Assembly (NCBI RefSeq): GCF_002117005.1
Contig: NZ_CP021023.1
Span: 496,001-560,000 of the forward strand
Direction of reading: 5' to 3'
From: Sedimentisphaera salicampi
GTDB taxonomy: Bacteria > Planctomycetota > Phycisphaerae > Sedimentisphaerales > Sedimentisphaeraceae
DNA length: 64,000 nt
The notes beneath the pieces were generated by a model. That model made no database searches. It was not told the DNA's origin and saw only the letters and a program-made list of their open reading frames with translations. A program made the translations under genes and the position numbers. This document shows positions 1 to 64,000 of this stretch, piece after piece; within the stretch, counting starts at the first letter, position 1; every line of letters starts with the position of its first letter.

Positions 1-423
1 GGTCAGCGGCAGGCTAAAATCAATCGTGCTGAAGGTGTAAAGCAAGAGTCTATAAGCCTCAGTGAAGGTGAGAAAATGAAGCGAATCAATGAGGCTGCCG
101 GAAGGGCTTCCGAGATCAAGCTCGTTGCTAAAGCCACATCCGAAGGTCTTAAGATGATTTCTACTGCAATCAACGAACCCGGCGGTTCTGATGCTGTTAA
201 CCTTCGTATTGCTGAGCAGTATATAGGGGAATTCGGCAGGCTCGCCAAAACTAACAACACAATGATAATACCAAGCGACCTTGCAGATATTTCAGGATTT
301 ATCAAAACTGCTTCAGAAGTGGTTAAAAACCAAAATTTTACTCCGAAAAATTCAGATAACCAGCAGAACCAAAGAAACAGAACCTCAAAGAAGAGCAGCT
401 CAGAGGGCGAAAATCAAGGATAA
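1..423 (+). CDS. SPFH/Band 7 (stomatin-like) protein, C-terminal part
   Basis: The gene enters from the left edge in frame 1, so its start and most of the SPFH domain are missing. The visible 140 residues are the tail of a prohibitin/stomatin/HflK-type membrane scaffold protein: a charged helix rich in Ala, Glu and Lys (AEGVKQ, then the GEKMKRINEAAG stretch), followed by a segment like the C-terminus of bacterial stomatin-like proteins (DAVNLRIAEQYI, LAKTNNTMIIPSDLAD). The last 35 residues are polar, rich in Asn, Gln and Ser, and probably disordered. Proteins of this family sit on the cytoplasmic membrane and organise microdomains or protease complexes. The stop lies 9 bp from the stop of the convergent radical SAM gene, with no clear terminator between them. 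Confidence 0.75.
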   Translation, partial: GQRQAKINRAEGVKQESISLSEGEKMKRINEAAGRASEIKLVAKATSEGLKMISTAINEPGGSDAVNLRIAEQYIGEFGRLAKTNNTMIIPSDLADISGFIKTASEVVKNQNFTPKNSDNQQNQRNRTSKKSSSEGENQG

Positions 424-432
424 GATTAATTT

Positions 433-1905
433 TCAAATCAGCTCTCCGGTAAGGCTTCTGAGCATATGGCCGGTAACTTTAACATCATAAAAACGGCCGA
501 GCTCTAATCTCTGCCTTACGCCTACGATTATCGGGTAGCTGCCCGGATGCCGCAAAAATGTTACGTTTCCCTCATGGGTTTCTGCAAGAAGGCCGTATAA
601 TCTATGGCCTTCGGGGAAAATTTTCTCGAGCATTGGAAGGTCTATTTCTTCTCGAATTTTTCGACTCCATGCGGAGTAAAGGTGTTTGTTTTTCCGAAGA
701 TATCTATCCCCAGCCACTTCATAGAGCCTTGTTCCCGGGAACGGAACAACCTGCCTTATGTTTATCCTGCGAACGAACAGATCTTTCTTGAGCATATCTT
801 TTAGGGCTTGAAAGTTCAGCTCAAGCGTTCGCTCCGATTCGCCTTCAAGGCCGAGCAGAATATTAATCCCGGGCAGGAGTGCGGGCATTCCATTATCTCC
901 ATAACTCCGCCCGCATTCGTTAATTATCTCTATCGCTTGAAGGGTATTCTCAGGAGAGCTGTTTAGGTTATTGAGGCGGTAAACCTCAGGGTCAAATGTT
1001 TCTGCGCCCATTGCAGCAGTGCTGCCGGGTGTTAGATATTTAACAAAAAGCTCAGTAAGCTCTTTGGTTACAAAAGCAGGGTTGGCATTGTCAATATGAA
1101 AAACCGAAGGCTCGAGAGCCTTTATTCCTGAGAGAAGCTGCTCTAACTTTTCGGGGCTTGATTTCATATAGCTGTAAATGCAGGACTGCTTGCCGAGCCT
1201 GAAGCGCGCTGCACCGTTTTGTGTTAATTTTTTAACCTCTTCAATAATCAGATCAGGCTCCCTCCAACAGAGCTGCTGCTTGAGAGGCTCGGTGCAGAAA
1301 GAACAGCCGCTCTGACGTGAGCACCCTCTGCCAGTTTCTATTTCGATAATTCTTTCAGCAGTTATTTGTTTGAGAACATCTGCCCCTTTTGTGAAAGCGG
1401 GCTGCATTTCTCTGTAGTCAGCAAATTTATATTCACGAATATGATCGAATATCCCTCTATCAGGCAGCTCAGCAGCAAATCCGCCCATTTGCTGAGTACC
1501 GATTGAAGCGGCAGGGCCTGTGAGTATTTTGGTGGCCTTGAGGGGTTTTAACAGTTTTGAAATTTCTTTGAGTCCGGCAGGCTGGGCTGAGAGGTATTTG
1601 CCCGGAGTTTGCAGGCCTGCAACAACAATAATCTGATCTGCAGAGCTGAGCAGCTGTTTCGCTTTTTCAGGGCTTCTGGTTCGGTTTAAAAGATCAATTC
1701 GTGTTTTAGCTGTTGGAGGATCGAGTTTGCTGGAAGTTAGCTTGATTTGCGCAGAAAAAATTCTCAAATCGTCTATTGTGAGATATTCCGCTTTACCTTT
1801 AAGCTCTCCGAAAACTATCCTTGGATGCGTACCTAAAAATGGAGGCACCCCAAGACCGGCAGGTTCGTCGGTATAACAGTCTATGATTACTCTTTTTCTT
1901 GCCAT
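433..1905 (-). CDS. Radical SAM protein with CX5CX2C cluster motif
   Basis: A 490-residue radical SAM enzyme. The iron-sulfur motif near residue 205 is GRGCSRQSGCSFC, giving CX5CX2C spacing instead of the usual CX3CX2C. The N-terminus (IDCYTDEPAGLGVPP) and the GCSFCTEP motif resemble an archaeal-type family that I associate with MJ1487; this is from memory. The last 40 residues look like a small TRAM-type beta barrel, which suggests RNA binding or tRNA modification, though that is not shown. I chose the ATG at 1905 because a longer reading would overlap queE by 49 bp, and conserved-looking sequence begins here. It is the last gene of an apparent operon, 8 bp after queE. The substrate is unknown. 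Confidence 0.75.
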   Translation of the reverse strand: MARKRVIIDCYTDEPAGLGVPPFLGTHPRIVFGELKGKAEYLTIDDLRIFSAQIKLTSSKLDPPTAKTRIDLLNRTRSPEKAKQLLSSADQIIVVAGLQTPGKYLSAQPAGLKEISKLLKPLKATKILTGPAASIGTQQMGGFAAELPDRGIFDHIREYKFADYREMQPAFTKGADVLKQITAERIIEIETGRGCSRQSGCSFCTEPLKQQLCWREPDLIIEEVKKLTQNGAARFRLGKQSCIYSYMKSSPEKLEQLLSGIKALEPSVFHIDNANPAFVTKELTELFVKYLTPGSTAAMGAETFDPEVYRLNNLNSSPENTLQAIEIINECGRSYGDNGMPALLPGINILLGLEGESERTLELNFQALKDMLKKDLFVRRINIRQVVPFPGTRLYEVAGDRYLRKNKHLYSAWSRKIREEIDLPMLEKIFPEGHRLYGLLAETHEGNVTFLRHPGSYPIIVGVRQRLELGRFYDVKVTGHMLRSLTGELI

Positions 1906-1913
1906 AAGAGCTT

Positions 1914-2579
1914 TTAAGCCCCTTTTCCGCCGCCGAATAAAACCAGCTGCAGACGCGGGCAAAAGGTGTATCCAAAACCAAGGCAGTATTGAGCCACTTC
2001 AGGAGCCTTGAGCTGATATTCTTCAAATGTAGAAGCCATTGGCATAAGCATCAAATCTGCCCTCCCAACCGCCGAAATCTCTTTCACTGCCCTGCCGGCT
2101 TCAAGCACATCCTGTAAATCAGATACTACGAATTTTATCTGAGAGGAATACTCCTCTATCAAACCTGAGATAATCTCGGGGTAGAAATGCTCGAAGTTTT
2201 TTTCTTCATCGTTCTGTGCGTTGCTAAGCTTCGGGCTTATGCTCATAAGATCCACTGCCAGATCACCTGCCGGCAGTATCCCGCTTGTTTCCAAGGTAAT
2301 ATGCGGGCTGATTGCTCGGAGACCGTAGCACAGATCAGCTAAATCCTCCTGTATTAACGGCTCGCCTCCAGTGATAACTACATTGCTGCCATCTCTTGCA
2401 TCAGCTCGGCGAAGAATTTGAGCAACGCTCATCTCTTCACCTGCATCAAAGGATTTGGCGTAATCAGTGTCGCACCAAGGGCAGTTCACCGGGCAGCCTG
2501 CTGTGCGAATAAACAGCGATGGAACACCTGCAAGACGCCCTTCCCCTTGGATAGAATAGAATATTTCACTGATTTTCAT
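1914..2579 (-). CDS. queE: 7-carboxy-7-deazaguanine synthase
   Basis: QueE is a radical SAM enzyme that contracts 6-carboxytetrahydropterin to 7-carboxy-7-deazaguanine in the queuosine/preQ0 pathway. The 221-residue length is normal. The N-terminal IFYSIQGEG motif is typical of the family, followed by the CX3CX2C cluster motif CPVNCPWC and D-T-D at about residue 36. GGEP (VITGGEPLIQ) near residue 70 is also a family feature. The start overlaps the end of the upstream lipoprotein gene by 14 bp, so translation is probably coupled. No queC, queD or queF is seen in this window; the only companion is the downstream radical SAM gene. Confidence 0.9.
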   Translation of the reverse strand: MKISEIFYSIQGEGRLAGVPSLFIRTAGCPVNCPWCDTDYAKSFDAGEEMSVAQILRRADARDGSNVVITGGEPLIQEDLADLCYGLRAISPHITLETSGILPAGDLAVDLMSISPKLSNAQNDEEKNFEHFYPEIISGLIEEYSSQIKFVVSDLQDVLEAGRAVKEISAVGRADLMLMPMASTFEEYQLKAPEVAQYCLGFGYTFCPRLQLVLFGGGKGA

Positions 2580-3159
2580 TTATGCGTGCCTTAACAGATT
2601 TTGAGATAAACCGGGCAGCCTCTGGAAAGATTTGCTCTAAACATTGCTCCCAAGAATCAATAGCATTTTTCTCATCAGTTTCAAGAATCGGTTTTTTTGC
2701 TCTGAATGTTTTTGAACTTACCGGATCGGCGTTTCTTGTCGATATGAATATCTTCAGTTCTATTACAGCTTCCGGTTTCAGAGAGTTTACAAAATTAGCA
2801 TAAAATTCGTTAATTATGCCGGTGATAATATACTCGCTCTTTACATTATCGGGCTGAACATTGAATCCGCTTGAATCAAGCCATTGGGTTAGACGGTTTT
2901 CAACCATTGAACTTTTGGGTGAAATGAATTTTCTGTAATGATCTATTTCATAAACGCCTTCCGCTTTTCTGTATGTAAAGTTTTTGTAATCAAAAGCATC
3001 TGCTGTATGGAAATGCCCAATATTTATCGGAACTTGCGGAGCATCAGCGATGCTTTCAGGAAGGTCCGGTTCAAGCAGATACAAATCTTTTACGCTCATT
3101 GTTTCGTTTGCGCACCCGCAAATAAAGACGAATGTAAGAATAATAATCAAGTGTCTCAT
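2566..3159 (-). CDS. PqiC-like ABC transport auxiliary lipoprotein
   Basis: A 197-residue lipoprotein: a short hydrophobic signal ending in the lipobox-like ICGC, with Cys16 as the probable lipidated residue, followed by a periplasmic domain of the PqiC/LptE-like auxiliary type (YLLEPDLPE start, YIITGIINEFYANF strand). Such proteins partner MCE-domain proteins in lipid transport between the inner and outer membranes. Its ATG overlaps the stop of the MCE gene in an ATGA arrangement, which supports a functional pair. The permease and ATPase that normally complete such a transporter are not next to it. The family call rests mainly on context and overall pattern. Confidence 0.65.
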   Translation of the reverse strand: MRHLIIILTFVFICGCANETMSVKDLYLLEPDLPESIADAPQVPINIGHFHTADAFDYKNFTYRKAEGVYEIDHYRKFISPKSSMVENRLTQWLDSSGFNVQPDNVKSEYIITGIINEFYANFVNSLKPEAVIELKIFISTRNADPVSSKTFRAKKPILETDEKNAIDSWEQCLEQIFPEAARFISKSVKARINENQ

Positions 3160-4244
3160 TTTAGTACCTCAGACTTTTCAGGAGGATTAGAAAAAATCAC
3201 CGTAGAAGGCTGCTGATTTATCTTCTCGGCGGTATCATTTAGTTTATCTGTAAGTCTCTTGCTGTTGTCGATAAGCTTTTCAATGCTGCGTGAATTTGAT
3301 GCTGCCATCGTTCTTATACGGGTAAGGGTGTTTCTGAGTTCTTGGAGAAGCTCCGGAACAGTAACGCTTTCAGTCTGGGACTCTTTATATTCTAAAAGTA
3401 CGTTTGCATTATTGCAGAGCTCGTCGAAAGAGGCAACACCTTTATCAAACTCATTTGCGGATGCCTGAATTTTTTCAAGGGTGTCAATAGCAGAGTTCTG
3501 AAGCTCTTTTAATTCTCCCGCTTTCAAAGACTCATCTAAATCCGCAATAAGATTCCTTGCATTCTCTGAAGTACTGGTTAAATCTTCTGTGAGAGTGATA
3601 AAATTATCTGAAAGTTCTTTTATCCTCGCATCATCAATAGCCTGATTGGTTTTGGCGAGAAGCGAATTAAGCTCGTCAGAAATATTCCCGAACTCTACTT
3701 TAGAGAACTCTTTCATTATATCCTCAGCCTTGGAAAGAAAGCTGTTCATCATACTTTCAGTTGAAGGGATACATTTATATTCCGGCTCCCAGGAATACTC
3801 CAAAACGGGATAGTCTTCTGCTGGAGTGAAATAATCAACATCAAGAAAGGAGATTCCCGTAATGCCCTGCGCAGTTACGCGAACACGGAGATTAGTTTCG
3901 GAAAGATTGTCTTTATCCAGAAGGCTTTCAGGGGCTTTTTGCGGGTCCACAGCAGTTACAACGCGAACATATTTGCCGTATTTATTTATCTGCTCGTCTT
4001 TGAGCTGTCTGCTGTAAACCTTGGAGGCAAGATCTATGCTTTCAACTCTGCCAATCTCAACGCCTCTGTATTTCAGTGGCGAGCCAACACTTAATCCCTG
4101 AATGGACTCATCAAAATAAGACTCCATCCGAATCTTCTTGGCGCCCACAGCTCCTGTGCCAAATACCACAACCCCTACAACAAGCAGCAGCGCTGCTGTT
4201 AATAAGAAAAGCCCTATGTTAAAATAATTCGGCTCCCTCGACAT
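3156..4244 (-). CDS. MCE-domain (MlaD/PqiB-like) lipid transport protein
   Basis: A 362-residue protein with one N-terminal membrane segment (about residues 10-32), a single MCE domain (pattern GLSVGSPLKYRGVEIGRV at about residues 50-67, then VRVTAQGITGISFLDV) and a long helical C-terminal half with heptad-like stretches (about residues 165-350). MCE proteins of the Mla/Pqi/Yeb type form hexameric rings in the periplasm that move phospholipids between membranes. The start has a good GGGAG Shine-Dalgarno. It is the first gene of the run MCE-PqiC-queE-radical SAM. No MlaE-type permease or MlaF-type ATPase lies beside it, so those would have to be encoded elsewhere. Confidence 0.85.
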   Translation of the reverse strand: MSREPNYFNIGLFLLTAALLLVVGVVVFGTGAVGAKKIRMESYFDESIQGLSVGSPLKYRGVEIGRVESIDLASKVYSRQLKDEQINKYGKYVRVVTAVDPQKAPESLLDKDNLSETNLRVRVTAQGITGISFLDVDYFTPAEDYPVLEYSWEPEYKCIPSTESMMNSFLSKAEDIMKEFSKVEFGNISDELNSLLAKTNQAIDDARIKELSDNFITLTEDLTSTSENARNLIADLDESLKAGELKELQNSAIDTLEKIQASANEFDKGVASFDELCNNANVLLEYKESQTESVTVPELLQELRNTLTRIRTMAASNSRSIEKLIDNSKRLTDKLNDTAEKINQQPSTVIFSNPPEKSEVLK

Positions 4245-4358
4245 ATCTCCCTCAGCTTATAAACTTAACTTCACGTTCTCGGAAACACGGGGATTTATAC
4301 TAAAGTTTACTTTCTAATTTGCAATAACTTTTTTAGTTTTAAGCAATATATTAACCAT

Positions 4359-4390
4359 AAAAAAACAGCGATGCAAGTCTGCACCGCTGT
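4359..4390 (-). terminator. Rho-independent terminator after rpsD
   Basis: On the minus strand an ACAGCG...CGCTGT stem, extended by TGCA/TGCA pairing, is followed by seven T. It lies 27 bp beyond the rpsD stop codon. Confidence 0.8.
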
Positions 4391-4416
4391 CCGAAAGTCT
4401 TTTTTAAGCTGAAAGC

Positions 4417-5031
4417 CTAAAGCGTGTAAAACTCAATAATCTTTGAGAAGTCCACATCAAATGGAAGACGGACTTCATCAAATTCAGGAAGCCTTGTGAT
4501 GGAGGCCTTCATATTACCAGTGTCTGAGGCAATCCATTCAGGCACTGAGAGCCCGAGCGAACCGGCCTCTTCTGCGGCCTGCTGAACGAACTTTTTGCTT
4601 CTTTCTTTAACCTCGATCACATCGCCCGGCTTCACTCTAACCGATGGAATATCAACCCTGCGGCCGTTGAGTCTGAAATGTGCGTGAGATACCATCTGTC
4701 TGGCCTGCCAAATAGTTCTTGCCCAGCGAAGCCTGCGTACTACATTATCAAGCCTTGTTTCCAGAAGTGTCTGGAAGACTTTATCTGAGGCATCCTTGGA
4801 AGATTCAGCCAGTTTCATATACCTTCTAAGCTGGTTGTTCTTCACATTGTAGTAGTAGGCGATTTTCTGCTTTTCTTTAAGCTGAACGCCGTAAAGAGTA
4901 GGCTTCTGCCTCCTGTAGCCGTGCGCTCCCGGGCGGTTGGTTTTCTTCGGGCTAACGTGCTTGGGCGTTTCCGCTACCGGCACACCAAGAGCCCTGCTGA
5001 GCTTTACTTTTGGTCCTGTATAATTTCCCAT
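4417..5031 (-). CDS. rpsD: 30S ribosomal protein S4
   Basis: S4 binds the 5' domain of 16S rRNA early in small-subunit assembly. The 204-residue protein has the usual start MGNYTGPKVKLSRALGVP, the central S4 RNA-binding fold (RLDNVVRRL, HFRLNGRRVDIPS, KPGDVIEV) and the normal C-terminus. It lacks the N-terminal four-cysteine zinc knuckle, so it is the zinc-free form. The ATG at 5031 is fixed by an AAGGAG Shine-Dalgarno nine bases upstream. The gene stands alone instead of lying in an rpsM-rpsK-rpsD-rpoA operon. A structured leader and a terminator frame it as a single transcription unit, consistent with autogenous control. Confidence 0.97.
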   Translation of the reverse strand: MGNYTGPKVKLSRALGVPVAETPKHVSPKKTNRPGAHGYRRQKPTLYGVQLKEKQKIAYYYNVKNNQLRRYMKLAESSKDASDKVFQTLLETRLDNVVRRLRWARTIWQARQMVSHAHFRLNGRRVDIPSVRVKPGDVIEVKERSKKFVQQAAEEAGSLGLSVPEWIASDTGNMKASITRLPEFDEVRLPFDVDFSKIIEFYTL

Positions 5032-5040
5032 AAATTCAAT

Positions 5041-5115
5041 CTCCTTCAAGATAAGTTCTGCTTACGGGCGGGAAGCCCTTTTCTAATTCAGCCGTTTTTT
5101 CTCGGAGCAGAACTT
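5041..5115 (-). promoter_or_regulatory. Structured rpsD leader, candidate S4-binding regulatory RNA
   Basis: Directly upstream of rpsD, a perfect 10-bp stem (5106-5115 with 5053-5062; AAGTTCTGCT pairing with AGCAGAACTT) encloses 43 nt. These contain two smaller hairpins, a CCG/CGG stem and a GGGC-N5-GCCC stem, giving a three-way-junction-like fold. The Shine-Dalgarno (5041-5046) begins only 6 nt after the closing stem. The pairing is visible in the sequence; binding by S4 is inferred from the known autoregulation of S4 in other bacteria. Confidence 0.5.
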
Positions 5116-5217
5116 CCGATTACTTCGGCACAACGAAAAAGAGGATTTTATTATTTAACCAAGGAAAAACAAGCATTTTTTTGAAAAAATAACAGATTGA
5201 AACGCCCTACTGGCTTT

Positions 5218-7548
5218 TTAAAGGCAGCCTGAACCGATGCAGCTGAGCCACCTGTCAGAGAAAATGAGCAGATCATTCAAATTAACCTCTGAGTCTCCAT
5301 TAAAATCACCTAAATAATTTTCCGTCTGGTCTGCATCTCTCCATTTTTCGGAGATCAGGAAGTAATCCTGCATATCCACTGCGCCGTCCGGCTGGCCGGC
5401 AGGGCCTGATATATCCGCCTTAAGGCAATGCTCTGAGAAAGCTTCGAAAACCTGAAATTCATAAATTCGAACCGCCGGGTCTGTCCCCTGTGTCGGGGCG
5501 GTTATGTGCAGCCTTACGAAACGTATCCTTTTAGGCTCATCTAAAACTGCTCTGGTTATACTGCCTGAATTCTCTTCAATGCAGAGAATATCCTCCCATC
5601 CGCCTTGTCCATCTTGATTTGCCTGAATACAGAAATCGCTTGTATTCCAGCTTTGATATTCGCCTCCAGCTGCGGCATGGGCAATCACAAATGTGTCCAC
5701 ATCGTAATAATCGCCCAAATCAACTGTAAGCCAATGAGGCTCTATGCGTCCTGAACTGGCGCACCATTTACTGTTGCTTCGAAGAGAACCGTCAACCGCC
5801 AGTGCGGGGTGTTCTCCGCTGATATAGCTGTCTGCAGTAACTTGCTTATTCAATGCCAGATTTGACCGCTCATGCGGGAAGTTTTCCGGGTTGGAAACAT
5901 TAAGTTTGAACATCTTCTCCTTTACAGTTCCGCAAGAATTCGTGCAGACTGCGGTATAAACACCCGAATGCATCAGCAAAGCAGGCTCGAAAGTGATGCT
6001 TTTCTCGGAAGATGTAAATCCGTTAGGCCCTTTCCAGCTGCAATGTACTGCGTCAGTTTGAGCCTTAAAACTTACTGCATCCCCCACCTCTGCATAGCAG
6101 ACAGAGGATTGAGCCCAATCACTGCTGCCTGTTTTTACCAAAGGGGTAATAGAATGTACCGGGCATCTGTTTGTAATCTTCAGAGAGGAAGCCCTGTTAC
6201 CCCATCCTTCATAGTTTAAGCAATTATCGCTGAGAGATTTAGTGAGCGTTTCGCCGCTGAAATTGCCGGCATCGTACAACTTGACAGAACAATTATCTTC
6301 CAGAAGAAAAGAGGAAACAGAATTATTCAATACTCCGCGGAATTTCAGGTCATCAAGTGAATAGCTGCCGTAATCAAGCCCTAGAGACCACCCCTGATAG
6401 CCGCAGCTGTCAAAAAGAACAGCAGGATAAAACTGGGCTGCGCCTCCCTGAGTCCTGGCGAGAGTCCAATACGCTCTTGCAGCAGAGGCTTGGTCTATAA
6501 GGTCGTCAGTGAAATCCCCGCTAGTGCTGCTCCAGTCTTCTGGATATCGTCCTTCGGTTTTACAGTTATCGTGAAGAAATCTCAGATAGCCGGCTGCAAG
6601 ATTTATCCATCTTTGATTTTGATCAACCTCATAAAGATCAACAAATGCATTTGTCATATCATGTCCGCCCCATTTGCCGGTTTGATGTAGGGCATTAGTA
6701 CGAGCGTTTATCATTTCAGTTTCAAGTGCATAAGCCATATTCTTGGCCTGCCTCAGGTATTGCTGGTCATCGGTGATCTTATAAAGCTCAACAGCCGCCT
6801 GCAGAAATGGTGCAGTGTCATATCCGAGCTTAACATAATCTAAAGTGCCGTTACAATGCACGCCTTCATAAAATGTGCCCCTATCAGACTGTAAACCATA
6901 GTCAAGCGCCCACTGATATATTCTAAGCCCGTTTTGGAGGTATTCGGCTTTGGATGTTTTACTGTAGAGCACTAAATTTGCAAGGCATACCGGAGCTGTT
7001 GAGCATGTTCTTGTTCCGCAAGTGTTAGATTCGTGCCAGCGAATCCCGCCGCTTGGAGTGTTTGCAGTGCCGTTTTCGAATTCCATAATAAAATCCATAG
7101 CCTGCTCAGATCGCTGAATATATACATCATTTCCGGTAATATCATAGAGCTCGAGCATTGCAAGAACAATCCATGCGTTATCATCTGTATATCTATCCCC
7201 GCAGCCGCCTGCTGAAGCATTATAAGCAGAAAGCCCGCCTGAGGTGCACCAGTAGTTTGTCTGGATTAAATCCGCAAGGGCTTCTGCTTCAGCAAGATAG
7301 CTCTGATCAACCCTTGCCGCTGCTGCTAAAGCTCCGAAAACGATCCCCTGCCCCCATGCATACGCAGAAGTCCTGTCAGATAGCGTTTTGCAGTATAGGC
7401 CGTTTGGAAGTCTGAAATCGCCCTTGATTTTTTTCATACTTTCCTGACCCCATTCGCGGAGCCTGCTCTTTTTGAGTGCAAACGCTTCATCACAAAGCAG
7501 ATTGACTGAAGCAAAAAAGATAAAACCTGTTAAGATGACTTTTTTCAT
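5218..7548 (-). CDS. Secreted GH76-type glycosidase with crystallin, Ig, F5/8C and dockerin-like modules
   Basis: A 776-residue exported enzyme with a signal peptide (about residues 1-24). Residues 30-370 form an alpha/alpha toroid like GH76 alpha-1,6-mannanases, with the paired aspartates D122-D123 in YTDDNAW as probable catalytic residues. It continues with a beta/gamma-crystallin-like module (about 375-465, LYDAGNFSGE), an Ig-like domain (about 470-555), an F5/8 type C (CBM32-like) sugar-binding domain (about 565-700, ALNKQVTADS, WLTVDLGDYYDV) and a dockerin-like tail with two calcium-loop repeats (DFNGDSEVNLND). It probably cleaves mannan-like or related glycans outside the cell. GH76-like unsaturated glucuronyl hydrolase folds are an alternative. 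It stands alone, with rpsD downstream. Confidence 0.75.
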   Translation of the reverse strand: MKKVILTGFIFFASVNLLCDEAFALKKSRLREWGQESMKKIKGDFRLPNGLYCKTLSDRTSAYAWGQGIVFGALAAAARVDQSYLAEAEALADLIQTNYWCTSGGLSAYNASAGGCGDRYTDDNAWIVLAMLELYDITGNDVYIQRSEQAMDFIMEFENGTANTPSGGIRWHESNTCGTRTCSTAPVCLANLVLYSKTSKAEYLQNGLRIYQWALDYGLQSDRGTFYEGVHCNGTLDYVKLGYDTAPFLQAAVELYKITDDQQYLRQAKNMAYALETEMINARTNALHQTGKWGGHDMTNAFVDLYEVDQNQRWINLAAGYLRFLHDNCKTEGRYPEDWSSTSGDFTDDLIDQASAARAYWTLARTQGGAAQFYPAVLFDSCGYQGWSLGLDYGSYSLDDLKFRGVLNNSVSSFLLEDNCSVKLYDAGNFSGETLTKSLSDNCLNYEGWGNRASSLKITNRCPVHSITPLVKTGSSDWAQSSVCYAEVGDAVSFKAQTDAVHCSWKGPNGFTSSEKSITFEPALLMHSGVYTAVCTNSCGTVKEKMFKLNVSNPENFPHERSNLALNKQVTADSYISGEHPALAVDGSLRSNSKWCASSGRIEPHWLTVDLGDYYDVDTFVIAHAAAGGEYQSWNTSDFCIQANQDGQGGWEDILCIEENSGSITRAVLDEPKRIRFVRLHITAPTQGTDPAVRIYEFQVFEAFSEHCLKADISGPAGQPDGAVDMQDYFLISEKWRDADQTENYLGDFNGDSEVNLNDLLIFSDRWLSCIGSGCL

Positions 7549-7718
7549 TCATAACCCTGCTGTTATCAGTAATAATTAAGTGCAATTATCAACAAATACA
7601 AAAAACACTGGCAAGCTGTTCTTTGAAATGTTAAATGTAAGCTTCCCGTTTCATCCGTAATTGAGCTTGGTGTATTGTTATGTTGTTTATAACAGGCATT
7701 CTAGCGATAAGCTCATTT

Positions 7719-7763
7719 TTGACAAATATAATTATTATATTAGAATTGCGTTCTCGGCGAACG
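7719..7763 (+). promoter_or_regulatory. Promoter of the sodium-solute symporter gene with start-site palindrome
   Basis: A -35 TTGACA (7719-7724), a 16-bp spacer and a -10 TAGAAT (7741-7746) make a near-consensus sigma-70 promoter. An inverted repeat CGTTC-N5-GAACG (7749-7763) lies on the expected transcription start and could be an operator. The rest of the 272-bp gap between 7549 and 7820 shows no other clear element apart from a short reading frame at 7772. Confidence 0.55.
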
Positions 7764-7820
7764 AGGTAATTATGTGTCTACGACTGCTTTATTGTTTAAT
7801 TCGGGGGCATTCAGCTTTAT

Positions 7821-9260
7821 ATGTACATCTTAGACTATCTTATATTCGGCATTTATATGATTTGCGTTTTGGGGGTTGGATTTTACCACTTCTTTAAAAA
7901 TAAGAGCTCTGAAGATTACTATGTAGGCAGCAGGTCTATCAAAGCATCGCACGTTGGTTTTTCGATCGTGGCAACAGATGTAGGCGGAGGGTTCTCAATT
8001 GGTCTTGGCGGTGTAGGATTTGCAATGGGTCTATCGGGAAGCTGGCTTTTATTTACCGGTCTGATAGGCGCATGGCTTACTGCAGTGTTTGTAATACCCA
8101 AGATCAAGAAGCTCGATGAAAAGGAAGGGTATCTTACGTATCCGGACTTCCTTCGCTGTAAATACAGTGACAAGGTTGCACTGGCAGCTGCATTAATATC
8201 TGGAATCGGTTATCTCGGATTTACCGGTGCTCAGATGCTTGCAGGCGCCAAACTCGCCTCTACCACAATTTTGCAGAAAAACCCATTCGACATGGATCCG
8301 ATATTGTTTTCCCTGTTAGTAATAGCTGTAATAACAGTGGTTTACACCGTTTTCGGCGGCCTGAAAGCTGTTATATACACAGATACAATACAGTGGATGA
8401 TACTGCTCAGCGGGCTTATCTTCATCACAATCCCCGCCACGCTCTTAGAAATTGGCGGTATTTCAGCATTAAGAGAAACCCTGCCTAAAGAATATTTCAC
8501 CCTCACCAACATTGAAGCCTCTACATTTATAAACTGGATGGTTACGATAATACCAATCTGGCTTATTGGTATGACGCTCTATCAAAGGATTTATGCCTGC
8601 AAAAATGAAAAACATGCAAAAAAGGCTTGGTTTACCGCCGGCTTGCTCGAATATCCTGTAATGGCGTTTACAGGCGTTTTTCTCGGTATGTGTGCAAGGG
8701 TGATATATCCTGAGGCAGACAGCGAAGCCGCCCTGCCGATGCTTATCAGGGATGTGCTTCCGATAGGGGTAACCGGTATCGTTATCGCCTCGTATTTCTC
8801 TGCAATTATGTCAACAGCGGACAGCTGCATGATGGCCTCCTCTGGTAATTTTGTAAACGACCTGCTCGAAAGGCATATTATCGGAAAGAAATCTCACAAA
8901 ACATCGGTTAGGCTCTCTATGGCTGCTACATTTGTAATCGGAACCCTTGCAGTTACACTGGCCGCACAGTTCAGCACTGTACTGAACGCAATCCTTTACG
9001 CATATTCGTTTATGGTATCGGGGCTCTTTATTCCAACGCTCGGAGCGTATTTCTGGAAGAAATCCAGCTCGGCCGGTGCGCTAGCTGGAATGCTTGCAGG
9101 CGGAGTTCCCACGCTTCTGATGCTAACGAAAGTAGTAAAGCTCCCTGAGCCGATTGCAAAATACGGACTCGACCCCAGCGCATACGGTATTTTTCTTTCT
9201 GCTGTCTTTTTCATAGCCTTTTCCTTTGCTATGCCAGAAAAAAGTACAGCCAAAGTGTGA
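7821..9260 (+). CDS. Sodium:solute symporter (SSS family)
   Basis: A 479-residue membrane protein with about 13 hydrophobic segments and the sodium-solute symporter pattern: [25 protein letters not shown] near the N-terminus (TM1-2 sodium-site region), [14 protein letters not shown] in the middle, and [15 protein letters not shown], the typical TM8 loop. It imports an organic solute with Na+, probably a sugar or organic acid; the substrate cannot be read from the sequence. The ATG at 7821 has only a weak, distant G-run as ribosome binding site. The gene is preceded by a good promoter and is not in an obvious operon. Confidence 0.85.
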
Positions 9261-9289
9261 TAAACTGCAAAATAATCAGAATTATTTCA

Positions 9290-9327
9290 ATTGTCTTATT
9301 GACAATCGAGAACGAAAAATCAATAAT
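9290..9327 (+). promoter_or_regulatory. Possible promoter with inverted repeat before the histidine kinase
   Basis: An ATTGTC-N5-GACAAT inverted repeat (9290-9306) overlaps a TTGACA -35 (9299-9304); an AATAAT -10-like hexamer follows 17 bp later (9322-9327). The repeat has no T-run, so it is more likely an operator than a terminator. Confidence 0.35.
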
Positions 9328-9372
9328 CATTCGTACTAAAAAGTATTGATATAACAACAGTTAAGGATTTTA

Positions 9373-11067
9373 ATGTCCATAGGCTCAAAAATAGTTTTAG
9401 TTGTTGCCTTTATGATAGGCATAAACGTTATAGTTGACATCGGTATTCACAAGGTTGTCTCCGAATCAACGCAGGTTGAAAGCGACAGGCAAAATCTTGA
9501 GAAATACCTTATGTGGTATGCGGGAACTATTGAAGAGGACAGAAAACGTCTGCGCAACACAACCCGTGAGCTTGGCGAGCTCAAAGCCACTGCAGACTTT
9601 ATTAAAAGCGGGGGAGATGAATACAAGGACCTTGTATCGCAAATCAAACAGCTTACAAGACTTGAAAATGTATTAATACTGAATATCAATTCAGAAGTGG
9701 TTTATAATTCCGGAGGTGAAGATTGGGGCAAGGTTTTTTCTGAGGAATTCATAAGGGAGAAAAATCTCAACCTGAACAACACCGATACAAGGCGTTATGG
9801 ACTGACGAAGACATCTCAGGGCATGACTCTGATTTCAGCAGATCCGGTAATCAGTGATGGCCAGGTAGTTGGTACAGTTATAGTATGCGAGCTGTTTGGT
9901 AAGAAAATTGCCAGCGAGATATCCGGCAAAACTGGCGACAAAATCAACATTGTCCCTGAAGAAAAAGGCCCGTTCTCAAAGGAACAGAGTGAAGGCGGAA
10001 TCAATATCCGAAGAAAGGGAGGCGGAAAATTTATAGCACACATAGCTTTGGACGGATTGGGCAAGTCTGAGAAGTATGCGCTGAAGGTTGAAGTGCCTTC
10101 TTCGATTGCAGCAAGAGCTAGCACGGCGAACAAAGTAAACATATTTACAAAGATTGTTACCGGCCTTATTACCCTGCTCTTGATTCTTTTTATTGTTTAC
10201 AGAACAATCGGCCAGAGGCTGGAAACCCTAATCGATCATATCATAAAGATTCGGCACAGCGGTGTTCTTGTGCGAATGATGCAGGAAGAGGGCAAGGATG
10301 AGATTGATCTGCTCGGACATGAATTCAACCTTATGATCGAGCGGCTGCAAAAAGATACTGAAATGCGAAAGGCAGCAGAAAGAGATCTGAAAAAATCTCT
10401 TGATGAGCTGCGCCGGTTTGCAGACGTTGCCTCTCACGATCTTCAGGAGCCGCTCCGCTCGGTTACAAGCTGCGTTCAGCTTCTTGAAAATCAATACAGC
10501 GAGAATCTCGACGAGCAGGGCAAACAGCTCATTGACTATGCTGTTCAGGGGTCGAGAAGAATGAAAGGCCTGCTCAAAGCCCTGCTTTCATACTCCAACA
10601 TAGGCAACACAGAGCTGGAAACGGAAAATTGCGAGTGTAACTTGATAGTAGATCAGGCAATCAAAGATCTGCAGCAGGAAATAAACGAGAAAAACGCTGA
10701 AGTTAAAGTAAGCGACTTGCCGGCGATTAAGGGCGATAAAATGCGTCTGCAGCTCTTATTTACTAATCTAATTCACAACGCAATAACATACCAGCCGGAA
10801 GGGCGAAAACCGGCAGTTCATATTGAAAGCAGAAAAACGGAAAATATGTGGCGGTTTGAGGTTCGTGATAATGGAATCGGGATCGAGAAGCAATACTACA
10901 ACCAGATCTTCATCGCCTTTAAGCGTCTGCATACCCAGCAGGAACACGAAGGCAGCGGTATAGGGCTTGCAATATGCAAACGTATTGTTGAACAGCACGG
11001 GGGGAAAATCTGGGTGAAATCAGAGCAGGGAGTTGGCTCAAGCTTTTTCTTCTCACTGCCTGCCTGA
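9373..11067 (+). CDS. Membrane sensor histidine kinase, CHASE4-like/HAMP
   Basis: A 564-residue sensor kinase. It has an N-terminal membrane segment (about residues 6-28), an extracytoplasmic sensor of roughly 220 residues resembling CHASE4, a second membrane segment (about 255-278), a HAMP linker, then HisKA with the phospho-acceptor His in ASHDLQEPLRS (about residue 357). The HATPase_c domain has N-box NLIHNAITYQ, G1 DNGIGIE and G2 GSGIGLAIC. The kinase core is of the phytochrome-like type. The start has an AAGGA Shine-Dalgarno six bases upstream. No response regulator is encoded beside it, so it is an orphan. It converges on the M48 protease gene, with which it shares 15 bp. Confidence 0.85.
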   Translation: MSIGSKIVLVVAFMIGINVIVDIGIHKVVSESTQVESDRQNLEKYLMWYAGTIEEDRKRLRNTTRELGELKATADFIKSGGDEYKDLVSQIKQLTRLENVLILNINSEVVYNSGGEDWGKVFSEEFIREKNLNLNNTDTRRYGLTKTSQGMTLISADPVISDGQVVGTVIVCELFGKKIASEISGKTGDKINIVPEEKGPFSKEQSEGGINIRRKGGGKFIAHIALDGLGKSEKYALKVEVPSSIAARASTANKVNIFTKIVTGLITLLLILFIVYRTIGQRLETLIDHIIKIRHSGVLVRMMQEEGKDEIDLLGHEFNLMIERLQKDTEMRKAAERDLKKSLDELRRFADVASHDLQEPLRSVTSCVQLLENQYSENLDEQGKQLIDYAVQGSRRMKGLLKALLSYSNIGNTELETENCECNLIVDQAIKDLQQEINEKNAEVKVSDLPAIKGDKMRLQLLFTNLIHNAITYQPEGRKPAVHIESRKTENMWRFEVRDNGIGIEKQYYNQIFIAFKRLHTQQEHEGSGIGLAICKRIVEQHGGKIWVKSEQGVGSSFFFSLPA

Positions 11068-11847
11068 TTTGATGCTTTGGCGATAGTATCTTTTCGCCTC
11101 AGGCATAAGGTCTTTTAAAGCCTGAATCCTTTTTCTGTCGCAGGGGTGTGTACTCATAAATTCAGGGGCAGCCGAAGAATTCTCCGACATCCTCTGCCAG
11201 AAATCAACAGCAGCTTTCGGATCGTAGCCTGCCATAGCCATAAAGATAAGGCCAAGATGGTCTGCTTCGTATTCATGCTTTCTGCTGTATGGAAGCATAA
11301 TCCCGTAATGACTTCCTATAGAAAAGGCCTTCATAAACCCCTCACCAGCCCCGCTTTTACTCAAAGCATAACCGCCGAGATTTAAGAGAGTCTGCTGGCT
11401 CATCCTTTCCGCTCCATGTTTTGCTGCGGCATGAGCTATTTCGTGCGATATCACCACGGCAAGCCCTTCTTCATTGCGTGTTTTTTCAAAAATTCCCGAA
11501 TATACCATCACCTTCCCGCCCGGCATTGCCCAGGCGTTGGCCTGTGAATTCTGGATTACATTAAATTCCCAGCTGAAGCTTATTTGCTGATTGTTTTGAA
11601 TAAAGTACCTCTCAACAGCATCTCTTATGCGAAAACCAACCTTTCTCACCAGTTTCACCTGCTGCTGATTCTGATTTATCGTTGGTCTGTTTTCGCTTAG
11701 AAACTGCTGATACTCCTGGGCAGCGATTGAATTGATTCTGGAATCAGAAACGAAATTCAATCTATCGCGATTGCTAATCGGGACAGTGCTGCAGGCAATC
11801 AGCAAAGGAATTAGAATAATCGGCGCAGATTTACAAAATTTACCCAT
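11053..11847 (-). CDS. M48-family metalloprotease lipoprotein
   Basis: A 264-residue zinc protease of the Ste24/BepA/LoiP type. A signal peptide ends in a lipobox (LLIACS), so it is probably an outer-membrane or periplasmic lipoprotein. The catalytic motif HEIAH lies at about residue 133, and the third zinc ligand is expected in the EYEADHLG motif further on. Such proteases degrade or refold misassembled outer-membrane proteins. The ATG at 11847 has an AGGGGG ribosome binding site; an upstream TTG in the same frame would lie inside rsgA and is rejected. It starts 13 bp after rsgA and is the last gene of that operon. Its 3' end overlaps the convergent kinase gene. Confidence 0.9.
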   Translation of the reverse strand: MGKFCKSAPIILIPLLIACSTVPISNRDRLNFVSDSRINSIAAQEYQQFLSENRPTINQNQQQVKLVRKVGFRIRDAVERYFIQNNQQISFSWEFNVIQNSQANAWAMPGGKVMVYSGIFEKTRNEEGLAVVISHEIAHAAAKHGAERMSQQTLLNLGGYALSKSGAGEGFMKAFSIGSHYGIMLPYSRKHEYEADHLGLIFMAMAGYDPKAAVDFWQRMSENSSAAPEFMSTHPCDRKRIQALKDLMPEAKRYYRQSIKSGRQ

Positions 11848-11860
11848 AATTACCCCCTTG

Positions 11861-13084
11861 TTAAGAGCTGTTTTTAGATATAGTTTCAAGTATCCTCAGA
11901 TAACTCTCGTATCTCGTTCGGCTGATATCGCCGCTCTGAACTGCTTGTTTAACAGCACATCCTGGCTCGTGAGTATGGGAGCAGTCTGAATATCGGCAGT
12001 TTTCAGCAAAATAATCGAATTCTTCAAAATACCATTTCAAATCATCAGGATTCATATCCCAAAGCCCGAATTCCCTTATTCCGGGCGTGTCAATAATCCA
12101 GATATTGTTTTCAATCTGATAGAGCTTGGAATTTTTTGTAGTATGGCGTCCGAGTCCTGTCCCGTTATGTACTGAGCCGGTTTGAGCATCCACATTAGGG
12201 CACAGCCGGTTAAGGAGCGAGGTTTTGCCCGTGCCGCTGTGGCCAACGAAGACACTTCTCGAAGATGCCAGCGATTTTTTGAGCTCGTACAAACCGGAAC
12301 CGTTTTCCGCAGAGCATTCCACAACATCAAGCCCTATTTCCTGATAGGCCTTTAAGATCTCCATTTCCTTCTCTCTTGCAGAATCATTAATCAGGTCGAT
12401 TTTATTTACGCATATAACGGGCTCAACACCGCCCTTCTGCGCCGCTATCAAATATCTGTCTATAAGGCTCGGCCTGAGCTCTGGCCTTTTGATTGCAGCT
12501 ACGATTACAGCCTTATCTACATTAGCTGCTGTTACGCGCTCTATTCCTGCTTTTGTCGGGTCTGGGCGTGATATGCAGGACTTTCTCTGCTCCACGCTAT
12601 GAAGCACTGCAGTACCGTGCTTAGAATATGAGAAGTAAACATTATCACCAACAGCCAGATCGCTCTTCTGGGTCATTGAAAATTCAGGGCCAATTATACA
12701 CCTTACATCGCTGCCCTCGGAATACACCAAACATTCTGCCGGCATCACTTCCTCTATCATTCCGTAATGCTTCTCGCTGTATTCCCCTAAGTCCTCCCTG
12801 TGCCTGCAAGTTTCTCTGAGTGTCTGGATCCCCTCCTCTTCAAGAACCTTCAGCGCCCAATCGTCGATGTCCATTTTGGGAGCTTTTTTCTTTTTTTCAA
12901 AATTTGTAACATTATCCCAATTGCTGCGGTGATCTATTTTGCTTCTGAATGAGTGTTTCCTGTTCATCGCTCCCACCTGAGAGGCTTTACGCAAATTTGC
13001 AGCTCTTTTGTAGAGCTGTTTTTTTTCACTTTCGTTCAGCTTTTTAAGCTGCTGCTGGAAAAATTTGCGTTTGCTTTTTTTCAA
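11861..13084 (-). CDS. rsgA: Ribosome small-subunit GTPase A
   Basis: RsgA is a circularly permuted GTPase that checks late 30S assembly. The protein has an OB-fold region, then G4 (NKID), G1 (GHSGTGKTS) and G3 (DTPG) in permuted order, and a C-terminal zinc motif (CRYSDCSHTHEPGC). It carries a basic N-terminal extension of about 85 residues. The start is uncertain. A TTG at 13084 overlaps the hisA stop (TTGA) and gives 407 residues. An ATG at 12967 has a better AGGTGG ribosome binding site and gives 368 residues. I kept the longer form because the intervening sequence is lysine-rich and looks coding. It lies between hisA and the M48 protease in a compact operon. Confidence 0.92.
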   Translation of the reverse strand: MKKSKRKFFQQQLKKLNESEKKQLYKRAANLRKASQVGAMNRKHSFRSKIDHRSNWDNVTNFEKKKKAPKMDIDDWALKVLEEEGIQTLRETCRHREDLGEYSEKHYGMIEEVMPAECLVYSEGSDVRCIIGPEFSMTQKSDLAVGDNVYFSYSKHGTAVLHSVEQRKSCISRPDPTKAGIERVTAANVDKAVIVAAIKRPELRPSLIDRYLIAAQKGGVEPVICVNKIDLINDSAREKEMEILKAYQEIGLDVVECSAENGSGLYELKKSLASSRSVFVGHSGTGKTSLLNRLCPNVDAQTGSVHNGTGLGRHTTKNSKLYQIENNIWIIDTPGIREFGLWDMNPDDLKWYFEEFDYFAENCRYSDCSHTHEPGCAVKQAVQSGDISRTRYESYLRILETISKNSS

Positions 13085-13800
13085 CCTTTATTACCTGCTG
13101 CCTCAATAGCACCCTTTAAAGTGATAGTTCCTTCATACAGAGCCCTTCCAATAACGGCCCCGGCTACCCCTGCCTCTCCAAGTTTAGTAATGTCATCTAC
13201 GCAGGTAACACCGCCTGCGGCTATAACGGATGAATCCACCGATTTAACAAGATTCGAGGTTCGTTCAAGATTTGGCCCTTCCAGCGTGCCGTCTTTGGAG
13301 ATATCGGTATAAATTATTGAATTGATTGGCAGCGCAGACGCCTTCCTTGCAAACTCAATAAGCTCCAAGTCTGTGTTTTCAAGCCAGCCGTGAGTTGCAA
13401 TCTTATCTCCCCTTGCATCAAGCCCCAGAACGAGCTTATCTGGATATTTCTCTGCCATCTGGGTGAACCAGTCGAATTCTCTGATTGCTCTTGTTCCTAT
13501 TATTATCCTTGATACGCCTGCATCCAGGAGAATCTTAATTGAGTCTTCGTTTCTAACACCGCCGCCGAATTCAACATTGAGCCTGCCTTTGGCAATTTTC
13601 TTAACAGTTTTAAGATTTACAGGCTTGCCCTGCTTTGCTCCGTCGAGGTCTATAAGATGAATCCATTTCGCACCGGCCTTTGCAAAGTCTTTGGCCTGAT
13701 CTGAAGGGTCGTCTTTGTATGTTATTTTTTTCTCATAATCGCCTTGAACAAGACGCACGCATTTGCCGTCGATAAGGTCTATTGCAGGAAGAACATCCAT
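13081..13800 (-). CDS. hisA: ProFAR isomerase, histidine biosynthesis
   Basis: HisA isomerises the aminoaldose ProFAR to the aminoketose PRFAR, step 4 of histidine synthesis. The 239-residue TIM barrel begins with the typical VLPAIDLIDGKCVRLVQGD, where the catalytic Asp is in AIDL. The second half has YTDISKDGTLEGPN with the second catalytic Asp, and ends with the phosphate-binding GGV/GRALYEG loops. The ATG at 13800 matches the family start. A TTG at 13842 would add 14 basic residues and is less likely. The stop overlaps the rsgA start. It is the only his gene in the window and sits directly after aroF. Confidence 0.93.
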   Translation of the reverse strand: MDVLPAIDLIDGKCVRLVQGDYEKKITYKDDPSDQAKDFAKAGAKWIHLIDLDGAKQGKPVNLKTVKKIAKGRLNVEFGGGVRNEDSIKILLDAGVSRIIIGTRAIREFDWFTQMAEKYPDKLVLGLDARGDKIATHGWLENTDLELIEFARKASALPINSIIYTDISKDGTLEGPNLERTSNLVKSVDSSVIAAGGVTCVDDITKLGEAGVAGAVIGRALYEGTITLKGAIEAAGNKG

Positions 13801-13843
13801 TAAAGTTTCCAATTGCTTAGATTTAGATTTACGCTTTATCAAG

Positions 13844-14875
13844 CTATACCTCTGCCAGTTTCATCAGGAGCTGCTCTGTTTCCTCCCAGCCGATACAGGA
13901 ATCGGTAACTGAAACGTTTGGCTTGAGTCTGCCCGAACCAATCTTCTGACTGCCCTGCTCAAGGAAGCTTTCTATCATTACGCCAACTATAGATTTATTG
14001 CCGCTGAGCTTCTGCTCTATTATATTATCCAGAACTTTACTCTGCTTTTTGTAATCTTTTCTTGAATTAGCGTGGCTGCAGTCAACAACGATTCCCGAAC
14101 CGATTTTTTCCTTGCGAAGAAGTGCCTCAGCGAAAGCTATATGCTCAACCTCATAATTTGGGCCAAGGCATCCTCCTCTCAAGATGAAATGGGTATAGGC
14201 GTTGCCCTTTGTTTCAGCGAGGGCCACCTGCCCATCAATATTGATACCAAAGAAGAAATGCGGATTTCTGGCAGTTTTAATAGCCTGAGCGGAAGTGTAG
14301 AGGCTTCCATCTGTGGAGTTTTTGAATCCAACAGGCATTGAAAGACCGCTGACCATCTGCCTGTGGATTTGCGATTCGCTTGTTCTTGCTCCAATCGCCG
14401 ACCAGCTAATAAGATCAGTAAGATACTGGGGTACAATTGGATCCAGTATTTCTGTGGCTATCGGGATACCTGCATCGAGAATCGAAAGCATAATCTTTCT
14501 GCTTAAGTGCAGACCTTTCTTCATATTGTAACTGCCGTTGAGTTCTGGATCGTAAAGCAGGCCCTTCCAGCCTATAGTCGTGCGGGGCTTTTCAAAATAC
14601 GCCCTCATGACTATGAGGAGCTTGTCTTTTGTTTTTTCCTGAATTTTGGCAAGTTTTTCAGCATATTCAACTGCTGAATCTTCATTATGAATAGAGCATG
14701 GGCCTACTATGGCCACCATCCTCTTATCAAGATGAGATATAATATTTTTTAAGCTTTTGCGTGCATTCAAAACTACATCCGCCTGCTTCTGAGTTATTGG
14801 TAAGTCCTCTCTCAGCTCTCGTGGGGTTGTAAGCTCTCTTAATGCTACGATATTTACATTATCAGTTGCTCTCAT
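13844..14875 (-). CDS. aroF: 3-deoxy-7-phosphoheptulonate (DAHP) synthase, class I
   Basis: Condenses phosphoenolpyruvate and erythrose 4-phosphate to DAHP, the first step of the shikimate pathway. The 343-residue length and motifs match the class I alpha (AroF/G/H) type: VGPCSIHN, RAYFEKPRTTIGWKGL, the metal-binding Cys and His in these and in DCSHANSRK, and GARTSESQ. The N-terminal extension that carries feedback regulation in this type is present. Which amino acid regulates it cannot be told, so the F/G/H letter is arbitrary. It heads the operon aroF-hisA-rsgA-M48. Chorismate synthase/shikimate kinase and prephenate dehydrogenase are elsewhere in the window. Confidence 0.93.
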   Translation of the reverse strand: MRATDNVNIVALRELTTPRELREDLPITQKQADVVLNARKSLKNIISHLDKRMVAIVGPCSIHNEDSAVEYAEKLAKIQEKTKDKLLIVMRAYFEKPRTTIGWKGLLYDPELNGSYNMKKGLHLSRKIMLSILDAGIPIATEILDPIVPQYLTDLISWSAIGARTSESQIHRQMVSGLSMPVGFKNSTDGSLYTSAQAIKTARNPHFFFGINIDGQVALAETKGNAYTHFILRGGCLGPNYEVEHIAFAEALLRKEKIGSGIVVDCSHANSRKDYKKQSKVLDNIIEQKLSGNKSIVGVMIESFLEQGSQKIGSGRLKPNVSVTDSCIGWEETEQLLMKLAEV

Positions 14876-14914
14876 TGTATTTTCCTAAAAAATTTCAAAC
14901 CAGTACATCCAAGC

Positions 14915-14954
14915 AATAAAAAAGGCGAGCCTGCAAATCTGCTGGCCCGCCTTT
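14915..14954 (-). terminator. Terminator between the giant repeat protein gene and aroF
   Basis: On the minus strand a strong GC-rich stem (GGCGGGCC...GGCTCGCC, 14924-14951) is followed by six T. It ends the transcript of the 2093-residue protein gene. Because it lies only about 40 bp before aroF and no clear promoter follows it, it could also act as an attenuator for aroF. Confidence 0.8.
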
Positions 14955-14974
14955 ATATTATTTATTTATTGATT

Positions 14975-17900
14975 TCAGTCAACATTTCCAGCAGGCACCT
15001 CAGAGGCAAGATAAGCAAAGTCTTGATAATTAACAACACCGTCGCTGTTAAAGTCTCCCGGGATACCTTCGCCTTCTGCGAGCCAGTTATCAGCAAGCAG
15101 GAGGAAATCTGAATACTGATCTACCTGCCAGAGCAGCTCTGGGTAGGCGTCTGAAGTGAAGAACCAGAGGGAGCTGTCCCATCCTGCCGACTGATATATA
15201 CCGCTGCCGGTCATCTGACTGTGGGGGTATCCGGCGCTTCCGGCTGAATCGCCTGCCCCAACACCGTAAGCAGAATTGTCGCTGTTGAATATGCAGCCTG
15301 AGAGGGCTTCAGGAGAATCGTTAATGTTAGCTCCGGCAAGAGCTCCCAGTATATTATCGCCCGATACGTCTGTTACGCTCTGAGCAGTGTAGCTGTTTGA
15401 GAGTGTTCCTTCGTTTATGCCTGAGAGGAAGCCTGCAAACACTGCCACTGCATCTGCATTAATGGTTCCCTCGGCATAGCAGGATTCTATATGCCCTGAG
15501 TTAAACCCTGCCACCTGAGAAACTGCATCAAGATCACCTTCCGCTGTCATCAGGCAGTCTGCAAAACATCCTGCAATTGTTCCAGCGGCCTCATTTACAG
15601 CTGCTATCGCACCTGCATTGTTATATTCGCCGGCAATTGTAATATTGCCCATTGCCTCGCACTGGCTTATAAGGCCTTTATTTACGGCTGCAAGAGCACC
15701 AGCGTTTGCTTCTTCGGCTGTAATGTTTATGTTTACATCCTCAAGGGTGATCCAGTCCAGAGAACCCTCATTTACGCCAAACAGCCCGCATAAACCGTTT
15801 TCAAGGGCATTGCAGGTGAAGCCGGAAATCGCATATCCATCGCCGCTGAAATCTCCAGTGAACGGCACTGATTCATTGCCTATAGGTGTAAGAGCAGCTT
15901 CGGAGATGTCGATATCTGTTCCAAGTGCGAAGCTGTATTTCCAGAAACCGTTTTCTGCTGCGAGTTTTTCCATATCTTCAGCAGATGATATCACGAACGG
16001 ATTGGCATCCGTTCCTGCTCCGCCGCTGAAGATTGTCCATGTGAATTCAGGATATCCGCTTTCAGCGGTGTACCAATAGTCTTCTTCGCCGTTTGCTGTT
16101 TCATCAATGTAATCCCAGCCCGCTGCTTTGAAATTGGCTTCTTTCTTCATTTCAGAATCAGAGAGGCCTGCAGCTCCAGGGCTGGCCTGTCCGCCCAGCT
16201 CGCTGTTCCAGAAACAGCTGTTTACTTCTGAAGAGCCGGCAAGCGTAGTATAGAATCCGTAGAAAGTACCTGTGGATCCGGAATCAGCAAGACTGCTGGT
16301 GTAGCAGTTTTCAATCAGTGATGCTGCTGCCCCGTCTGTAACAGTTCCAACGAAGCCTGCACTCTCTTCAGAATAAAGAAGAGTTCCTAAGCTAACGCAG
16401 CGCCGGAGAGCCGCTCCTGAAACGGATTCTGCAAACCCGTAGGCTTTTGTTCCTTCAACGTCTGCTATCGCAAAAACATCCTCGATTACCGCATCGCTGA
16501 GCTGTACAGCAAAGCCGGCTGCCGAATCGGTGTTAGAGGTTACGGATGAATTATCAATTCCCATATTCTTAACACTGCCTGTAACAGCCGCGAAAGGTGC
16601 GGTTTTGCCATCTTCAACTACATTGAGATTGCTGATAACTTTGAAATTACCGTTCATTTCGCCCGCAAAAGGCATTGAGGCAGAGCCGACAGAGCCCACA
16701 GTAAATCCTGTCATATCGATATCATTCAGCAATACATAGTATGCATTGAGCTGGAGGACAGATTCAGTTAGATCAGCAAAGTCCTGCGGAGTTTCAATCA
16801 GATAAGGTGCATACTCTGTTCCGTATCCGCCTGAATATGTAAACAATACTTCTATCTGCTCGGAGGCAGACCAGTTGTTAGCTTCGTCTGTCTCGACAAC
16901 AGTATCCGCAGAATCAACCATCGCCTTTAGATAGTATGCAGAATTAACGGGCGGTAGATCGAATGTAAATTCGCCGTTATAACTGCTTCCCTGAGCCAGA
17001 GAGCTGAGCACTTCTTCATCAAGGAGCTCAGCATTCTGCCAGTCTCCTTCTGTTTCACTGTAATATAGCGATACTTTAAAGTTTTCAGCAGGAGCATTCC
17101 CTTCGCAGTCTGCCGAGAAGCCGAGTGTCTGCTCATTGCCCTCGTAGGCGGTTATCATTCCCTCATCTATTGCTGCGGTAAGATCTATCTCTTTAGGTAC
17201 AGTAAGCGTTACAGTTTCGCTCCAATTGTTGGTTTCATCTGTCTCGTCTATCGCTTCTGCATTATCAACCTTAGCCTTGAGATAATAAGTACCGGCAGAG
17301 GCAGGAGAAGAGAAGCTTACCTGCATAGTCTCGCTGCCGCCGGCAGTAACGCCGATGATCTGGTCGCTGTAAACGATATCAGAGGCCTCAAGAGTATCCC
17401 AGCCGGAATCCTGATCTGAGATATATACTGCGGCCTCAAAAGCTTTTGAATCTGAGCTGCCGCTGTTAGATGCGGTAATATCGAATTCTACAGCTCCGCC
17501 GCTTGGAACTTCAGCTGATTCAACTGAAGAATCTGCGGAAAGATCAACATCAGGCTTAATTTCAAGCTCAAAAACCTCAGACCAGTTGTTCACCTCGCCT
17601 GTTTCTTCAATTGCCGAGCCGCTGTCTGCTTTAATTCGCAGGTAAACAGTTTGTGCTTCAGTTTCGGTTACAGGGAAGCTGAAATCAGCATTAGCGCTTT
17701 CAGGAGCAGCCAGCGATGAAACCGTGATAGAATCTGAAGGGCTGAGAGATTCCCAGTCATCAATTGGGCTGGAAGATTTGTAAATCTCAACATCAAACTC
17801 ACCGGCAGTGTTAACACCCAGATTAGTGATCACAGAGCTAACATTCACATCCCCGTTTAGAAAAGCGGATGTCCCGCTTTGGGGGTAGTCAGTTACTGCC

Positions 17901-20900
17901 AGATCAATATTTGGAAGAACGTTGAGAGTTATCACCTCATCTGAGAGGTTGTTTGTTTCGTCAAACTCATCAACCACAGCACTTGAATCGGCCTGAGTTT
18001 TCAGGAAATATTCGCCTGGAGTAACAGGGGCAGTAAACTGGAAATTACCGTTCGACGGCTCGCCTGCAAGAACGAAACTTTTCTCGAAACTGGCTGCATG
18101 CTGAGCAGAGCCCCAATCCCCGGAAACATCGGAAAGCAGAAGCGATGTTACAATCTTCCCTGATTCCGGAAGAGCTGTATCCGTGCCCATATTTGTTATT
18201 ACGCCCGGAACATTAACCTGCATTCCTGCAGGACTGCTTATTGGGCTTGTTAGATAATCAGCAAACGAGGAGACAAGATCAATCTTTTCTAGAACTTCAA
18301 GCTCACCTGCAAGCTGTTCGTTGTTGGAATAGTCAACTTCCTCAACTGCGTGATCCGGATTAACCGCCACTTTCACCTGATAAGTTCCTGCTGTATCAGG
18401 AGAAAAACTGAAGCTTACCTGCTCTGAGGAATTTCCGGCAAGGGCTATGACACCCTCTGAAGCAACTTCAAACCAGCTAGTATCCGCCTTCTTTAGATAA
18501 ACTTTTACATCAAATGCTGAGGCTTCGCCGGTTCTTCCATTCGATACAGTTATGCTGAAATCTACCGATTCACCTGAATAAACCTGTCCGAGGCCTGAAG
18601 GCACATTGGACAGCGTAAGGTCAACTACCGGAGGAATATCTACAGTAATATAATCTGGCGTCCAGTTGTTATTTTCATTTGCCGGCGCAGGAACTTCCGC
18701 TGCCTCACCGGCTGAATCAGTAAGAGCTCGGAAATAGTAGGTGCCTTCCTGTTCAGGCAGGGTAATATCAAATTGTTCATTTAATGATGCCCCTGCCTCA
18801 AGCTCACCGCTGGACACGTCAGCAACCGCTGCTGCTGAGCCCCAGCTCTGCGGATCTTCGCTCATATACAGGGTGGTAGTAAATGAACTGCCGGTCGCGC
18901 CGCTTCCGCTGTTTGTTACTGTAAATGGTATAGAAAGGCTCTGGGAAGGTTCAGCTCCGTTTATAACTGAATCACCTGTGAATTCAGCAGTGAGGTCTAT
19001 GGTATCTAAAACTGTAACCCCGCCTGTATCCCAAGTGTTGTTGTTTTCGCTGTCTTCCGGAACCGCCTCGCCTGAATCGGCCAGTATTCTAAGCTGATAT
19101 GCACCTGCCTGTTCAGGTGCGGTATATGTAAATTCTTTAGAGATATTCGCTCCCGCTGAAAGAGATGAAACCGAAACTGTATCTATATCAGTCCAGTTTA
19201 CCCCGTCTTGAGAGCTTTGAAGAGCTGCTTCAAACGCTCCTGCCGGATTCTGACCAGTATTTTCAATAGATGAGGTAATCTGCATCTGCTCGCCTGCATA
19301 GATATCAGGCAGCTCTGAAGAACCGCTTGGTACTGTCAGATCTATCCCGGAGAGTACTGTTATTTCAATATCGCCTGAATCTGTAGAAGCAGTGGAGAAA
19401 TTGTTGCTCTCGTCAGATTCGCTCACAGCCTCACCAGAATCAACCATAAAGGCATAATAACCAAGGCCTGCCTGCGTTCCTGAATTAAAGTTGAAGGTCT
19501 CAGTAGAGGCAGAGAGCTCCCCTATGCCGCTTATAACCTGAGTACTGATATGTTCTGCTGAAGAGTCTGCTATTGCATCAGGCCAATTACTGACAGGTTC
19601 AGATGAATAATAAAGAGAAAGGTCGAAATCTCCTGTAACAGCAGGCCCATCGTTCTCAATCGTAACATCAATACTTGTTGAGCTGTCAGGTTCAACCATC
19701 TGCGTTTCAGGGCTAACTGATGTAATGCTCAGTTCCGGCGAGGGAACCACTTCAACTGTAACAGTTTGAGAATAGTTATCCAGCTCGCTGAATTCCAGAA
19801 GCTCCTCGTCCCCGTCGCTGTATATTCTAAAGTAAAGCATATTTCCATTATCGGAAGCAGTAAGGGTGAAGCTGCCGTTGTATGAAGCGTCAATTTCGAG
19901 CTCAGGCACAGCGACGGAATCAACGTAGCCGGGGCTGCCTTCTGAAATATTGCCCTGAGTACCGAGGATTGAATCCCATCCGCTGTCAACATTGTTATAG
20001 TAAACTTTCACTGAATGCGGGAGGGCCGAGGCAGTTCCGTCATTTATCTCTGAATAGCTTATATCAAAGCTGTCTCCTGTACCAACGCTTAGAGATGTTC
20101 CGCTGGTAACAGCGGGTTCAAGATTTGGAAGCTGGGGCGGCTGGAAGCCGGTGTCATCAAGCCTCGCAAAATCATTGCCATCCACAATTAGCCAAATATT
20201 TTCAAAATCATATCCGGCAGTATTGTATGTATCATACTGCCTGAGCTGCTCGTTTGTCTTGCCTTCAATTCCAACGCTGGCCCCTGAACCAACACCAGTA
20301 AGCCCTTCGCCCTTGGTATTATCAAAGAGGCAGCCTGAGAATGCGCCGGAGCTTCTGTCTCCCACAACGCCGCCGCCATATAAATCAAAGCTTAGAGAAG
20401 GGCCTGCCCAATAGCATTGGGCAATCGTGCCAGAGGTATTGGAACCTATAATTCCCCCTGTGTACCTTGGGCCTGTAATCTCTGCAAATGAGTAGCAGTT
20501 AAGAATATCACTGTTGCTGTTTTCTCCAACAATACCGCCTGCCTTTGATGAAAAAGAGCTACCAGCATTCAGAACACCCGCAGAAGCACTTTCACTTATC
20601 TGGGATGAATTTTTCTGCTCACCGACAATTCCGCCCACCATAGAATCACCTTCTATATTAACAGAAGAGAAACAGCCCGTGATGGTGCCGCCAGAATTAT
20701 AGCCGCATATACCGCCGATAGAATCATCGCCGGATACGTTCACTGTATTAGGATCTGCAAACTCAGACTTAACAGCTGAGCAGTCTAAGATTGAGCCGCC
20801 GTCATTTTCGCCGCATACAGCACCAACATTATCAGTACTGTCTCCAGCCTGCACTAAAGGATCAACCAGAAGTATATTTTTCACTTCTCCGCCTGCACCT

Positions 20901-21256
20901 ATTACCCCGAAAAGGCCTTCTCCTGTTGTGCTTAAGCCGCTTATCTCGTAACCTTTCTGGTAAATGTAACCGCCTAATACAGTAAGGCCGCCAGATGAAG
21001 TTCCTCCGTCAAAGCTTCCGGTGAAAGGTGTGCCTGAATCGCCGATTGTGATATCAGGAAACCCCGACAGATCCAGATCAGAAGTAACGATGAAATGGGA
21101 TGACCAGTCTGAACTCTCTTGGGAGAGGTTGAAAAGATCTTCTGCGGTAGAAATTTCATAAGGTGCAGAAGCGCTTCCGTTTCCTCCGCTGTAAGCAATA
21201 GCTCCAGCATTGAAAACCATAACCAAAGCGAGCGACAAAACAACGATTCGATTCAT
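14975..21256 (-). CDS. Giant secreted protein: GLUG repeats, nine CARDB repeats, dockerin-like end
   Basis: A 2093-residue exported protein. It has a signal peptide (about residues 1-22); a GLUG-repeat beta-helix region (about 25-375, many GGIVGxN/GGIxGxN turns); nine tandem CARDB-like Ig-fold repeats of about 105-120 residues (about 385-1470), most starting near I/V-D-L and closing with a D-E-x-N-N-W motif; two further GLUG regions (about 1475-1710 and 1715-2010); and a dockerin-like tail (GDFNSDGVVNYQDF). The ATG at 21256 has a GGAG ribosome binding site. No catalytic domain is recognised. It is probably a cell-surface or matrix adhesin or scaffold, but this is inference. It is transcribed alone, with its own terminator. 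Confidence 0.85.
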   Translation of the reverse strand: MNRIVVLSLALVMVFNAGAIAYSGGNGSASAPYEISTAEDLFNLSQESSDWSSHFIVTSDLDLSGFPDITIGDSGTPFTGSFDGGTSSGGLTVLGGYIYQKGYEISGLSTTGEGLFGVIGAGGEVKNILLVDPLVQAGDSTDNVGAVCGENDGGSILDCSAVKSEFADPNTVNVSGDDSIGGICGYNSGGTITGCFSSVNIEGDSMVGGIVGEQKNSSQISESASAGVLNAGSSFSSKAGGIVGENSNSDILNCYSFAEITGPRYTGGIIGSNTSGTIAQCYWAGPSLSFDLYGGGVVGDRSSGAFSGCLFDNTKGEGLTGVGSGASVGIEGKTNEQLRQYDTYNTAGYDFENIWLIVDGNDFARLDDTGFQPPQLPNLEPAVTSGTSLSVGTGDSFDISYSEINDGTASALPHSVKVYYNNVDSGWDSILGTQGNISEGSPGYVDSVAVPELEIDASYNGSFTLTASDNGNMLYFRIYSDGDEELLEFSELDNYSQTVTVEVVPSPELSITSVSPETQMVEPDSSTSIDVTIENDGPAVTGDFDLSLYYSSEPVSNWPDAIADSSAEHISTQVISGIGELSASTETFNFNSGTQAGLGYYAFMVDSGEAVSESDESNNFSTASTDSGDIEITVLSGIDLTVPSGSSELPDIYAGEQMQITSSIENTGQNPAGAFEAALQSSQDGVNWTDIDTVSVSSLSAGANISKEFTYTAPEQAGAYQLRILADSGEAVPEDSENNNTWDTGGVTVLDTIDLTAEFTGDSVINGAEPSQSLSIPFTVTNSGSGATGSSFTTTLYMSEDPQSWGSAAAVADVSSGELEAGASLNEQFDITLPEQEGTYYFRALTDSAGEAAEVPAPANENNNWTPDYITVDIPPVVDLTLSNVPSGLGQVYSGESVDFSITVSNGRTGEASAFDVKVYLKKADTSWFEVASEGVIALAGNSSEQVSFSFSPDTAGTYQVKVAVNPDHAVEEVDYSNNEQLAGELEVLEKIDLVSSFADYLTSPISSPAGMQVNVPGVITNMGTDTALPESGKIVTSLLLSDVSGDWGSAQHAASFEKSFVLAGEPSNGNFQFTAPVTPGEYFLKTQADSSAVVDEFDETNNLSDEVITLNVLPNIDLAVTDYPQSGTSAFLNGDVNVSSVITNLGVNTAGEFDVEIYKSSSPIDDWESLSPSDSITVSSLAAPESANADFSFPVTETEAQTVYLRIKADSGSAIEETGEVNNWSEVFELEIKPDVDLSADSSVESAEVPSGGAVEFDITASNSGSSDSKAFEAAVYISDQDSGWDTLEASDIVYSDQIIGVTAGGSETMQVSFSSPASAGTYYLKAKVDNAEAIDETDETNNWSETVTLTVPKEIDLTAAIDEGMITAYEGNEQTLGFSADCEGNAPAENFKVSLYYSETEGDWQNAELLDEEVLSSLAQGSSYNGEFTFDLPPVNSAYYLKAMVDSADTVVETDEANNWSASEQIEVLFTYSGGYGTEYAPYLIETPQDFADLTESVLQLNAYYVLLNDIDMTGFTVGSVGSASMPFAGEMNGNFKVISNLNVVEDGKTAPFAAVTGSVKNMGIDNSSVTSNTDSAAGFAVQLSDAVIEDVFAIADVEGTKAYGFAESVSGAALRRCVSLGTLLYSEESAGFVGTVTDGAAASLIENCYTSSLADSGSTGTFYGFYTTLAGSSEVNSCFWNSELGGQASPGAAGLSDSEMKKEANFKAAGWDYIDETANGEEDYWYTAESGYPEFTWTIFSGGAGTDANPFVISSAEDMEKLAAENGFWKYSFALGTDIDISEAALTPIGNESVPFTGDFSGDGYAISGFTCNALENGLCGLFGVNEGSLDWITLEDVNINITAEEANAGALAAVNKGLISQCEAMGNITIAGEYNNAGAIAAVNEAAGTIAGCFADCLMTAEGDLDAVSQVAGFNSGHIESCYAEGTINADAVAVFAGFLSGINEGTLSNSYTAQSVTDVSGDNILGALAGANINDSPEALSGCIFNSDNSAYGVGAGDSAGSAGYPHSQMTGSGIYQSAGWDSSLWFFTSDAYPELLWQVDQYSDFLLLADNWLAEGEGIPGDFNSDGVVNYQDFAYLASEVPAGNVD

Positions 21257-21305
21257 AATTTCACTCCGTTTTTGAGACAATTTTTATCAAAACTAATACT
21301 CAGGT

Positions 21306-21333
21306 ATTTTATCATTCTGCGGCTTAATAACAA
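21306..21333 (-). promoter_or_regulatory. Possible promoter of the giant repeat protein gene
   Basis: On the minus strand TTGTTA (21328-21333), a 16-bp spacer and TAAAAT (21306-21311), about 50 bp before the start codon. Confidence 0.4.
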
Positions 21334-21432
21334 GAATTAATACCGCTAAATCGCCAAAAAAGTATGCAAGCCGGCAGTTAATGCTCCGCAAAAAGGTATG
21401 AAACAGGGAATTTTTAAGGATGAAAACTAAAA

Positions 21433-22424
21433 TTATTCAGACTGCTTTGATTGCAATTGTCCCGCTTCCTCGACAGACGCCTTAAATTCAGGGTATAATA
21501 GAGGGCTTGGATTTTGATCGCTGTCTTCGTTTTTCCCCATAAATTTGCCGCTGAATACAGATCCCAAGCACCACATCTTGCTGTCTTCGGTAAACTTTTT
21601 AGCTCCCATATCACAGAATGTCCGCCCTGATGTTGCGAACACATCATATTTTTTGCAGGCATCATAAAAGGTCTTGTACCAGTCTTCAGGATACCATGGA
21701 CGGCTTTCTCACGAATAAACCTAAAATCCTCCCATAAATGTTTTCTTTCGCGAGCATGTATATGAATATCGAGGCCGTCTATGTTAGTGTTTCTCTTTGC
21801 AACTTTAATAACTTCGGGAATTGTCGGGTGCTTGCTGAATGACACTTTGTTAAGTGAACCGGCAAATACCAGAAAATTTCAGCCGTATTTCTTTTTCCAG
21901 CCGGCGATTCTGTCAGCCAGCTCGTTGATAAATTGGGCGTAGTCTTTGGAATCTCTTCCAGATGCAAACATTGGCTCATTGCCCATCACGAGTATGCTGA
22001 TTTTTTCGCCAATATTGTAAGATTTGAGAAATTCCTCAGCAGCAGTAAACACATATTCCATCTGCTGAGAATGAAGCGGCGGAACATCGCCCTTGCAGAT
22101 ATCGAAACGTATCTTAAAGCTTGAAATCAGCTTCAGCCTTCCTTTTGATTTGTCTTTCACAGCAGCAAATTGCTCTGAAGGCTTGTGATTTCGAATAGCA
22201 TCCAAATCCACCCCGCTTATCTTTCTGTCTTCATCAAGGATGAGAAAGTAATCCATAAAGTCTATAAAAGCACGGACATAAGTAATCTCGTTTTGCTCCA
22301 TCTGTTCAATAAATTCGACAGGGCGTCCTAAAAATTGATTAAAATTTGCTCCAAGCTCCTGTGATTTCGCTACAGGGGCGAGAAATAATATTGCCGCTGA
22401 AAATAATATTATAACTTTCTGCAT
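21433..22424 (-). pseudogene. Decayed secreted TIM-barrel-like (possibly glycosidase) gene
   Basis: The ATG at 22424 starts a signal peptide and an open frame of about 181 codons that ends at an in-frame TGA (21879-21881). The same frame continues with good coding character (NFLVFAGSLNK, DGLDIHIHARERKHLWEDF) to about 21700. There the sense shifts by one base, a probable 1-nt deletion, and resumes as YPEDWYKTFYDACKKYD down to the TAA at 21433. The joined product would be about 330 residues. The GNEP motif before the stop resembles the Asn-Glu-Pro of clan GH-A glycosidases, but the family is not certain. The IS256 element sits 38 bp upstream of the start, probably separating it from its promoter. 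Confidence 0.8.
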
Positions 22425-22461
22425 TTTCACTCTTCGGTCTGTTATTTTATCTATTAGCTCT

Positions 22462-22469
22462 TCTAATTT
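22462..22469. repeat. Target-site duplication, left copy
   Basis: TCTAATTT directly before the left end of the IS256-family element; the identical octamer follows its right end at 23872-23879. Confidence 0.85.
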
Positions 22470-22497
22470 GAGACCGTCCCAATTAGTGTGTCTAAAG
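22470..22497 (+). repeat. IS256-family left terminal inverted repeat
   Basis: Starts GAGACCGTCCCAATTA and pairs with the right end over 28 positions with 7 mismatches. The core GTGTGTCT is identical at both ends. Confidence 0.85.
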
Positions 22498-22498
22498 A

Positions 22499-22531
22499 AA
22501 AAGGGATTCCTTTTCTAAGCTATATGCTTAG
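22499..22531 (+). repeat. Two tandem hairpins in the IS leader
   Basis: AAAAGG-N4-CCTTTT (22499-22514) and CTAAGC-N5-GCTTAG (22515-22531), both perfect, sit between the left terminal repeat and the transposase ribosome binding site. They may damp transposase expression from read-through transcripts, as known for other insertion sequences. Confidence 0.6.
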
Positions 22532-22571
22532 TATGTTAAAAAAAAGTCAAATTAAACAAAAAGGAACCCCT

Positions 22572-23810
22572 ATGAAAAGGAATTATAACACAATTTTGGA
22601 AAAAGCGGTTGAAGATTTTCTTGCCCACAGCGGGAAAAGTTTGGAAGATGCAATTCGGATTACATTCGAGACTATTCTCAAAGCCGAGCAGGATGAATTT
22701 TTGGGTTACGTCAACGGCTGCCGGAAAGACAAATCCACGAGCAACAAGCGTAATGGTTACCGTCAGGCTTTAGTCCAGGGATTGCAATCCACTTTCAGGA
22801 TAAACATTCCCCGAGATCGTCTTGGTAATTTTCAGCCATTTTTTCTTGATCTGTTAAATTCTCAGAGAGGCAAATATGATAATTTAGCCTTTAGGTTATA
22901 CAGCAAAGGCCTTACGACTCGAAAGATCGAAGAGATTTTCCAGGAGCTTTTCGAGCAAAATTACTCCAAGAGCAGCATATCTCGCATAACCTCGAATTTC
23001 ACAGAATACCGCAAGCTCTGGCAGAACAGGCCGCTGGATGAAGACTGGTACATCATTTACATTGATGCGGTAAAGGTAAAGCTTCGCAGGGACAAGGTTT
23101 CCAATGAATCGATGTACGTTGCTTTAGGGCTAAAGGAAGACCTAAGTCGAGATGTATTAGGTGTTTACAATATACCAGAAGAGAGCAGCGAAGGCTGGCA
23201 TTCAGTTCTTAAAGACCTCAAAGAGCGTGGAGTAAAGAAGGTTCTTTGCTTTGCTGCAGATGGTCTAAAGGGTTTGTCGGAAACTGTGAGCAGGGTTTAT
23301 CCTTCAAGCGATTTTCAACGTTGTCTTATTCATAAGCTTCGCAATGTACTCAGCAAGGTTCGCCAAAATGACAAGAAGGAAGTTGCCTCAGATTTCAAAG
23401 CGGTCTTCAAGCTTGAAGATGGCAGCTACCGTTTAGAAGATGGTAAATGCGAGCTGGATAAATTTGTGAAGAAATGGGCAAAGAAGTACAGCAGTTTTGA
23501 GAATATTTTCCCTGAGCAGGAGAGGGATGATTATTTCACATATTTGAAATATCCGACTAAACTGCATCGTATGATGTACACCACCAATTGGATAGAGGCT
23601 CTTAACAGGATAATCAGGAGAACCGTTAAAATACGCTGCAGCTTTCCTACAGAAGAAAGTGCGTTGAATCTGATCTGCGCCCGTTTAATGGAGCACAGTG
23701 AGACGAAATTGATGAGGTATAAAGTTACGAGTCTGTTTGCATGCAAGGATGAACTTGATACAATGGCAAAAGAAAGGCGGAAAATTTCACCTCAGGGTAC
23801 CCTGAGGTGA
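22572..23810 (+). CDS. IS256-family (Mutator-type) transposase
   Basis: A 412-residue DDE transposase that cuts and joins the element ends. The catalytic Asp, Asp and Glu are visible in IDAVKVKLR, FAADGLKGL and TNWIEALNR. The latter, and the helical insertion before it, are typical of the IS256/Mutator group. The N-terminal part carries the DNA-binding region. The ATG at 22572 has an AAGGA ribosome binding site; an in-frame start 84 bp earlier lies in the terminal-repeat region and is rejected. The stop codon lies inside a perfect 30-bp palindrome. The gene appears intact and potentially active. Confidence 0.92.
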   Translation: MKRNYNTILEKAVEDFLAHSGKSLEDAIRITFETILKAEQDEFLGYVNGCRKDKSTSNKRNGYRQALVQGLQSTFRINIPRDRLGNFQPFFLDLLNSQRGKYDNLAFRLYSKGLTTRKIEEIFQELFEQNYSKSSISRITSNFTEYRKLWQNRPLDEDWYIIYIDAVKVKLRRDKVSNESMYVALGLKEDLSRDVLGVYNIPEESSEGWHSVLKDLKERGVKKVLCFAADGLKGLSETVSRVYPSSDFQRCLIHKLRNVLSKVRQNDKKEVASDFKAVFKLEDGSYRLEDGKCELDKFVKKWAKKYSSFENIFPEQERDDYFTYLKYPTKLHRMMYTTNWIEALNRIIRRTVKIRCSFPTEESALNLICARLMEHSETKLMRYKVTSLFACKDELDTMAKERRKISPQGTLR

Positions 23811-23813
23811 AAT
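23784..23813. repeat. Perfect 30-bp palindrome over the transposase stop codon
   Basis: The sequence from 23784 to 23813 is its own reverse complement, centred on GGTACC. As RNA it forms a stem with only a four-base loop. It contains the last codons and TGA of the transposase and lacks a T-run. Confidence 0.9.
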
Positions 23814-23843
23814 AAGGAGCTAAGCATAAATGCTGAAAAGATC

Positions 23844-23871
23844 CTTCAGACACACAATTTGGGACACTGCC
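23844..23871 (-). repeat. IS256-family right terminal inverted repeat
   Basis: Read on the minus strand it starts GGCAGTGTCCCAAATT and matches the left end at 21 of 28 positions. Confidence 0.85.
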
Positions 23872-23879
23872 TCTAATTT
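23872..23879. repeat. Target-site duplication, right copy
   Basis: TCTAATTT, identical to 22462-22469. Confidence 0.85.
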
Positions 23880-23924
23880 TATCTCACTGGCCATTATTAA
23901 TATCTATGAGACCAAATTTTTTAC

Positions 23925-23952
23925 AAAAAAAAGGCGAAGCTTAAGCTCCGCC
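23925..23952 (-). terminator. Terminator of the hexuronate catabolic operon
   Basis: On the minus strand GGCGGAGC-N4-GCTTCGCC is followed by eight T, 33 bp past the uxaC stop. Confidence 0.85.
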
Positions 23953-23985
23953 CAAGAAGGTAATAATGAAAAAGGTTGTATTTGT

Positions 23986-25395
23986 TCAGGTTAGGTTTAT
24001 CTGAAAGTAATTTTCTGCATTTTTAAAGCAGATATCCTGCACCATCCTTCCAAGAGAGTCGATATCTTCGGGGACAATACCGTTTTCTATATCGCTGCCG
24101 AGGATATTACAAAGAATCCTCCGGAAATACTCGTGCCGCGGATAGGAAAGAAAGCTTCGTGAATCTGTGAGCATTCCTATGAACCTGCTCAATAAGCCAA
24201 GGCTGGATAGTGCTTCAATCTGCCTTTCCATGCCGAATTTATTGTCCAAAAACCACCAAGCCGTACCGAACTGCATCTTGCCCGGGATGCTGCCGTCCTG
24301 AAAATTGCCTATCATTGATCCGATAAGCTCGTTGTCTCTTGGGTTCAGGTTGTAGATTATGGTTTTTGCCAAGCTGTCTTTGCTGTTTAATCTATCCAGG
24401 AATTTTGACAGCGGCTTAGCAATTTCTGCATCAAGAATTGAATCAAACCCCGTATCAGGGCCTAGGGCATTGAACATCTTCGAATTATTGTTCCGGAGCG
24501 CACCGAGATGAAGCTGCTGTGCCCAGCCTCTGGAATGATTCATCACTGCAAGTTCAAAAAGCATTGCGGATTTGAATTTGCTCACTTCGTCGAAAGAAAG
24601 CTCTTTCTTCGAGAGAATCTTTTGGAATATTGAATTGATTTCCGTTTCGCTGTAATCCTCTGCGCAAACCGTTTCCAAACCGTGGTCTGATATCCGGCAG
24701 CCGTTTTCATGGAAAAAGCTGTGGCGATTATTTAGAGCTTCGAGATATGCATCGAAATCTGTTATCTCGGTATCCGTTGTTTCGCTGAGCTTATCTATCC
24801 ACTGAATCAGCTTGCCGGTATCCTCTGCTCCCATCGCCTTATCCGGCCGCCATGTTGGGAGAACTTTTATCTCAAACCCGTCCTCAGCAATTTTCTTGTG
24901 ATGCTCCAAGCTGTCTGTTGGATCATCTGTAGTGCAGACAGCTTTAACATTCATCATCCGCATTAGATTGCGGGTGCTGTACTCACTGCTTCTCAGCATC
25001 TCGCTGGTTTTATCGTAAATCCTGTCTGCTGAGGCCGGAGAGAGAAGCTCATCAATCCCGAAATATCGCTTAAGCTCAAGATGGGTCCAATGGTGCAGCG
25101 GATTTTTGAGGGCGTATGGAATCGTTTCCGCCCATTTCTGGAATTTCTCGCGGTCTGAGGCGTTTCCAGTGGCAAATTTTTCATCTACTCCGTTAGTCCG
25201 CATTGCCCGCCATTTGTAATGATCGCCGGCGAGCCATGCCTGAGAAATATTTTCAAACTGAGCATCATCTGCAACCAGCTTCGGCGGCAGATGGCAGTGA
25301 TAATCAAATAAAGGCAAATCCTTAGCGAATTCGTGATAAAGCCTTTGGGCGGTTTTAGTTTGCAGGAGGAAATTATCTGTTATAAAGTTGTCCAT
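23986..25395 (-). CDS. uxaC: Glucuronate isomerase
   Basis: UxaC isomerises D-glucuronate to D-fructuronate (and galacturonate to tagaturonate), the entry step of hexuronate breakdown. The 469-residue length is normal. The metal-binding start FDYHCHLPP, the segment TTDDPTDSLEHH, PTWRPDKAM and the ARHEYFRR-like SYPRHEYFRRILC near the C-terminus are family features. It is the last gene of the minus-strand operon that begins with the SDR oxidoreductase. It starts 27 bp after gnd and is followed by a strong terminator. Confidence 0.95.
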   Translation of the reverse strand: MDNFITDNFLLQTKTAQRLYHEFAKDLPLFDYHCHLPPKLVADDAQFENISQAWLAGDHYKWRAMRTNGVDEKFATGNASDREKFQKWAETIPYALKNPLHHWTHLELKRYFGIDELLSPASADRIYDKTSEMLRSSEYSTRNLMRMMNVKAVCTTDDPTDSLEHHKKIAEDGFEIKVLPTWRPDKAMGAEDTGKLIQWIDKLSETTDTEITDFDAYLEALNNRHSFFHENGCRISDHGLETVCAEDYSETEINSIFQKILSKKELSFDEVSKFKSAMLFELAVMNHSRGWAQQLHLGALRNNNSKMFNALGPDTGFDSILDAEIAKPLSKFLDRLNSKDSLAKTIIYNLNPRDNELIGSMIGNFQDGSIPGKMQFGTAWWFLDNKFGMERQIEALSSLGLLSRFIGMLTDSRSFLSYPRHEYFRRILCNILGSDIENGIVPEDIDSLGRMVQDICFKNAENYFQINLT

Positions 25396-25422
25396 ACCGC
25401 TTTTCCTTTCTGGGAGAATTTC

Positions 25423-26874
25423 CTAAACAATATAGCTTGAAGAAGCGGTTTCTCCGCCGCGTCCAGTCCAGTTGGTATGGAAAAATTCGCCACGAGGCTT
25501 ATCGATTCTTTCGTATGTGTGAGCTCCGAAGTAATCTCTCTGTGCCTGAAGCATATTTGCGGGCAAGCGTTCGCTGCGGTAGCCGTCGTAAAATGCAAGC
25601 GCGCTGCTTATTGCAGGCACAGCAATACCCTTCTGAACGGCAGTTGTAACCACTCGCCTCCAAGCCTGCTGCCCGTTTTGAACAGCCTCTGCAAAGAAAG
25701 GATCGAGCAGGAGGTTAGAGAGCTCAGGATTCTTTTCGAAGGCCTCTTTTATCTTGCCGAGGAATACCGACCGAATAATGCAGCCGCCCCGCCACATCAA
25801 AGCGATTCCGCCGTAATTGAGATTCCAGCCGTATTCAGCCGCTGCAGCTCGCATAAGCTGATAGCCCTGTGCATAGCTTACAATCTTCGAGGCATAGAGA
25901 GCCTTTCGCAAATCATCAATCATTTTCCGCTTATCACCTTCAAACTGAAGAGAAGGGCCGGAAAGCTGCTTTGAAGCCTCAACGCGTTCAGTCTTGAGCG
26001 CAGAAAGACAACGCGCAAAAACGGCCTCGCCTATCAGAGTAAGCGGCTGACCTACATCAAGGGCAGCTATCGCTGTCCACTTGCCTGTACCTTTCTGGCC
26101 AGCAGTGTCCATGATTAAATCCAAAACATAATCACCGTTTTCATCTTTGTAGCCGAGTATATCACGGGTGATTTCGATGAGATACGAATCCAGCTCGCCT
26201 TCATTCCACTCTGTGAACACATCTTTCATCTCTTCGTTGCTCATTCCAAGGCCGTATTTCATAAGCTGATATGTTTCGCAGATCATCTGCATATCGCCGT
26301 ATTCGATGCCGTTGTGCACCATCTTCACGAAATGGCCTGCCCCGTTTTCACCAACCCATTCGCAGCAGGGCTCGCCCTTATCTGTATGAGCAGAGATCTT
26401 CTGGAATATCGGCTTTACATGCTCCCAAGCCTTGGGGCTTCCGCCGGGCATTATTGAAGGGCCTAAAAGAGCTCCCTCCTCGCCTCCGGAAACGCCTGTA
26501 CCGATATAGAGCTTGCCTTCGCTCTCTACGTATTCAGTTCTGCGGATAGTATCGGGAAAATGGCTGTTGCCCCCGTCTATTATTATGTCTCCGTCGTTTA
26601 GATGCGGGAGAACCTGCTCAATGAAGGCATCTACAGGCTTGCCCGCCTTCACCATAAGCATAATTTTCCTCGGGGATTTCAGCGAGCTGAGCAGCTCCTC
26701 CATGCTTCGGCAGCCGATTATATTTTTTCCCTTGGCTCTGCCGCTCATAAAATTATCAACTTTTGAAACCGTGCGGTTATAACAGGCAACGGTAAACCCT
26801 TTGCTTTCCATATTGAGAATAAGGTTTTCGCCCATCACTGCCAAACCTACCACTGCGATATCTGCTTTTGCCAT
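25423..26874 (-). CDS. gnd: 6-phosphogluconate dehydrogenase (decarboxylating)
   Basis: Oxidises and decarboxylates 6-phosphogluconate to ribulose 5-phosphate, producing NAD(P)H. The 483 residues have the N-terminal Rossmann motif GLAVMGENLILNM, the substrate motif GVSGGEEGA, the catalytic Lys/Asn region HFVKMVHNGIEYGDMQ and the long helical C-terminal domain with DxxGQKGTGKWT. Length and motifs fit the homodimeric NADP type. Its position between the PfkB kinase and uxaC is unusual for a hexuronate operon, where KDPG aldolase would be expected. It implies that the pathway reaches 6-phosphogluconate. It lies 24 bp after the kinase gene. Confidence 0.95.
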   Translation of the reverse strand: MAKADIAVVGLAVMGENLILNMESKGFTVACYNRTVSKVDNFMSGRAKGKNIIGCRSMEELLSSLKSPRKIMLMVKAGKPVDAFIEQVLPHLNDGDIIIDGGNSHFPDTIRRTEYVESEGKLYIGTGVSGGEEGALLGPSIMPGGSPKAWEHVKPIFQKISAHTDKGEPCCEWVGENGAGHFVKMVHNGIEYGDMQMICETYQLMKYGLGMSNEEMKDVFTEWNEGELDSYLIEITRDILGYKDENGDYVLDLIMDTAGQKGTGKWTAIAALDVGQPLTLIGEAVFARCLSALKTERVEASKQLSGPSLQFEGDKRKMIDDLRKALYASKIVSYAQGYQLMRAAAAEYGWNLNYGGIALMWRGGCIIRSVFLGKIKEAFEKNPELSNLLLDPFFAEAVQNGQQAWRRVVTTAVQKGIAVPAISSALAFYDGYRSERLPANMLQAQRDYFGAHTYERIDKPRGEFFHTNWTGRGGETASSSYIV

Positions 26875-26898
26875 ATTGTAATCTCCTATATTATTCTG

Positions 26899-27966
26899 TT
26901 ATCTTTTAACTCTGGCATTACCTTCCCAGATGCTCCATAGCTGGTTTTCATCTGCAGGCTGGGCGTAGTCTGTGAGCATAGTTGCAGCGAGGGCTCCGCT
27001 TGCCCAGCCGAAACGAGCACAGCTTGCTGCATCCCATCCCTGCAGGATTCCGTAAAGCAGGCCGCCAACGAATCCGTCGCCGCCTCCGATACGGTCTAAA
27101 ACCCCGATTTCCCTCGGCCTTATGATTTCCCAGTCGCTGCTGTCTGTAAGAATCGCACCCCATTTATGGTTGTTTGCGGATACCACTTCACGAAGCGTGT
27201 TTCCAAACCACTTTGCGTTCGGGTAAGCCGACTGGATTCTGCCAATCATCTCTTTGAAGTTATCGATTTTTTCCTCAAGCCCTTTTCCGCCGGATTTAGG
27301 GCCTTGAATGCCAAGGCAGAGCTGGAAATCTTCTTCGTTGCCGATGAGTATGTCGCTGTTTGTAGCTATTTCAGCAAAAGCTTCGCTGAGCTCTTTTTCG
27401 CGGCCATACCAGAAGCTTGCCCTGTAGTTAAGGTCGAACGAGATAAGCGAGCCGTTTTTCTTGGCAGCTCGAACAACATCAAGGCAGAACTGGCTGGTTT
27501 TCTCAGATAAGGCAGCAACCAAGCCGGACAGGTGGACGATTTGTGCCCCCTCTTCAGCAAAAATTCTTTCCAAATCGAAATGCTCCTTGCTGAGCTCTCT
27601 GCCAACCTCGCCGGCTCTGTCGTTATGAACCCGAGGCCCGCGTGAACCCCAGCCGCTGCCGGCCATATTTATCTGATGGCGAAAGCCCCATGGCCCGCCC
27701 TGCTCGAATTCCTGGCCTTCATAATCCATCCCGCGGCTTTTGAGATTATCTTTGATGAAACGGGATACAGGGCTGCCCTTCACAAAAGCCGTAAGCACCT
27801 TGGCCGGCATTCCCAAATATGAGGAAACGCTCGCTACATTTGTTTCAGCACTTGTCGCCTGCATCTTAAAGTTTTCGCTGCAGTGGAAGGGTTGAGAGTT
27901 TTCAGGCGTAAGCCGAAGCCCCATACTCGTTGGAACAAGGATTGAATACTTTTTCTTATGATTCAT
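26899..27966 (-). CDS. PfkB-family sugar kinase (KDG kinase-like; possibly gluconate kinase)
   Basis: A 355-residue ribokinase-fold kinase. The N-terminal strand TSMGLRLTP, the central DLNYRASFW and NEEDFQLCLG segments and the anion-hole/catalytic motif GGGDGFVGGL (Asp as base) are present. Overall it is most like the group annotated as 2-dehydro-3-deoxygluconate kinases. Because the operon has a LarA-family protein and gnd but no dehydratase or aldolase, phosphorylation of D-gluconate to 6-phosphogluconate is an attractive alternative. The sequence alone cannot decide. The ATG at 27966 has a GGGGA ribosome binding site. An upstream extension would run into the preceding gene and is rejected. 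Confidence 0.8.
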   Translation of the reverse strand: MNHKKKYSILVPTSMGLRLTPENSQPFHCSENFKMQATSAETNVASVSSYLGMPAKVLTAFVKGSPVSRFIKDNLKSRGMDYEGQEFEQGGPWGFRHQINMAGSGWGSRGPRVHNDRAGEVGRELSKEHFDLERIFAEEGAQIVHLSGLVAALSEKTSQFCLDVVRAAKKNGSLISFDLNYRASFWYGREKELSEAFAEIATNSDILIGNEEDFQLCLGIQGPKSGGKGLEEKIDNFKEMIGRIQSAYPNAKWFGNTLREVVSANNHKWGAILTDSSDWEIIRPREIGVLDRIGGGDGFVGGLLYGILQGWDAASCARFGWASGALAATMLTDYAQPADENQLWSIWEGNARVKR

Positions 27967-27994
27967 TTTTCCCCAATCATCTTCTAAAATTGCC

Positions 27995-29245
27995 TTAACT
28001 CTTCCAGAGCCCGAGCCCTGGATTTGAAATGTAATAAATATCTTCGCCGTCAATATTATTGAACCCGTCATTTAATTCATCAGGGTTGTACTTTTCCATC
28101 ATTTCATCCAAATCGGCATATCTGAAATTCACCGATTCAATCTCCTCTCTCGTTAATCCGCCCGGGCAGTAGGTAATATTGAACCGCCCTTCTGAGGAAC
28201 CGTGAATCAGGTGAGCGGCAGCGCTTAGATTATCGCTCAAATCACTGTTTTTCTTTGTATTCTCAAGAACATCGGGCGTTCCTGTATAGCCGTATTTGCG
28301 AATCAAATGGTCAATCTGTTTATCCTCGCCGAATTCCTTAACACCCGGGGCAAGAATAATCAGCTCGCCTCCATCTGCCATAGCCATACGAGTTCGGTAA
28401 ATAGCCTTGTTTCCAAGCCATGTGCTTTTGTACTCATCTGCCTCTAGCAGGACAACAGCTTTTTTTAAGGGTCTTTCCAACTGGGTTACATTTACCTTCT
28501 CAGACAGCTCAGCTGCCTTATGGAAACATTCTGCATCATCGCCTATAAACAGCCCGCGGGTAATATTCTCGTTTTCGCCGGCTTCAATAACAGTATGAGC
28601 GTAAACAACGGGCAGATGGCGGGCAAAATTCTCGCTCGCATAATTCAGAACGCTTCGAACAGGATTATCCGCCCTTCCCATTATTTGCTCCATCCCGTAA
28701 ACGGCTCCCAGATAATGGCTTTTGTTGATGCCCTCAGCCCCGCCAGTGCCAACGAAGATGTTCTTGTTGTAGTTGGCCATGCCGATAACCTCGTGCGGGA
28801 CGACTTGCCCTATCGAAAGGATAAGATCAAAATCGCCCTCTGAAATGAGCTTATTCACCTGAGCAGGCCAGTCGAAGTTGAGCCTCCCTCCGCTAACCTC
28901 GCTGATGTAGCTCGACGGCACCCTGCCTAGAGCAGTTATATCCTCCCGCCAATTATGCACTCGGAACAAATCAGAGGGTACATCTCCGAACATCCGCTTG
29001 ATTTCCGTCTCTGTCATGGGATTGTGAGTTCCAAGGGCGGGGAGAATATCAGTAAGCTTATCTCCGTAATACTCCCACGCAAAGCGGGTAAGCTCGCCGG
29101 CACGGGAATAGAATCTCGTATTATCCGGCGGGACAACAAGAACCCTTTTGCAGGCTCCAAGCATATCGAGAGCCTCAAATAGAGCTGATCGCAAATCTCG
29201 GCCGGACAGTTTTGCGTTTTCGCTGCCTGAGCTGCAGTAAAGCAT
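27995..29245 (-). CDS. LarA-family nickel-pincer enzyme, candidate mannonate/gluconate 2-epimerase
   Basis: A 416-residue member of the lactate racemase LarA superfamily (DUF2088). Residues matching those that hold the nickel-pincer nucleotide and substrate in L. plantarum LarA are visible: D41-x-T-R44 (PPDNTRF), H74 (ALGTH), H151, K161 and H177. The H-K-H distances of 10 and 16 residues equal those of LarA H174, K184 and H200. Known family members include D-gluconate 2-epimerases, established knowledge recalled without checking. Here the neighbours make D-mannonate and use 6-phosphogluconate, so mannonate-gluconate epimerisation is the best inference. The start at 29245 has a GAGGGG ribosome binding site. 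LarB is encoded at 46867-47643. Confidence 0.8.
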   Translation of the reverse strand: MLYCSSGSENAKLSGRDLRSALFEALDMLGACKRVLVVPPDNTRFYSRAGELTRFAWEYYGDKLTDILPALGTHNPMTETEIKRMFGDVPSDLFRVHNWREDITALGRVPSSYISEVSGGRLNFDWPAQVNKLISEGDFDLILSIGQVVPHEVIGMANYNKNIFVGTGGAEGINKSHYLGAVYGMEQIMGRADNPVRSVLNYASENFARHLPVVYAHTVIEAGENENITRGLFIGDDAECFHKAAELSEKVNVTQLERPLKKAVVLLEADEYKSTWLGNKAIYRTRMAMADGGELIILAPGVKEFGEDKQIDHLIRKYGYTGTPDVLENTKKNSDLSDNLSAAAHLIHGSSEGRFNITYCPGGLTREEIESVNFRYADLDEMMEKYNPDELNDGFNNIDGEDIYYISNPGLGLWKS

Positions 29246-29290
29246 AATCAATTCCCCTCTAAAACGGAAAAAACCGAATATCCACCCTAA

Positions 29291-30109
29291 TTAAACGCCG
29301 CTGAAGGCACTGAATCCCCCGTCGATAGGGATTACAGTTCCCGTTACAAATCTTGAAGCATCGCTCAAAAGCCAGAATACAGTGCCGCTGAGGTATTCAG
29401 GCTTCCCGAATTCACCCATTGGTGTATGGTCTATAATCGTCTTTCCTCTGTTGGTAAGCTCGCCAGTTTTCTCGTCTGTTAGCAGGAAGCGGTTCTGCTC
29501 TGTGAGGAAAAATCCCGGCGCAATGGCATTCACCCTTATATCGGGGGAATAATTATTTGCCATATGAACTGAAAGCCATTTAGTAAAGTTGCTTACGGCG
29601 GCCTTGGCCGCTGCATAGCCGCAGATATTCGTTAGCGGGGTTAGAGCTGCCATACTCGAGACATTGAGTATGCTGCCCTGCTTTTTATCTGCAAAATACT
29701 CTCCGAACACCTGAGAGGGAAGGAAAGTGCCGAAAAAGTTCAAGTCAAACACGAAATGCATCGCATCCTCGGGTATATCAAAAAATCTCATATCTCCCGA
29801 GGCAGTAGCGTCTTTACGGTTCCCTCCTGCGCCGTTAATAAGCCCATCAACACCGCCCATTATCTCTACAGATTTTTCGAGCGTCTGCTGGATTTGTTCT
29901 TTATTAAGAACGTTACATTTAACAGCCGAGGCAGAATTACCCTGCTCATTTATTTCTTCTGCAACCTTCTGTGCCTTTTCTTCATCGTAATCAGCAATGC
30001 AGATTTTAGCCCCGCCAGCGGCCAGATCATTAGCCATCCTGCTGCCTAAAACCCCTGCGCCGCCTGTTATAACATACCTCTTTCCAGTCAGGTCAAACAT
30101 ATTTTTCAT
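29291..30109 (-). CDS. uxuB: SDR-type D-mannonate oxidoreductase (fructuronate reductase)
   Basis: A 272-residue short-chain dehydrogenase with the Rossmann motif TGGAGVLG, INGAGGN, the catalytic Ser-Tyr-Lys set (NVSSMAA, YAAAK) and a C-terminal IPIDGGFSAFSG. It resembles the UxuB/YjmF class that reduces D-fructuronate to D-mannonate with NADH. The operon partner uxaC, which makes fructuronate, supports this. It is the first gene of the catabolic operon, with a GAGGT ribosome binding site, a near-consensus promoter and an operator-like palindrome upstream. The symbol reflects function by context; the protein is not related to the long-chain E. coli UxuB. Confidence 0.8.
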   Translation of the reverse strand: MKNMFDLTGKRYVITGGAGVLGSRMANDLAAGGAKICIADYDEEKAQKVAEEINEQGNSASAVKCNVLNKEQIQQTLEKSVEIMGGVDGLINGAGGNRKDATASGDMRFFDIPEDAMHFVFDLNFFGTFLPSQVFGEYFADKKQGSILNVSSMAALTPLTNICGYAAAKAAVSNFTKWLSVHMANNYSPDIRVNAIAPGFFLTEQNRFLLTDEKTGELTNRGKTIIDHTPMGEFGKPEYLSGTVFWLLSDASRFVTGTVIPIDGGFSAFSGV

Positions 30110-30134
30110 TTAGCTACCTCAATATTTTACTTTT

Positions 30135-30151
30135 AACTCAAGCTCTGAGTT
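30135..30151. promoter_or_regulatory. Operator-like palindrome at the uxuB transcription start
   Basis: AACTCA-N5-TGAGTT, perfect. It starts three bases downstream of the -10 box of the minus-strand promoter, over the expected transcription start. It is the same motif as the one at 30199-30215. Confidence 0.7.
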
Positions 30152-30153
30152 TT

Positions 30154-30181
30154 ATTATAACTAAAAAAATTACAAGTTCAA
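30154..30181 (-). promoter_or_regulatory. Promoter of the hexuronate catabolic operon
   Basis: On the minus strand a -35 TTGAAC (30176-30181), a 16-bp spacer and a -10 TATAAT (30154-30159). Confidence 0.75.
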
Positions 30182-30192
30182 AGAATAATTTC

Positions 30193-30220
30193 TTGAAAAA
30201 CTCATTGACTGAGTTAATAT
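30193..30220 (+). promoter_or_regulatory. Promoter of the ROK regulator and TRAP operon
   Basis: A -35 TTGAAA (30193-30198), a 16-bp spacer and a -10 TAATAT (30215-30220). The ATG at 30227 begins 6 bases after the -10, where transcription should start, so the mRNA is predicted to be leaderless. Confidence 0.65.
30199..30215. promoter_or_regulatory. Operator-like palindrome in the ROK gene promoter
   Basis: AACTCA-N5-TGAGTT, perfect, filling the spacer between the -35 and -10 boxes and touching the first base of the -10. It is probably bound by the ROK protein as autorepressor. Confidence 0.7.
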
Positions 30221-30226
30221 ACTTGT

Positions 30227-31432
30227 ATGAACGTAACTGCAATAGATTCAAAAAACGCAGGCCTTAAGAATGAAAGGCTTGTTCTCAAGCTTTTGCGCAA
30301 CCAAACAACGCTCTCTCAGGCTCAAATCTGCCAGAAAACTGGTCTGGGCAGCTCTACTGTTACTTACATTGTGGGAAGGCTTAGAAACAAAGGGCTGATC
30401 AAAGAAACCCTCGGAGAAAGCACAAAAAGAGGTGCGAGGCCGAAGTGGATCTCAATCAATCCAGACGGCGGTTTTGTTGCAGGGGCAGAAATATCTCCAA
30501 ACCATATCTCAATAGCTTTATACAATTTGGATTCCACTCAAAGAGACAGAGTTAAGCTGCCTTTGGCTTCCGACCGTTCTGCAGAAAATGTTGTAAAGCT
30601 GCTGGAAATCACCATAAAGGGCATTCTCAACAAACATGAATTGAAGATAGACAAGCTTTTCGGTATCGGGCTGGCTCTGAGCGGTTCGATCTCGCCTGAA
30701 GGTGTTGTTAAGCTTTCAGGACCTATGTGCTGGAAAAATGTGCCTTTGAAGGCGATGCTTGCTGAGTATTTCGAATGCCCTGTTTATGTTTACACAACAA
30801 AGGTCCGCCTTCTCGCAGAGCTGGAAGCTTCTCCATCTCTTAACCGAAAGAATATTGTTTACTTCAATGTTGCAGACGGCGTGGGGCTCAATAACATAAT
30901 CGACGGAAATCTCATCAACGGAGCAACAAACCGCTGCGGTGAGATTGGGCATATAGTAATAGATCGAAAGGGCCCTCTTTGCGGCTGCGGGCAGCGTGGC
31001 TGCCTTGAAGCACACATTTCCGGACCGGCGATTGCCGAGAAGATTATGAAAGACCTTGCCTCTGGTATCGAAAGCGGATTTTCGGAGGCTTTGAACGAAG
31101 AAAACGAACCGGAAGACATTGTCAGGGAGTGGAAAAAGCTTATCAGCGAACAGGATCAATACGCCTTATCACTTCGAGATTACGCAGCCGATAAAATTAG
31201 CTGGGCAGCGGCTATGGCAATAAATATGTTCGACCCTGAAGTATTGATACTCGCTGGATACGTTAATGATGCCTGCTCTGACTTTTTTATGCAGTCTATA
31301 TTAAATCGTTTCAAAACAGATGTATATGACGAAACTTCAAGAAATATCAAAATAATACCGGCAAAAGCCGGCCTTGAGGCTCTGATGAAAGGTGCATCGG
31401 AAGCTGTTATAGAAAAACATTTCAGTATATAA
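30227..31432 (+). CDS. ROK-family transcriptional regulator (NagC/XylR type)
   Basis: A 401-residue regulator. The N-terminal winged helix-turn-helix (about residues 20-70: LSQAQICQKTGLGSSTVTYI) is followed by a ROK sugar-sensing domain with the zinc motif GEIGHIVIDRKGPLCGCGQRGC (cysteines near residue 255) and ExHISGPA. Such proteins repress sugar operons and release DNA on binding a sugar or sugar phosphate. It lies divergent to the hexuronate catabolic operon and directly upstream of the TRAP transporter genes, so it probably controls both. The inducer may be a uronate or aldonate. No ribosome binding site is seen before the ATG, consistent with a leaderless message. Confidence 0.88.
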   Translation: MNVTAIDSKNAGLKNERLVLKLLRNQTTLSQAQICQKTGLGSSTVTYIVGRLRNKGLIKETLGESTKRGARPKWISINPDGGFVAGAEISPNHISIALYNLDSTQRDRVKLPLASDRSAENVVKLLEITIKGILNKHELKIDKLFGIGLALSGSISPEGVVKLSGPMCWKNVPLKAMLAEYFECPVYVYTTKVRLLAELEASPSLNRKNIVYFNVADGVGLNNIIDGNLINGATNRCGEIGHIVIDRKGPLCGCGQRGCLEAHISGPAIAEKIMKDLASGIESGFSEALNEENEPEDIVREWKKLISEQDQYALSLRDYAADKISWAAAMAINMFDPEVLILAGYVNDACSDFFMQSILNRFKTDVYDETSRNIKIIPAKAGLEALMKGASEAVIEKHFSI

Positions 31433-31453
31433 TTTTTATTAAGTGGGGTAATC

Positions 31454-32464
31454 GTGAAGAAAGAATCTTCGTTTTTCGTAAGCGGTTTAATTATCGGCCT
31501 TATCGCAGCGACGGCCATATTTTCATTGTTTGTCCGCTCTATGGACGGGAGGTCTGAAAAGACAGTGCTGAAGCTCGGCCATTGTCTCGACACAAACCAT
31601 CCGGTACATAAGGGAATGGTGTTTATGAAAGAGCGTATAGAAGAGCTCTCCGGCGGAGAGGCAACGATCGATATTTATCCCAGCAGTGTGCTCGGGTCTG
31701 AGGTGGAATGTATTGCCCAGCTTCGCAGCGGAGACCTTGCAATGACCAAAACCTCAGCTGCTTCTCTTGAGAATTTCGTTCCTGAGCTGAAGGTATTCGG
31801 CCTTCCCTACCTTTTCAGATCTGAAGAGCATTTCTGGACAGTTCTTAAAAGCGAGCTTGGCAGGAAGCTGCTCGAAAAAGGCAACAATAAAGGTGTGAAG
31901 GGGCTTTGCTACTACGATTCAGGCAGCCGAAATTTCTACACTAAAGACACGCCTATAAAGACACCTGAAGATTTGAAAAATTTGAAGATAAGAGTTATGA
32001 ACAGCGAGATGGCAATGAAAATGGTAAGCTCGCTCGGGGCTTCTCCAACACCAATTGCATGGGGCGAGCTCTATACAGCTCTTGCACAGGGAACAGTTGA
32101 CGGAGCAGAAAACAACCCGCCCAGCTTTACTACAAACAAGCATTACGAGGTTTGTAAGCATTTCTCAAAAGACGCCCATACGCGAATACCAGATGTGCTG
32201 TTGATAAGCACAAAGATATGGAACACCCTCGATAACAGACTGCAGGGATGGCTGGTGCAGGCAGCCGGAGAATCCAGAGAATACCAGAGACAGCTTTGGC
32301 AAGAAGAAACAAAGGAATCGCTTGAAACAGCTAAAGAAAACGGTGTAACTATACATGATGTTGATCAGAGCCTCTTTGCTGAGAAAGTTCAGCCTCTTTA
32401 CGAAGAGATGGAAGATCAGAAAATGAAAAATCTTGTAGAGAAAATTCGAGAGATTAAACCATGA
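31454..32464 (+). CDS. dctP: TRAP transporter substrate-binding protein, uronate type
   Basis: A 336-residue periplasmic binding protein with an N-terminal signal/anchor (about residues 8-28). The conserved Arg that binds the substrate carboxylate is in LKIRVMN (about residue 178), and GTVDGAENNPPSF is typical of DctP proteins that bind sugar acids. It delivers substrate to the DctQM membrane unit using an ion gradient. The start is GTG with a GGGG ribosome binding site, 21 bp after the ROK gene. The neighbouring uxaC/uxuB genes suggest glucuronate or a related hexuronate as ligand. Confidence 0.88.
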   Translation: MKKESSFFVSGLIIGLIAATAIFSLFVRSMDGRSEKTVLKLGHCLDTNHPVHKGMVFMKERIEELSGGEATIDIYPSSVLGSEVECIAQLRSGDLAMTKTSAASLENFVPELKVFGLPYLFRSEEHFWTVLKSELGRKLLEKGNNKGVKGLCYYDSGSRNFYTKDTPIKTPEDLKNLKIRVMNSEMAMKMVSSLGASPTPIAWGELYTALAQGTVDGAENNPPSFTTNKHYEVCKHFSKDAHTRIPDVLLISTKIWNTLDNRLQGWLVQAAGESREYQRQLWQEETKESLETAKENGVTIHDVDQSLFAEKVQPLYEEMEDQKMKNLVEKIREIKP

Positions 32465-32976
32465 AAATAGCGATACTCAAAAAAACAAGATACTGGCTCT
32501 GCCGACTGCTTGAATACGGTCTGATTATTGCGATGGCAGTGCTTGTTCTGGACGTATTGTGGGGCGTATTTACCCGTTTCGTTCTTGGCGGGCAGGCAAA
32601 ATGGACAGAAGAGCTTGCTCGATTTCTGCTTGTCTGGGTTGCCCTTCTTGGCGGAGCCCTTGCATTTGGCGAAAATGCTCATCTCGGGGTTGATTATTTC
32701 GTTGGAAAACTCGCACCTGAGGCGAGGAAGCTGGTTAAAGTTTTCACTCAGTTCATAGTCCTTTTTTTCGCTATAGCTGTATTCATAATCGGCGGTACTC
32801 AGGTAGTTTCTGCGAATATGGACCAGACAACTGCTGCCCTAACTCCAGCTGTAGGCATAACGATGGGGCACGTATATCTTGCCCTACCAATTGCCGGGGC
32901 ATTTATGATCTTGTTTACAGCAGAGCAGCTTGCAGAAACATTTCTTGAAAAAGACCAGCAGAAGGAGGAAAACTAA
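32461..32976 (+). CDS. dctQ: TRAP transporter small permease
   Basis: A 171-residue protein with four membrane segments and the DctQ pattern around the first two (RFVLGGQAKWTEELARFLLVWVALLG). It supports assembly of the large permease and docking of the binding protein. The start overlaps the dctP stop (ATGA). A GGAGG at its 3' end serves as ribosome binding site for dctM. Confidence 0.9.
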   Translation: MKIAILKKTRYWLCRLLEYGLIIAMAVLVLDVLWGVFTRFVLGGQAKWTEELARFLLVWVALLGGALAFGENAHLGVDYFVGKLAPEARKLVKVFTQFIVLFFAIAVFIIGGTQVVSANMDQTTAALTPAVGITMGHVYLALPIAGAFMILFTAEQLAETFLEKDQQKEEN

Positions 32977-34361
32977 TGGGATCGATAACACTGATTCTTG
33001 TACTGGGATTCGTACTCCTGCTTATAATTAACGTTCCTATAGCCGTTTCTATCGCTGTTGCAGCCTTTATGGCAATAGCAGCTCAGGGCAGCGACCCTTC
33101 AGTTATGATAGCGGCGAAAATGGCCGAGGGGGTAAACAGCTTTGCCCTTCTTGCGATTCCATTCTTTATCTTTTCCGGCCAGCTTATGGGCAGAGGCGGA
33201 ATGGCACGGAGACTCATAGATTTTGCAAACTCTCTTGTTGGTATGTTCCCCGGAGGGCTTGCCTACGTTAATACGCTGACCTGTATGCTCTTCGGATCTA
33301 TTTCAGGGTCTGCAGCTGCGGCAGTTTCATCTGTTGGCGGATTTATGATTCCCGAGATGAACAAAAAAGGCTACAACCGAGAGTTCAACGTAGCAGTAAC
33401 TACCACCGCTGCTACTACGGGGCTCCTAATCCCTCCGAGCAATGTAATGATTGTGTATTCAGTTGCAGCGGGGAGCGTTTCGATTGCAGCAATGTTTATG
33501 GCGGGGATTCTTCCCGGCATCATCACCGGTCTTTTCATTATGCTTGTATGCGGCTATTTCGCCTTCAAACACAAATACAGCTCGGCAGACAGGGTTTCAT
33601 TTGTGGAGGCTCTGCTGTCGTTCAAGCGAGCAATCCTAAGCCTTCTGCTTGTTATAGTAGTTATAGGCGGAATCCTCAAAGGCATATTCACCGCCACTGA
33701 AGCGGCGGCTGTAGCAGTGCTTTATGCGTTCATACTATCAGTAATGGTTTATCGGGAAATAAAGATGAATGAGCTTCCCGAAATACTAAAAAAAACAGGC
33801 ATAACAACAGCTGTGGTAATGCTTTTAATAGGAGCAAGCTCGGGAATGAGCTGGATAATGACAATGGCCAACATACCGCAGTCTGTAAGCAGCGGACTGA
33901 TAAGCCTTTCAGATAATCCAGTTGTGATTCTCTTTACAATCAATCTGCTGCTCCTGTTTGTTGGAACTTTTATGGATATGACCCCCGCAGTGCTTATATT
34001 TACGCCGATTTTCCTGCCCGTAGTTAAAACTATGGGTATGCACGAGATTCACTTCGGAATAATGCTCATAGCCAACCTTTGCATCGGGCTTTGCACTCCG
34101 CCGGTTGGGACGTGCCTGTTTATTGGATGCGGGGCAGGAAAAACCACTATCGCAAAAGTTACCCGCTATATGCTTCCATTTTTCGGGGCAATGGCAGTAT
34201 CGCTGATGGTGATTACGTACGTTCCAAAGGTCTCGCTGTGGCTGCCGGTTAAAACGGGACAGCTCAAGGCGGAGGCTGTAGAAAAAACCGTTCAAGAATG
34301 GAACAGCAACGTTTTAGGTATGGAGCCGAATAAGAAAGCCGAAGAATCCGGCGAGCAATAG
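32976..34361 (+). CDS. dctM: TRAP transporter large permease
   Basis: A 461-residue membrane protein of the DctM type, with about 12 hydrophobic segments. It has FGSISGSAAAAVSSVGGFMIPEM and a repeated-fold half with IGASSGMSWIMTMANIP, both typical of the ion-coupled translocation unit, plus a TPPVGTCLFIGC segment near the end. It forms the channel for uptake of the DctP-bound acid. Its ATG shares one base with the dctQ stop. It is the last gene of the ROK-dctPQM unit, followed by a terminator. Confidence 0.93.
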   Translation: MGSITLILVLGFVLLLIINVPIAVSIAVAAFMAIAAQGSDPSVMIAAKMAEGVNSFALLAIPFFIFSGQLMGRGGMARRLIDFANSLVGMFPGGLAYVNTLTCMLFGSISGSAAAAVSSVGGFMIPEMNKKGYNREFNVAVTTTAATTGLLIPPSNVMIVYSVAAGSVSIAAMFMAGILPGIITGLFIMLVCGYFAFKHKYSSADRVSFVEALLSFKRAILSLLLVIVVIGGILKGIFTATEAAAVAVLYAFILSVMVYREIKMNELPEILKKTGITTAVVMLLIGASSGMSWIMTMANIPQSVSSGLISLSDNPVVILFTINLLLLFVGTFMDMTPAVLIFTPIFLPVVKTMGMHEIHFGIMLIANLCIGLCTPPVGTCLFIGCGAGKTTIAKVTRYMLPFFGAMAVSLMVITYVPKVSLWLPVKTGQLKAEAVEKTVQEWNSNVLGMEPNKKAEESGEQ

Positions 34362-34394
34362 CTGATTGCTTTTTTTTAACGCGACTTAAAATCT

Positions 34395-34424
34395 AAGGGT
34401 GCTTTTAAATAAAGCACCCTTTTA
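34395..34424. terminator. Terminator between dctM and the convergent GH127 gene
   Basis: AAGGGTGCTTT-N5-AAAGCACCCTT (34395-34421) with a short T-rich tail on the plus strand. It can also fold on the minus strand, so it may serve both converging operons. Confidence 0.75.
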
Positions 34425-34441
34425 CTTTCAGTTATCAGCTT

Positions 34442-37132
34442 CTAATTGAATTGTTGGCCATTTTTAGTGTTTTCGTAGAGCTGTTTTACTTGGGAATCAC
34501 TTAAGCCGTAATTATAGATTCGAACCTCGTCGATAAGCCCTTCAAAGTTTTCGTCTGCCGGCCAGTTGCTTTTTCCTATATAATTGCGGGTGCGTTTGAC
34601 ATTTGAAAGCCCCGCTTCCCCTTCAGCTTCAAGTTTTCCGTTAACAAAAAGTTTTGCCTTGCCTGAGGAGGAAACCGAAGCAGTGAACATCTGCCATTCA
34701 TTAAGCTCTATCACATTTTCTGCTCGAAGAAGACCTGAGGAGCTTTCGCCTGAAAATGAATTGAAAATGAGACTGTCCGAACTTGCCTCACGGGTAAGGA
34801 AGATATTATCAGAGGATTCGCCTCTGCCCAAATCCACAAACCTTGCCCAATTCTTTACGGCAGTGGGATATGCCCACACAGACACTGTGCAGCCCTTTAC
34901 AAAATCATTAAAACCTTCAGGAAGCTGAATAAAATCATCCTTGCCGTCGAACTTAATCGATCCGCCAGCAACTCCGTTTTCTGAGTCGCTGTGAAAAGAA
35001 AAGCTGCCGATAAGACTTCCATCATTCCCAGCCCCGCTTGCATCTGATGCGATTTTGCCTGCATCTTCATCAAGTTTCCAATGGCCGAGCAGTTTTTTCA
35101 CGGTAGGCTGAGGGATCGGATTTGCATGCTCCTTATCTGCTGGGAGCCAGACAGCCATTTGCCCTTCACCTCTGTGAGCCCATGCGTAGTAAGGAATGGC
35201 AGTGAAAGAAACATATTTAGAAACTGATTTTGATTTTTCAGTTTCGAAAAGCCCCTTTACAGTCCCCGTAATTACGCTGCCTTTATTGGTAATACCGTCC
35301 AGCCCAAGCATATTTTTACGGTATTCTCCCTTAAGCTCAGCATCTTCTGGAATATACAGATGAGTAATACGTTTGCTCTTGAAATCGGGCCATTCGGCGC
35401 AGTAAACTATTGGGCCGCGCTCGAGTGCAATTCTACCGCGGTTCGCCTTGATTTTCGGGTGCGGCAAAACCCGCCTAACTTTCATAGGCAGGGTTAACCT
35501 GATTTTATCGCCAGCCTCCCATTTTCGAGTGACAGCAACATAGCCTTTATCTACTTCAAGCGGCACGGATTTGCCGTTTACGAGAAGCTCTGGTTTTTTA
35601 TCAAAGCTATCTTTATAGCGGTAGAGATTTCCAGGAACGGGATTATTCTGCGCCCAGCCCGGTATGCGAACATATACTGTGAACCGAGTTTGCTCTTCGG
35701 GCGAAACATTTATCGAGATATTGCCTTTCCAAGGATATCCGCCCTTCTGAACCATTTCGACCTCAGTGCCTGAGAGCTGAAACTTACTCCTGCCCTGTAT
35801 ATACAGATTAACCCAAACTGAATCATCGCTGCAAGCATAAACATAACCGGGAATCGACGGGATTGTACGTGCAATATTTCCTATACAGCAGTTGCACTCA
35901 AACCAAGCGCTGCGTGAATAGCCGCCGCTGGAGACAAGCGGATTGGGATAGAAGAAGGTATCACCTTTCAGCGAAACCCCGCTGATGAGTGAATTGTAGA
36001 GGCTTCGTTCCAGCGAATCTATGTACTTAGCTTGCCTGTAGCGCAGAAACATCCGCTGATTCCACATTACATTTGCAATCTGAGCGCAGGTTTCGCAGTA
36101 TCCGTCGTTTGGAAGTTCATAGGGCTTGCCGAATGATTCTCCTCCATGCTTTGCTCCAAGTCCTCCGGTGATATACATTTTCGTATCATCTATGCTGTGC
36201 CAAATATTTACCAGTGTACCCATCAGCTTTGCGCTGTAAGCAGAATCGGGCGTTCGTGCGGCTATATCTGCCATGCCGATATAGAGATACAATGCCCGGA
36301 CAACGTGCCCTACAGCCTCATCCTGCTGGAGAACTGGCTTATGGTCTTGATGGTATTCGCCCCAAGGGCTGTAGTCTTCGGTTGATTTGCCTCTTATATC
36401 AACGAAATATCTGGCAAGCTCAAGATATTCCTCGTTGCCGGTTACCTCTGAAAGCCTCGCAAGGCCAGATTCTGCAATCTCATGACCGGGCGGGATTTCT
36501 ACGCCTCCCTCATGGAAGGTATCCACCAGAAGGTCTGCAAATTTCATTGCCACATTCAAGAGCGATTTCTTGCCTGTCGCCTGATAATGAGCAATCGCAG
36601 CTTCAAAAAGATGCCCTGCATTGTATAGCTCATGGCTCATTGAAAGATTTGCCCACCTCTCATTTCCGCTCCATCTATCTCTGCCGTTGGTTCGCATCGT
36701 GTAGAGATAGCCGTCATCTTCCTGAGCCGCTGCAATTAGCTCTATGAGCTCATCAAGATATTCCTCCAACTCAGGGTCAGGCGAGACCATAAGCGAATAG
36801 CTCGCCCCTTCAAGCGTCTTGTATATGTCTGTATCATCGAACGGAAAATGATAGCGAGGTTCGCCGTCCTTCAGTCCGCCGGCAATTGCAAAGTTATCAA
36901 TCCGCCCGGTCTCCTCGAGTTTATCGAAAATATAAGGAACGGTAACCTTGCGGTTTGTCTGCAAACGGGGAAGCCAAAAGTGATCATTAAACGACACCTT
37001 TGTAAACGGAACAGGATATAGATAGCTCCGCTGATTAGCGCTGTTCTTTTGTGCCAAAATTACCTCGCTCTGCAACAGCAAGATGAATAAGACAGCGGCA
37101 GATGAAACTAATAGCAATTTTTTGTTTCTCAT
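34442..37132 (-). CDS. GH127 beta-L-arabinofuranosidase with C-terminal LamG domain
   Basis: An 896-residue secreted enzyme with a signal peptide (about 1-27). The GH127 (DUF1680) catalytic region (about 35-680) shows residues matching those of Bifidobacterium HypBA1: acid/base E332, zinc ligands E347 and C349 (YCETCA), nucleophile C415 and zinc ligand C416 (CNCC). It removes terminal beta-L-arabinofuranose. A concanavalin-like LamG domain (about 695-890, HWKLDED start, IDEVRIYNYGLS end) probably binds glycans. It is the last of four polysaccharide-degradation genes, 30 bp after the GH43 pair gene. The sequence just before its ATG (TTAGAATT) matches that before the GH31 gene. Confidence 0.9.
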   Translation of the reverse strand: MRNKKLLLVSSAAVLFILLLQSEVILAQKNSANQRSYLYPVPFTKVSFNDHFWLPRLQTNRKVTVPYIFDKLEETGRIDNFAIAGGLKDGEPRYHFPFDDTDIYKTLEGASYSLMVSPDPELEEYLDELIELIAAAQEDDGYLYTMRTNGRDRWSGNERWANLSMSHELYNAGHLFEAAIAHYQATGKKSLLNVAMKFADLLVDTFHEGGVEIPPGHEIAESGLARLSEVTGNEEYLELARYFVDIRGKSTEDYSPWGEYHQDHKPVLQQDEAVGHVVRALYLYIGMADIAARTPDSAYSAKLMGTLVNIWHSIDDTKMYITGGLGAKHGGESFGKPYELPNDGYCETCAQIANVMWNQRMFLRYRQAKYIDSLERSLYNSLISGVSLKGDTFFYPNPLVSSGGYSRSAWFECNCCIGNIARTIPSIPGYVYACSDDSVWVNLYIQGRSKFQLSGTEVEMVQKGGYPWKGNISINVSPEEQTRFTVYVRIPGWAQNNPVPGNLYRYKDSFDKKPELLVNGKSVPLEVDKGYVAVTRKWEAGDKIRLTLPMKVRRVLPHPKIKANRGRIALERGPIVYCAEWPDFKSKRITHLYIPEDAELKGEYRKNMLGLDGITNKGSVITGTVKGLFETEKSKSVSKYVSFTAIPYYAWAHRGEGQMAVWLPADKEHANPIPQPTVKKLLGHWKLDEDAGKIASDASGAGNDGSLIGSFSFHSDSENGVAGGSIKFDGKDDFIQLPEGFNDFVKGCTVSVWAYPTAVKNWARFVDLGRGESSDNIFLTREASSDSLIFNSFSGESSSGLLRAENVIELNEWQMFTASVSSSGKAKLFVNGKLEAEGEAGLSNVKRTRNYIGKSNWPADENFEGLIDEVRIYNYGLSDSQVKQLYENTKNGQQFN

Positions 37133-37162
37133 AATTCTAACCTTCTGAAATAACCCATATTT

Positions 37163-39349
37163 CTACTTTTGAACTGACAAGGGGGAAATACCTTCATGCG
37201 TCGGCTCTACAGGCAGGATTCTTCCGGACTCATCAAACTGCATCTTATCAATACACACTTCTCTGTTATAGCCTGCTGAACGCCCCATCTCAATCCCCTT
37301 AGGATATGTGAACCGGTGATAGACGATGAAACGCTGGTCAATATTCGGAGCAGCGATCGTGGAGTTGTGGCCGGTAGCGTATATACCCTTTTCTGGAGCT
37401 TTCGATAAAATTAAATTGTCTTCCGGTATATTCAGCTCACCAAGAGGGGACTCGGCAACAGCGTAGCGAACTCTGTAATCCTCGCTTCTTGTATCATTTT
37501 CAGACCACAGGAAATAATATTTGCCTTTGCGGCAGAAAACATGCACGCCTTCTCTGAAAGTTCTGTCAGGAGTCATAATTTTGAGTGTGTCTTGTTTAAT
37601 AGAAAGCATATCATCGCTCAGCTCTGCGCCGGCGAGATAACCGTTGCCCCAGAAAAGGTAGTCTTTGCCGGTTTGAGGATCACAGAAAACATCAGGATCG
37701 ATTTCCTGTCCTCGGTTTATACCTTCAGGATGAGAGCTGATCAGAGGCTTTCCGGAATCAACAAATCTGCCGGCAGGTTCATCAGAAACTGCGACTCCAA
37801 TCTTCTGTGCAGCGGTGAAATAGTAGAAGTATTTATAATTACCTTCGATTTTCTTTTCGATTATGCAGGGCGCCCATGCGTTGCGGCTTGTCCAGCTCAC
37901 ATCTTTCTTTAGATCAAGGATTACCCCTTCATCCTTCCAGTTCACCAAATTCTCCGAAGAGAATGCCTTAAAAAATGTTCCAGACCATCCGGTATAGCCG
38001 TCGCTGGTGGGGTAAATATAGAATTTGCCGGTTTTCTCTGAATAAATGATATCTGGGTCTGCATATAAACCGCTAAGCACTGGATTATTCCAGCGGGAGG
38101 CTCTTACCTGATATTTCTCCTTTGTGCCAACATATTCAAATGTGTATTCAACCGCACCTTCAGAAAAGTCCTGAGCTCCTTCCGGCGAGACTGAAGCAAA
38201 TGAGCAAACGCTGAACTCAGGATCTAAGCTTTCAAGATCAGTTTCATTTTTCACCGGAAGATGGATTACTTTATTTTCCACGTCAAAGGAAACATTATTA
38301 GTTTTTACGTATTTCGAGCCCGCAATAAAAGAAAGATGCTTCAAGGAGCCCCACTGCTCTACAAGCCTTAAATACTCATCGCTGGTAATCGGCATTACCG
38401 TTCCATGCCTTGGATGAAAATCCATGGAGATCTCATCATCGATAACTTTAAAATTCAGCAGGTCGGAAGACCGCGTAAACTGGTACCTTCCCCGAGTATA
38501 AACATCGTACATCAGAATCCATTCGTCGGTATCGTTAAGTTTGAATATACCTGAACCCTCCACTCGATGGCGTGAACGATCCATTCGCCTGCTGCTGTAA
38601 AGCCTGTAACCTTCTGTAAGCCTGTTTGATACTGCAAGCTTTATTCCCGGGTCTCCATCTTCTGCTTTGTAGAAGAGGTAAAACCTTCCGTCCTTCTTGA
38701 TTATATCCCCGTCGATGCATGCTTTGGTGTTGCTGTCTTCAGGCGGGTAGTAGAGCTGTTTCGGTGCAGATTCCAGTCCGGCAAAATCCTTATCCGCATA
38801 AGCATAGTATATAACATCAGGTTCATCGCCCTGTTTCATTGAGAAATACACCATATACTTGCCGGCATTTTCGTCATAGATCGTCTGCGGCGCCCATACG
38901 CGGTTTACATCGCCGAATTTCTCGGGAAAGGTTTCAGGGATATTCACAACTGAAGACTCCCAATGAATCAGATCCTTCGATTTCAACATAATCATTGCAT
39001 AATTATTCCATCCCATATCGGGCACATACAGGTCTGTAGCAACAATATAAAATGTTTTTCCATCAGCCCCGCGAAGGATGTGAGGGTCTCGAACGCCTCC
39101 GGTTGAGCTGATCTTGCTCGAAGATATTACTGGTTTGCTGCTATTGAGAGCTTTGTAATTGAAACCGTCAAGACTCAGTGCGAAATGAATCTGTTCCTCA
39201 CCGGGGCCGTTGCCGGTGAAGTATGTGAATAAATAGCCGGAGAATTCCTTCTCGCAAGCAGCTCTCAAAGTATGCCAATTGCCAAAAATCAGTGTTAAGG
39301 CAAAAACAGGAAATAAAAACAAGAGCCTTGTTTTACGTAATTTTTTCAT
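37163..39349 (-). CDS. Secreted protein with two GH43 domains
   Basis: A 728-residue exported enzyme with tandem five-bladed GH43 domains. The first (about 40-330) has GGVRDPHILRG with the catalytic base Asp, CIDGDI, and VEGSGIF with the likely acid Glu. A linking beta domain (about 340-415) follows. The second (about 420-720) has SGLYADPDIIY, EIDPDVF and FREGVHVF. GH43 members are arabinofuranosidases, xylosidases or galactosidases. With GH127 and GH31 neighbours, arabinose side-chain removal is most likely. Two different GH43 domains in one chain may act on different linkages. It lies 32 bp after the GH31 gene in the same operon. Confidence 0.87.
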   Translation of the reverse strand: MKKLRKTRLLFLFPVFALTLIFGNWHTLRAACEKEFSGYLFTYFTGNGPGEEQIHFALSLDGFNYKALNSSKPVISSSKISSTGGVRDPHILRGADGKTFYIVATDLYVPDMGWNNYAMIMLKSKDLIHWESSVVNIPETFPEKFGDVNRVWAPQTIYDENAGKYMVYFSMKQGDEPDVIYYAYADKDFAGLESAPKQLYYPPEDSNTKACIDGDIIKKDGRFYLFYKAEDGDPGIKLAVSNRLTEGYRLYSSRRMDRSRHRVEGSGIFKLNDTDEWILMYDVYTRGRYQFTRSSDLLNFKVIDDEISMDFHPRHGTVMPITSDEYLRLVEQWGSLKHLSFIAGSKYVKTNNVSFDVENKVIHLPVKNETDLESLDPEFSVCSFASVSPEGAQDFSEGAVEYTFEYVGTKEKYQVRASRWNNPVLSGLYADPDIIYSEKTGKFYIYPTSDGYTGWSGTFFKAFSSENLVNWKDEGVILDLKKDVSWTSRNAWAPCIIEKKIEGNYKYFYYFTAAQKIGVAVSDEPAGRFVDSGKPLISSHPEGINRGQEIDPDVFCDPQTGKDYLFWGNGYLAGAELSDDMLSIKQDTLKIMTPDRTFREGVHVFCRKGKYYFLWSENDTRSEDYRVRYAVAESPLGELNIPEDNLILSKAPEKGIYATGHNSTIAAPNIDQRFIVYHRFTYPKGIEMGRSAGYNREVCIDKMQFDESGRILPVEPTHEGISPLSVQK

Positions 39350-39381
39350 ACTGATAATCCTTTTGATATATAAGTTTCATT

Positions 39382-42153
39382 TTAATTCAACATACTTTTG
39401 ATGCCAATTTCTTTCGTACTTCCGCTGTAGCGTACTTCTGAGGCATCCTGCTGCGGAAAAGAAATCCCTGTCCCAGCACCTTTCTTAACAGGAACTATTT
39501 TGAAAGTTCTATTTTCAAGCATACCGGGATAACTGCCTTTTCTGCGGCCAATTATCAATTTCTCCGAATTGTCCTGCCAAGAAAAATCAATGGTAGAATA
39601 TACTCCCTTTTCATAGTTATAACTATCCCCCTGATCCTCATAGAGGGTAAAGCTTGTGTCATCTCCTGCGTATATACGCAGCTCAATTTCGGAAGCGGGT
39701 TTGTGTCCCACATACTGCATTTTCGGTCCCAATGGAATAATCGAGCCTCGCCGAACAAAAAGCGGGATCCTGTTGATTGAAGCATCAGCAACAATTGCCT
39801 GACCCGCAGAATACTTTTCCCCAGTCCAGAAGTTATACCATTCACCTTCACCTGGAAGATAGACATTTCGAGATTCGGCATCTTTGCTCACTACCGGGCA
39901 AACCATAATTGAAGGGCCAAACATATATTGATCTGATATTTCGTAAACCTTTCTGTCCTTTGGGAAATCCATAATGAGCGGTCGCATCATAGTGTATCCG
40001 TTGTTTGTAACCTTCCATGAAACGGAATATATATACGGCAGAAGGCGATATCTGAGATTGATGTATCTTACAAGTATTTCCTGCGAAGCTTCATCGAATC
40101 TCCAGACCTCTTTTCCATTGCCAGTACCATGGACACGAAACATTGGGCAGAATGCCCCATATTGAAACCATCTTACAAAAAGCTGCTGATACTCAGGGTC
40201 TTTGGGGTCTCCGCCAAAAAAGCCGCCTATATCTGTATTCCAATATGGAATACCAGTTGCGGCAAAATTAAGGCCGGCAGGGATCTGTTTTTTTAATACA
40301 TCCCATGTCCCCTGCACATCTCCGGACCAGGCAACAACACCATTACGCTGCTGTCCTGTATAAGCTGCTCTTGCAAGAATATAAACTCTCTTGGAAGGCA
40401 TTGAGTTTCGCTGCCCCTTGTAAACACCCGAAGTATGCAACAGCGGATAAGCATTGTAAACCTCTGCCCCAATTCCTTGAGCTGTATTCAGTTTGTTCAT
40501 CTCTCCCCAATCGCCGCCAAGCTCTGCCTCACAGGCATCAAGCCACCAGCCGTCAAAGCCAATTTTGCCGAGCTGCTCATAAATCTGATTCCAATACAAT
40601 TCACGCCCTTTGGGATTGAATGGGTCATACCATTTTGTCTTGCCCGCAGGATAAACATTATCATAAACAGGGGCATATACAGCTCCTGCTTTCTCAAGCT
40701 CAGCTAAATTCTCTGTTTCCAGATCGAAACGAGGCCATACAGATATTATAGTATGGGCATTAAGATTATGAATCTTTTCGACCATTGCAGCAGGATCTGG
40801 ATAACGCTCTGAAGCAAATTTATGGCTTCCCCATTGACCATTCGGCCAGTACTGCCAATCCTGTATAATTCCATCAAGAGGTATTTCAAGCTCGCGGTAT
40901 TTCTCAAGAATTTCAAGAAGCTCCTGCTGAGATTTGTAACGTTCCTTGCATTGCCAAAATCCCCACGACCATTTCGGAAACAAAGGCGCCTGACCTGTAA
41001 GATTACGGTATTTCTTAACAGATTTGTCAGGCTGGGGGCCGTAAATAAAGCAGTAATCAACTCCATCTCCAGCTTTTGAAGACCAGCTGGTTACAGGTTC
41101 CTGAGGCACCTGCCAACTAAGGCGGACAGCAGCATCAAACTCTCCTTGAAAATATTCCATTTTTATTCTGTGCCTGCCTTTATCAAGCTGTATATTTGCA
41201 GGAAATTGAGTTTCGGGCTGAGTCTGCCATTGGTCTGTAATCATTTTCCCATCAATCCATAGCCTAACACCATCATCTGCAGATGGAATAATTGAATATT
41301 CACCAGCTTTCGTAACTTCAATCCAGCCTGTCCAGCGAATGCTGTAATTATTGCGGCTCATTCCTTTGGGAGGTTTCGAAGACCAGTTAAAATCGATCTT
41401 TGAGTCTATTCTGCTAAAAACCAATTCTTCAAAATTTCTACCTTTGAAATATTCCCCTTTCAGTCCTACTTTTCGACCCTTTGGCGAGAGAAGTTTTTTT
41501 TGGGGAATAACTTCCTCCAAGCCTACACCAAAATTGACTTTGGTAACTGCCGGATTATCCCAAATCATCATATAACCTTTTGAGGAAAGTACCACCGGCA
41601 CTGCAATCTCCTTGTTCTTTTGCTGAAGAACAATCGAATGCCCCGAATAATTCATTACACCATTCTGATGCTGGCCAAGCCCGTAAAGAGCCTCTTTGTG
41701 GTCAAAATTAAATTTCTGTTCGATAAGATTTGTTTGATAAGAACCAATTGAAAAATCAGTTATGGTGGTACCGTTGTTTTTTTCTGAAAGCAGGGTATTG
41801 CCGGCATTGTCAAAAAATCTTACTCTGCCGGTTGATTTATCTACTGTGATTTTAAGCGATTCGGTTTGTACTACTGACTTCCCATCTTCAGTATTGAGAT
41901 GCCAATCAGCGAATTTTGGCTCAGCTTTAATTGCAAGACTGTCAAAGGAAGTTTCTTTAATAGCGTTGGAATGAATTACACGAACAACACAATCATCAAA
42001 AAATTCCAGCTTTGTAATACCTTTATTCGTGTGGATTGTAATGCCGGATGAATCTTTCTCGATACCGTTGGTATCCTCTGCTGGTAAACAAATTGAAGCA
42101 AAAAAACTTAACAAAATAAAAATTGCTTTAGGTAATTCTTTTCTAAACATCAT
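39382..42153 (-). CDS. GH31 alpha-xylosidase-like enzyme with inserted PA14 domain
   Basis: A 923-residue secreted GH31 enzyme: signal peptide (about 1-25), N-terminal beta-sandwich, a PA14 domain inserted at about residues 228-350 (GLKGEYFKGRNFEEL, SADDGVRLWIDG), then the barrel with nucleophile D539 (WLDACEAE) and acid/base D612 (WSGDVQGTW), and a DUF5110-type end. The PA14 insertion is known from Cellvibrio xyloglucan alpha-xylosidase Xyl31A, so xyloglucan or another alpha-xyloside is a likely substrate. The gene lies between the lyase gene (71 bp upstream) and the double GH43 gene, in one operon. Confidence 0.9.
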   Translation of the reverse strand: MMFRKELPKAIFILLSFFASICLPAEDTNGIEKDSSGITIHTNKGITKLEFFDDCVVRVIHSNAIKETSFDSLAIKAEPKFADWHLNTEDGKSVVQTESLKITVDKSTGRVRFFDNAGNTLLSEKNNGTTITDFSIGSYQTNLIEQKFNFDHKEALYGLGQHQNGVMNYSGHSIVLQQKNKEIAVPVVLSSKGYMMIWDNPAVTKVNFGVGLEEVIPQKKLLSPKGRKVGLKGEYFKGRNFEELVFSRIDSKIDFNWSSKPPKGMSRNNYSIRWTGWIEVTKAGEYSIIPSADDGVRLWIDGKMITDQWQTQPETQFPANIQLDKGRHRIKMEYFQGEFDAAVRLSWQVPQEPVTSWSSKAGDGVDYCFIYGPQPDKSVKKYRNLTGQAPLFPKWSWGFWQCKERYKSQQELLEILEKYRELEIPLDGIIQDWQYWPNGQWGSHKFASERYPDPAAMVEKIHNLNAHTIISVWPRFDLETENLAELEKAGAVYAPVYDNVYPAGKTKWYDPFNPKGRELYWNQIYEQLGKIGFDGWWLDACEAELGGDWGEMNKLNTAQGIGAEVYNAYPLLHTSGVYKGQRNSMPSKRVYILARAAYTGQQRNGVVAWSGDVQGTWDVLKKQIPAGLNFAATGIPYWNTDIGGFFGGDPKDPEYQQLFVRWFQYGAFCPMFRVHGTGNGKEVWRFDEASQEILVRYINLRYRLLPYIYSVSWKVTNNGYTMMRPLIMDFPKDRKVYEISDQYMFGPSIMVCPVVSKDAESRNVYLPGEGEWYNFWTGEKYSAGQAIVADASINRIPLFVRRGSIIPLGPKMQYVGHKPASEIELRIYAGDDTSFTLYEDQGDSYNYEKGVYSTIDFSWQDNSEKLIIGRRKGSYPGMLENRTFKIVPVKKGAGTGISFPQQDASEVRYSGSTKEIGIKSMLN

Positions 42154-42224
42154 AATTCTAACTCTAAAACATAGTCATATTAGTAATAAAAGCCGACAAA
42201 TTTGCATGTATAAACTGGACATAT

Positions 42225-45176
42225 CTAACTCCACATATAAGCAAATATGCAGAAGTCTTTATAATCAATAGCCCCGCTTGAATCAAAATCTATTGCAAGG
42301 CAGCCTTTTTCATCTTCCCCAGCAGGGCAAACAAAGAGCCACCAATGCGCGAGAGAACGCAAAACCTGCATCCGTTCATCCTCGCCTGGGAGGTTTTCTA
42401 TCTGCTCTTGAGAAAGGCCGTAGTTGTAAATTCTAAAATCATCGATTTTGCCGTTAAAGCAGGGATCGGAATTCCACATACTCTTGCCTATATAGCAGTA
42501 AGGCTGGGCAAAAAGCGGGTCAACAAGGCTCACTTGCTTCTGATCCTCCGGCTCGGCGTTTACGTAGAGAGTTGCGGTGTCTCCTTTGAGCGAAACGGCC
42601 AGATGAGTCCACTTGTTTACGGGCATTTCCGGCCCGCGGAGATAATAGCAGGCATCGCCTTCATAATTGCCCCATTTTGTAGTTGTGAGTCCAAACTGAA
42701 CCCCTCCATTGCCGGAAACTGTAAGAAATATAGACTTTTCAATCTCAGAGCCAAAATCAAACACACGCTGCCAGTCTCCCCCGCCGCGCCAGTAAACCCA
42801 TGCTGAAACGGTAATATCCTGATAATTGCCCGCTCCTGCGGGGAGTTTGACGTACTGATTTTTGCCGTTCAGATCAATTGCTTTAGAACTATTAACGCCT
42901 GAAGTGAAGCCCGGCAGGCCGTCTTCTGCCCCGCAGAGTTTGGCGTCTTTGCTGCCTGCAAGATCTTTCACATCACCTTCAAAGGTATAATGAGCGGCCA
43001 GTTCCTGCGAAACACGCAGAGGCTCACTTTGCAGATTCTCAGATGACCGTACAGCCTCCACGATATAATAATACGTCTTGCCGTTTTCGACGCTTGTGTC
43101 CTTAAAATACAAGTCTGGCGGGTTAACCCTTCCAAGCTCATTGAAACCGGAATCAGGGGTTTCAGAGCGTTTTATGATATAGCTCTCTGACCCTGCAGAG
43201 CCCCACCAGTGCAGCGTAATCTCGTTATTGCTCCAATTTGCTCTCAGCCCTGCAGGAGGTGTTTCAGAAGCCTGAGGCTCTTTTGTGAATGTAAGCGTTC
43301 CAAGGCCGAACCAATCCACCTGGGAGGGATGGAGACCTGTATCCGGCCAAGGCTCGGGTCTTAATTGCTCTGCCGCCCTTTTGCTCCAAGGTGCGGCAAT
43401 GCCCTTCTGCTTTTCATAATGATTGTAAACCAGCTCATACTGATAGTATCCGCCGAGCCCTCTTCCCGCGCTGGAAACTGAACCTTCGGTATATCCCATA
43501 TCGCAGTTCTGATGGCGGGTGTAGGGAACGTTGTGGCCGAGGTTGTATTTTGCATTGTATTCAAATGCTCTAAGCACGCGGTTATTGTCATAACCGAAAA
43601 GATCATCGCCCTGATTCCAGGCAATTTTGCAGAGCATAGCCATAAAGTACCAACCGCCGAGATTGTGCCCTTGGTCTCTTCCAGCCTCTTCCCCCTGGCC
43701 GAGCCCGTTTGGATGGATATACCAAGCCGCCCGCTCAACTCTTCCGTTGCCAGGTCCGTATTTAAAAAAGTCTAAGGCCTGCTCATAAACAGCCCTGTTA
43801 TCGCAAAGTACGCCAATAGCTGCCATAGAGGCCATATTTGCAGTATCCCAGTTCAGGCGGTAATGCGTATTTCCGCCCTCACGCCAGAACGTATCGTGAT
43901 GACGCCACAGGAAATCAAGGTTTTCGGGGTAGAACACACGCATCATCATATCCTTGTAAGCCTTCTTATCTTCATCTTCCCAGCCAGGATAAGAGCTGAG
44001 CAGATCACCTGAGGCAGCAAATAAAAATCCGCATATACCTGCCGCTAAAGACCTGTTGGAATTTCCTTGCAGACCAATCAAATCAGACCAGACATTTGCT
44101 ATATGCACTGCCCTGTCTGCGTAAGCTGTATCACCTGTAATGTGCCATCTGAGGGCCTGAGTATAGATCAGATGGGCATCCTGCTGGCAACGCGTGTAAT
44201 TATCGCTCGCTCCGCCTCGGGAGATGTAGTCAACGTTATAAGCAGGCCAGCCGAAATTGTTGTATGGGCTGCTGAGAAGCATATTCCAGCCTGAAAGCCA
44301 AGGCTGCTCTTCAGCATCCACTTTCTCTTTCATTAAATTGAGCTCTTCCTTACTGTGAAGTGCAGATGGATGTTCAAACCCTGTCGGGGGAAAGCTTAGG
44401 GCAGTCATATCGGCAGCAAAAGTATGGTCTCCATCAAGAAAGGTAACCTCGTTCCCGGAATGATGATATGCGCGTCCAGACTGATAAGAATCGCTTTTAG
44501 TTCCAAGCCATTCGAAAAAGTTGGAGCTTCCGTTGCCAATCGCAATCTCAAATCCGTACACAGCATTGGGCTGGAGAATAGTAGTAAATGGAAGATGGAA
44601 GGTAATGTAAGTACCCGGCCCGTTGCTGCTCTGACCATTGCCCGGATTATCAAGACCGCCCGCTTTGAAAAGCTGACTTGTTATAACCTTTCGGCTGCTG
44701 CCTTCAATCCTCGCTATCGTAAGGATTATCGGCCCGTTTTTTTCTCTCAGATCCCAGAAAACTTGATCACCGTCCTCTGCGACATTATTTGAATAGCCGG
44801 CCATCTGAACGGTAATGGAATTAAGCCTGTAGCCGTGGGCTGAACTTGCTGTGGTGAAAGCTTGACCTTGAATGGGCTGATTGTTTGCAACATAGGTGAA
44901 GCTGTCGTTTGCCGTGCCGTTATCAGTGCCTCCGCTTGAATTATTCCCGGATCCGCCGATATTCCCTGCATCGAAATCCGCCCCTGAGAAATTGGCCTCG
45001 CTTTGCGGGCTCATCTGCGGGCGGGAATCGGAGTATTCCATCTTAGAATTGAACCAAATCTGATGAGCAAAAGAACTGCCACACAAAACCAGCATTGTAA
45101 ATAATGCTAAAGCTGAATTTAATCCAAATCCAGCGCACAACGAAAAATCCCATTTACGCGGTAATATTTTCATCAT
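42225..45176 (-). CDS. Secreted polysaccharide lyase-like enzyme with FN3, LamG and dockerin-like tail
   Basis: A 983-residue exported protein. After the signal peptide comes an N-terminal beta domain common in planctomycetes (about 35-260), then an alpha/alpha-toroid of the alginate-lyase type (about 270-610; WRHHDTFWREGGNTHYRLNWDTAN contains probable catalytic His/Tyr/Asn residues). An FN3 domain (about 640-720), a LamG domain (about 730-925) and a single dockerin-like calcium loop (DFDSSGAIDYKDF) follow. It likely cleaves a uronate-containing polysaccharide by beta-elimination; the exact PL family is not certain. The ATG at 45176 has a GAGG ribosome binding site. It is the first gene of the four-gene operon. 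Confidence 0.75.
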   Translation of the reverse strand: MMKILPRKWDFSLCAGFGLNSALALFTMLVLCGSSFAHQIWFNSKMEYSDSRPQMSPQSEANFSGADFDAGNIGGSGNNSSGGTDNGTANDSFTYVANNQPIQGQAFTTASSAHGYRLNSITVQMAGYSNNVAEDGDQVFWDLREKNGPIILTIARIEGSSRKVITSQLFKAGGLDNPGNGQSSNGPGTYITFHLPFTTILQPNAVYGFEIAIGNGSSNFFEWLGTKSDSYQSGRAYHHSGNEVTFLDGDHTFAADMTALSFPPTGFEHPSALHSKEELNLMKEKVDAEEQPWLSGWNMLLSSPYNNFGWPAYNVDYISRGGASDNYTRCQQDAHLIYTQALRWHITGDTAYADRAVHIANVWSDLIGLQGNSNRSLAAGICGFLFAASGDLLSSYPGWEDEDKKAYKDMMMRVFYPENLDFLWRHHDTFWREGGNTHYRLNWDTANMASMAAIGVLCDNRAVYEQALDFFKYGPGNGRVERAAWYIHPNGLGQGEEAGRDQGHNLGGWYFMAMLCKIAWNQGDDLFGYDNNRVLRAFEYNAKYNLGHNVPYTRHQNCDMGYTEGSVSSAGRGLGGYYQYELVYNHYEKQKGIAAPWSKRAAEQLRPEPWPDTGLHPSQVDWFGLGTLTFTKEPQASETPPAGLRANWSNNEITLHWWGSAGSESYIIKRSETPDSGFNELGRVNPPDLYFKDTSVENGKTYYYIVEAVRSSENLQSEPLRVSQELAAHYTFEGDVKDLAGSKDAKLCGAEDGLPGFTSGVNSSKAIDLNGKNQYVKLPAGAGNYQDITVSAWVYWRGGGDWQRVFDFGSEIEKSIFLTVSGNGGVQFGLTTTKWGNYEGDACYYLRGPEMPVNKWTHLAVSLKGDTATLYVNAEPEDQKQVSLVDPLFAQPYCYIGKSMWNSDPCFNGKIDDFRIYNYGLSQEQIENLPGEDERMQVLRSLAHWWLFVCPAGEDEKGCLAIDFDSSGAIDYKDFCIFAYMWS

Positions 45177-45292
45177 AACCCCTCGATGAAAAATTTTCAT
45201 AACTATTTGCCGGCTGTAAGGAAAATCATAACCATAATTCTGTAAAAAGCCGGATTGAATCTAATACTCTATAATTCTAATCATTGGGATTT

Positions 45293-45320
45293 AGTGTAAG
45301 AAATTACAGATAATAGTCAA
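45293..45320 (-). promoter_or_regulatory. Promoter of the polysaccharide-degradation operon
   Basis: On the minus strand TTGACT (45315-45320), a 16-bp spacer and TACACT (45293-45298). The same hexamers and spacing occur before enolase (50244-50271). It is divergent to, and closely spaced from, the methyltransferase promoter. Confidence 0.55.
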
Positions 45321-45330
45321 GCAGAGCTAA

Positions 45331-45358
45331 TTGACACATCTTTGGCTTCTTTTAAAAT
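45331..45358 (+). promoter_or_regulatory. Promoter of the methyltransferase gene
   Basis: TTGACA (45331-45336), a 16-bp spacer and TAAAAT (45353-45358), 35 bp before the ATG. Confidence 0.6.
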
Positions 45359-45392
45359 CACCGAAAATATTCTAAAGAGATAAAGGATTAAT

Positions 45393-45947
45393 ATGAACAG
45401 CACACACAAACACCAGCACGGTGGGAAATCATCCGAACTTATCGTTGATACAGAAACGGTTTTAGAGCTTCTTGATATTACTCCCGGCCAGAGCATACTT
45501 GATGCCGGCTGCGGGAACGGATATATGACCAAACTCTTCTCCGAACTCACCGGAATTGAAGGGAAGGTTTATGCGATAGATGCTCACGAGAATTCAATCG
45601 AGAATCTCAAGTCCGAATTCAGCGCAGAAAATACAGAAGTGCATCTTGCAAGCATTACAGAAAGGATGCCGATTGAAGACGCTTCAGTGGATTTGGTGTA
45701 TCTATCGAACGTATTTCACGGATTTACAGACGGGCAAATCAGCAGTTTCAAGAAGGAAACATCGCGAATTTTAAAACCATCAGGCAGACTTGCTGTTTTG
45801 GAATTCAAGAAGGAAGATACAGGTTTCGGCCCGCCATTGAATATTCGATATACCCCGGAAGAACTGGAAAAAGCGGTTGGAATGAAAGCTGAGATCTGTT
45901 CACCCGCCGGCAGCTTCAACTACCTCTCTGTTTTCAGATTTGAATAA
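45393..45947 (+). CDS. Class I SAM-dependent methyltransferase
   Basis: A 184-residue Rossmann-fold methyltransferase of the Methyltransf_11/31 type. Motif I is LDAGCGNGYMT (about residues 36-46), followed by VYAIDAHENSIENL (acidic loop), MPIEDASVDLVYLSNVFHG and RILKPSGRLAVLEFK. A His-rich start (HKHQHGG) could bind metal. The pattern recalls UbiE-like and arsenite-type methyltransferases, but the substrate is not known. It has its own promoter and an AAGGA ribosome binding site, and converges on nnrD. Confidence 0.82.
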   Translation: MNSTHKHQHGGKSSELIVDTETVLELLDITPGQSILDAGCGNGYMTKLFSELTGIEGKVYAIDAHENSIENLKSEFSAENTEVHLASITERMPIEDASVDLVYLSNVFHGFTDGQISSFKKETSRILKPSGRLAVLEFKKEDTGFGPPLNIRYTPEELEKAVGMKAEICSPAGSFNYLSVFRFE

Positions 45948-45976
45948 TACTGCCGCAATTAGGAGTCATACGGCAA

Positions 45977-46870
45977 TCACATACCGTTCGTGCGGAATGC
46001 CTGCGGCAGAGCTTCGATTATATCCGATGATATCATAGCAGCTGTTCCGCATTTATCCTCTGCAATGTCTCCCGCCGCTCCGTGCAGATAAACGGCCAGA
46101 ATTGCTGCGTCGAATGCGTTTCTGAGCTGATCTTCATCAGCCTGATTTCTCTGCATCTGCGCCCAGAGAGCTGCTGACATACCTGTGAGCACGTCCCCGC
46201 TTCCGCCTGTGGCCATTCCGGGATTGCCTGTATTGTTTACATAGCAGTCCTCGCCGAAAGCCACAACGCTCTCAGCGCCTTTTAGCACCACAATTGTGCC
46301 GGATTCAAGCGAGAGTTCGGCAGCATTTTCGAGCCTTTCATCAGGAGAATATTCCATCGAAATAGATGCTGCAAGACGCTTCATCTCACCCGGATGAGGC
46401 GTGAGGATTATATTCGCCCTTGCCATATTCGGCCAATGCGGAATATGGATGAGGTTGTTTATCCCGTCTGCATCAATAACAATGTTGAACTCGGGCACCT
46501 TTATCAGCTCAGAAATAAGAAGCTGAAGATTTTCTCCAATTCCCAGCCCCGGCCCAACGGCTATCACATCTGCCTTCTCCGCAGAAGCGAGGACTTCATC
46601 AACAGAATCTTTGCTGAATTTACCTGTCCTGTCTGCATCAGCGGGGGTTACCATATAACACGGCTCACTAGAAGACGCTGGCAAATATGCCGGCTCTGGT
46701 ACTACTAGCTCCACAAGCCCTGCTCCAGAACGCAGGGCAGCTTTCCCAGACAAAACGGGGGCTCCGGACATATTCCGTGAACCGCCAACTACAAGGCAGC
46801 GTCCGTACATATTTTTGTAGCCGTTTGAAACTCTCGGCTCAAGAAATTTTATGTTGGATATTATATTCAT
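45977..46870 (-). CDS. nnrD: ADP/ATP-dependent NAD(P)H-hydrate dehydratase
   Basis: Repairs hydrated NAD(P)H (the S form) by nucleotide-dependent dehydration. The 297-residue ribokinase-like fold has GRCLVVGGSRNMSGAPVLSGKAALRSGAG, ILTPHPGEMKRL and the signature GNPGMATGGSGDVLTG. The epimerase (NnrE) half, which is fused in many bacteria, is absent. Its ATG overlaps the larB stop (ATGA), so the two proteins are made together. Both concern nicotinamide nucleotides, since LarB uses nicotinic acid adenine dinucleotide. Confidence 0.92.
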   Translation of the reverse strand: MNIISNIKFLEPRVSNGYKNMYGRCLVVGGSRNMSGAPVLSGKAALRSGAGLVELVVPEPAYLPASSSEPCYMVTPADADRTGKFSKDSVDEVLASAEKADVIAVGPGLGIGENLQLLISELIKVPEFNIVIDADGINNLIHIPHWPNMARANIILTPHPGEMKRLAASISMEYSPDERLENAAELSLESGTIVVLKGAESVVAFGEDCYVNNTGNPGMATGGSGDVLTGMSAALWAQMQRNQADEDQLRNAFDAAILAVYLHGAAGDIAEDKCGTAAMISSDIIEALPQAFRTNGM

Positions 46871-47643
46871 TCATCACTCCGCTTAAAATTCCTGTTGATT
46901 AGAGAGGCTGTATAACCGGCTGAGAAACCGTTGTCAATGTTCACTACGCTCACGCCGTTTGCGCAGCTGTTTAGCATTGTGAGAAGAGCGGACAGACCGC
47001 CGAAATTCGAACCATACCCCACGCTCGTGGGTACACCGATTACGGGCACATCTACCAACCCTGCCACAACGCTCGCAAGAGCGCCTTCCATTCCCGCTGC
47101 TACTATCACCACATTGCTCTTTCGAATGCGTTCAAGCCTGCTTAAAAGCCTATGTATCCCAGCTACGCCGACATCTGCAATAAGCTCGGCATTCTGACCC
47201 ATCGCAAGGCACGTTGCAAGAGCTTCTCTTCCCACAGGCACATCTGCTGTACCCGCTGTTACGACGGATATATCTCCGTGAAGTGAATCGTAATGATCCT
47301 GCATCAGTGTAATTGTTCTACCCCTCGGATCGTAGGTAAGGTCTTCTCGCGGGCATATTTCGCTGTCCCGTACTGCCTGATAAACCGGCTCCTCTGCTCT
47401 GGTTGCCAGGATATTTACGCCAGTCTCATACAGCTTTCGAAATATCTGAACTATCTCGCCTGTGCTCTTGCCCGGGCAGTAAATCACTTCCGGAAAGCCG
47501 CATCGCACAGAGCGGTGTGTATCTATGCAGGCGTTTTCTGTGTGGACGAACGGGAGCACACGAAGCTTTTTCAAAGCATCCGCAGGGCTTATCTCACCTG
47601 AGCTTACTTTTTCAAGAATTACCTTTATTTGTGAATTTTCCAT
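46867..47643 (-). CDS. larB: Nickel-pincer cofactor biosynthesis protein LarB
   Basis: LarB carboxylates and hydrolyses nicotinic acid adenine dinucleotide to pyridinium-3,5-biscarboxylic acid mononucleotide, the first step toward the nickel-pincer nucleotide of LarA. The 258-residue protein is related to the PurE class. It has RGRTITLMQD-like RCGFPEVIYCPGK, SVVTAGTADVPV, IVAAGMEGALASVVAGLVDVPVIG and LLTMLNSCANGVSVVNIDNG with the conserved active-site Cys. LarC and LarE are not in the window. Its presence supports real pincer-cofactor use by the LarA homologue at 27995-29245. It is upstream of, and coupled to, nnrD. Confidence 0.93.
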   Translation of the reverse strand: MENSQIKVILEKVSSGEISPADALKKLRVLPFVHTENACIDTHRSVRCGFPEVIYCPGKSTGEIVQIFRKLYETGVNILATRAEEPVYQAVRDSEICPREDLTYDPRGRTITLMQDHYDSLHGDISVVTAGTADVPVGREALATCLAMGQNAELIADVGVAGIHRLLSRLERIRKSNVVIVAAGMEGALASVVAGLVDVPVIGVPTSVGYGSNFGGLSALLTMLNSCANGVSVVNIDNGFSAGYTASLINRNFKRSDE

Positions 47644-47773
47644 ATATCCGCCAGCTTAATAATATTCAAGATTATATCCTGCAGAGCTCGGCAATGCAAG
47701 AATGGCATAATAACTTTTGAAAGAGTCTTATCAGTTACGTATTTTTAAAATATTGATTCTCATTTTCAAATGA

Positions 47774-48733
47774 TTAGTCTTTCAGCTTTATGCTGTCTCC
47801 TGTGTCTATGATTTCGTGGAGCCTTGCTCTTGAATCAGGGCTCATAGTAGGCCTGTGAACTGCAAGCATCAGCCGGCCGTCGAAGGTTTTAAATATCATT
47901 CCATGCCCGCTGTCGTTGGTAAGCAGGGGTTTTTTCTGCTTCCATGGCCCTTTGAGCTTACCGGAGGTGCTTTCAGCGAGCCCCTGAGTATATTTGTGAT
48001 TTTTCTGCCAACTCGACCAGAGCATAAGGAGCTTGCCGGCCTTTGTTCTATATAAAAAGCACCCGTCGGTTACATAAGCTCCCTTCTCTTTGTTTACTGC
48101 TCCCGCCCATGGGGCATCCGAGCCGCGGAAAAGCAATTCAGGCTGCCCAACAGTATCGGATAAATCATTTGTGAGCCTTACAGCTTCAATTGTTCCGTCG
48201 AATATCTGAACCCATTCATGGCAGTAAACCATCCAAGGGCAGCCGTCCTCGACAAAGAATGTTCCGTCTAAGGTCATCATCCCTGCGGGGAGAGTGGGCA
48301 TTTTGCTCATCGGCTTGAAAGGCCCCTTGGGTGAATCGCTTACCAATACCTGCGTGCTTCTCATATGCCTTGGGCGAAGCGGCTTTCCTTTTCCTTTAAC
48401 AGGCCTGTCGTTGTTATGCAGCGTAACAAAAAGATAATATTTGCCGTTGTAGATATGCACTTCAGGTGCCCATGCACCGTGTCTGGGGTTTGCCCAGCTA
48501 TCGTCTGGTATCTCAATAAACTTAAACGGGCCTTCCCAGTTTTCCAAATCTTTGCTGAAGAAGGCTTTTCCGCCTGTGCTGTAGAGGTAATAGGTTTGCG
48601 TTTTCTCATCAGCAAGTATGAAGGGATCGTGGACGTGAAAATCTTCCAGCTTTAGCCCATCTTTTTGCTTCTCTGCGGATAAACCTGATGCCGCAAGCAG
48701 GATGCAAAATAAGAAATACAATTTACTGCTCAT
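47774..48733 (-). CDS. Secreted GH43-family glycosidase
   Basis: A 319-residue exported protein: signal peptide (about 1-19), then a five-bladed beta-propeller. The catalytic base Asp is in FHVHDPFILAD and the second Asp in MMTLDGTFF. The position usually holding the EGP acid motif reads YVTDGCFLYRTKAGKLLMLWSS, so an Asp or a residue elsewhere may act as acid, or activity may be altered. It could be an arabinosidase or xylosidase. It stands alone between larB and enolase, not in the large polysaccharide operon, but on the same strand. Confidence 0.82.
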   Translation of the reverse strand: MSSKLYFLFCILLAASGLSAEKQKDGLKLEDFHVHDPFILADEKTQTYYLYSTGGKAFFSKDLENWEGPFKFIEIPDDSWANPRHGAWAPEVHIYNGKYYLFVTLHNNDRPVKGKGKPLRPRHMRSTQVLVSDSPKGPFKPMSKMPTLPAGMMTLDGTFFVEDGCPWMVYCHEWVQIFDGTIEAVRLTNDLSDTVGQPELLFRGSDAPWAGAVNKEKGAYVTDGCFLYRTKAGKLLMLWSSWQKNHKYTQGLAESTSGKLKGPWKQKKPLLTNDSGHGMIFKTFDGRLMLAVHRPTMSPDSRARLHEIIDTGDSIKLKD

Positions 48734-48820
48734 TATAACCGCCTTTCAAATACATTTATTTACCGCTTTTACAATATTAAATCGTACATACTTCTGCAAG
48801 CTTTTTCCATCGCAGAAAAC

Positions 48821-48856
48821 AAAAAAAAGGACGCTGGAAAGAATCCTGCGTCCTTT
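48821..48856 (-). terminator. Terminator after enolase
   Basis: On the minus strand AAAGGACGC-N13-GCGTCCTTT is followed by a run of T, 23 bp past the eno stop. Confidence 0.85.
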
Positions 48857-48879
48857 AAATATGCGTATCTAAACCCTGC

Positions 48880-50193
<1,314 letters not shown>

Positions 50194-50243
50194 TTATGCA
50201 TTATTATTAAGCTGTTTTTACATTAAAAGCAGAAACAGCGCTC

Positions 50244-50271
50244 AGTGTAATAAAGGGCAGAGATAAGTCAA
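50244..50271 (-). promoter_or_regulatory. Enolase promoter
   Basis: On the minus strand TTGACT (50266-50271), a 16-bp spacer and TACACT (50244-50249). Confidence 0.6.
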
Positions 50272-50334
50272 GTAAAAGCAAGATTGGAACCCGCATTTTG
50301 GAGGGCTGAATATCTGAAGCTGTAAATAAAAAAC

Positions 50335-50361
50335 TTGACCAAAAGTTAGTTTCTATATAAT
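50335..50361 (+). promoter_or_regulatory. Promoter of the shikimate kinase-chorismate synthase gene
   Basis: TTGACC (50335-50340), a 15-bp spacer and TATAAT (50356-50361). The predicted leader is about 230 nt long. The 425-bp gap 50176-50600 therefore holds two divergent promoters and this leader, with no other gene recognised. Confidence 0.55.
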
Positions 50362-50376
50362 TAAAAACATATTAAA

Positions 50377-50458
50377 GGCAGGAAAGATGCCTGCCAGATT
50401 AAATACCTGCTGTTTTGAAAATTTGGCAGATCGATTACTAATGAATCGTTTAAGATAA
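50377..50458 (+). promoter_or_regulatory. Leader hairpin with 23-codon reading frame before the aro fusion gene
   Basis: A GGCAGG-N7-CCTGCC hairpin (50377-50395) holds an ATG (50387) in its loop that opens a 23-codon frame ending at 50458, with AGG bases upstream as a possible ribosome binding site. It contains two Cys codons but no run of aromatic codons, so classical aromatic-amino-acid attenuation is not indicated. Function unknown. Confidence 0.3.
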
Positions 50459-50600
50459 AAGAAACAGACAATCAATATGCCGGCAAGTCTCAAATGGGAT
50501 TCTGCTGGTTTTTTGTGCGCCGCCGGATTTGAAAATGAAGGCATAATGAGCCGAAAAAAGCAACTGCTTATGCAAAAGACCTTTAAAGCCCAGAAGAAAA

Positions 50601-52193
50601 ATGAAGATAATAATAACAGGCCCAAAATGCAGCGGCAAAAGCACTATAGGTGCTGAAGCTGCTAAAAGACTTGAAATACCCTTTTATGAGACAGACGGGA
50701 TAATTGAAGAGCTTTACAGCCGTGAGCACAATGATAAGCTCAACTTCTATGAAATATGCGAAAAGCTGGGCGAAGCGGCCTTTCGAGAATACGAAAAACG
50801 TGCTGTTAAAGAAGCTGCAGAGCTGGACTGGTGCATCATTTCTGTAGGCGGGTCAACCCTGATGGACTCTGATTCAAGAAGGCTTCTTAGGGACGATTCT
50901 GTTATCGTACTCCTAAAGGCTGATTTGGACATCCTTTGGGAAAGGCTTAAAAACAGAGGCAGCTCTATATATTTCAGCCGCCCTTCTCCTGAAGACTATT
51001 TCAGGGATGTTGCAAACAAGAAGATTGAGGCAATAGAGCCTTTTGCAGATGTAACAATTGATGTCTCTGATGATAAAGACAATCCGGGCAAATTCATAAG
51101 CGCTGTTACAGATTACTTTGCGGTGCTTTCGAAATCCCCGAATACCCAAGGCCAGGTCATCCGCTCTACTACCTTCGGGGAGAGCCACGGCGATGCGGTA
51201 GGTGTGGTTCTCGACGGGCTAAAACCCGGAATTGAGTTTTCTGCTGAAGATATTCAGTCGGAGCTTGACCGCCGCCGTCCAGGCCAAAGCAGCGTTTCAA
51301 CACCCAGAAGCGAGAAGGATAAAGTTAGAATTCTATCGGGCGTGTTTGAAGGAAAAACCACCGGCACGCCAATAGCAATGATCATCGAAAACAAAGATCA
51401 GGATTCTACAAAGTACGACATTATCAAACATCTGTTCCGCCCTGGGCATGCAGATTTCACGTTCTGGAAGAAATACGGCATCAGAGATCACAAAGGCGGA
51501 GGCAGGTCTTCCGGGAGGGAAACTGCCGGAAGGGTCGCTTCAGGAGCAACTGCTAAGAAAATACTCTCAGAGCGAGGTGTAAAAATAACTGCCTCCAGCG
51601 CCGAGATTGGCGGAGTAAAGTCAAGCAGTTATAATGAAAATGATATAGAAGCAAATCCTGTTCGCTGCGCAGATAAAGATGCAGCTGAAAAAATGCAGCA
51701 GGCGATTATGGATGCCCTCAAAAACGGCGATTCACTAGGCGGGATTGTGGAGCTGAGGATTTCCGGCGCACCTGCGGGACTTGGAGATCCGGTTTTCGGC
51801 AAACTCGATGCAAGGCTTGCTGGAGCATTGTTCTCTCTCGGGGCAGTTAAGGGTTTAGAGTTTGGAGACGGTTTTGAAGCTGCTCGAAGCTTGGGAAGCG
51901 AATTCAATGATCAAATGAAGGATAATGATTTCCAAACAAATCATGCAGGCGGAGTGCTGGGGGGCATTTCTACAGGGCAGGATATTCTGATAAGGCTTGC
52001 CGTGAAACCGACTCCTTCAATATCCCGGCAGCAGGAAACAGTGGATATAGAAGGTCGATCCGAAAAGATCAAGATTGAAGGCCGGCACGACCCTTGCATT
52101 GTGCCGAGGATTATTCCTGTAGTTGAATCAATGGCTGCGCTTGTATTGCTGGACTGCTGGGAGATTCAACAAAGGCTGAGATCCGATATATAA
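50601..52193 (+). CDS. aroC: Shikimate kinase-chorismate synthase fusion
   Basis: A 530-residue two-domain enzyme of the shikimate pathway. Residues 1-170 form a shikimate kinase-like domain: Walker [10 protein letters not shown], the shikimate-binding Asp in YETDGIIEE, Arg in AFREYE and the GG in SVGGSTL. Residues about 178-530 form a complete chorismate synthase with [55 protein letters not shown] and [15 protein letters not shown], which bind FMN and EPSP. The fused steps are 5 and 7 of the pathway; EPSP synthase, step 6, is not here. No stop or frameshift separates the parts. Confidence 0.9.
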
Positions 52194-52293
52194 TCTGGCT
52201 TGAATTAAACGGGTATGCAGCTGTTAGGAATAAGAAAAGAGTCGGCTTAACTTTTATCTTAGAAGCTGAGGCTGATTTATAGAAAGGGTTAAT

Positions 52294-53481
52294 ATGAGAA
52301 AGTGGATCGTACTAGTTGCAGGCGTCTTGATGCAGTCAGTATTGGGCGGGGTTTATGCTTGGAGCGTTTTTATACCCTCGCTAACCGAAGACTACGGGCA
52401 GAGCAACGGACAGGCCGGCATGATCTTCGGGATTAACATTGCAGTTTTCACAGTGGTTATGATTCCCTCAGGCAGACTTCTTGGAAGATTCTCTCCCCGA
52501 AAGATTGCCTTCACAGGAGCCCTGCTTTTTTCACTCGGGTATCTCACAGCATCAATCTCAGGCGGGAGCTATGCAGTGATTCTAGCAGGAATTGGAATTC
52601 TTGCTGGTGCAGGCATTGGGGCTGGATATGTTTGCCCGCTCACAGTTGGTATGAAATGGTTCCCCAACAACAAGGGGCTTGTTACGGGAGTGGTAGTTGC
52701 GGGATTCGGCGGCGGGGCAATTGCCTTAAGCTCCCTGTCAGAATATCTTCTAACCGCCCTCAATTGGAATGTGTTAGAGGTTTTTCGGCTCATTGGATAC
52801 GGCTTCGGCGGGCTTGCAATCGCAGCCAGCCTGCTTCTTAAAGAGCCTGATAAGGGAGCTGTTAAGCCGAAAAGTGAGAATTTAGAGGAGAAAGACATTT
52901 CAAGCTGCCTGCTTTCAAAACCTTTTATAATGCTCTGTGCAGGGATGTTTGCAGGTACTTTCGCAGGACTTCTTGTAATAGGAAACTTAAAGCCCATTCT
53001 CCTGAGCCTCGGTCTTACAAGCGAAACTGCTACTCTTGGAATTTCAATTTTCGCTGTAGGGAACGCATCAGGACGAATTATTTGGGGACAGATTCACGAT
53101 AAGTTAGGTGTACGCCCTACTGTTCTGGCCTCTCTGGGGGCTCTTGGTATCTCCGTCATTTTGTTTTTCATAGAGATGCCCGAACCCTTGCTGCTTGCAG
53201 CTACGCTGATAGTAGGCATAAACTTTGGTGCGTGCTTTGTTGTATATGCATCATCAATGGTATCACATTTCGGAACAAAACTTTTCCCAAGCCTGTACCC
53301 AATATGCTTTCTCTGGTACGGTCTTGCCGGTATCATAGGTCCAGGAGCAGGCGGCTGGATAGCTGACTCAACAGGAACTTTCACAATCGGCATAGCGGTA
53401 AGCAGTTTGATAGTTTTTGCGGCAATGGGAATCAACGCAATGGGTCTCAGATCCCCCAAACGAGCGGAAGAAACGGCTTAA
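52294..53481 (+). CDS. MFS transporter, OFA (oxalate/formate antiporter-like) family
   Basis: A 395-residue, 12-segment major facilitator protein. The N-terminal GGVYAWSVFIPSL, the GRLLGRFSPRKIAF loop and GAGIGAGYVCPLTVGMKWFPNNKG are typical of the OFA subgroup, whose known members move oxalate/formate or other small monocarboxylates. The substrate here is not known. The gene has a good AAAGGGTTAAT ribosome binding site and is followed at 20 bp by the HAD phosphatase gene, so the two are probably co-transcribed. Confidence 0.82.
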   Translation: MRKWIVLVAGVLMQSVLGGVYAWSVFIPSLTEDYGQSNGQAGMIFGINIAVFTVVMIPSGRLLGRFSPRKIAFTGALLFSLGYLTASISGGSYAVILAGIGILAGAGIGAGYVCPLTVGMKWFPNNKGLVTGVVVAGFGGGAIALSSLSEYLLTALNWNVLEVFRLIGYGFGGLAIAASLLLKEPDKGAVKPKSENLEEKDISSCLLSKPFIMLCAGMFAGTFAGLLVIGNLKPILLSLGLTSETATLGISIFAVGNASGRIIWGQIHDKLGVRPTVLASLGALGISVILFFIEMPEPLLLAATLIVGINFGACFVVYASSMVSHFGTKLFPSLYPICFLWYGLAGIIGPGAGGWIADSTGTFTIGIAVSSLIVFAAMGINAMGLRSPKRAEETA

Positions 53482-53501
53482 ATTGTAATAGAGGGTTTAT
53501 T

Positions 53502-54032
53502 GTGAATAAAGCTGTATTTCTCGATAGAGATGGAACTCTGATTGAAGACAGAGGGCATCTCAGCTCGCCTGAAGAGGTTGTCTTCTTTGAAGAGACTTTC
53601 GACGCACTGATTAAGCTTCAGGTAAGTTTCAAGCTCTTTATTATTACATACCAGTCGGGGATTGGCAAGGGGCTGCTGGGGCAGAGAGATGTGGAATCAG
53701 TGAACGCTTATGTAAACAACACGCTGCTTGAGAAAGGCATTAAAATCACCGATACATACGTTTGCCCGCACAAAAATGAAGACTTTTGCAGCTGCAAAAA
53801 GCCAAATCCATTTTTTCTATGGAAATCAGCGGCAGATTATGGCATTAATATATTAGAGTCTTACAGTGTAGGGGACCATCCAAGCGATTACCATCTTGCT
53901 GAAGATGCCGGCGGAAAAGGAATATACGTTTTAACCGGGCACGGCATAAAGCATCTTAACGAGCTGCCCGAAAATGCATTAACTGTAAAAGATATCGGCG
54001 AAGCAGCCGATATAATACTCGCACAAAAATAA
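53502..54032 (+). CDS. HAD-IIIA phosphatase (GmhB/HisB-N type)
   Basis: A 176-residue haloacid dehalogenase-type phosphatase. The nucleophile motif FLDRDGTLIED is at residues 7-17, motif II at IITYQSG, and motif III/IV at KKPNPFF and SVGDHPSDYHLAEDAG. A zinc-type Cys/His set (CPHKNEDFCSCKKP) is typical of the D-glycero-D-manno-heptose 1,7-bisphosphate phosphatase GmhB, so a role in heptose or sugar-phosphate metabolism is likely. The start is GTG with a GAGGG ribosome binding site. It lies 20 bp after the MFS gene and 16 bp before the esterase gene. Confidence 0.82.
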   Translation: MNKAVFLDRDGTLIEDRGHLSSPEEVVFFEETFDALIKLQVSFKLFIITYQSGIGKGLLGQRDVESVNAYVNNTLLEKGIKITDTYVCPHKNEDFCSCKKPNPFFLWKSAADYGINILESYSVGDHPSDYHLAEDAGGKGIYVLTGHGIKHLNELPENALTVKDIGEAADIILAQK

Positions 54033-54048
54033 TTTAAAGGAGAGCCAA

Positions 54049-54879
54049 GTGAAATATTTAGTTATGAGCCTTTTGATTGCAGGTTCGCTTTTTTCTGCGG
54101 AGATTAAGCCTGATAAAATTATGGTTTATAAACATACAGAGCAGACAGATCTCACAATGCACATTTTCAATCCTGAAGAACATAAAAGCGGCGATAAAAC
54201 TCCCTGCATTGTATTCTTCTTTGGCGGAGGATGGGTATCCGGCAGTCCATCGCATTTCTACCAGCAAGCAGAATATCTTTCCTCAAGAGGGATGACTGCG
54301 ATGTGCGCAGACTACAGGACAAAAAACAAATACGAAACATCCCCCAAGGAATGCGTGAGAGACGGAAAATCAGCGATAAGGTGGGTACGTGCGAATGCAG
54401 ATGCACTCGGCGTAGACCCTAATATGATTGCAGCAGGCGGGGGAAGCGCAGGCGGGCATGTAGCCTCGGCAACGGCTGCTTTAGACGGATTTAACGAAAA
54501 AACAGACAATCTTGAAGTGAGCTGCCGCCCCAACGCACTCGTATTGTTCAATCCTGTTTTTGACAACGGCCCAAACGGCTATGGGTATGAAAGAGTGAAA
54601 GATTACTGGCGTGGTTTTTCTCCCCTTCATAACATTCATAAAGATATGCCTCAAGCAACTGTATTCCTTGGAACAAAAGATGATTTGATACCCGTTTCAA
54701 CTGCTGAGACATTCAAGACAAAAATGAACAAGCTCGGCAATAGGTGCGATTTGCACACCTACAAAGGATGCGAACACGGCTTTTTCAATAAGAAGAAATT
54801 TTACGTAACCCTGTTAGAGGCGGATAAGTTTCTTACCTCTCTTGGATATCTTGAAGGCAAGCCAACGCTGAAAAAATAA
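54049..54879 (+). CDS. Secreted alpha/beta-hydrolase, esterase-like
   Basis: A 276-residue exported hydrolase with a short signal peptide (about 1-17). FFFGGGWVSGSP provides the oxyanion hole, the nucleophile Ser is in GGGSAGGH (about residue 137), Asp in GTKDDLIPV and His in CEHGFFN. It belongs to the BD-FAE/lipase_3-like esterases often linked to removal of acetyl or feruloyl groups from plant and algal polysaccharides; its exact substrate is open. The start is GTG with an AAGGAG ribosome binding site. It is the third gene of a small operon with MFS and HAD genes. Confidence 0.82.
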   Translation: MKYLVMSLLIAGSLFSAEIKPDKIMVYKHTEQTDLTMHIFNPEEHKSGDKTPCIVFFFGGGWVSGSPSHFYQQAEYLSSRGMTAMCADYRTKNKYETSPKECVRDGKSAIRWVRANADALGVDPNMIAAGGGSAGGHVASATAALDGFNEKTDNLEVSCRPNALVLFNPVFDNGPNGYGYERVKDYWRGFSPLHNIHKDMPQATVFLGTKDDLIPVSTAETFKTKMNKLGNRCDLHTYKGCEHGFFNKKKFYVTLLEADKFLTSLGYLEGKPTLKK

Positions 54880-55048
54880 CGGCTTTAGGGCCGCTTACAA
54901 CCAAAAACAATATTTGCGTGAATTCGTAAAACACACAAAAATTAATCTATATGACGCTTGATTTTTATTGTGATTTAAAGTATCATTATTTGGGTTTATA
55001 ATACTTGTTAATGTCTGTTTGTATTTCTTAATTTTAGAAGGTGAAAAA

Positions 55049-56287
55049 ATGGCAAAGAAAACAATTGCTGATATCAAAGTGGAAGGCAAAAAAGTACTTA
55101 TACGTTGCGACTTTAATGTGCCTTTGAACGACAACAGAGAGATTACCGATGACGCTAGAATTACCAAGGCTCTCCCGAGCATAAACAAGGCTCTTGAAGG
55201 CGGGGGAAGTGTAATACTTATGAGCCATCTGGGACGGCCGAAAGGCGAAAGGAATATGGATTTCTCGCTTGCACCCGTAGCCCAAAGGCTCTCAGAGCTT
55301 CTGGGCAAAGACGTCATTTTCGTTGAGGACTGCATAGGCAGCGATGTTCAGGCAAAGGCTGCAAGCCTAAAGCCGGGGAATGTTATGCTGCTCGAAAACC
55401 TCAGATTCCACAAGGCCGAGACTATAAAAGACAAAGCTGCCAAGGAGGACGAGCAGCTCAGAGAAGCGAAAGATAACTTTGCGAAAGAGATCGCCGGCCT
55501 TGCAGATATTTACGTATGCGATGCCTTCGGAACAGCACACAGAGACAACGCCTCAATGCTTACGGTTCCCCAGATGATGACAGGTAAACCTTGCGTTGCG
55601 GGTTTCTTGATTGAGAAAGAGATAAAATTCCTCGGCGATACAATTGAAGCAGGCGATAAACCTTTTGTTGCGATTCTCGGTGGAGCGAAAGTCTCAGATA
55701 AGCTTCAGGTAATTGAAAACCTCATGGACAAGGTAAACACCATCATAATCGGCGGAGGTATGTCATTTACATTCGCCAAAGCAATGGGCGAAAATATCGG
55801 AAGCAGCCTTTGCGAAGAAGACTTTGTTGAAAAGGCCGGTGAGCTTATGGAAAGAGCCAAAGACGGCAACTGCGAGATCCTCCTGCCTGTTGACACAGTG
55901 GAAGCGAAGGAATTCAAAGCGGACGCTGAGCATAAGGTTGTGGAAGGAAGCATTGATGACGGCTGGTTAGGGCTTGATATTGGGCCTAAGACCTCAGAGA
56001 TGTTTGCCGATAAAATCAAAAACGCAAAGACCGTTGTATGGAACGGGCCGATGGGAGTATTTGAAATGGAAGCGTTTGCTAAAGGCACTAAGGCTGTAGC
56101 TTATGCACTGGCAGAGGCTACAGAAGCCGGAGCAAGAACCGTAATCGGAGGCGGAGACAGCGCAAGCGCGATAAAGGTCCTCGGGCTCGAGGATAAAGTA
56201 AGCCACGTTTCAACCGGAGGCGGGGCATCTCTTGAGATGATGGAAGGCAAGAAATTCGCATGCCTTGCCATCCTTGAAGATAAATAA
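55049..56287 (+). CDS. pgk: Phosphoglycerate kinase
   Basis: Transfers phosphate between 1,3-bisphosphoglycerate and ADP in glycolysis. The 412 residues include the substrate motif RCDFNVPL, SHLGRPKG, NLRFHKAE, DAFGTAHRDNAS, the nucleotide-domain GGAKVSDK and the C-terminal GGGDSASA. The ATG at 55049 has an AAGGTG ribosome binding site; an upstream in-frame start is rejected because MAKKTIADI is the usual kind of beginning. It is followed by a strong terminator, so it is probably transcribed alone. Confidence 0.98.
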   Translation: MAKKTIADIKVEGKKVLIRCDFNVPLNDNREITDDARITKALPSINKALEGGGSVILMSHLGRPKGERNMDFSLAPVAQRLSELLGKDVIFVEDCIGSDVQAKAASLKPGNVMLLENLRFHKAETIKDKAAKEDEQLREAKDNFAKEIAGLADIYVCDAFGTAHRDNASMLTVPQMMTGKPCVAGFLIEKEIKFLGDTIEAGDKPFVAILGGAKVSDKLQVIENLMDKVNTIIIGGGMSFTFAKAMGENIGSSLCEEDFVEKAGELMERAKDGNCEILLPVDTVEAKEFKADAEHKVVEGSIDDGWLGLDIGPKTSEMFADKIKNAKTVVWNGPMGVFEMEAFAKGTKAVAYALAEATEAGARTVIGGGDSASAIKVLGLEDKVSHVSTGGGASLEMMEGKKFACLAILEDK

Positions 56288-56300
56288 GAAAAACTCACTC

Positions 56301-56330
56301 GGGGCGGCAAAAACAGCCGCCCATTTTTTT
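56301..56330 (+). terminator. Terminator after pgk
   Basis: GGGCGGC-N7-GCCGCCC followed by A and seven T, directly before the ribosome binding site of the thioesterase gene. Confidence 0.9.
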
Positions 56331-56342
56331 CTTGGAGATGAG

Positions 56343-56750
56343 ATGTTTTCAAAAGTAGTAACCCCGCGTTTTGGAGATATAGACGGCCTGCGTCATATCA
56401 ACAACTGCGTTATTCCCCAGTGGTTCGAGCAGGCAAGAAATCCCTTATTTGAAATATTTGTGCCGGATTTGAGCCTCGATCCCTCAAACTGGAATATGAT
56501 AATGGCGCATATAGATTTCGACTTCCTCGGCCAAATGTATTTCGGTACGGATGTGCAAATCAGAACATACATCTCAAAGATTGGGAATTCATCCTTCCAT
56601 TTATACCAGCAGGCCCTGCAGAACGACAAATTATGCGTAGAGGGGAATGCCGTTATCGTGCATTATGATTTTTCTCTGCAAAAGGCAGTTCGGATTCCTG
56701 ATGATATTAGAGAAGAGCTGAAAAAGCATCTATACAGCGATCATAGCTAA
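56343..56750 (+). CDS. Acyl-CoA thioesterase-like hotdog protein
   Basis: A 135-residue hotdog-fold protein of the 4-hydroxybenzoyl-CoA thioesterase/YbgC group. It has TPRFGDIDGLRHINNCVIPQWFEQAR at the N-terminus, with the usual Asp in GDIDGLRHIN. It likely hydrolyses an acyl-CoA or acyl carrier thioester; substrate unknown. The ATG at 56343 with GGAG upstream is chosen; an in-frame upstream start would lie within the pgk coding region and span the terminator. It overlaps the convergent ogt gene by 4 bp. Confidence 0.82.
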   Translation: MFSKVVTPRFGDIDGLRHINNCVIPQWFEQARNPLFEIFVPDLSLDPSNWNMIMAHIDFDFLGQMYFGTDVQIRTYISKIGNSSFHLYQQALQNDKLCVEGNAVIVHYDFSLQKAVRIPDDIREELKKHLYSDHS

Positions 56751-57259
56751 ACACTAACGCCCTCAAGCCTCAGCATCCGAAGTTTCAATAAGTTACCACT
56801 GCTTCCCATAAAGCCTCCAAGTGATCCGTCTTTTTTGATCACTCTGTGGCAGGGAATAATAACAGGCAGAGGATTGTTTGCAAGCGCTCTGCCAGCCGGC
56901 CTTGCTTTGCCCTTCTGCCCTGCTTTATCCGCCAAATCGGCATAGGTGCAGATGCTGCCGTATTTTATCCTCGCCGCTGCTTTTAGTATATCCTTTGAGA
57001 AGCCTTCTGCATTAAGCTTAATTTTCAAATCACTGAAATCAACTTGCCTGCCCTGAAAGTAAAGAATAATTTTTTCAGCCGCATAACCAGGAACCTTGTA
57101 AGAAGAACTATATCGTTCTGTTATGCTCAAAACATCCTCTTTGCTGTCAGCAGGAAGAATCACTCGGCAAATTATGCCGGCTGATTCCACAATGCCCGCC
57201 CAGCCTAATTCTGTTTTGAAAACCTGATGTTCAAACTTATTTTCTGGCATTTTCTGCAT
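56747..57259 (-). CDS. ogt: Methylated-DNA-protein cysteine methyltransferase
   Basis: Repairs O6-alkylguanine by irreversible transfer of the alkyl group to its active-site Cys. The 170-residue protein has the helix-turn-helix region TYADLADKAGQKGKARPAGRALANNPLP and the signature IPCHRVIKKDG with the reactive Cys, followed by GGFMGSSGNLLKLRML. The start at 57259 overlaps the end of the upstream MFS gene by 23 bp; ATG 57250 is an alternative. Confidence 0.93.
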   Translation of the reverse strand: MQKMPENKFEHQVFKTELGWAGIVESAGIICRVILPADSKEDVLSITERYSSSYKVPGYAAEKIILYFQGRQVDFSDLKIKLNAEGFSKDILKAAARIKYGSICTYADLADKAGQKGKARPAGRALANNPLPVIIPCHRVIKKDGSLGGFMGSSGNLLKLRMLRLEGVSV

Positions 57260-58559
57260 ATCGTTCTTGCGGATTGCCTGTAAAAAATGCTGATATAAAT
57301 ATTATAATTGGGAAAACTGTAAAAGAAAGCAAAACATTGCTGTATGTCCCGAAGAAACCCTTAAGCAGGCTGAAAAGCCAAGGGCCGGCTGCTGTTGATA
57401 TTACCAGCATCGACATTGTAAGACCGTTAATTGCCCCGAGGTGTTTTCTCCCGAAAAATCTTGCCCAAGCTACAGTTCTCAGTGTATTAAAAAGGCCTCC
57501 GCTTGTCCCGAAACCAGCCATAAACATCACCCTGCCATAAAGCTTGTCCCAGTTTGCGGTTCCTATGATTGCAAAGGTTATAGCGATCATAAATATAAAC
57601 AGGATCTTTTTCATTTTCACTTTGTCGCTAAAGTATCCCCCAAGAAGATTGGAAAAAGCGCTGAAAAAAGACATAGGCATATAAAGGCCGAAAGCCTGCT
57701 GGGCTGTAAGGCCTGCTTCCATTCCAATTGCCTCAGTATGGAATGAGATTGAAGTTGTAAGAAGGGCGCTCAATGCCACTGCAAAGGTGTATATCCAGAA
57801 TTCAACAGTTTTAACCGCCTGCGACCTTGTAAAATCAAAATATTCATCCGCAACCTCCCCGCTTTTCTCTCTTGCCTTTTGATAATTCGGGCCGTCAACG
57901 TGCATGCCGCAGTCCTCGGGATTATCACGGAACATAACAAAAGCAATGATACTCATTCCTATCCCGACAGCCGCAGATAAGGCTATATACGTGCTGCTCC
58001 AGCCTATATTTCCGACCATAAGACCAAGCGGTTTGGGGGAGGCATTAAACCCGAATGAGACTACAATCCCGCTCAATGCGGCTGTAAGCCCCCTTCTATG
58101 CTCAAACCATCTGGCCATAGTAACTCGGGAGCTCATTGTCATGCAGCCCTGTCCTGAGAAACGCATAAATGTGAAGCATAGGCAGACTGCCGCAAAGGCA
58201 AGGCCGAACTGACCCGCAAATTCAGCAAAGCGGTCTATCTGACTCATCAAAAGGCATGCCAATCCAAGCAGAAAAGCAGAAATTGTACCCATAATCCTGC
58301 CGCCGAGTTTGTCTATCATCTTCCCTGCAAAGGGAAGCATAAAACTGCTCAGCAGTGTACCAACCAGATAGGCCTTGCTCAAATCTTTTCTTGAAAGCCC
58401 AACAGCCTCCCTCAGCGGCTCTGTGAACACGCTGAAGCCTATCGTCTGCCCGGGCACACTCATAACTACCCCGATAGCGCATACTGCAACGATCACCCAT
58501 CCATAGAAAAACGGGATCTTTGCAGGCTTAAAAGGAAAGTTTACTAACTTGGTACTCAA
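57237..58559 (-). CDS. MFS transporter, monocarboxylate/OFA-like
   Basis: A 440-residue, 12-segment major facilitator protein: FFYGWVIVAVCAIGVVMSVPGQTIGFSVFTEPL at the start, GKMIDKLGGRIMGT as the TM2-3 loop, and a second half beginning SQAVKTVEFWIYTFAVALSALL. It resembles OxlT/monocarboxylate porters; substrate unknown. The start is uncertain. TTG at 58559 is the only start that keeps the first membrane segment, and no good ribosome binding site precedes it. Its leader overlaps the candidate small RNA at 58598-58717, so its expression may depend on read-through of that terminator. Confidence 0.75.
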   Translation of the reverse strand: MSTKLVNFPFKPAKIPFFYGWVIVAVCAIGVVMSVPGQTIGFSVFTEPLREAVGLSRKDLSKAYLVGTLLSSFMLPFAGKMIDKLGGRIMGTISAFLLGLACLLMSQIDRFAEFAGQFGLAFAAVCLCFTFMRFSGQGCMTMSSRVTMARWFEHRRGLTAALSGIVVSFGFNASPKPLGLMVGNIGWSSTYIALSAAVGIGMSIIAFVMFRDNPEDCGMHVDGPNYQKAREKSGEVADEYFDFTRSQAVKTVEFWIYTFAVALSALLTTSISFHTEAIGMEAGLTAQQAFGLYMPMSFFSAFSNLLGGYFSDKVKMKKILFIFMIAITFAIIGTANWDKLYGRVMFMAGFGTSGGLFNTLRTVAWARFFGRKHLGAINGLTMSMLVISTAAGPWLFSLLKGFFGTYSNVLLSFTVFPIIIFISAFFTGNPQERYAENARK

Positions 58560-58597
58560 AACAATTTTATCTTTCAGCAGTATAATTTTTGTTGCAC

Positions 58598-58626
58598 AAA
58601 AAAAGAGCGGTGTCGTTGGACACCGC
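58598..58626 (-). terminator. Terminator of the candidate small RNA and tyrA
   Basis: On the minus strand GCGGTGTC-N4-GACACCGC (58607-58626) is followed by TC and seven T. Confidence 0.85.
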
Positions 58627-58717
58627 CCCCAGCTTTTGAGGCAAAGCTGGTTGTTAAGGAGGAGGAGGTCAAAATGTTTTAGAGGAGTAGTAGGTTTTTG
58701 TGAGCTTTACTATCCAA
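58598..58717 (-). ncRNA. Candidate small RNA with exposed anti-Shine-Dalgarno repeats
   Basis: Between tyrA and the MFS gene, a promoter is followed by about 120 nt and a strong terminator. The RNA would have a single-stranded 5' part with CCUACUACUCCUC and GACCUCCUCCUCCUUAAC, an 8-bp hairpin CCAGCTTT-N6-AAAGCTGG (58629-58650), and the terminator stem. The CCUCC repeats are complementary to GGAGG ribosome binding sites. No coding frame fits. It could instead be an attenuated leader of the MFS gene. Confidence 0.5.
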
Positions 58718-58723
58718 CTTGGT

Positions 58724-58752
58724 ATTCTACGGTGTTCTTATTGCAATATCAA
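58724..58752 (-). promoter_or_regulatory. Promoter of the candidate small RNA
   Basis: On the minus strand TTGATA (58747-58752), a 17-bp spacer and TAGAAT (58724-58729), directly downstream of the tyrA stop. Confidence 0.6.
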
Positions 58753-58774
58753 GGATAAATTAGTTAAAATCAAA

Positions 58775-59620
58775 TTATTTATTAATTTTTTTTCTGTACT
58801 CTCTCGCTTGCTCAAAAAAATCACGAAGCTCAGATAAGTAATTGTTGGAAATGAAAAACTTGAGTTTCTCCAGCTTTTCTATTATCCCGTCTAGACTGTT
58901 AAGCATATTTTCTGAATTTGTCATAAAAATATCTGTCCAGATATCAGAATCACCCTCCGCAATTCTGGTTGTATCGCGGAATCCCTTGCCTGCATACTTT
59001 ATAAATTCCTCGGGAGTTGAGAGCACCATAGCTGCCGCAGCAGCGTGCGGAAGATGGCTCAAAACAGCATATATACTGTCATGACGAGCGGCAGTCATAA
59101 TTGATGTCTGCATCCCCAAGGCCTCCCAAAAATCGCTGAGAAAAGAAATTTTCTCCTCACAGACCGATTCACTCGGGGTAATAATGCATCTTGCGCCTTC
59201 AAAACAAACATCACAGGCGTTGTCTATTCCGGACTTTTCAGAACCTGCAATTGGATGTGAACCTATAAAAACGCCATTGCCCAGAATGTCTTCCGCCCAT
59301 TCTGAGACAATAACTTTAGTAGATCCAACGTCGGTAACAACAGTTTTCTCATCCACGAATTGTGAAATTTTGCTGAAAATTGATTTAAAAGTTCCCACTG
59401 GAGCAGCAGCGATAATCAACTCTGCATCTTCAACACAGTCTTCTATTTCTGCCGCATACTTATCTGCAAAGCCGAGTTTCACTGCCTTGGCGGCGTTCGC
59501 GGAGGATTTATCGTAATAGGAAACCCTGCAGCCATGAAGGCGTTCTTTAACCGCCTTGCCTACAGCGCCGCCTATAAGGCCTGCTCCAATAATAGAAACT
59601 TTTTTTAAGTTTTTGGGCAT
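58775..59620 (-). CDS. tyrA: Prephenate dehydrogenase
   Basis: Oxidatively decarboxylates prephenate to 4-hydroxyphenylpyruvate for tyrosine synthesis. The 281 residues start with the nucleotide-binding GAGLIGGAVG, followed by TDVGSTK, the catalytic His region IGSHPIAGSEKSG and the helical dimerisation domain with LSHLPHAAAAA and GFRDTTRIAEGD. No chorismate mutase or ACT domain is fused. Cyclohexadienyl (arogenate) activity cannot be excluded. It overlaps the preceding N-acetyltransferase gene by 16 bp. Confidence 0.93.
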   Translation of the reverse strand: MPKNLKKVSIIGAGLIGGAVGKAVKERLHGCRVSYYDKSSANAAKAVKLGFADKYAAEIEDCVEDAELIIAAAPVGTFKSIFSKISQFVDEKTVVTDVGSTKVIVSEWAEDILGNGVFIGSHPIAGSEKSGIDNACDVCFEGARCIITPSESVCEEKISFLSDFWEALGMQTSIMTAARHDSIYAVLSHLPHAAAAAMVLSTPEEFIKYAGKGFRDTTRIAEGDSDIWTDIFMTNSENMLNSLDGIIEKLEKLKFFISNNYLSELRDFFEQAREYRKKINK

Positions 59621-60075
59621 TTTTCAACCGAAGTAACTACTGCGATCTCATCACAATGCTCTTGTTTCGGGCAATTAGCGCAGTCGCTCCATACTTTCAT
59701 CGGAAGCCTGCCTTTCTCTACGGTTTCAAAACCGCATTTCAAAAAGAAATCTTCTTCAAGAGTAAGGGCGAAAACCTTTTTTATTCCGAGTTCAGAGGCG
59801 ATTTGCATATGCTTCTGCACTATTGCCTTACCTAAACCTTTGCCTGCATATCTTTTATTAACAGCAAGACTCTTAATCTCTGCAAGGTCTTTTGAGACAA
59901 CCGACAGTGCCCCGCAGCCAGCAATTACACCCTCTTGCTCAGCAACCACAAAGCTCATAATATCTTCATAAACCCTTGAGAGGGACCTAAAAAGCATTCT
60001 GTCAAGCTCTGCATAATGCCTAATTAGTTTATGAATGCCCTCAGCATCGGAAATTTTTGCCTTGCGTATAGTCAT
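59605..60075 (-). CDS. Short GNAT N-acetylglutamate synthase-like acetyltransferase
   Basis: A 156-residue GNAT acetyltransferase. The acetyl-CoA loop is in RYAGKGLGKAIV (about residues 76-87), followed by the ALTLEEDFFLKCGF segment. The C-terminal CANCPKQEHCDEIAV is a pattern of short ArgA-type proteins that acetylate glutamate for arginine synthesis. The N-terminal amino-acid-kinase-like half of classical ArgA is absent. It is translationally coupled to tyrA, giving a small amino-acid unit. Another amino-acid substrate is possible. Confidence 0.75.
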   Translation of the reverse strand: MTIRKAKISDAEGIHKLIRHYAELDRMLFRSLSRVYEDIMSFVVAEQEGVIAGCGALSVVSKDLAEIKSLAVNKRYAGKGLGKAIVQKHMQIASELGIKKVFALTLEEDFFLKCGFETVEKGRLPMKVWSDCANCPKQEHCDEIAVVTSVEKCPKT

Positions 60076-60082
60076 AATAATT

Positions 60083-60117
60083 AAAAAAAATAGGCAACCT
60101 TAAAAACAGGCTGCCTA
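60083..60117 (-). terminator. Terminator after tatA
   Basis: On the minus strand the hairpin TAGGCAGCC...GGTTGCCTA (60091-60117) is followed by a T-run, between tatA and the acetyltransferase gene. Confidence 0.75.
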
Positions 60118-60146
60118 AATTATCTCAAATTGCCTAAAAGAATGAA

Positions 60147-60464
60147 TTAAGCCTGCTCTTTTTCCTGCTCCTGAGCTGCTGAATAATCTTCAGAATCATC
60201 TGAGGAATTAGAATCAGAGTAACTGTTATCGTTTCTTTTTACCTGCCCTTCAACATCTCTTATCTCAGACTCGATCTCATCAGTATCAATATCTTCAGAG
60301 ATCTGTTCTTTGGTTTCTTTAAGGCCTTCCTTGAACTCATTAACACTTTTTCCCATACCGCGTGCAATTTCAGGAAGCCTCTTGCCAAAGATGAGCACAG
60401 CAATTATTAAAATAATAATCAGCTCTTGAGGACCAAAATTTATAAAACCGAGAACGTATTCCAT
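60147..60464 (-). CDS. tatA: Twin-arginine translocase subunit TatA/TatB
   Basis: A 105-residue membrane protein of the Tat export channel. It has a single N-terminal hydrophobic helix (about residues 8-25) preceded by FGPQEL, the hinge FGKRLPEIARGMGKSVNEFK and an acidic, serine-rich disordered tail. The helix-hinge-amphipathic layout is that of TatA/E; TatB is less likely given its length. tatC is not in the window. It has a good AAGGGTGAG ribosome binding site and its own terminator. Confidence 0.9.
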   Translation of the reverse strand: MEYVLGFINFGPQELIIILIIAVLIFGKRLPEIARGMGKSVNEFKEGLKETKEQISEDIDTDEIESEIRDVEGQVKRNDNSYSDSNSSDDSEDYSAAQEQEKEQA

Positions 60465-60507
60465 TTTCTCACCCTTATATGAAACAAAATTTTCTTAACT
60501 TGTTTTA

Positions 60508-60536
60508 AATCTAACATTAAAAACTAATTTTGGCAA
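60508..60536 (-). promoter_or_regulatory. Possible tatA promoter
   Basis: On the minus strand TTGCCA (60531-60536), a 17-bp spacer and TAGATT (60508-60513). Confidence 0.4.
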
Positions 60537-60640
60537 GCCAAATATTTAAATATTAGTAAAGGTTTGCAAAATTATTCATTTACCACCATTTACTACGCTC
60601 AGAGCAGATAAAAGTTGGGCTGAAATGCAATAAACTTAAG

Positions 60641-61522
60641 CTAAATTCCTTTAAATTCAATACACACGCTCACACTGCCCTGCCCATTTGATTGCTTTTT
60701 GGGCTTGGAGGAAGCAATTGAGGGCTCAATAAAACCCATAGAAGGCTCAATTGTTTCGGCTGAAGGGAGACGAAAGCTGTTTTGAATATCAAAGGTCTTT
60801 GCAAGATTCAAAGCCTTATTCCAGCTTGCCTCATTTAGAATTTCTGCAGCCTGATTAAAGGCAGCATTCTCTAATACAATCTGATCGCCGGTGGAAAAGT
60901 TTTTGATCGTAAGACGACAGTTTGAATCCGATACCCTCGAAAGATCGCTTAGAACCAATGAAAGGGCTTGTAAATGAGAATCAAACCGAACTCTTCCTTT
61001 TTTTGAATCAGCAGAAGCCAGAAGGGATCGGTTGTAAAGAATCTGAGTTAAAAGCTTTTTAGACAGCTCGGAATTATCACCTCCCAAAACCACCCTGCAA
61101 GAGAGCATACAGTCGTTCATTAAAGGAGAAACAGGATTCTGAGTGATTCTGTCCACACTCAAACTCCTTGCTGCAATCTTCGCAGGAGCTTGCTTTGGAC
61201 GCTCATTTATATTGAAAGAGCCCCATATAACTGTAATAACTGCTGCAAAGGCCAGCAAAGCTGCTGCACTGCCGACAGTTCTGAATAGATAAACCCTTTT
61301 CTTTTTCCGACGTGCTGCAAGCTTATTTTGTACAAGGGTGTGCATATCCTTAGACGGAGCAAATTCACCGGCCTCAGACAGAATCTCACGGATTTTCTGC
61401 TGCTCTCGAACCTTGCGTCTGATTTCAGGCGAACGAGACATGATCTCTTCAAGCTCTGCGGCCTGCTGAGCAGAAACACATCCGTCAACATACTGCGTTA
61501 TCAATTTTTGGATTTCACTCAT
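60641..61522 (-). CDS. Putative anti-sigma factor, membrane-anchored
   Basis: A 293-residue protein. The N-terminal helical region (about 1-75: ITQYVDGCVSAQQAAELEEIMSRSPEIRRKV) is like anti-sigma factor domains of planctomycetes but lacks the His-Cys-Cys zinc motif. One membrane segment (about 80-102) follows, then an extracytoplasmic domain of unknown type. It would hold the ECF sigma factor, encoded 2 bp upstream, at the membrane until a signal releases it. Its ribosome binding site (GAGGGCGAG) lies in the 3' end of the sigma gene. The call depends mainly on gene order. Confidence 0.7.
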   Translation of the reverse strand: MSEIQKLITQYVDGCVSAQQAAELEEIMSRSPEIRRKVREQQKIREILSEAGEFAPSKDMHTLVQNKLAARRKKKRVYLFRTVGSAAALLAFAAVITVIWGSFNINERPKQAPAKIAARSLSVDRITQNPVSPLMNDCMLSCRVVLGGDNSELSKKLLTQILYNRSLLASADSKKGRVRFDSHLQALSLVLSDLSRVSDSNCRLTIKNFSTGDQIVLENAAFNQAAEILNEASWNKALNLAKTFDIQNSFRLPSAETIEPSMGFIEPSIASSKPKKQSNGQGSVSVCIEFKGI

Positions 61523-61524
61523 TT

Positions 61525-62121
61525 TTACTCGCCCTCAAAATAAGGCAGAAGCTTTAATCTCAGAGCTTCTCTGGCTCTGTAGATTCTGCTTTTAACCGTG
61601 CCCTGAGTTATTTCCAGAATTTCTGCTATCTCATTATAGCTCATCTGGTCTATATCTCTGAGCAATATCATAGTTTTATGATGAAGCTCAAGGCTGTCCA
61701 CCGCCCGCCAAAGCACCTGTTTTCTTTCATCTTCAAGAAGCTGATCAATTGGCATCGATGCTTCTTGCGAAGCAAATTCCACCCTTTCAGGTTCATCCTC
61801 GTTTGCAAACGCTGTTTCGGCTGAGCTGAACGATACAAGCCCCTTTCGCTTCACAAAGTTCAATGCCTGATTAACAGCGATTCTGAAAAGCCAAGTATAA
61901 AAGCTGCTTTCGGCCTTGAAATTATCAATGTTTTCAACAGCTTTGACAAACGCATCAGAACAAAGTTCCATGGCATCATCGGGGTTTTGGCAAATTTTCA
62001 GAAGTGTCGTGTAGAGTCTGGACTGATATTTTTGGATAAGCTCCCCCAAGGCGTCCTTATCGCCTTGGCGGTAGCGCATCAGTAGGCTGCTGTCTTCTGG
62101 ATTATTCTGCACTTTAATCAA
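61525..62121 (-). CDS. ECF RNA polymerase sigma factor
   Basis: A 198-residue sigma-70 family protein with only regions 2 and 4. Region 2 spans about 15-85 (LGELIQKYQSRLY, SDAFVKAVENIDNFKAESSFYTWLFRIAVNQALNFVKRK). Region 4 spans about 140-190 (LHHKTMILLRDIDQMSYNEIAEILEITQGTVKSRIYRAREAL) and carries the helix-turn-helix that reads the -35. A SigE/RpoE-like type. The start is a TTG at 62121 or a GTG at 62112; both lie at the stop of the upstream lipoprotein gene. The gene pair sigma/anti-sigma follows ribBA and the lipoprotein in one run. Confidence 0.9.
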   Translation of the reverse strand: MIKVQNNPEDSSLLMRYRQGDKDALGELIQKYQSRLYTTLLKICQNPDDAMELCSDAFVKAVENIDNFKAESSFYTWLFRIAVNQALNFVKRKGLVSFSSAETAFANEDEPERVEFASQEASMPIDQLLEDERKQVLWRAVDSLELHHKTMILLRDIDQMSYNEIAEILEITQGTVKSRIYRAREALRLKLLPYFEGE

Positions 62122-62602
62122 TCTGCAAAGTTTTCTGAGTATTCAGCATACCGGTTTCCGAGATAAAAGTAACCTCAATAACGCATTCTGATAGTGCAGA
62201 GCCTTTCTCGGGCATTTGAAGGTGAAATGAGTAGGAACGCATCATATCTCTCCAATAACTGTTGTTATCCTTTGCTGAAACAGCATTTATATCGTCCCAT
62301 TTAAAGATTCTTTCCGCCTTTGAAACAGCAGAGAGCTTTTTAGGTCTGTAGGCCTCAATCCTGAACACCCCCGGGTGCTTGATATTCGAGCCGAAATTAT
62401 CCTCCAGCTCAACATATACCTCAAATTGATAGCCTCCCGAAACCTTTGAGGCAGATGAAAGCGGAGAAACCCTTAAGACTTCCGGCTTGAAGCCGGCGTA
62501 CTGGCTCTCACAGCTATGCTTGCATTCCTCAAGGCTTACGGAGGATGTAAAAACGCCGCAGCCGCCCGTAAAAATCAATATACAAACAATAAGCTTAACC
62601 AA
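62114..62602 (-). CDS. Hypothetical lipoprotein
   Basis: A 162-residue protein with a lipoprotein signal (hydrophobic start, lipobox-like TGGC, Cys15) and a mature beta-rich domain of unknown family. The start is a TTG directly after the ribBA stop, supported by an AGGTGAGG ribosome binding site and by the signal sequence that follows. Two cysteines (Cys27 and Cys31) lie shortly after the anchor. It ends inside the start of the sigma gene, so ribBA, this gene, sigma and anti-sigma appear to be translated from one message. I do not recognise a function. Confidence 0.7.
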   Translation of the reverse strand: MVKLIVCILIFTGGCGVFTSSVSLEECKHSCESQYAGFKPEVLRVSPLSSASKVSGGYQFEVYVELEDNFGSNIKHPGVFRIEAYRPKKLSAVSKAERIFKWDDINAVSAKDNNSYWRDMMRSYSFHLQMPEKGSALSECVIEVTFISETGMLNTQKTLQID

Positions 62603-63820
62603 TTACAGATCCTCACCTTTGAGTAAATGTCCGAAACGGTGCTTTTTTGTTCTCAAGTAGTTTACGTTGTACTCGCATGGCTGCATCTCAATAGGCATCT
62701 GCTCGACAACCTCAATCCCGTAAACCTTGAGCCTCTCGATCTTCTTAGGGTTGTTGGTGAGGATTTTCACCTTGCTCACTCCCAAATCCCTGAGTATCTG
62801 CGCTCCTATACCGTAATCACGCTTATCAGGGGCAAATCCCAGCTCCACATTCGCATCATAAGTATCAAGGCCGTCTTCTTGGAGCTTATAGGCCTTTAGC
62901 TTATTAACAAGGCCTATCCCTCTTCCTTCCTGACGCAGATATACGAACACCCCTCTGCCCTCTTTCTGAATCATCTCAAGGGCCTTTTCCATTTGCTTGC
63001 CGCATTCACATCGCTTTGAATGAAACAAATCGCCTGTCATACATTCTGAGTGCATTCTGATAAGAACAGGTTCATCTGTTGTTAAATCACCTTTGCAAAG
63101 GGCAATATGAGGCTCTGTTGAGCCAAGGCTCTCATATCCAACAAGCTCAAATTCGCCGAAATCTGTAGGCATAGACACTGCCTGCATTCTTCGAACCTGA
63201 GTTTCCTTCTGCATCCTGTATTCAATTATATTGGCAACTGAAGTCATCTTTAGATCGTGCTCCCTGCAAAACTTCACCAGATCAGGGAAACGCTTCATAC
63301 TTCCGTCGTCGTTCATTATCTCGCAAATAACGCCCGCCGGCTTGAGACCTGCGATCCTTGCAAGGTCCACAGCACCTTCAGTTTGGCCTTCTCTGGTAAG
63401 AACGCCGCCTTCCTTTGCCCTCAGAGGAAAAATATGCCCGGGACGTGCAAGGTCATAAGGCTTTGTTTTATCATCAGATAGTACCTGAATCGTTTTGGAC
63501 CTGTCGGAAGCGCTCACTCCGGTTGTTATCCCGTCCTTTGCATCCACGCTTACAGTAAAGGCTGTGCCTAGCGAAGCGGTATTTACGAGAGACTGAGGGT
63601 GAAGCCCCAGTTTTTCGCATCTCTCAGCCTCAAGCGGAACGCATATAAGACCCCTGCCCCGAGTTACCATAAAATTCACAATCTCAGGGGTTATATGCTC
63701 TGCCGCGCAGACCAGATCGCCCTCGTTCTCGCGATCTTCATCGTCCACCAAAACAACCATCTTCCCGCTGCGAAGGTCTTCTGCTACTTCATCTATAGTG
63801 TTTAACTGCGTATCTTCCAT
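62603..63820 (-). CDS. ribBA: Bifunctional DHBP synthase / GTP cyclohydrolase II
   Basis: Makes both riboflavin precursors. The N-terminal domain (about 1-205) forms 3,4-dihydroxy-2-butanone 4-phosphate from ribulose 5-phosphate and has the metal/acidic motif DDEDRENEGDL, RPGHIFPL and GQTEGAVDL. The C-terminal domain (about 210-400) opens GTP, with the zinc site CMTGDLFHSKRCECG, RQEGRGIGLVNK and NPKKIERL. Length is normal for the fused enzyme. It is followed without gap by the lipoprotein gene. Its start is 13 bp after the stop of the preceding ACT-type gene. No riboswitch space is present. Confidence 0.97.
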   Translation of the reverse strand: MEDTQLNTIDEVAEDLRSGKMVVLVDDEDRENEGDLVCAAEHITPEIVNFMVTRGRGLICVPLEAERCEKLGLHPQSLVNTASLGTAFTVSVDAKDGITTGVSASDRSKTIQVLSDDKTKPYDLARPGHIFPLRAKEGGVLTREGQTEGAVDLARIAGLKPAGVICEIMNDDGSMKRFPDLVKFCREHDLKMTSVANIIEYRMQKETQVRRMQAVSMPTDFGEFELVGYESLGSTEPHIALCKGDLTTDEPVLIRMHSECMTGDLFHSKRCECGKQMEKALEMIQKEGRGVFVYLRQEGRGIGLVNKLKAYKLQEDGLDTYDANVELGFAPDKRDYGIGAQILRDLGVSKVKILTNNPKKIERLKVYGIEVVEQMPIEMQPCEYNVNYLRTKKHRFGHLLKGEDL

Positions 63821-63833
63821 TTATATATTTCTG

Positions 63834-64000
63834 TCAAAGGTCTGTAAAATCTGAGCTGTCAAGCAGTTTGAAACCCTCTTTTTTGAGGTTGTCAACAGCG
63901 GCCTGCTTCAGGGTATCGTGTATCTCCATGCAGCAGACACCCAAATTACCGGGTTGAACAACAAAGCCGAATACATCGGCAATGTTTACATCATTCTCAT
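63834..64000 (-). CDS. C-terminal end of a probable ACT-domain protein
   Basis: The gene runs off the right edge. The visible 54 residues (ENDVNIADVFGFVVQPG, then CCMEIHDTLKQAAVDNLKKEGFKLLD) have the beta-alpha-beta-beta-alpha-beta rhythm of an ACT domain and resemble the second half of tandem-ACT regulatory proteins that bind amino acids. The similarity is by eye only. The TGA stop is at 63834-63836, directly before ribBA on the same strand. Confidence 0.5.
   Translation of the reverse strand, partial: ENDVNIADVFGFVVQPGNLGVCCMEIHDTLKQAAVDNLKKEGFKLLDSSDFTDL

Follow-up and report, generated by a model that had tools for sequence, protein, structure and literature searches.

How the divergent genes of a uronate-catabolism locus in Sedimentisphaera salicampi are switched, and where the message of their regulator begins, is the question raised by a 64,000-nt stretch of this genome (GCF_002117005.1, NZ_CP021023.1, positions 496,001-560,000, forward strand), hereafter the window, meaning the whole stretch of DNA analysed. 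A 117-bp intergenic gap (30110-30226) lies between the ATG of an SDR gene (30109, minus strand) and that of a ROK-family regulator gene (30227, plus strand). The favored answer, to which we assign a probability of about 0.8, is that the ROK protein would act as a repressor at two operators in this gap, O1 and O2, shutting off both uronate catabolism and its own synthesis until released by a uronate intermediate, and that its message would be leaderless.

Twin palindromes on divergent promoters

The elements of the intergenic gap are as follows.

30135..30151, candidate operator O1: AACTCA-N5-TGAGTT over the predicted catabolic-operon start at about 30147 (sequence scan; position recurs in 16 of 20 loci, the window's included)
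30154..30159, minus strand, -10 TATAAT of the catabolic operon (promoter scan)
30176..30181, minus strand, -35 TTGAAC of the catabolic operon, spacer 16 (promoter scan)
30193..30198, plus strand, -35 TTGAAA of the ROK gene (promoter scan; conserved in relatives)
30199..30215, candidate operator O2: AACTCA-N5-TGAGTT filling the 16-bp ROK spacer and sharing the first -10 base (sequence scan; conserved)
30215..30220, plus strand, -10 TAATAT of the ROK gene, six bases 5' of the ATG (promoter scan)

The two palindromes are exact, reading AACTCAAGCTCTGAGTT at 30135-30151 and AACTCATTGACTGAGTT at 30199-30215, and no further match at 0 or 1 mismatch occurs elsewhere in the 64-kb window, where about 0.005 exact copies are expected from base composition and 2 were observed. 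A sequence-only reading had described two perfect 17-bp palindromes in the 117-bp gap, one over the start of the catabolic operon (TTGAAC-N16-TATAAT) and the other within the spacer of the ROK promoter (TTGAAA-N16-TAATAT); direct scanning reproduced all coordinates, hexamers, and spacings, and both placements recur in relatives. Promoter-like matches between 30000 and 30400 are confined to these two divergent promoters (0.7 expected). O1 starts two bases past the -10 of the minus-strand promoter. The usual 7-nt rule would place the start of transcription at about 30147, within the palindrome. Operators lying over the +1 or in the -35/-10 spacer occupy the positions typical of simple repressors. 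The same palindrome overlaps the polymerase contacts of both divergent promoters in a conserved layout, which is real and, judged from its elements, a fairly classical divergent autoregulated switch.

If the palindromes serve as operators for the adjacently encoded ROK protein, a ROK dimer at O1 would, without inducer, mask the site where transcription of the SDR-LarA-PfkB-Gnd-UxaC operon starts, and a second one at O2 would mask the -35/-10 spacer of the ROK gene's own promoter, with the outcome that the catabolic genes, the TRAP transporter, and the regulator would all be kept down. The sequence-only reading had likewise predicted repression of both promoters by the ROK protein; the recurrence of the placements in relatives fits the repression, and the identity of the binder is what we infer. 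Activation of one of the two promoters, as practiced by some ROK regulators (the ROK-type dual regulator CysR is listed for Corynebacterium; PMC2580772), appears very improbable at this locus, since both sites overlap the RNA polymerase footprint, one at the start site and one in the -35/-10 spacer, where binding normally blocks, and no upstream site was found.

The regulator and the uronate genes

The genes flanking the gap are as follows.

30227..31432, plus strand, ROK-family regulator with wHTH and ROK domain, predicted leaderless (PF00480, E 1.7e-42; HTH_24, PF13412, E 1e-7)
29291..30109, minus strand, SDR of the D-mannonate oxidoreductase subfamily, first gene of the operon (NF006132, 359 bits vs 281 cut-off)
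27995..29251, minus strand, LarA-type nickel-dependent putative hexonate epimerase (NF052594, 663 bits vs 500 cut-off)
26899..28071, minus strand, PfkB-family sugar/sugar-acid kinase (PF00294)
25423..26874, minus strand, decarboxylating 6-phosphogluconate dehydrogenase, Gnd (TIGR00873)
23986..25395, minus strand, glucuronate isomerase UxaC (NF002794)
31454..34361, plus strand, TRAP transporter genes dctP, dctQ, and dctM, the first of them 21 nt past the ROK gene

The product of 30227-31432 joins an N-terminal winged HTH to a ROK domain, which places it among ROK-family regulators. It carries CGCGQRGCLE, a form of the ROK-family metal motif CxCGxxGC(L)E, whose C and G positions reach 90% consensus among 33 aligned proteins, and by sequence its nearest solved structures are Lmo0178 (5f7r, 5f7p), the ROK regulator 1z05, and Mlc. 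On the minus strand, the first ORF start of the PfkB gene overlaps the LarA gene, and a later start is likely. The operon genes fit a path from glucuronate through fructuronate, mannonate, gluconate, and 6-phosphogluconate to ribulose 5-phosphate, and mannonate dehydratase is absent among the genes of the operon (23986-30109); possibly, glucuronate enters the pentose phosphate pathway in this way, by a route resembling the one with gntE in Thermotoga. LarA groups 19 and 20 are described as epimerizing mannonate/gluconate, and group 18 has been proposed to act on a hexonate (PMC7583248; also PMC11770544), a role that the operon content supports. The inducer would be an intermediate of the uronate pathway, likeliest fructuronate, mannonate, or gluconate, whose binding would release the ROK protein. 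The TRAP genes are probably part of the ROK transcript, as they begin only 21 nt past the ROK gene, so O2 probably controls uptake as well. Directly downstream of uxaC, a 440-aa ORF on the plus strand (22488-23810) resembles, by eye, a mutator-type transposase.

A third candidate operator in the genome

Scanning the whole genome for the motif, which had been proposed earlier as a check on the pair, returned three exact copies in 3.19 Mb (about 0.26 expected), two at the ROK gene and one on another promoter; all three are intergenic and on promoters. The third copy (L005:4652-4668, equal to G000:C1:329651-329667) lies outside the window and is flanked by a URO-D-family gene and a 3-keto-disaccharide hydrolase gene, followed by Gfo/Idh/MocA, ApbE, and Gfo/Idh/MocA genes. 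Two bases separate the end of its promoter, TTGACA-N16-TATCTT, from the palindrome, as at O1, leaving 4 nt from the -10 to CTCA, and the palindrome overlaps the promoter's start. The equivalent position in the sister species reads AGCTCAAGGCTTGAGTT, with one base changed. By a matrix built from 42 sites upstream of ROK genes, the third site not among them, it scores 19.1, and the best hit in a 400-kb background sample, inside an open frame, scores 17.7. The 3-keto-disaccharide hydrolase was found in 9 of 16 genomes searched; strong sites are confined to the two genomes of this genus (19.1 and 22.1 bits), and one more genome has a 14.5-bit site.

A wider regulon was considered and rejected. The genome holds four one-mismatch sites, all of them, by eye, within genes or at gene ends, giving seven matches at no more than one mismatch against three in the reversed control, and the number of sites with up to two mismatches (91) is barely above that of the control (88), so no wider regulon is visible. 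The 8-base core CTCA-N5-TGAG is too unspecific for this purpose. It occurs 57 times in this genome (G000) and 40 times in the sister (G001), about three times as often as in the reversed controls (20 and 12); the occurrences are mostly poor as operators, the matrix scores covering only those on retrieved loci.

Conservation across the order and the probable binder

Relatives of the ROK protein at E <= 1e-70 were found in 34 of 161 genomes of the order, and 33 upstream regions were read, that of G307 being cut off and a second, cut-off copy in G430 being left out; for ten relatives the start codon was moved to an upstream in-frame one close to the conserved N-terminus. The second copy in G430 (G430:C8:27634-28467, L125) is partial (query residues 122-401), contains one in-frame TGA, and is probably a decaying duplicate.

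Exact CTCA-N5-TGAG cores number 22 in the first 29 of these ROK upstream regions, the window's included, against 0.025 from shuffles, and cores with at most one mismatch number 41 against 2.06, with the caveat that these regions are related sequences and the counts are not independent. An exact core is present in 13 of the 29 regions, at least one core with no more than one mismatch in 24, and none in 5. Taken with the window and genome counts, the shuffles rule out a chance origin of the palindrome pair. In the 42-site matrix, CTCA-N5-TGAG is flanked on the outside by A-rich sequence 5' and T-rich sequence 3'. In most loci, TTGAAA/TTGAAT-like and TAnnnT hexamers bracket the proximal operator. 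Of 20 loci examined on the divergent side, 16 place a -10 three or four bases ahead of the core, the exceptions being G326, G013, G012, and G376; the set comprises loci with a distal site at no more than one mismatch, and G043, G047, G449, and G461 had such a site and were left out. In 22 of 28 loci a divergent SDR gene occurs upstream (in several of them it is not the immediate neighbor), and LarA, Gnd, and UxaC occur in many. Between the sister genomes, the marked elements are identical at 52 of 57 positions and the remaining gap at 44 of 60. DNA looping was also considered and set aside: the twin sites are 63-64 bp apart in four loci and 129-131, 116, or other distances apart elsewhere, and such variable spacing gives no common helical phase.

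These data bear on the possibility that the palindromes bind another regulator, either global or a second local factor, with the ROK gene merely a neighbor. Outside the core, the motif's 5' side is A-rich, whereas the known ROK sites described in PMC4856308 are T-rich 5' and A-rich 3', which would suit such a factor. However, the motif follows ROK genes throughout the order, and two of only three exact genome copies sit at the ROK gene. Moreover, the ROK clade with the helix ..SSTASTIVAR.. tends, by eye, to have CACA in one half-site, as if helix and half-site had evolved together, an association confounded by ancestry. A different binder is therefore improbable, and the ROK protein remains the preferred candidate. 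This reading would provide a ROK regulator with a well-defined candidate operator in an order of bacteria whose regulation is little studied, tied to uronate use via a nickel epimerase and extended by a third target operon.

A predicted leaderless regulator message

The -10 of the ROK promoter is separated from the ATG by six bases (30221-30226), and by the usual 7-nt rule the +1 would consequently fall on A30227, the first base of the ATG. The start codon itself is fixed by an in-frame TAA at 30215-30217, which excludes an upstream start, and by the lack of any alternative ATG, GTG, or TTG in the first 10 codons. No SD-like tetramer was found upstream of the ROK ATG, and a normal 16S 3' end, GGATCACCTCCTTT (anti-SD), is present three times in the genome. 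An ATG six bases past the -10 and devoid of a ribosome binding site had been noted in the sequence-only reading, and both the sequence and the SD scan agree with it. The leaderless message predicted there is well supported: the -10/start distance is 6, 6, 6, and 7 in four related loci, and the sister species retains the geometry, as do two more relatives whose protein is 57% identical, although the six bases themselves have diverged (gaps of 6 and 6 nt in the sister pair, with only 2 of 6 bases in common). The ROK transcript would probably begin at the A of the AUG and be translated from this 5'-terminal AUG without a Shine-Dalgarno sequence. Such a start may keep repressor synthesis low, while the downstream transporter genes on the same message would use their own ribosome sites.

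Within one genome, geometry alone is weak evidence, because among 344 ORFs sampled from 464 kb of this genome, 5, counting the ROK gene itself, have a promoter-like match at a gap of 6-7. That looser 344-ORF set has 11 promoter matches at gaps 4-8 and none at 9-12, and 77 unambiguous ATG genes have two matches at gaps 5-8, not above other gaps. Three ORFs of this genome (L116:8215, L117:12133, and L103:11395) have a promoter-like match 7 nt 5' of the ATG and no SD, and are possible further leaderless genes.

Alternatively, a more distant promoter might give the ROK message a normal leader, with translation by non-SD initiation, through S1 or A/U-rich sequence. Weaker promoter-like matches (8/12) do lie upstream at gaps 37 and 68, and non-SD initiation has been proposed for Planctomycetes from one species (PMC5397173). 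The gap-6 promoter, however, carries the operator in its spacer, as in leadered relatives, and is therefore the conserved one, and the gap length has been kept in the four related loci despite base changes. A leadered message is thus unlikely, though less so than a different binder, and a leaderless message starting at the AUG is probably what this promoter yields.

Leader length among relatives

The distance from the -10 to the start codon was assigned in 27 of the 33 loci (G047, G012, G376, G025, G002, and G427 were left out); in G430, G036, G008, and G006 the automatic promoter rule picked the distal operator, and the gaps were taken from a separate promoter scan. Short gaps of 6-9 nt occur in 9 of the 27 loci: 6 in G000, G001, G055, G034, and G006, 7 in G430, and 9 in G021, G017, and G033. 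The other 18 have longer gaps, 14 in G449 and 19 to 91 in 17 loci, and none falls at 10-13. An SD-like motif is absent from all nine short-gap loci and present in 11 of the 18 with gaps of at least 14. The proximal operator is not recognizable in the short-gap loci G034 (4 core mismatches) and G006, and in G043 an alternative in-frame ATG would, by eye, give a gap of 6.

A tree of 32 proteins, from which G047 was omitted, requires at least three changes to account for the short state, at least two of them forced by well-supported branches. A same-strand ORF begins within 70 nt downstream in all five gap-6 loci and in 0 of 14 assigned loci with gaps of at least 14, the loci not being independent; as further caveats to an operon-head position, the downstream gene in G006 has its own promoter and that in G034 looks unrelated, and a link between short gaps and heading an operon is at most a lead. 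The G006 gene in question (L081) resembles nikR by eye and shows TATAAT, six bases, and ATG, a second leaderless-type regulator start.

It is conceivable, if somewhat short of an even chance, that the operator locks the ROK promoter in place while its leader disappeared (or reappeared) on two or three occasions, leaving lengths of 0-3 nt or of at least about 8 nt and nothing between, with leader loss serving as a repeated throttle on a repressor that heads its own operon. Repeated leader loss beside a fixed operator would be the most interesting side of the finding, and the occurrence of one probably autoregulated gene both with and without a leader offers a natural series for asking why repressor messages often lack a leader.

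Comparison with known systems

The S. salicampi protein shares with NagC-, Mlc-, and XylR-type ROK regulators the wHTH and ROK domain, the CxCGxxGC motif, and probably control of sugar genes, and differs in its site, here CTCA-N5-TGAG with A-rich 5' flanks; the usual, non-defining ROK operator type, described as T-rich 5' and A-rich 3' (PMC4856308), is not matched by the 42-site matrix. The Thermotoga maritima UxaR regulon (gnd-uxaRED-gntEK) likewise serves uronate catabolism via a LarA-type mannonate/gluconate epimerase and Gnd, but UxaR is a GntR-family protein with another site, and LarA belongs to group 20 there and putatively to group 18 here (PMC3750489). Among the matches listed from the open-licence literature, none concerned a leaderless ROK message or a Planctomycetes ROK regulon or leaderless case like this one.

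The repressors lambda cI and Tn1721 tetR are autoregulated. Both are named as having leaderless messages in PMC3017554, and they differ from the ROK switch in protein family and in their phage or transposon setting. The nearest parallel, by analogy, is AcuR of Rhodobacter sphaeroides, a leaderless, autorepressed catabolic regulator. In the acuR-acuI-dddL operon, as described in PMC3017554, the repressor gene likewise comes first, its TTGATT...TATTAT promoter is overlapped by an inverted repeat, the transcript 5' end has been mapped exactly to the AUG with no Shine-Dalgarno sequence, and the regulator is translated less than the downstream genes. AcuR differs in belonging to the TetR family, in its operator TAATAGAC-N6-GTCTATTA, and in its inducer, acrylate (PMC3017554), whereas the S. 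salicampi locus combines a ROK protein, divergent twin operators, and uronate genes, with a 5' end that is predicted. The finding is right and ordinary in kind, and with it a probable ROK switch would join the known leaderless, autorepressed regulators.

Follow-up and report, generated by a model that had tools for sequence, protein, structure and literature searches.

Between tyrA and a gene for an MFS transporter, the minus strand of the Sedimentisphaera DNA analysed here (the window, a stretch of 64,000 nucleotides) carries what is best read as the gene of an independent, genus-restricted and probably trans-acting small RNA resembling the C-rich anti-Shine-Dalgarno sRNAs of other phyla. In order on this strand there are a promoter directly 3′ of the tyrA stop codon, an unstructured pyrimidine- and C-rich stretch, an 8-bp hairpin and an intrinsic terminator abutting on it (Table 1). 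The RNA is predicted to begin near 58717 and to end within the U tract. Its fold is significant, with −35.3 kcal/mol against −20.7 kcal/mol in shuffled sequences (z = −4.3, 0 of 200 shuffles). The stretch 58651..58704 has 20 C and a single G in 54 nt, including 12 YC dimers, and is the sole window of such composition on both strands of 384 kb; the loop GCCUCA of the hairpin holds a third CCUC. A match to TTGATA-N17-TAGAAT is by itself not significant, as 3 sites were found where 2.4 are expected; both hexamers are kept in the sister species, and the spacer between them has diverged. The AT-rich stretch that adjoins the −35 hexamer is possibly an UP element. The earlier note had named the promoter, the C-rich motifs, the hairpin and the terminator, and its description is accurate; its claim that they make up a complete, unannotated small transcription unit is well supported by the geometry of promoter and terminator, the fold and the conservation.

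Table 1. Features of the small-RNA locus, its neighbours and one candidate target (positions in the window)
Feature	Position	Strand	Remarks
Small RNA, ~115-120 nt	58597..58717	-	predicted; promoter/terminator geometry, fold z, conservation
-35 hexamer TTGATA	58747..58752	-	identical hexamer in sister species
-10 hexamer TAGAAT	58724..58729	-	17-nt spacer to -35; hexamer also in sister species
AT-rich stretch spanning the tyrA stop codon and the region 5′ of -35	58753..58783	-	~95% conserved
C-rich motif 1, CCUACUACUCCUC	58682..58694	-	partly paired, weak 5′ hairpin
C-rich motif 2, ACCUCCUCCUCCUU	58656..58669	-	unpaired in fold ensemble
Hairpin 1, 8 bp, CCAGCUUU-GCCUCA-AAAGCUGG	58629..58650	-	no spacer to terminator
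Intrinsic terminator, 10-bp stem GGGCGGUGUC-CAAC-GACACCGCUC, then seven U	58605..58628, then 58598..58604	-	
Identical block, 101 nt	58599..58699	-	both species
tyrA, prephenate dehydrogenase family (upstream gene)	58775..59620	-	
MFS transporter gene (downstream gene)	57237..58559	-	TTG start ~39 nt past U tract
Candidate target: start region of nickel-dependent hexonate epimerase gene	29234..29268	-	UUUUAGAGG and GCUUUAC complementary, both species

A strong argument for a function comes from the sister species, the second genome of the genus to be compared; 400 kb of it were set against 384 kb of the own genome. The element is found there at the same position between tyrA and the MFS gene, and the identical block is the longest non-coding identity in this comparison, exceeding any tRNA there. 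The flanking genes are 81% (tyrA) and 86% (MFS) identical between the two species, while their 4-fold degenerate sites are only 45% and 53% identical, respectively; therefore, neutral sites are near saturation. The DNA past the terminator, that is, the leader of the MFS gene, has diverged and contains insertions. Not only the C-rich motifs but also the linkers are conserved, and since the only two copies are identical, covariation gives no test of the hairpins. Conservation of the C-rich segment and the hairpins in a relative, on which the earlier note had let its reading depend, is thus found in the sister species, with no homologue detected outside the genus. At the level of sequence, then, the element has the marks of a trans-acting, intrinsically terminated sRNA: a promoter and a terminator of its own in an intergenic region, conservation above neutral and no coding capacity. 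Other long identities were seen in the same comparison. Two lie in the leader of an ORF of 2093 aa (start 21256, minus strand), at 21306-21364 (59 nt) and 21218-21286 (69 nt), and are unusual for non-coding DNA here; another of 70 nt, about half of it non-coding, lies at a gene start (50144-50213), and one of 110 nt (60346-60455) covers the 5′ part of a tatA-like gene (ORF 60147-60464, minus strand).

Is it necessary to postulate a separate gene at all? The element might just close the tyrA operon at its 3′ end, as a stabilising hairpin and a terminator without function of their own, because it lies on the same strand and tyrA is followed by no further terminator. However, 45 nt of identical unpaired sequence are not needed ahead of a terminator, nor would a terminator account for conserved promoter hexamers past the tyrA stop codon, and we consider this explanation very unlikely. 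The only early frame on the minus strand (TTG-GAT-AGT ... CTA-CTA-CTC-CTC-TAA) ends with four leucine codons and lacks a ribosome site. In the sister species, CTG stands in place of its start codon, and the frame is shifted by an inserted A; a peptide, or a leader-peptide attenuator, was rejected on these grounds. If the plus strand were the functional one, it would read AAGGAGGAGGAGGTCAAAATG TTT TAG, a strong ribosome site followed by a two-codon frame. But the fold of that strand is weaker (z from 0 to −2.2), the TATAAT upstream of it is not kept in the sister species, and there is neither a U tract nor a continuing frame, so that this possibility is hardly worth entertaining.

How widely is such an RNA distributed? 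A covariance search in related genomes, which the earlier note had proposed, recovered the sister copy and nothing further: among 161 genomes of the order and a sample of 397 genomes of the class, the covariance model finds the RNA in the two Sedimentisphaera genomes only. Weak matches in the order and the class (E 0.08-8) resemble it in the terminator or in AU-rich sequence and lack the C-rich motifs, and three other members of the family gave E values of at least 1 only, again with the C-rich motifs absent. In 28 other relatives, the region that follows tyrA lacks such an element. No Rfam family reaches its gathering score when both gathering and relaxed thresholds are used, and no viral contig searched contains an exact 20-mer of the RNA. 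Candidate paralogues sought through CCTCCTCCTCC were rejected, as the copies outside the locus lie at tRNA genes or are coding-like. The RNA is, as far as sequence searches reach, either confined to the genus or one whose relatives have diverged past detection. The Hfq family (PF17209) is absent from both genomes while it was found in five control genomes; the RNA was accordingly not classed as an Hfq-dependent sRNA, there being no recognisable hfq in either host.

The earlier note had held the C-rich motifs to be suited to mask GGAGG sites of target mRNAs. The sequence could indeed do so, and masking of ribosome binding sites is plausible: genes in the window have moderate Shine-Dalgarno sites, and therefore a substrate for anti-Shine-Dalgarno pairing exists. 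The target searches do not go as far as this claim. In neither genome does any gene carry a GGAGGAGG ribosome site; matches to it outside the own locus resemble coding DNA or chance occurrences, and none makes a convincing gene start. No start region is fully complementary to CAUUUUGACCUCCUCCUCCUU, and the counts for the whole ACCUCC...CAU segment lie below those of a reversed control. When 204 orthologous start regions of both species, taken from the 384-kb sample, were scored against the RNA and its dinucleotide-shuffled versions, there were 19 conserved 7-mers for the real RNA and 19.7 for shuffles, and 2 conserved 9-mers against 1.2 (P 0.35); the best joint energy was −25.5 against a shuffled mean of −26.6, and the real RNA formed fewer strong duplexes than the shuffles. 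Complementarity over these start regions is thus not above shuffles, although only about 12% of the genome is represented, and such a sample would fail to reveal an RNA with few targets.

Among single genes, start regions with TTTTAGAGG in both species are those of a hexonate epimerase, thiS and a sulfatase, and the shuffle test on the 384-kb sample puts matches of this kind no higher than chance. The putative hexonate epimerase gene (27995-29251, minus strand) belongs to the LarA superfamily (NF052594, with 663 bits where the cut-off is 500). It stood out in a scan of the genes of the window: at 29245 the RNA could form 12 bp across the ribosome site and a further 8 bp at codons 1-3; UUUUAGAGG is missing in members of the bacterial family without the RNA. 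This gene and thiS are the best candidates, yet they are unproven leads only, as their pairing does not exceed chance. The epimerase gene is flanked by genes for a D-mannonate oxidoreductase and a PfkB-family sugar kinase, and its neighbourhood looks like a sugar-acid catabolic operon.

Since target complementarity stays at the chance level, it is to be asked whether the C-rich, G-poor single strand is bound by a protein (Rho, a cold-shock or KH protein, or some other regulator), in which case it would act as a sensor or decoy instead of pairing with mRNAs. Its composition, with the C content and YC dimers given above and unique in 384 kb, agrees with this idea, as does the conservation of the linkers along with the motifs. 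On the other hand, the binding protein is only putative, constraint on the linkers fits several pairing partners equally well, and Rho would be unnecessary where such a strong intrinsic terminator is present. We regard protein binding in place of pairing as unlikely.

The locus could also be interpreted in cis, as the earlier note had offered in the alternative: the element would be a terminated leader of the MFS operon, in which a factor on the C-rich stretch, or refolding of the RNA, sets read-through. The downstream gene (its nearest NCBIfam model is the L-lactate MFS transporter, with a score far under the cut-off) lies on the same strand, and this idea is kept alive because no distinct consensus promoter is evident between the U tract and its TTG start. 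The 5′ end of the RNA, GUUGGAUA, can pair with UGUCCAAC in the terminator, and GUAAAGCU with AGCUUUGC in hairpin 1; this pairing is better than that of shuffled 5′ ends (P 0.002 in the own sequence and 0.016 in the sister), in a test that was chosen after the folds had been seen. Nevertheless, the fold with the terminator is better than the best terminator-free fold by 9.7 kcal/mol in the own sequence and 12.4 kcal/mol in the sister, so that no alternative lies within about 10 kcal/mol, and the best alternative fold of the sister does not use the 5′ helix. The leader past the terminator is not conserved, and attenuation through a leader peptide is excluded by the lost frame. Altogether these observations speak weakly for attenuation of the MFS gene, which we take to be a rather improbable explanation.

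The preferred reading, an independent sRNA gene whose product most likely pairs in trans, without Hfq, with mRNA start regions, has in our judgement about an even chance of being right; that the RNA works as a regulator of some kind is very probable from its conservation. From sequence and conservation, we infer a course of events as follows. A sigma-70-type promoter just 3′ of tyrA would start an RNA of about 115-120 nt, which would end at the strong intrinsic terminator ahead of the MFS gene. Hairpin 1 and the abutting terminator would protect its 3′ end and make it stable. The working part would be the 5′ half, which is conserved and unpaired and includes CCUACUACUCCUC and ACCUCCUCCUCCUU. 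Most likely, this part would pair in trans with purine-rich start regions of mRNAs, in an Hfq-free manner, and thereby block loading of ribosomes.

There are precedents for such an action in other phyla. The alpha-r14 family of rhizobia, including NfeR1, consists of anti-Shine-Dalgarno sRNAs with the string CCUCCUCCC (PMC10746234, PMC3927594), and the present RNA is like them in being small and in having repeated, ultraconserved and unpaired CCUCC anti-Shine-Dalgarno motifs (PMC10746234, PMC3927594). NfeR1, however, is alphaproteobacterial and bears its motif in unpaired regions of three hairpins, whereas the present RNA has its motifs mostly in a linear 5′ stretch; moreover, its stems are as conserved as the motifs, and no Rfam match points to a sequence relation. 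Membership in alpha-r14 was therefore rejected, as the main motifs are outside hairpins, the three-hairpin architecture is absent and there is no CCUCCUCCC string. In Firmicutes, the C-rich sRNAs IsrR, FsrA and RsaE/RoxS bind Shine-Dalgarno sites through unpaired C-rich regions, and IsrR acts without Hfq (PMC9410917). Unpaired C-rich regions are common to these and the present RNA, which differs in sequence, structure and phylum and whose targets are candidates only. The lack of a recognisable hfq is in keeping with Hfq-independent C-rich sRNAs of the IsrR kind. Terminated leaders and attenuators, for example the L20 leader (RF00558), share with the locus the order of promoter, leader, terminator and gene, but the score against RF00558 is 15.9 where the gathering score is 58.7, with E of about 1, which is the level of chance. 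The closest functional parallels are NfeR1 and the Hfq-independent IsrR, with membership in neither by sequence or architecture.

Annotated sRNAs are very scarce in the PVC group as a whole; one count gives 8 distinct ones (PMC9029176). In the literature, we found no paper describing the mechanism of a planctomycete sRNA. It is a tentative thought, and one more apt to fail than to hold, that a planctomycete without recognisable Hfq uses a genus-specific and near-immutable C-rich RNA as a regulator of multiple targets or as a decoy for a protein that binds C-rich RNA. To our knowledge, such a mode of RNA control has not been described in this phylum. A compact and ultraconserved candidate in a genus that, in its two genomes, has no recognisable Hfq would let one test in a concrete case whether anti-Shine-Dalgarno control by C-rich RNAs has arisen independently in the Planctomycetota.
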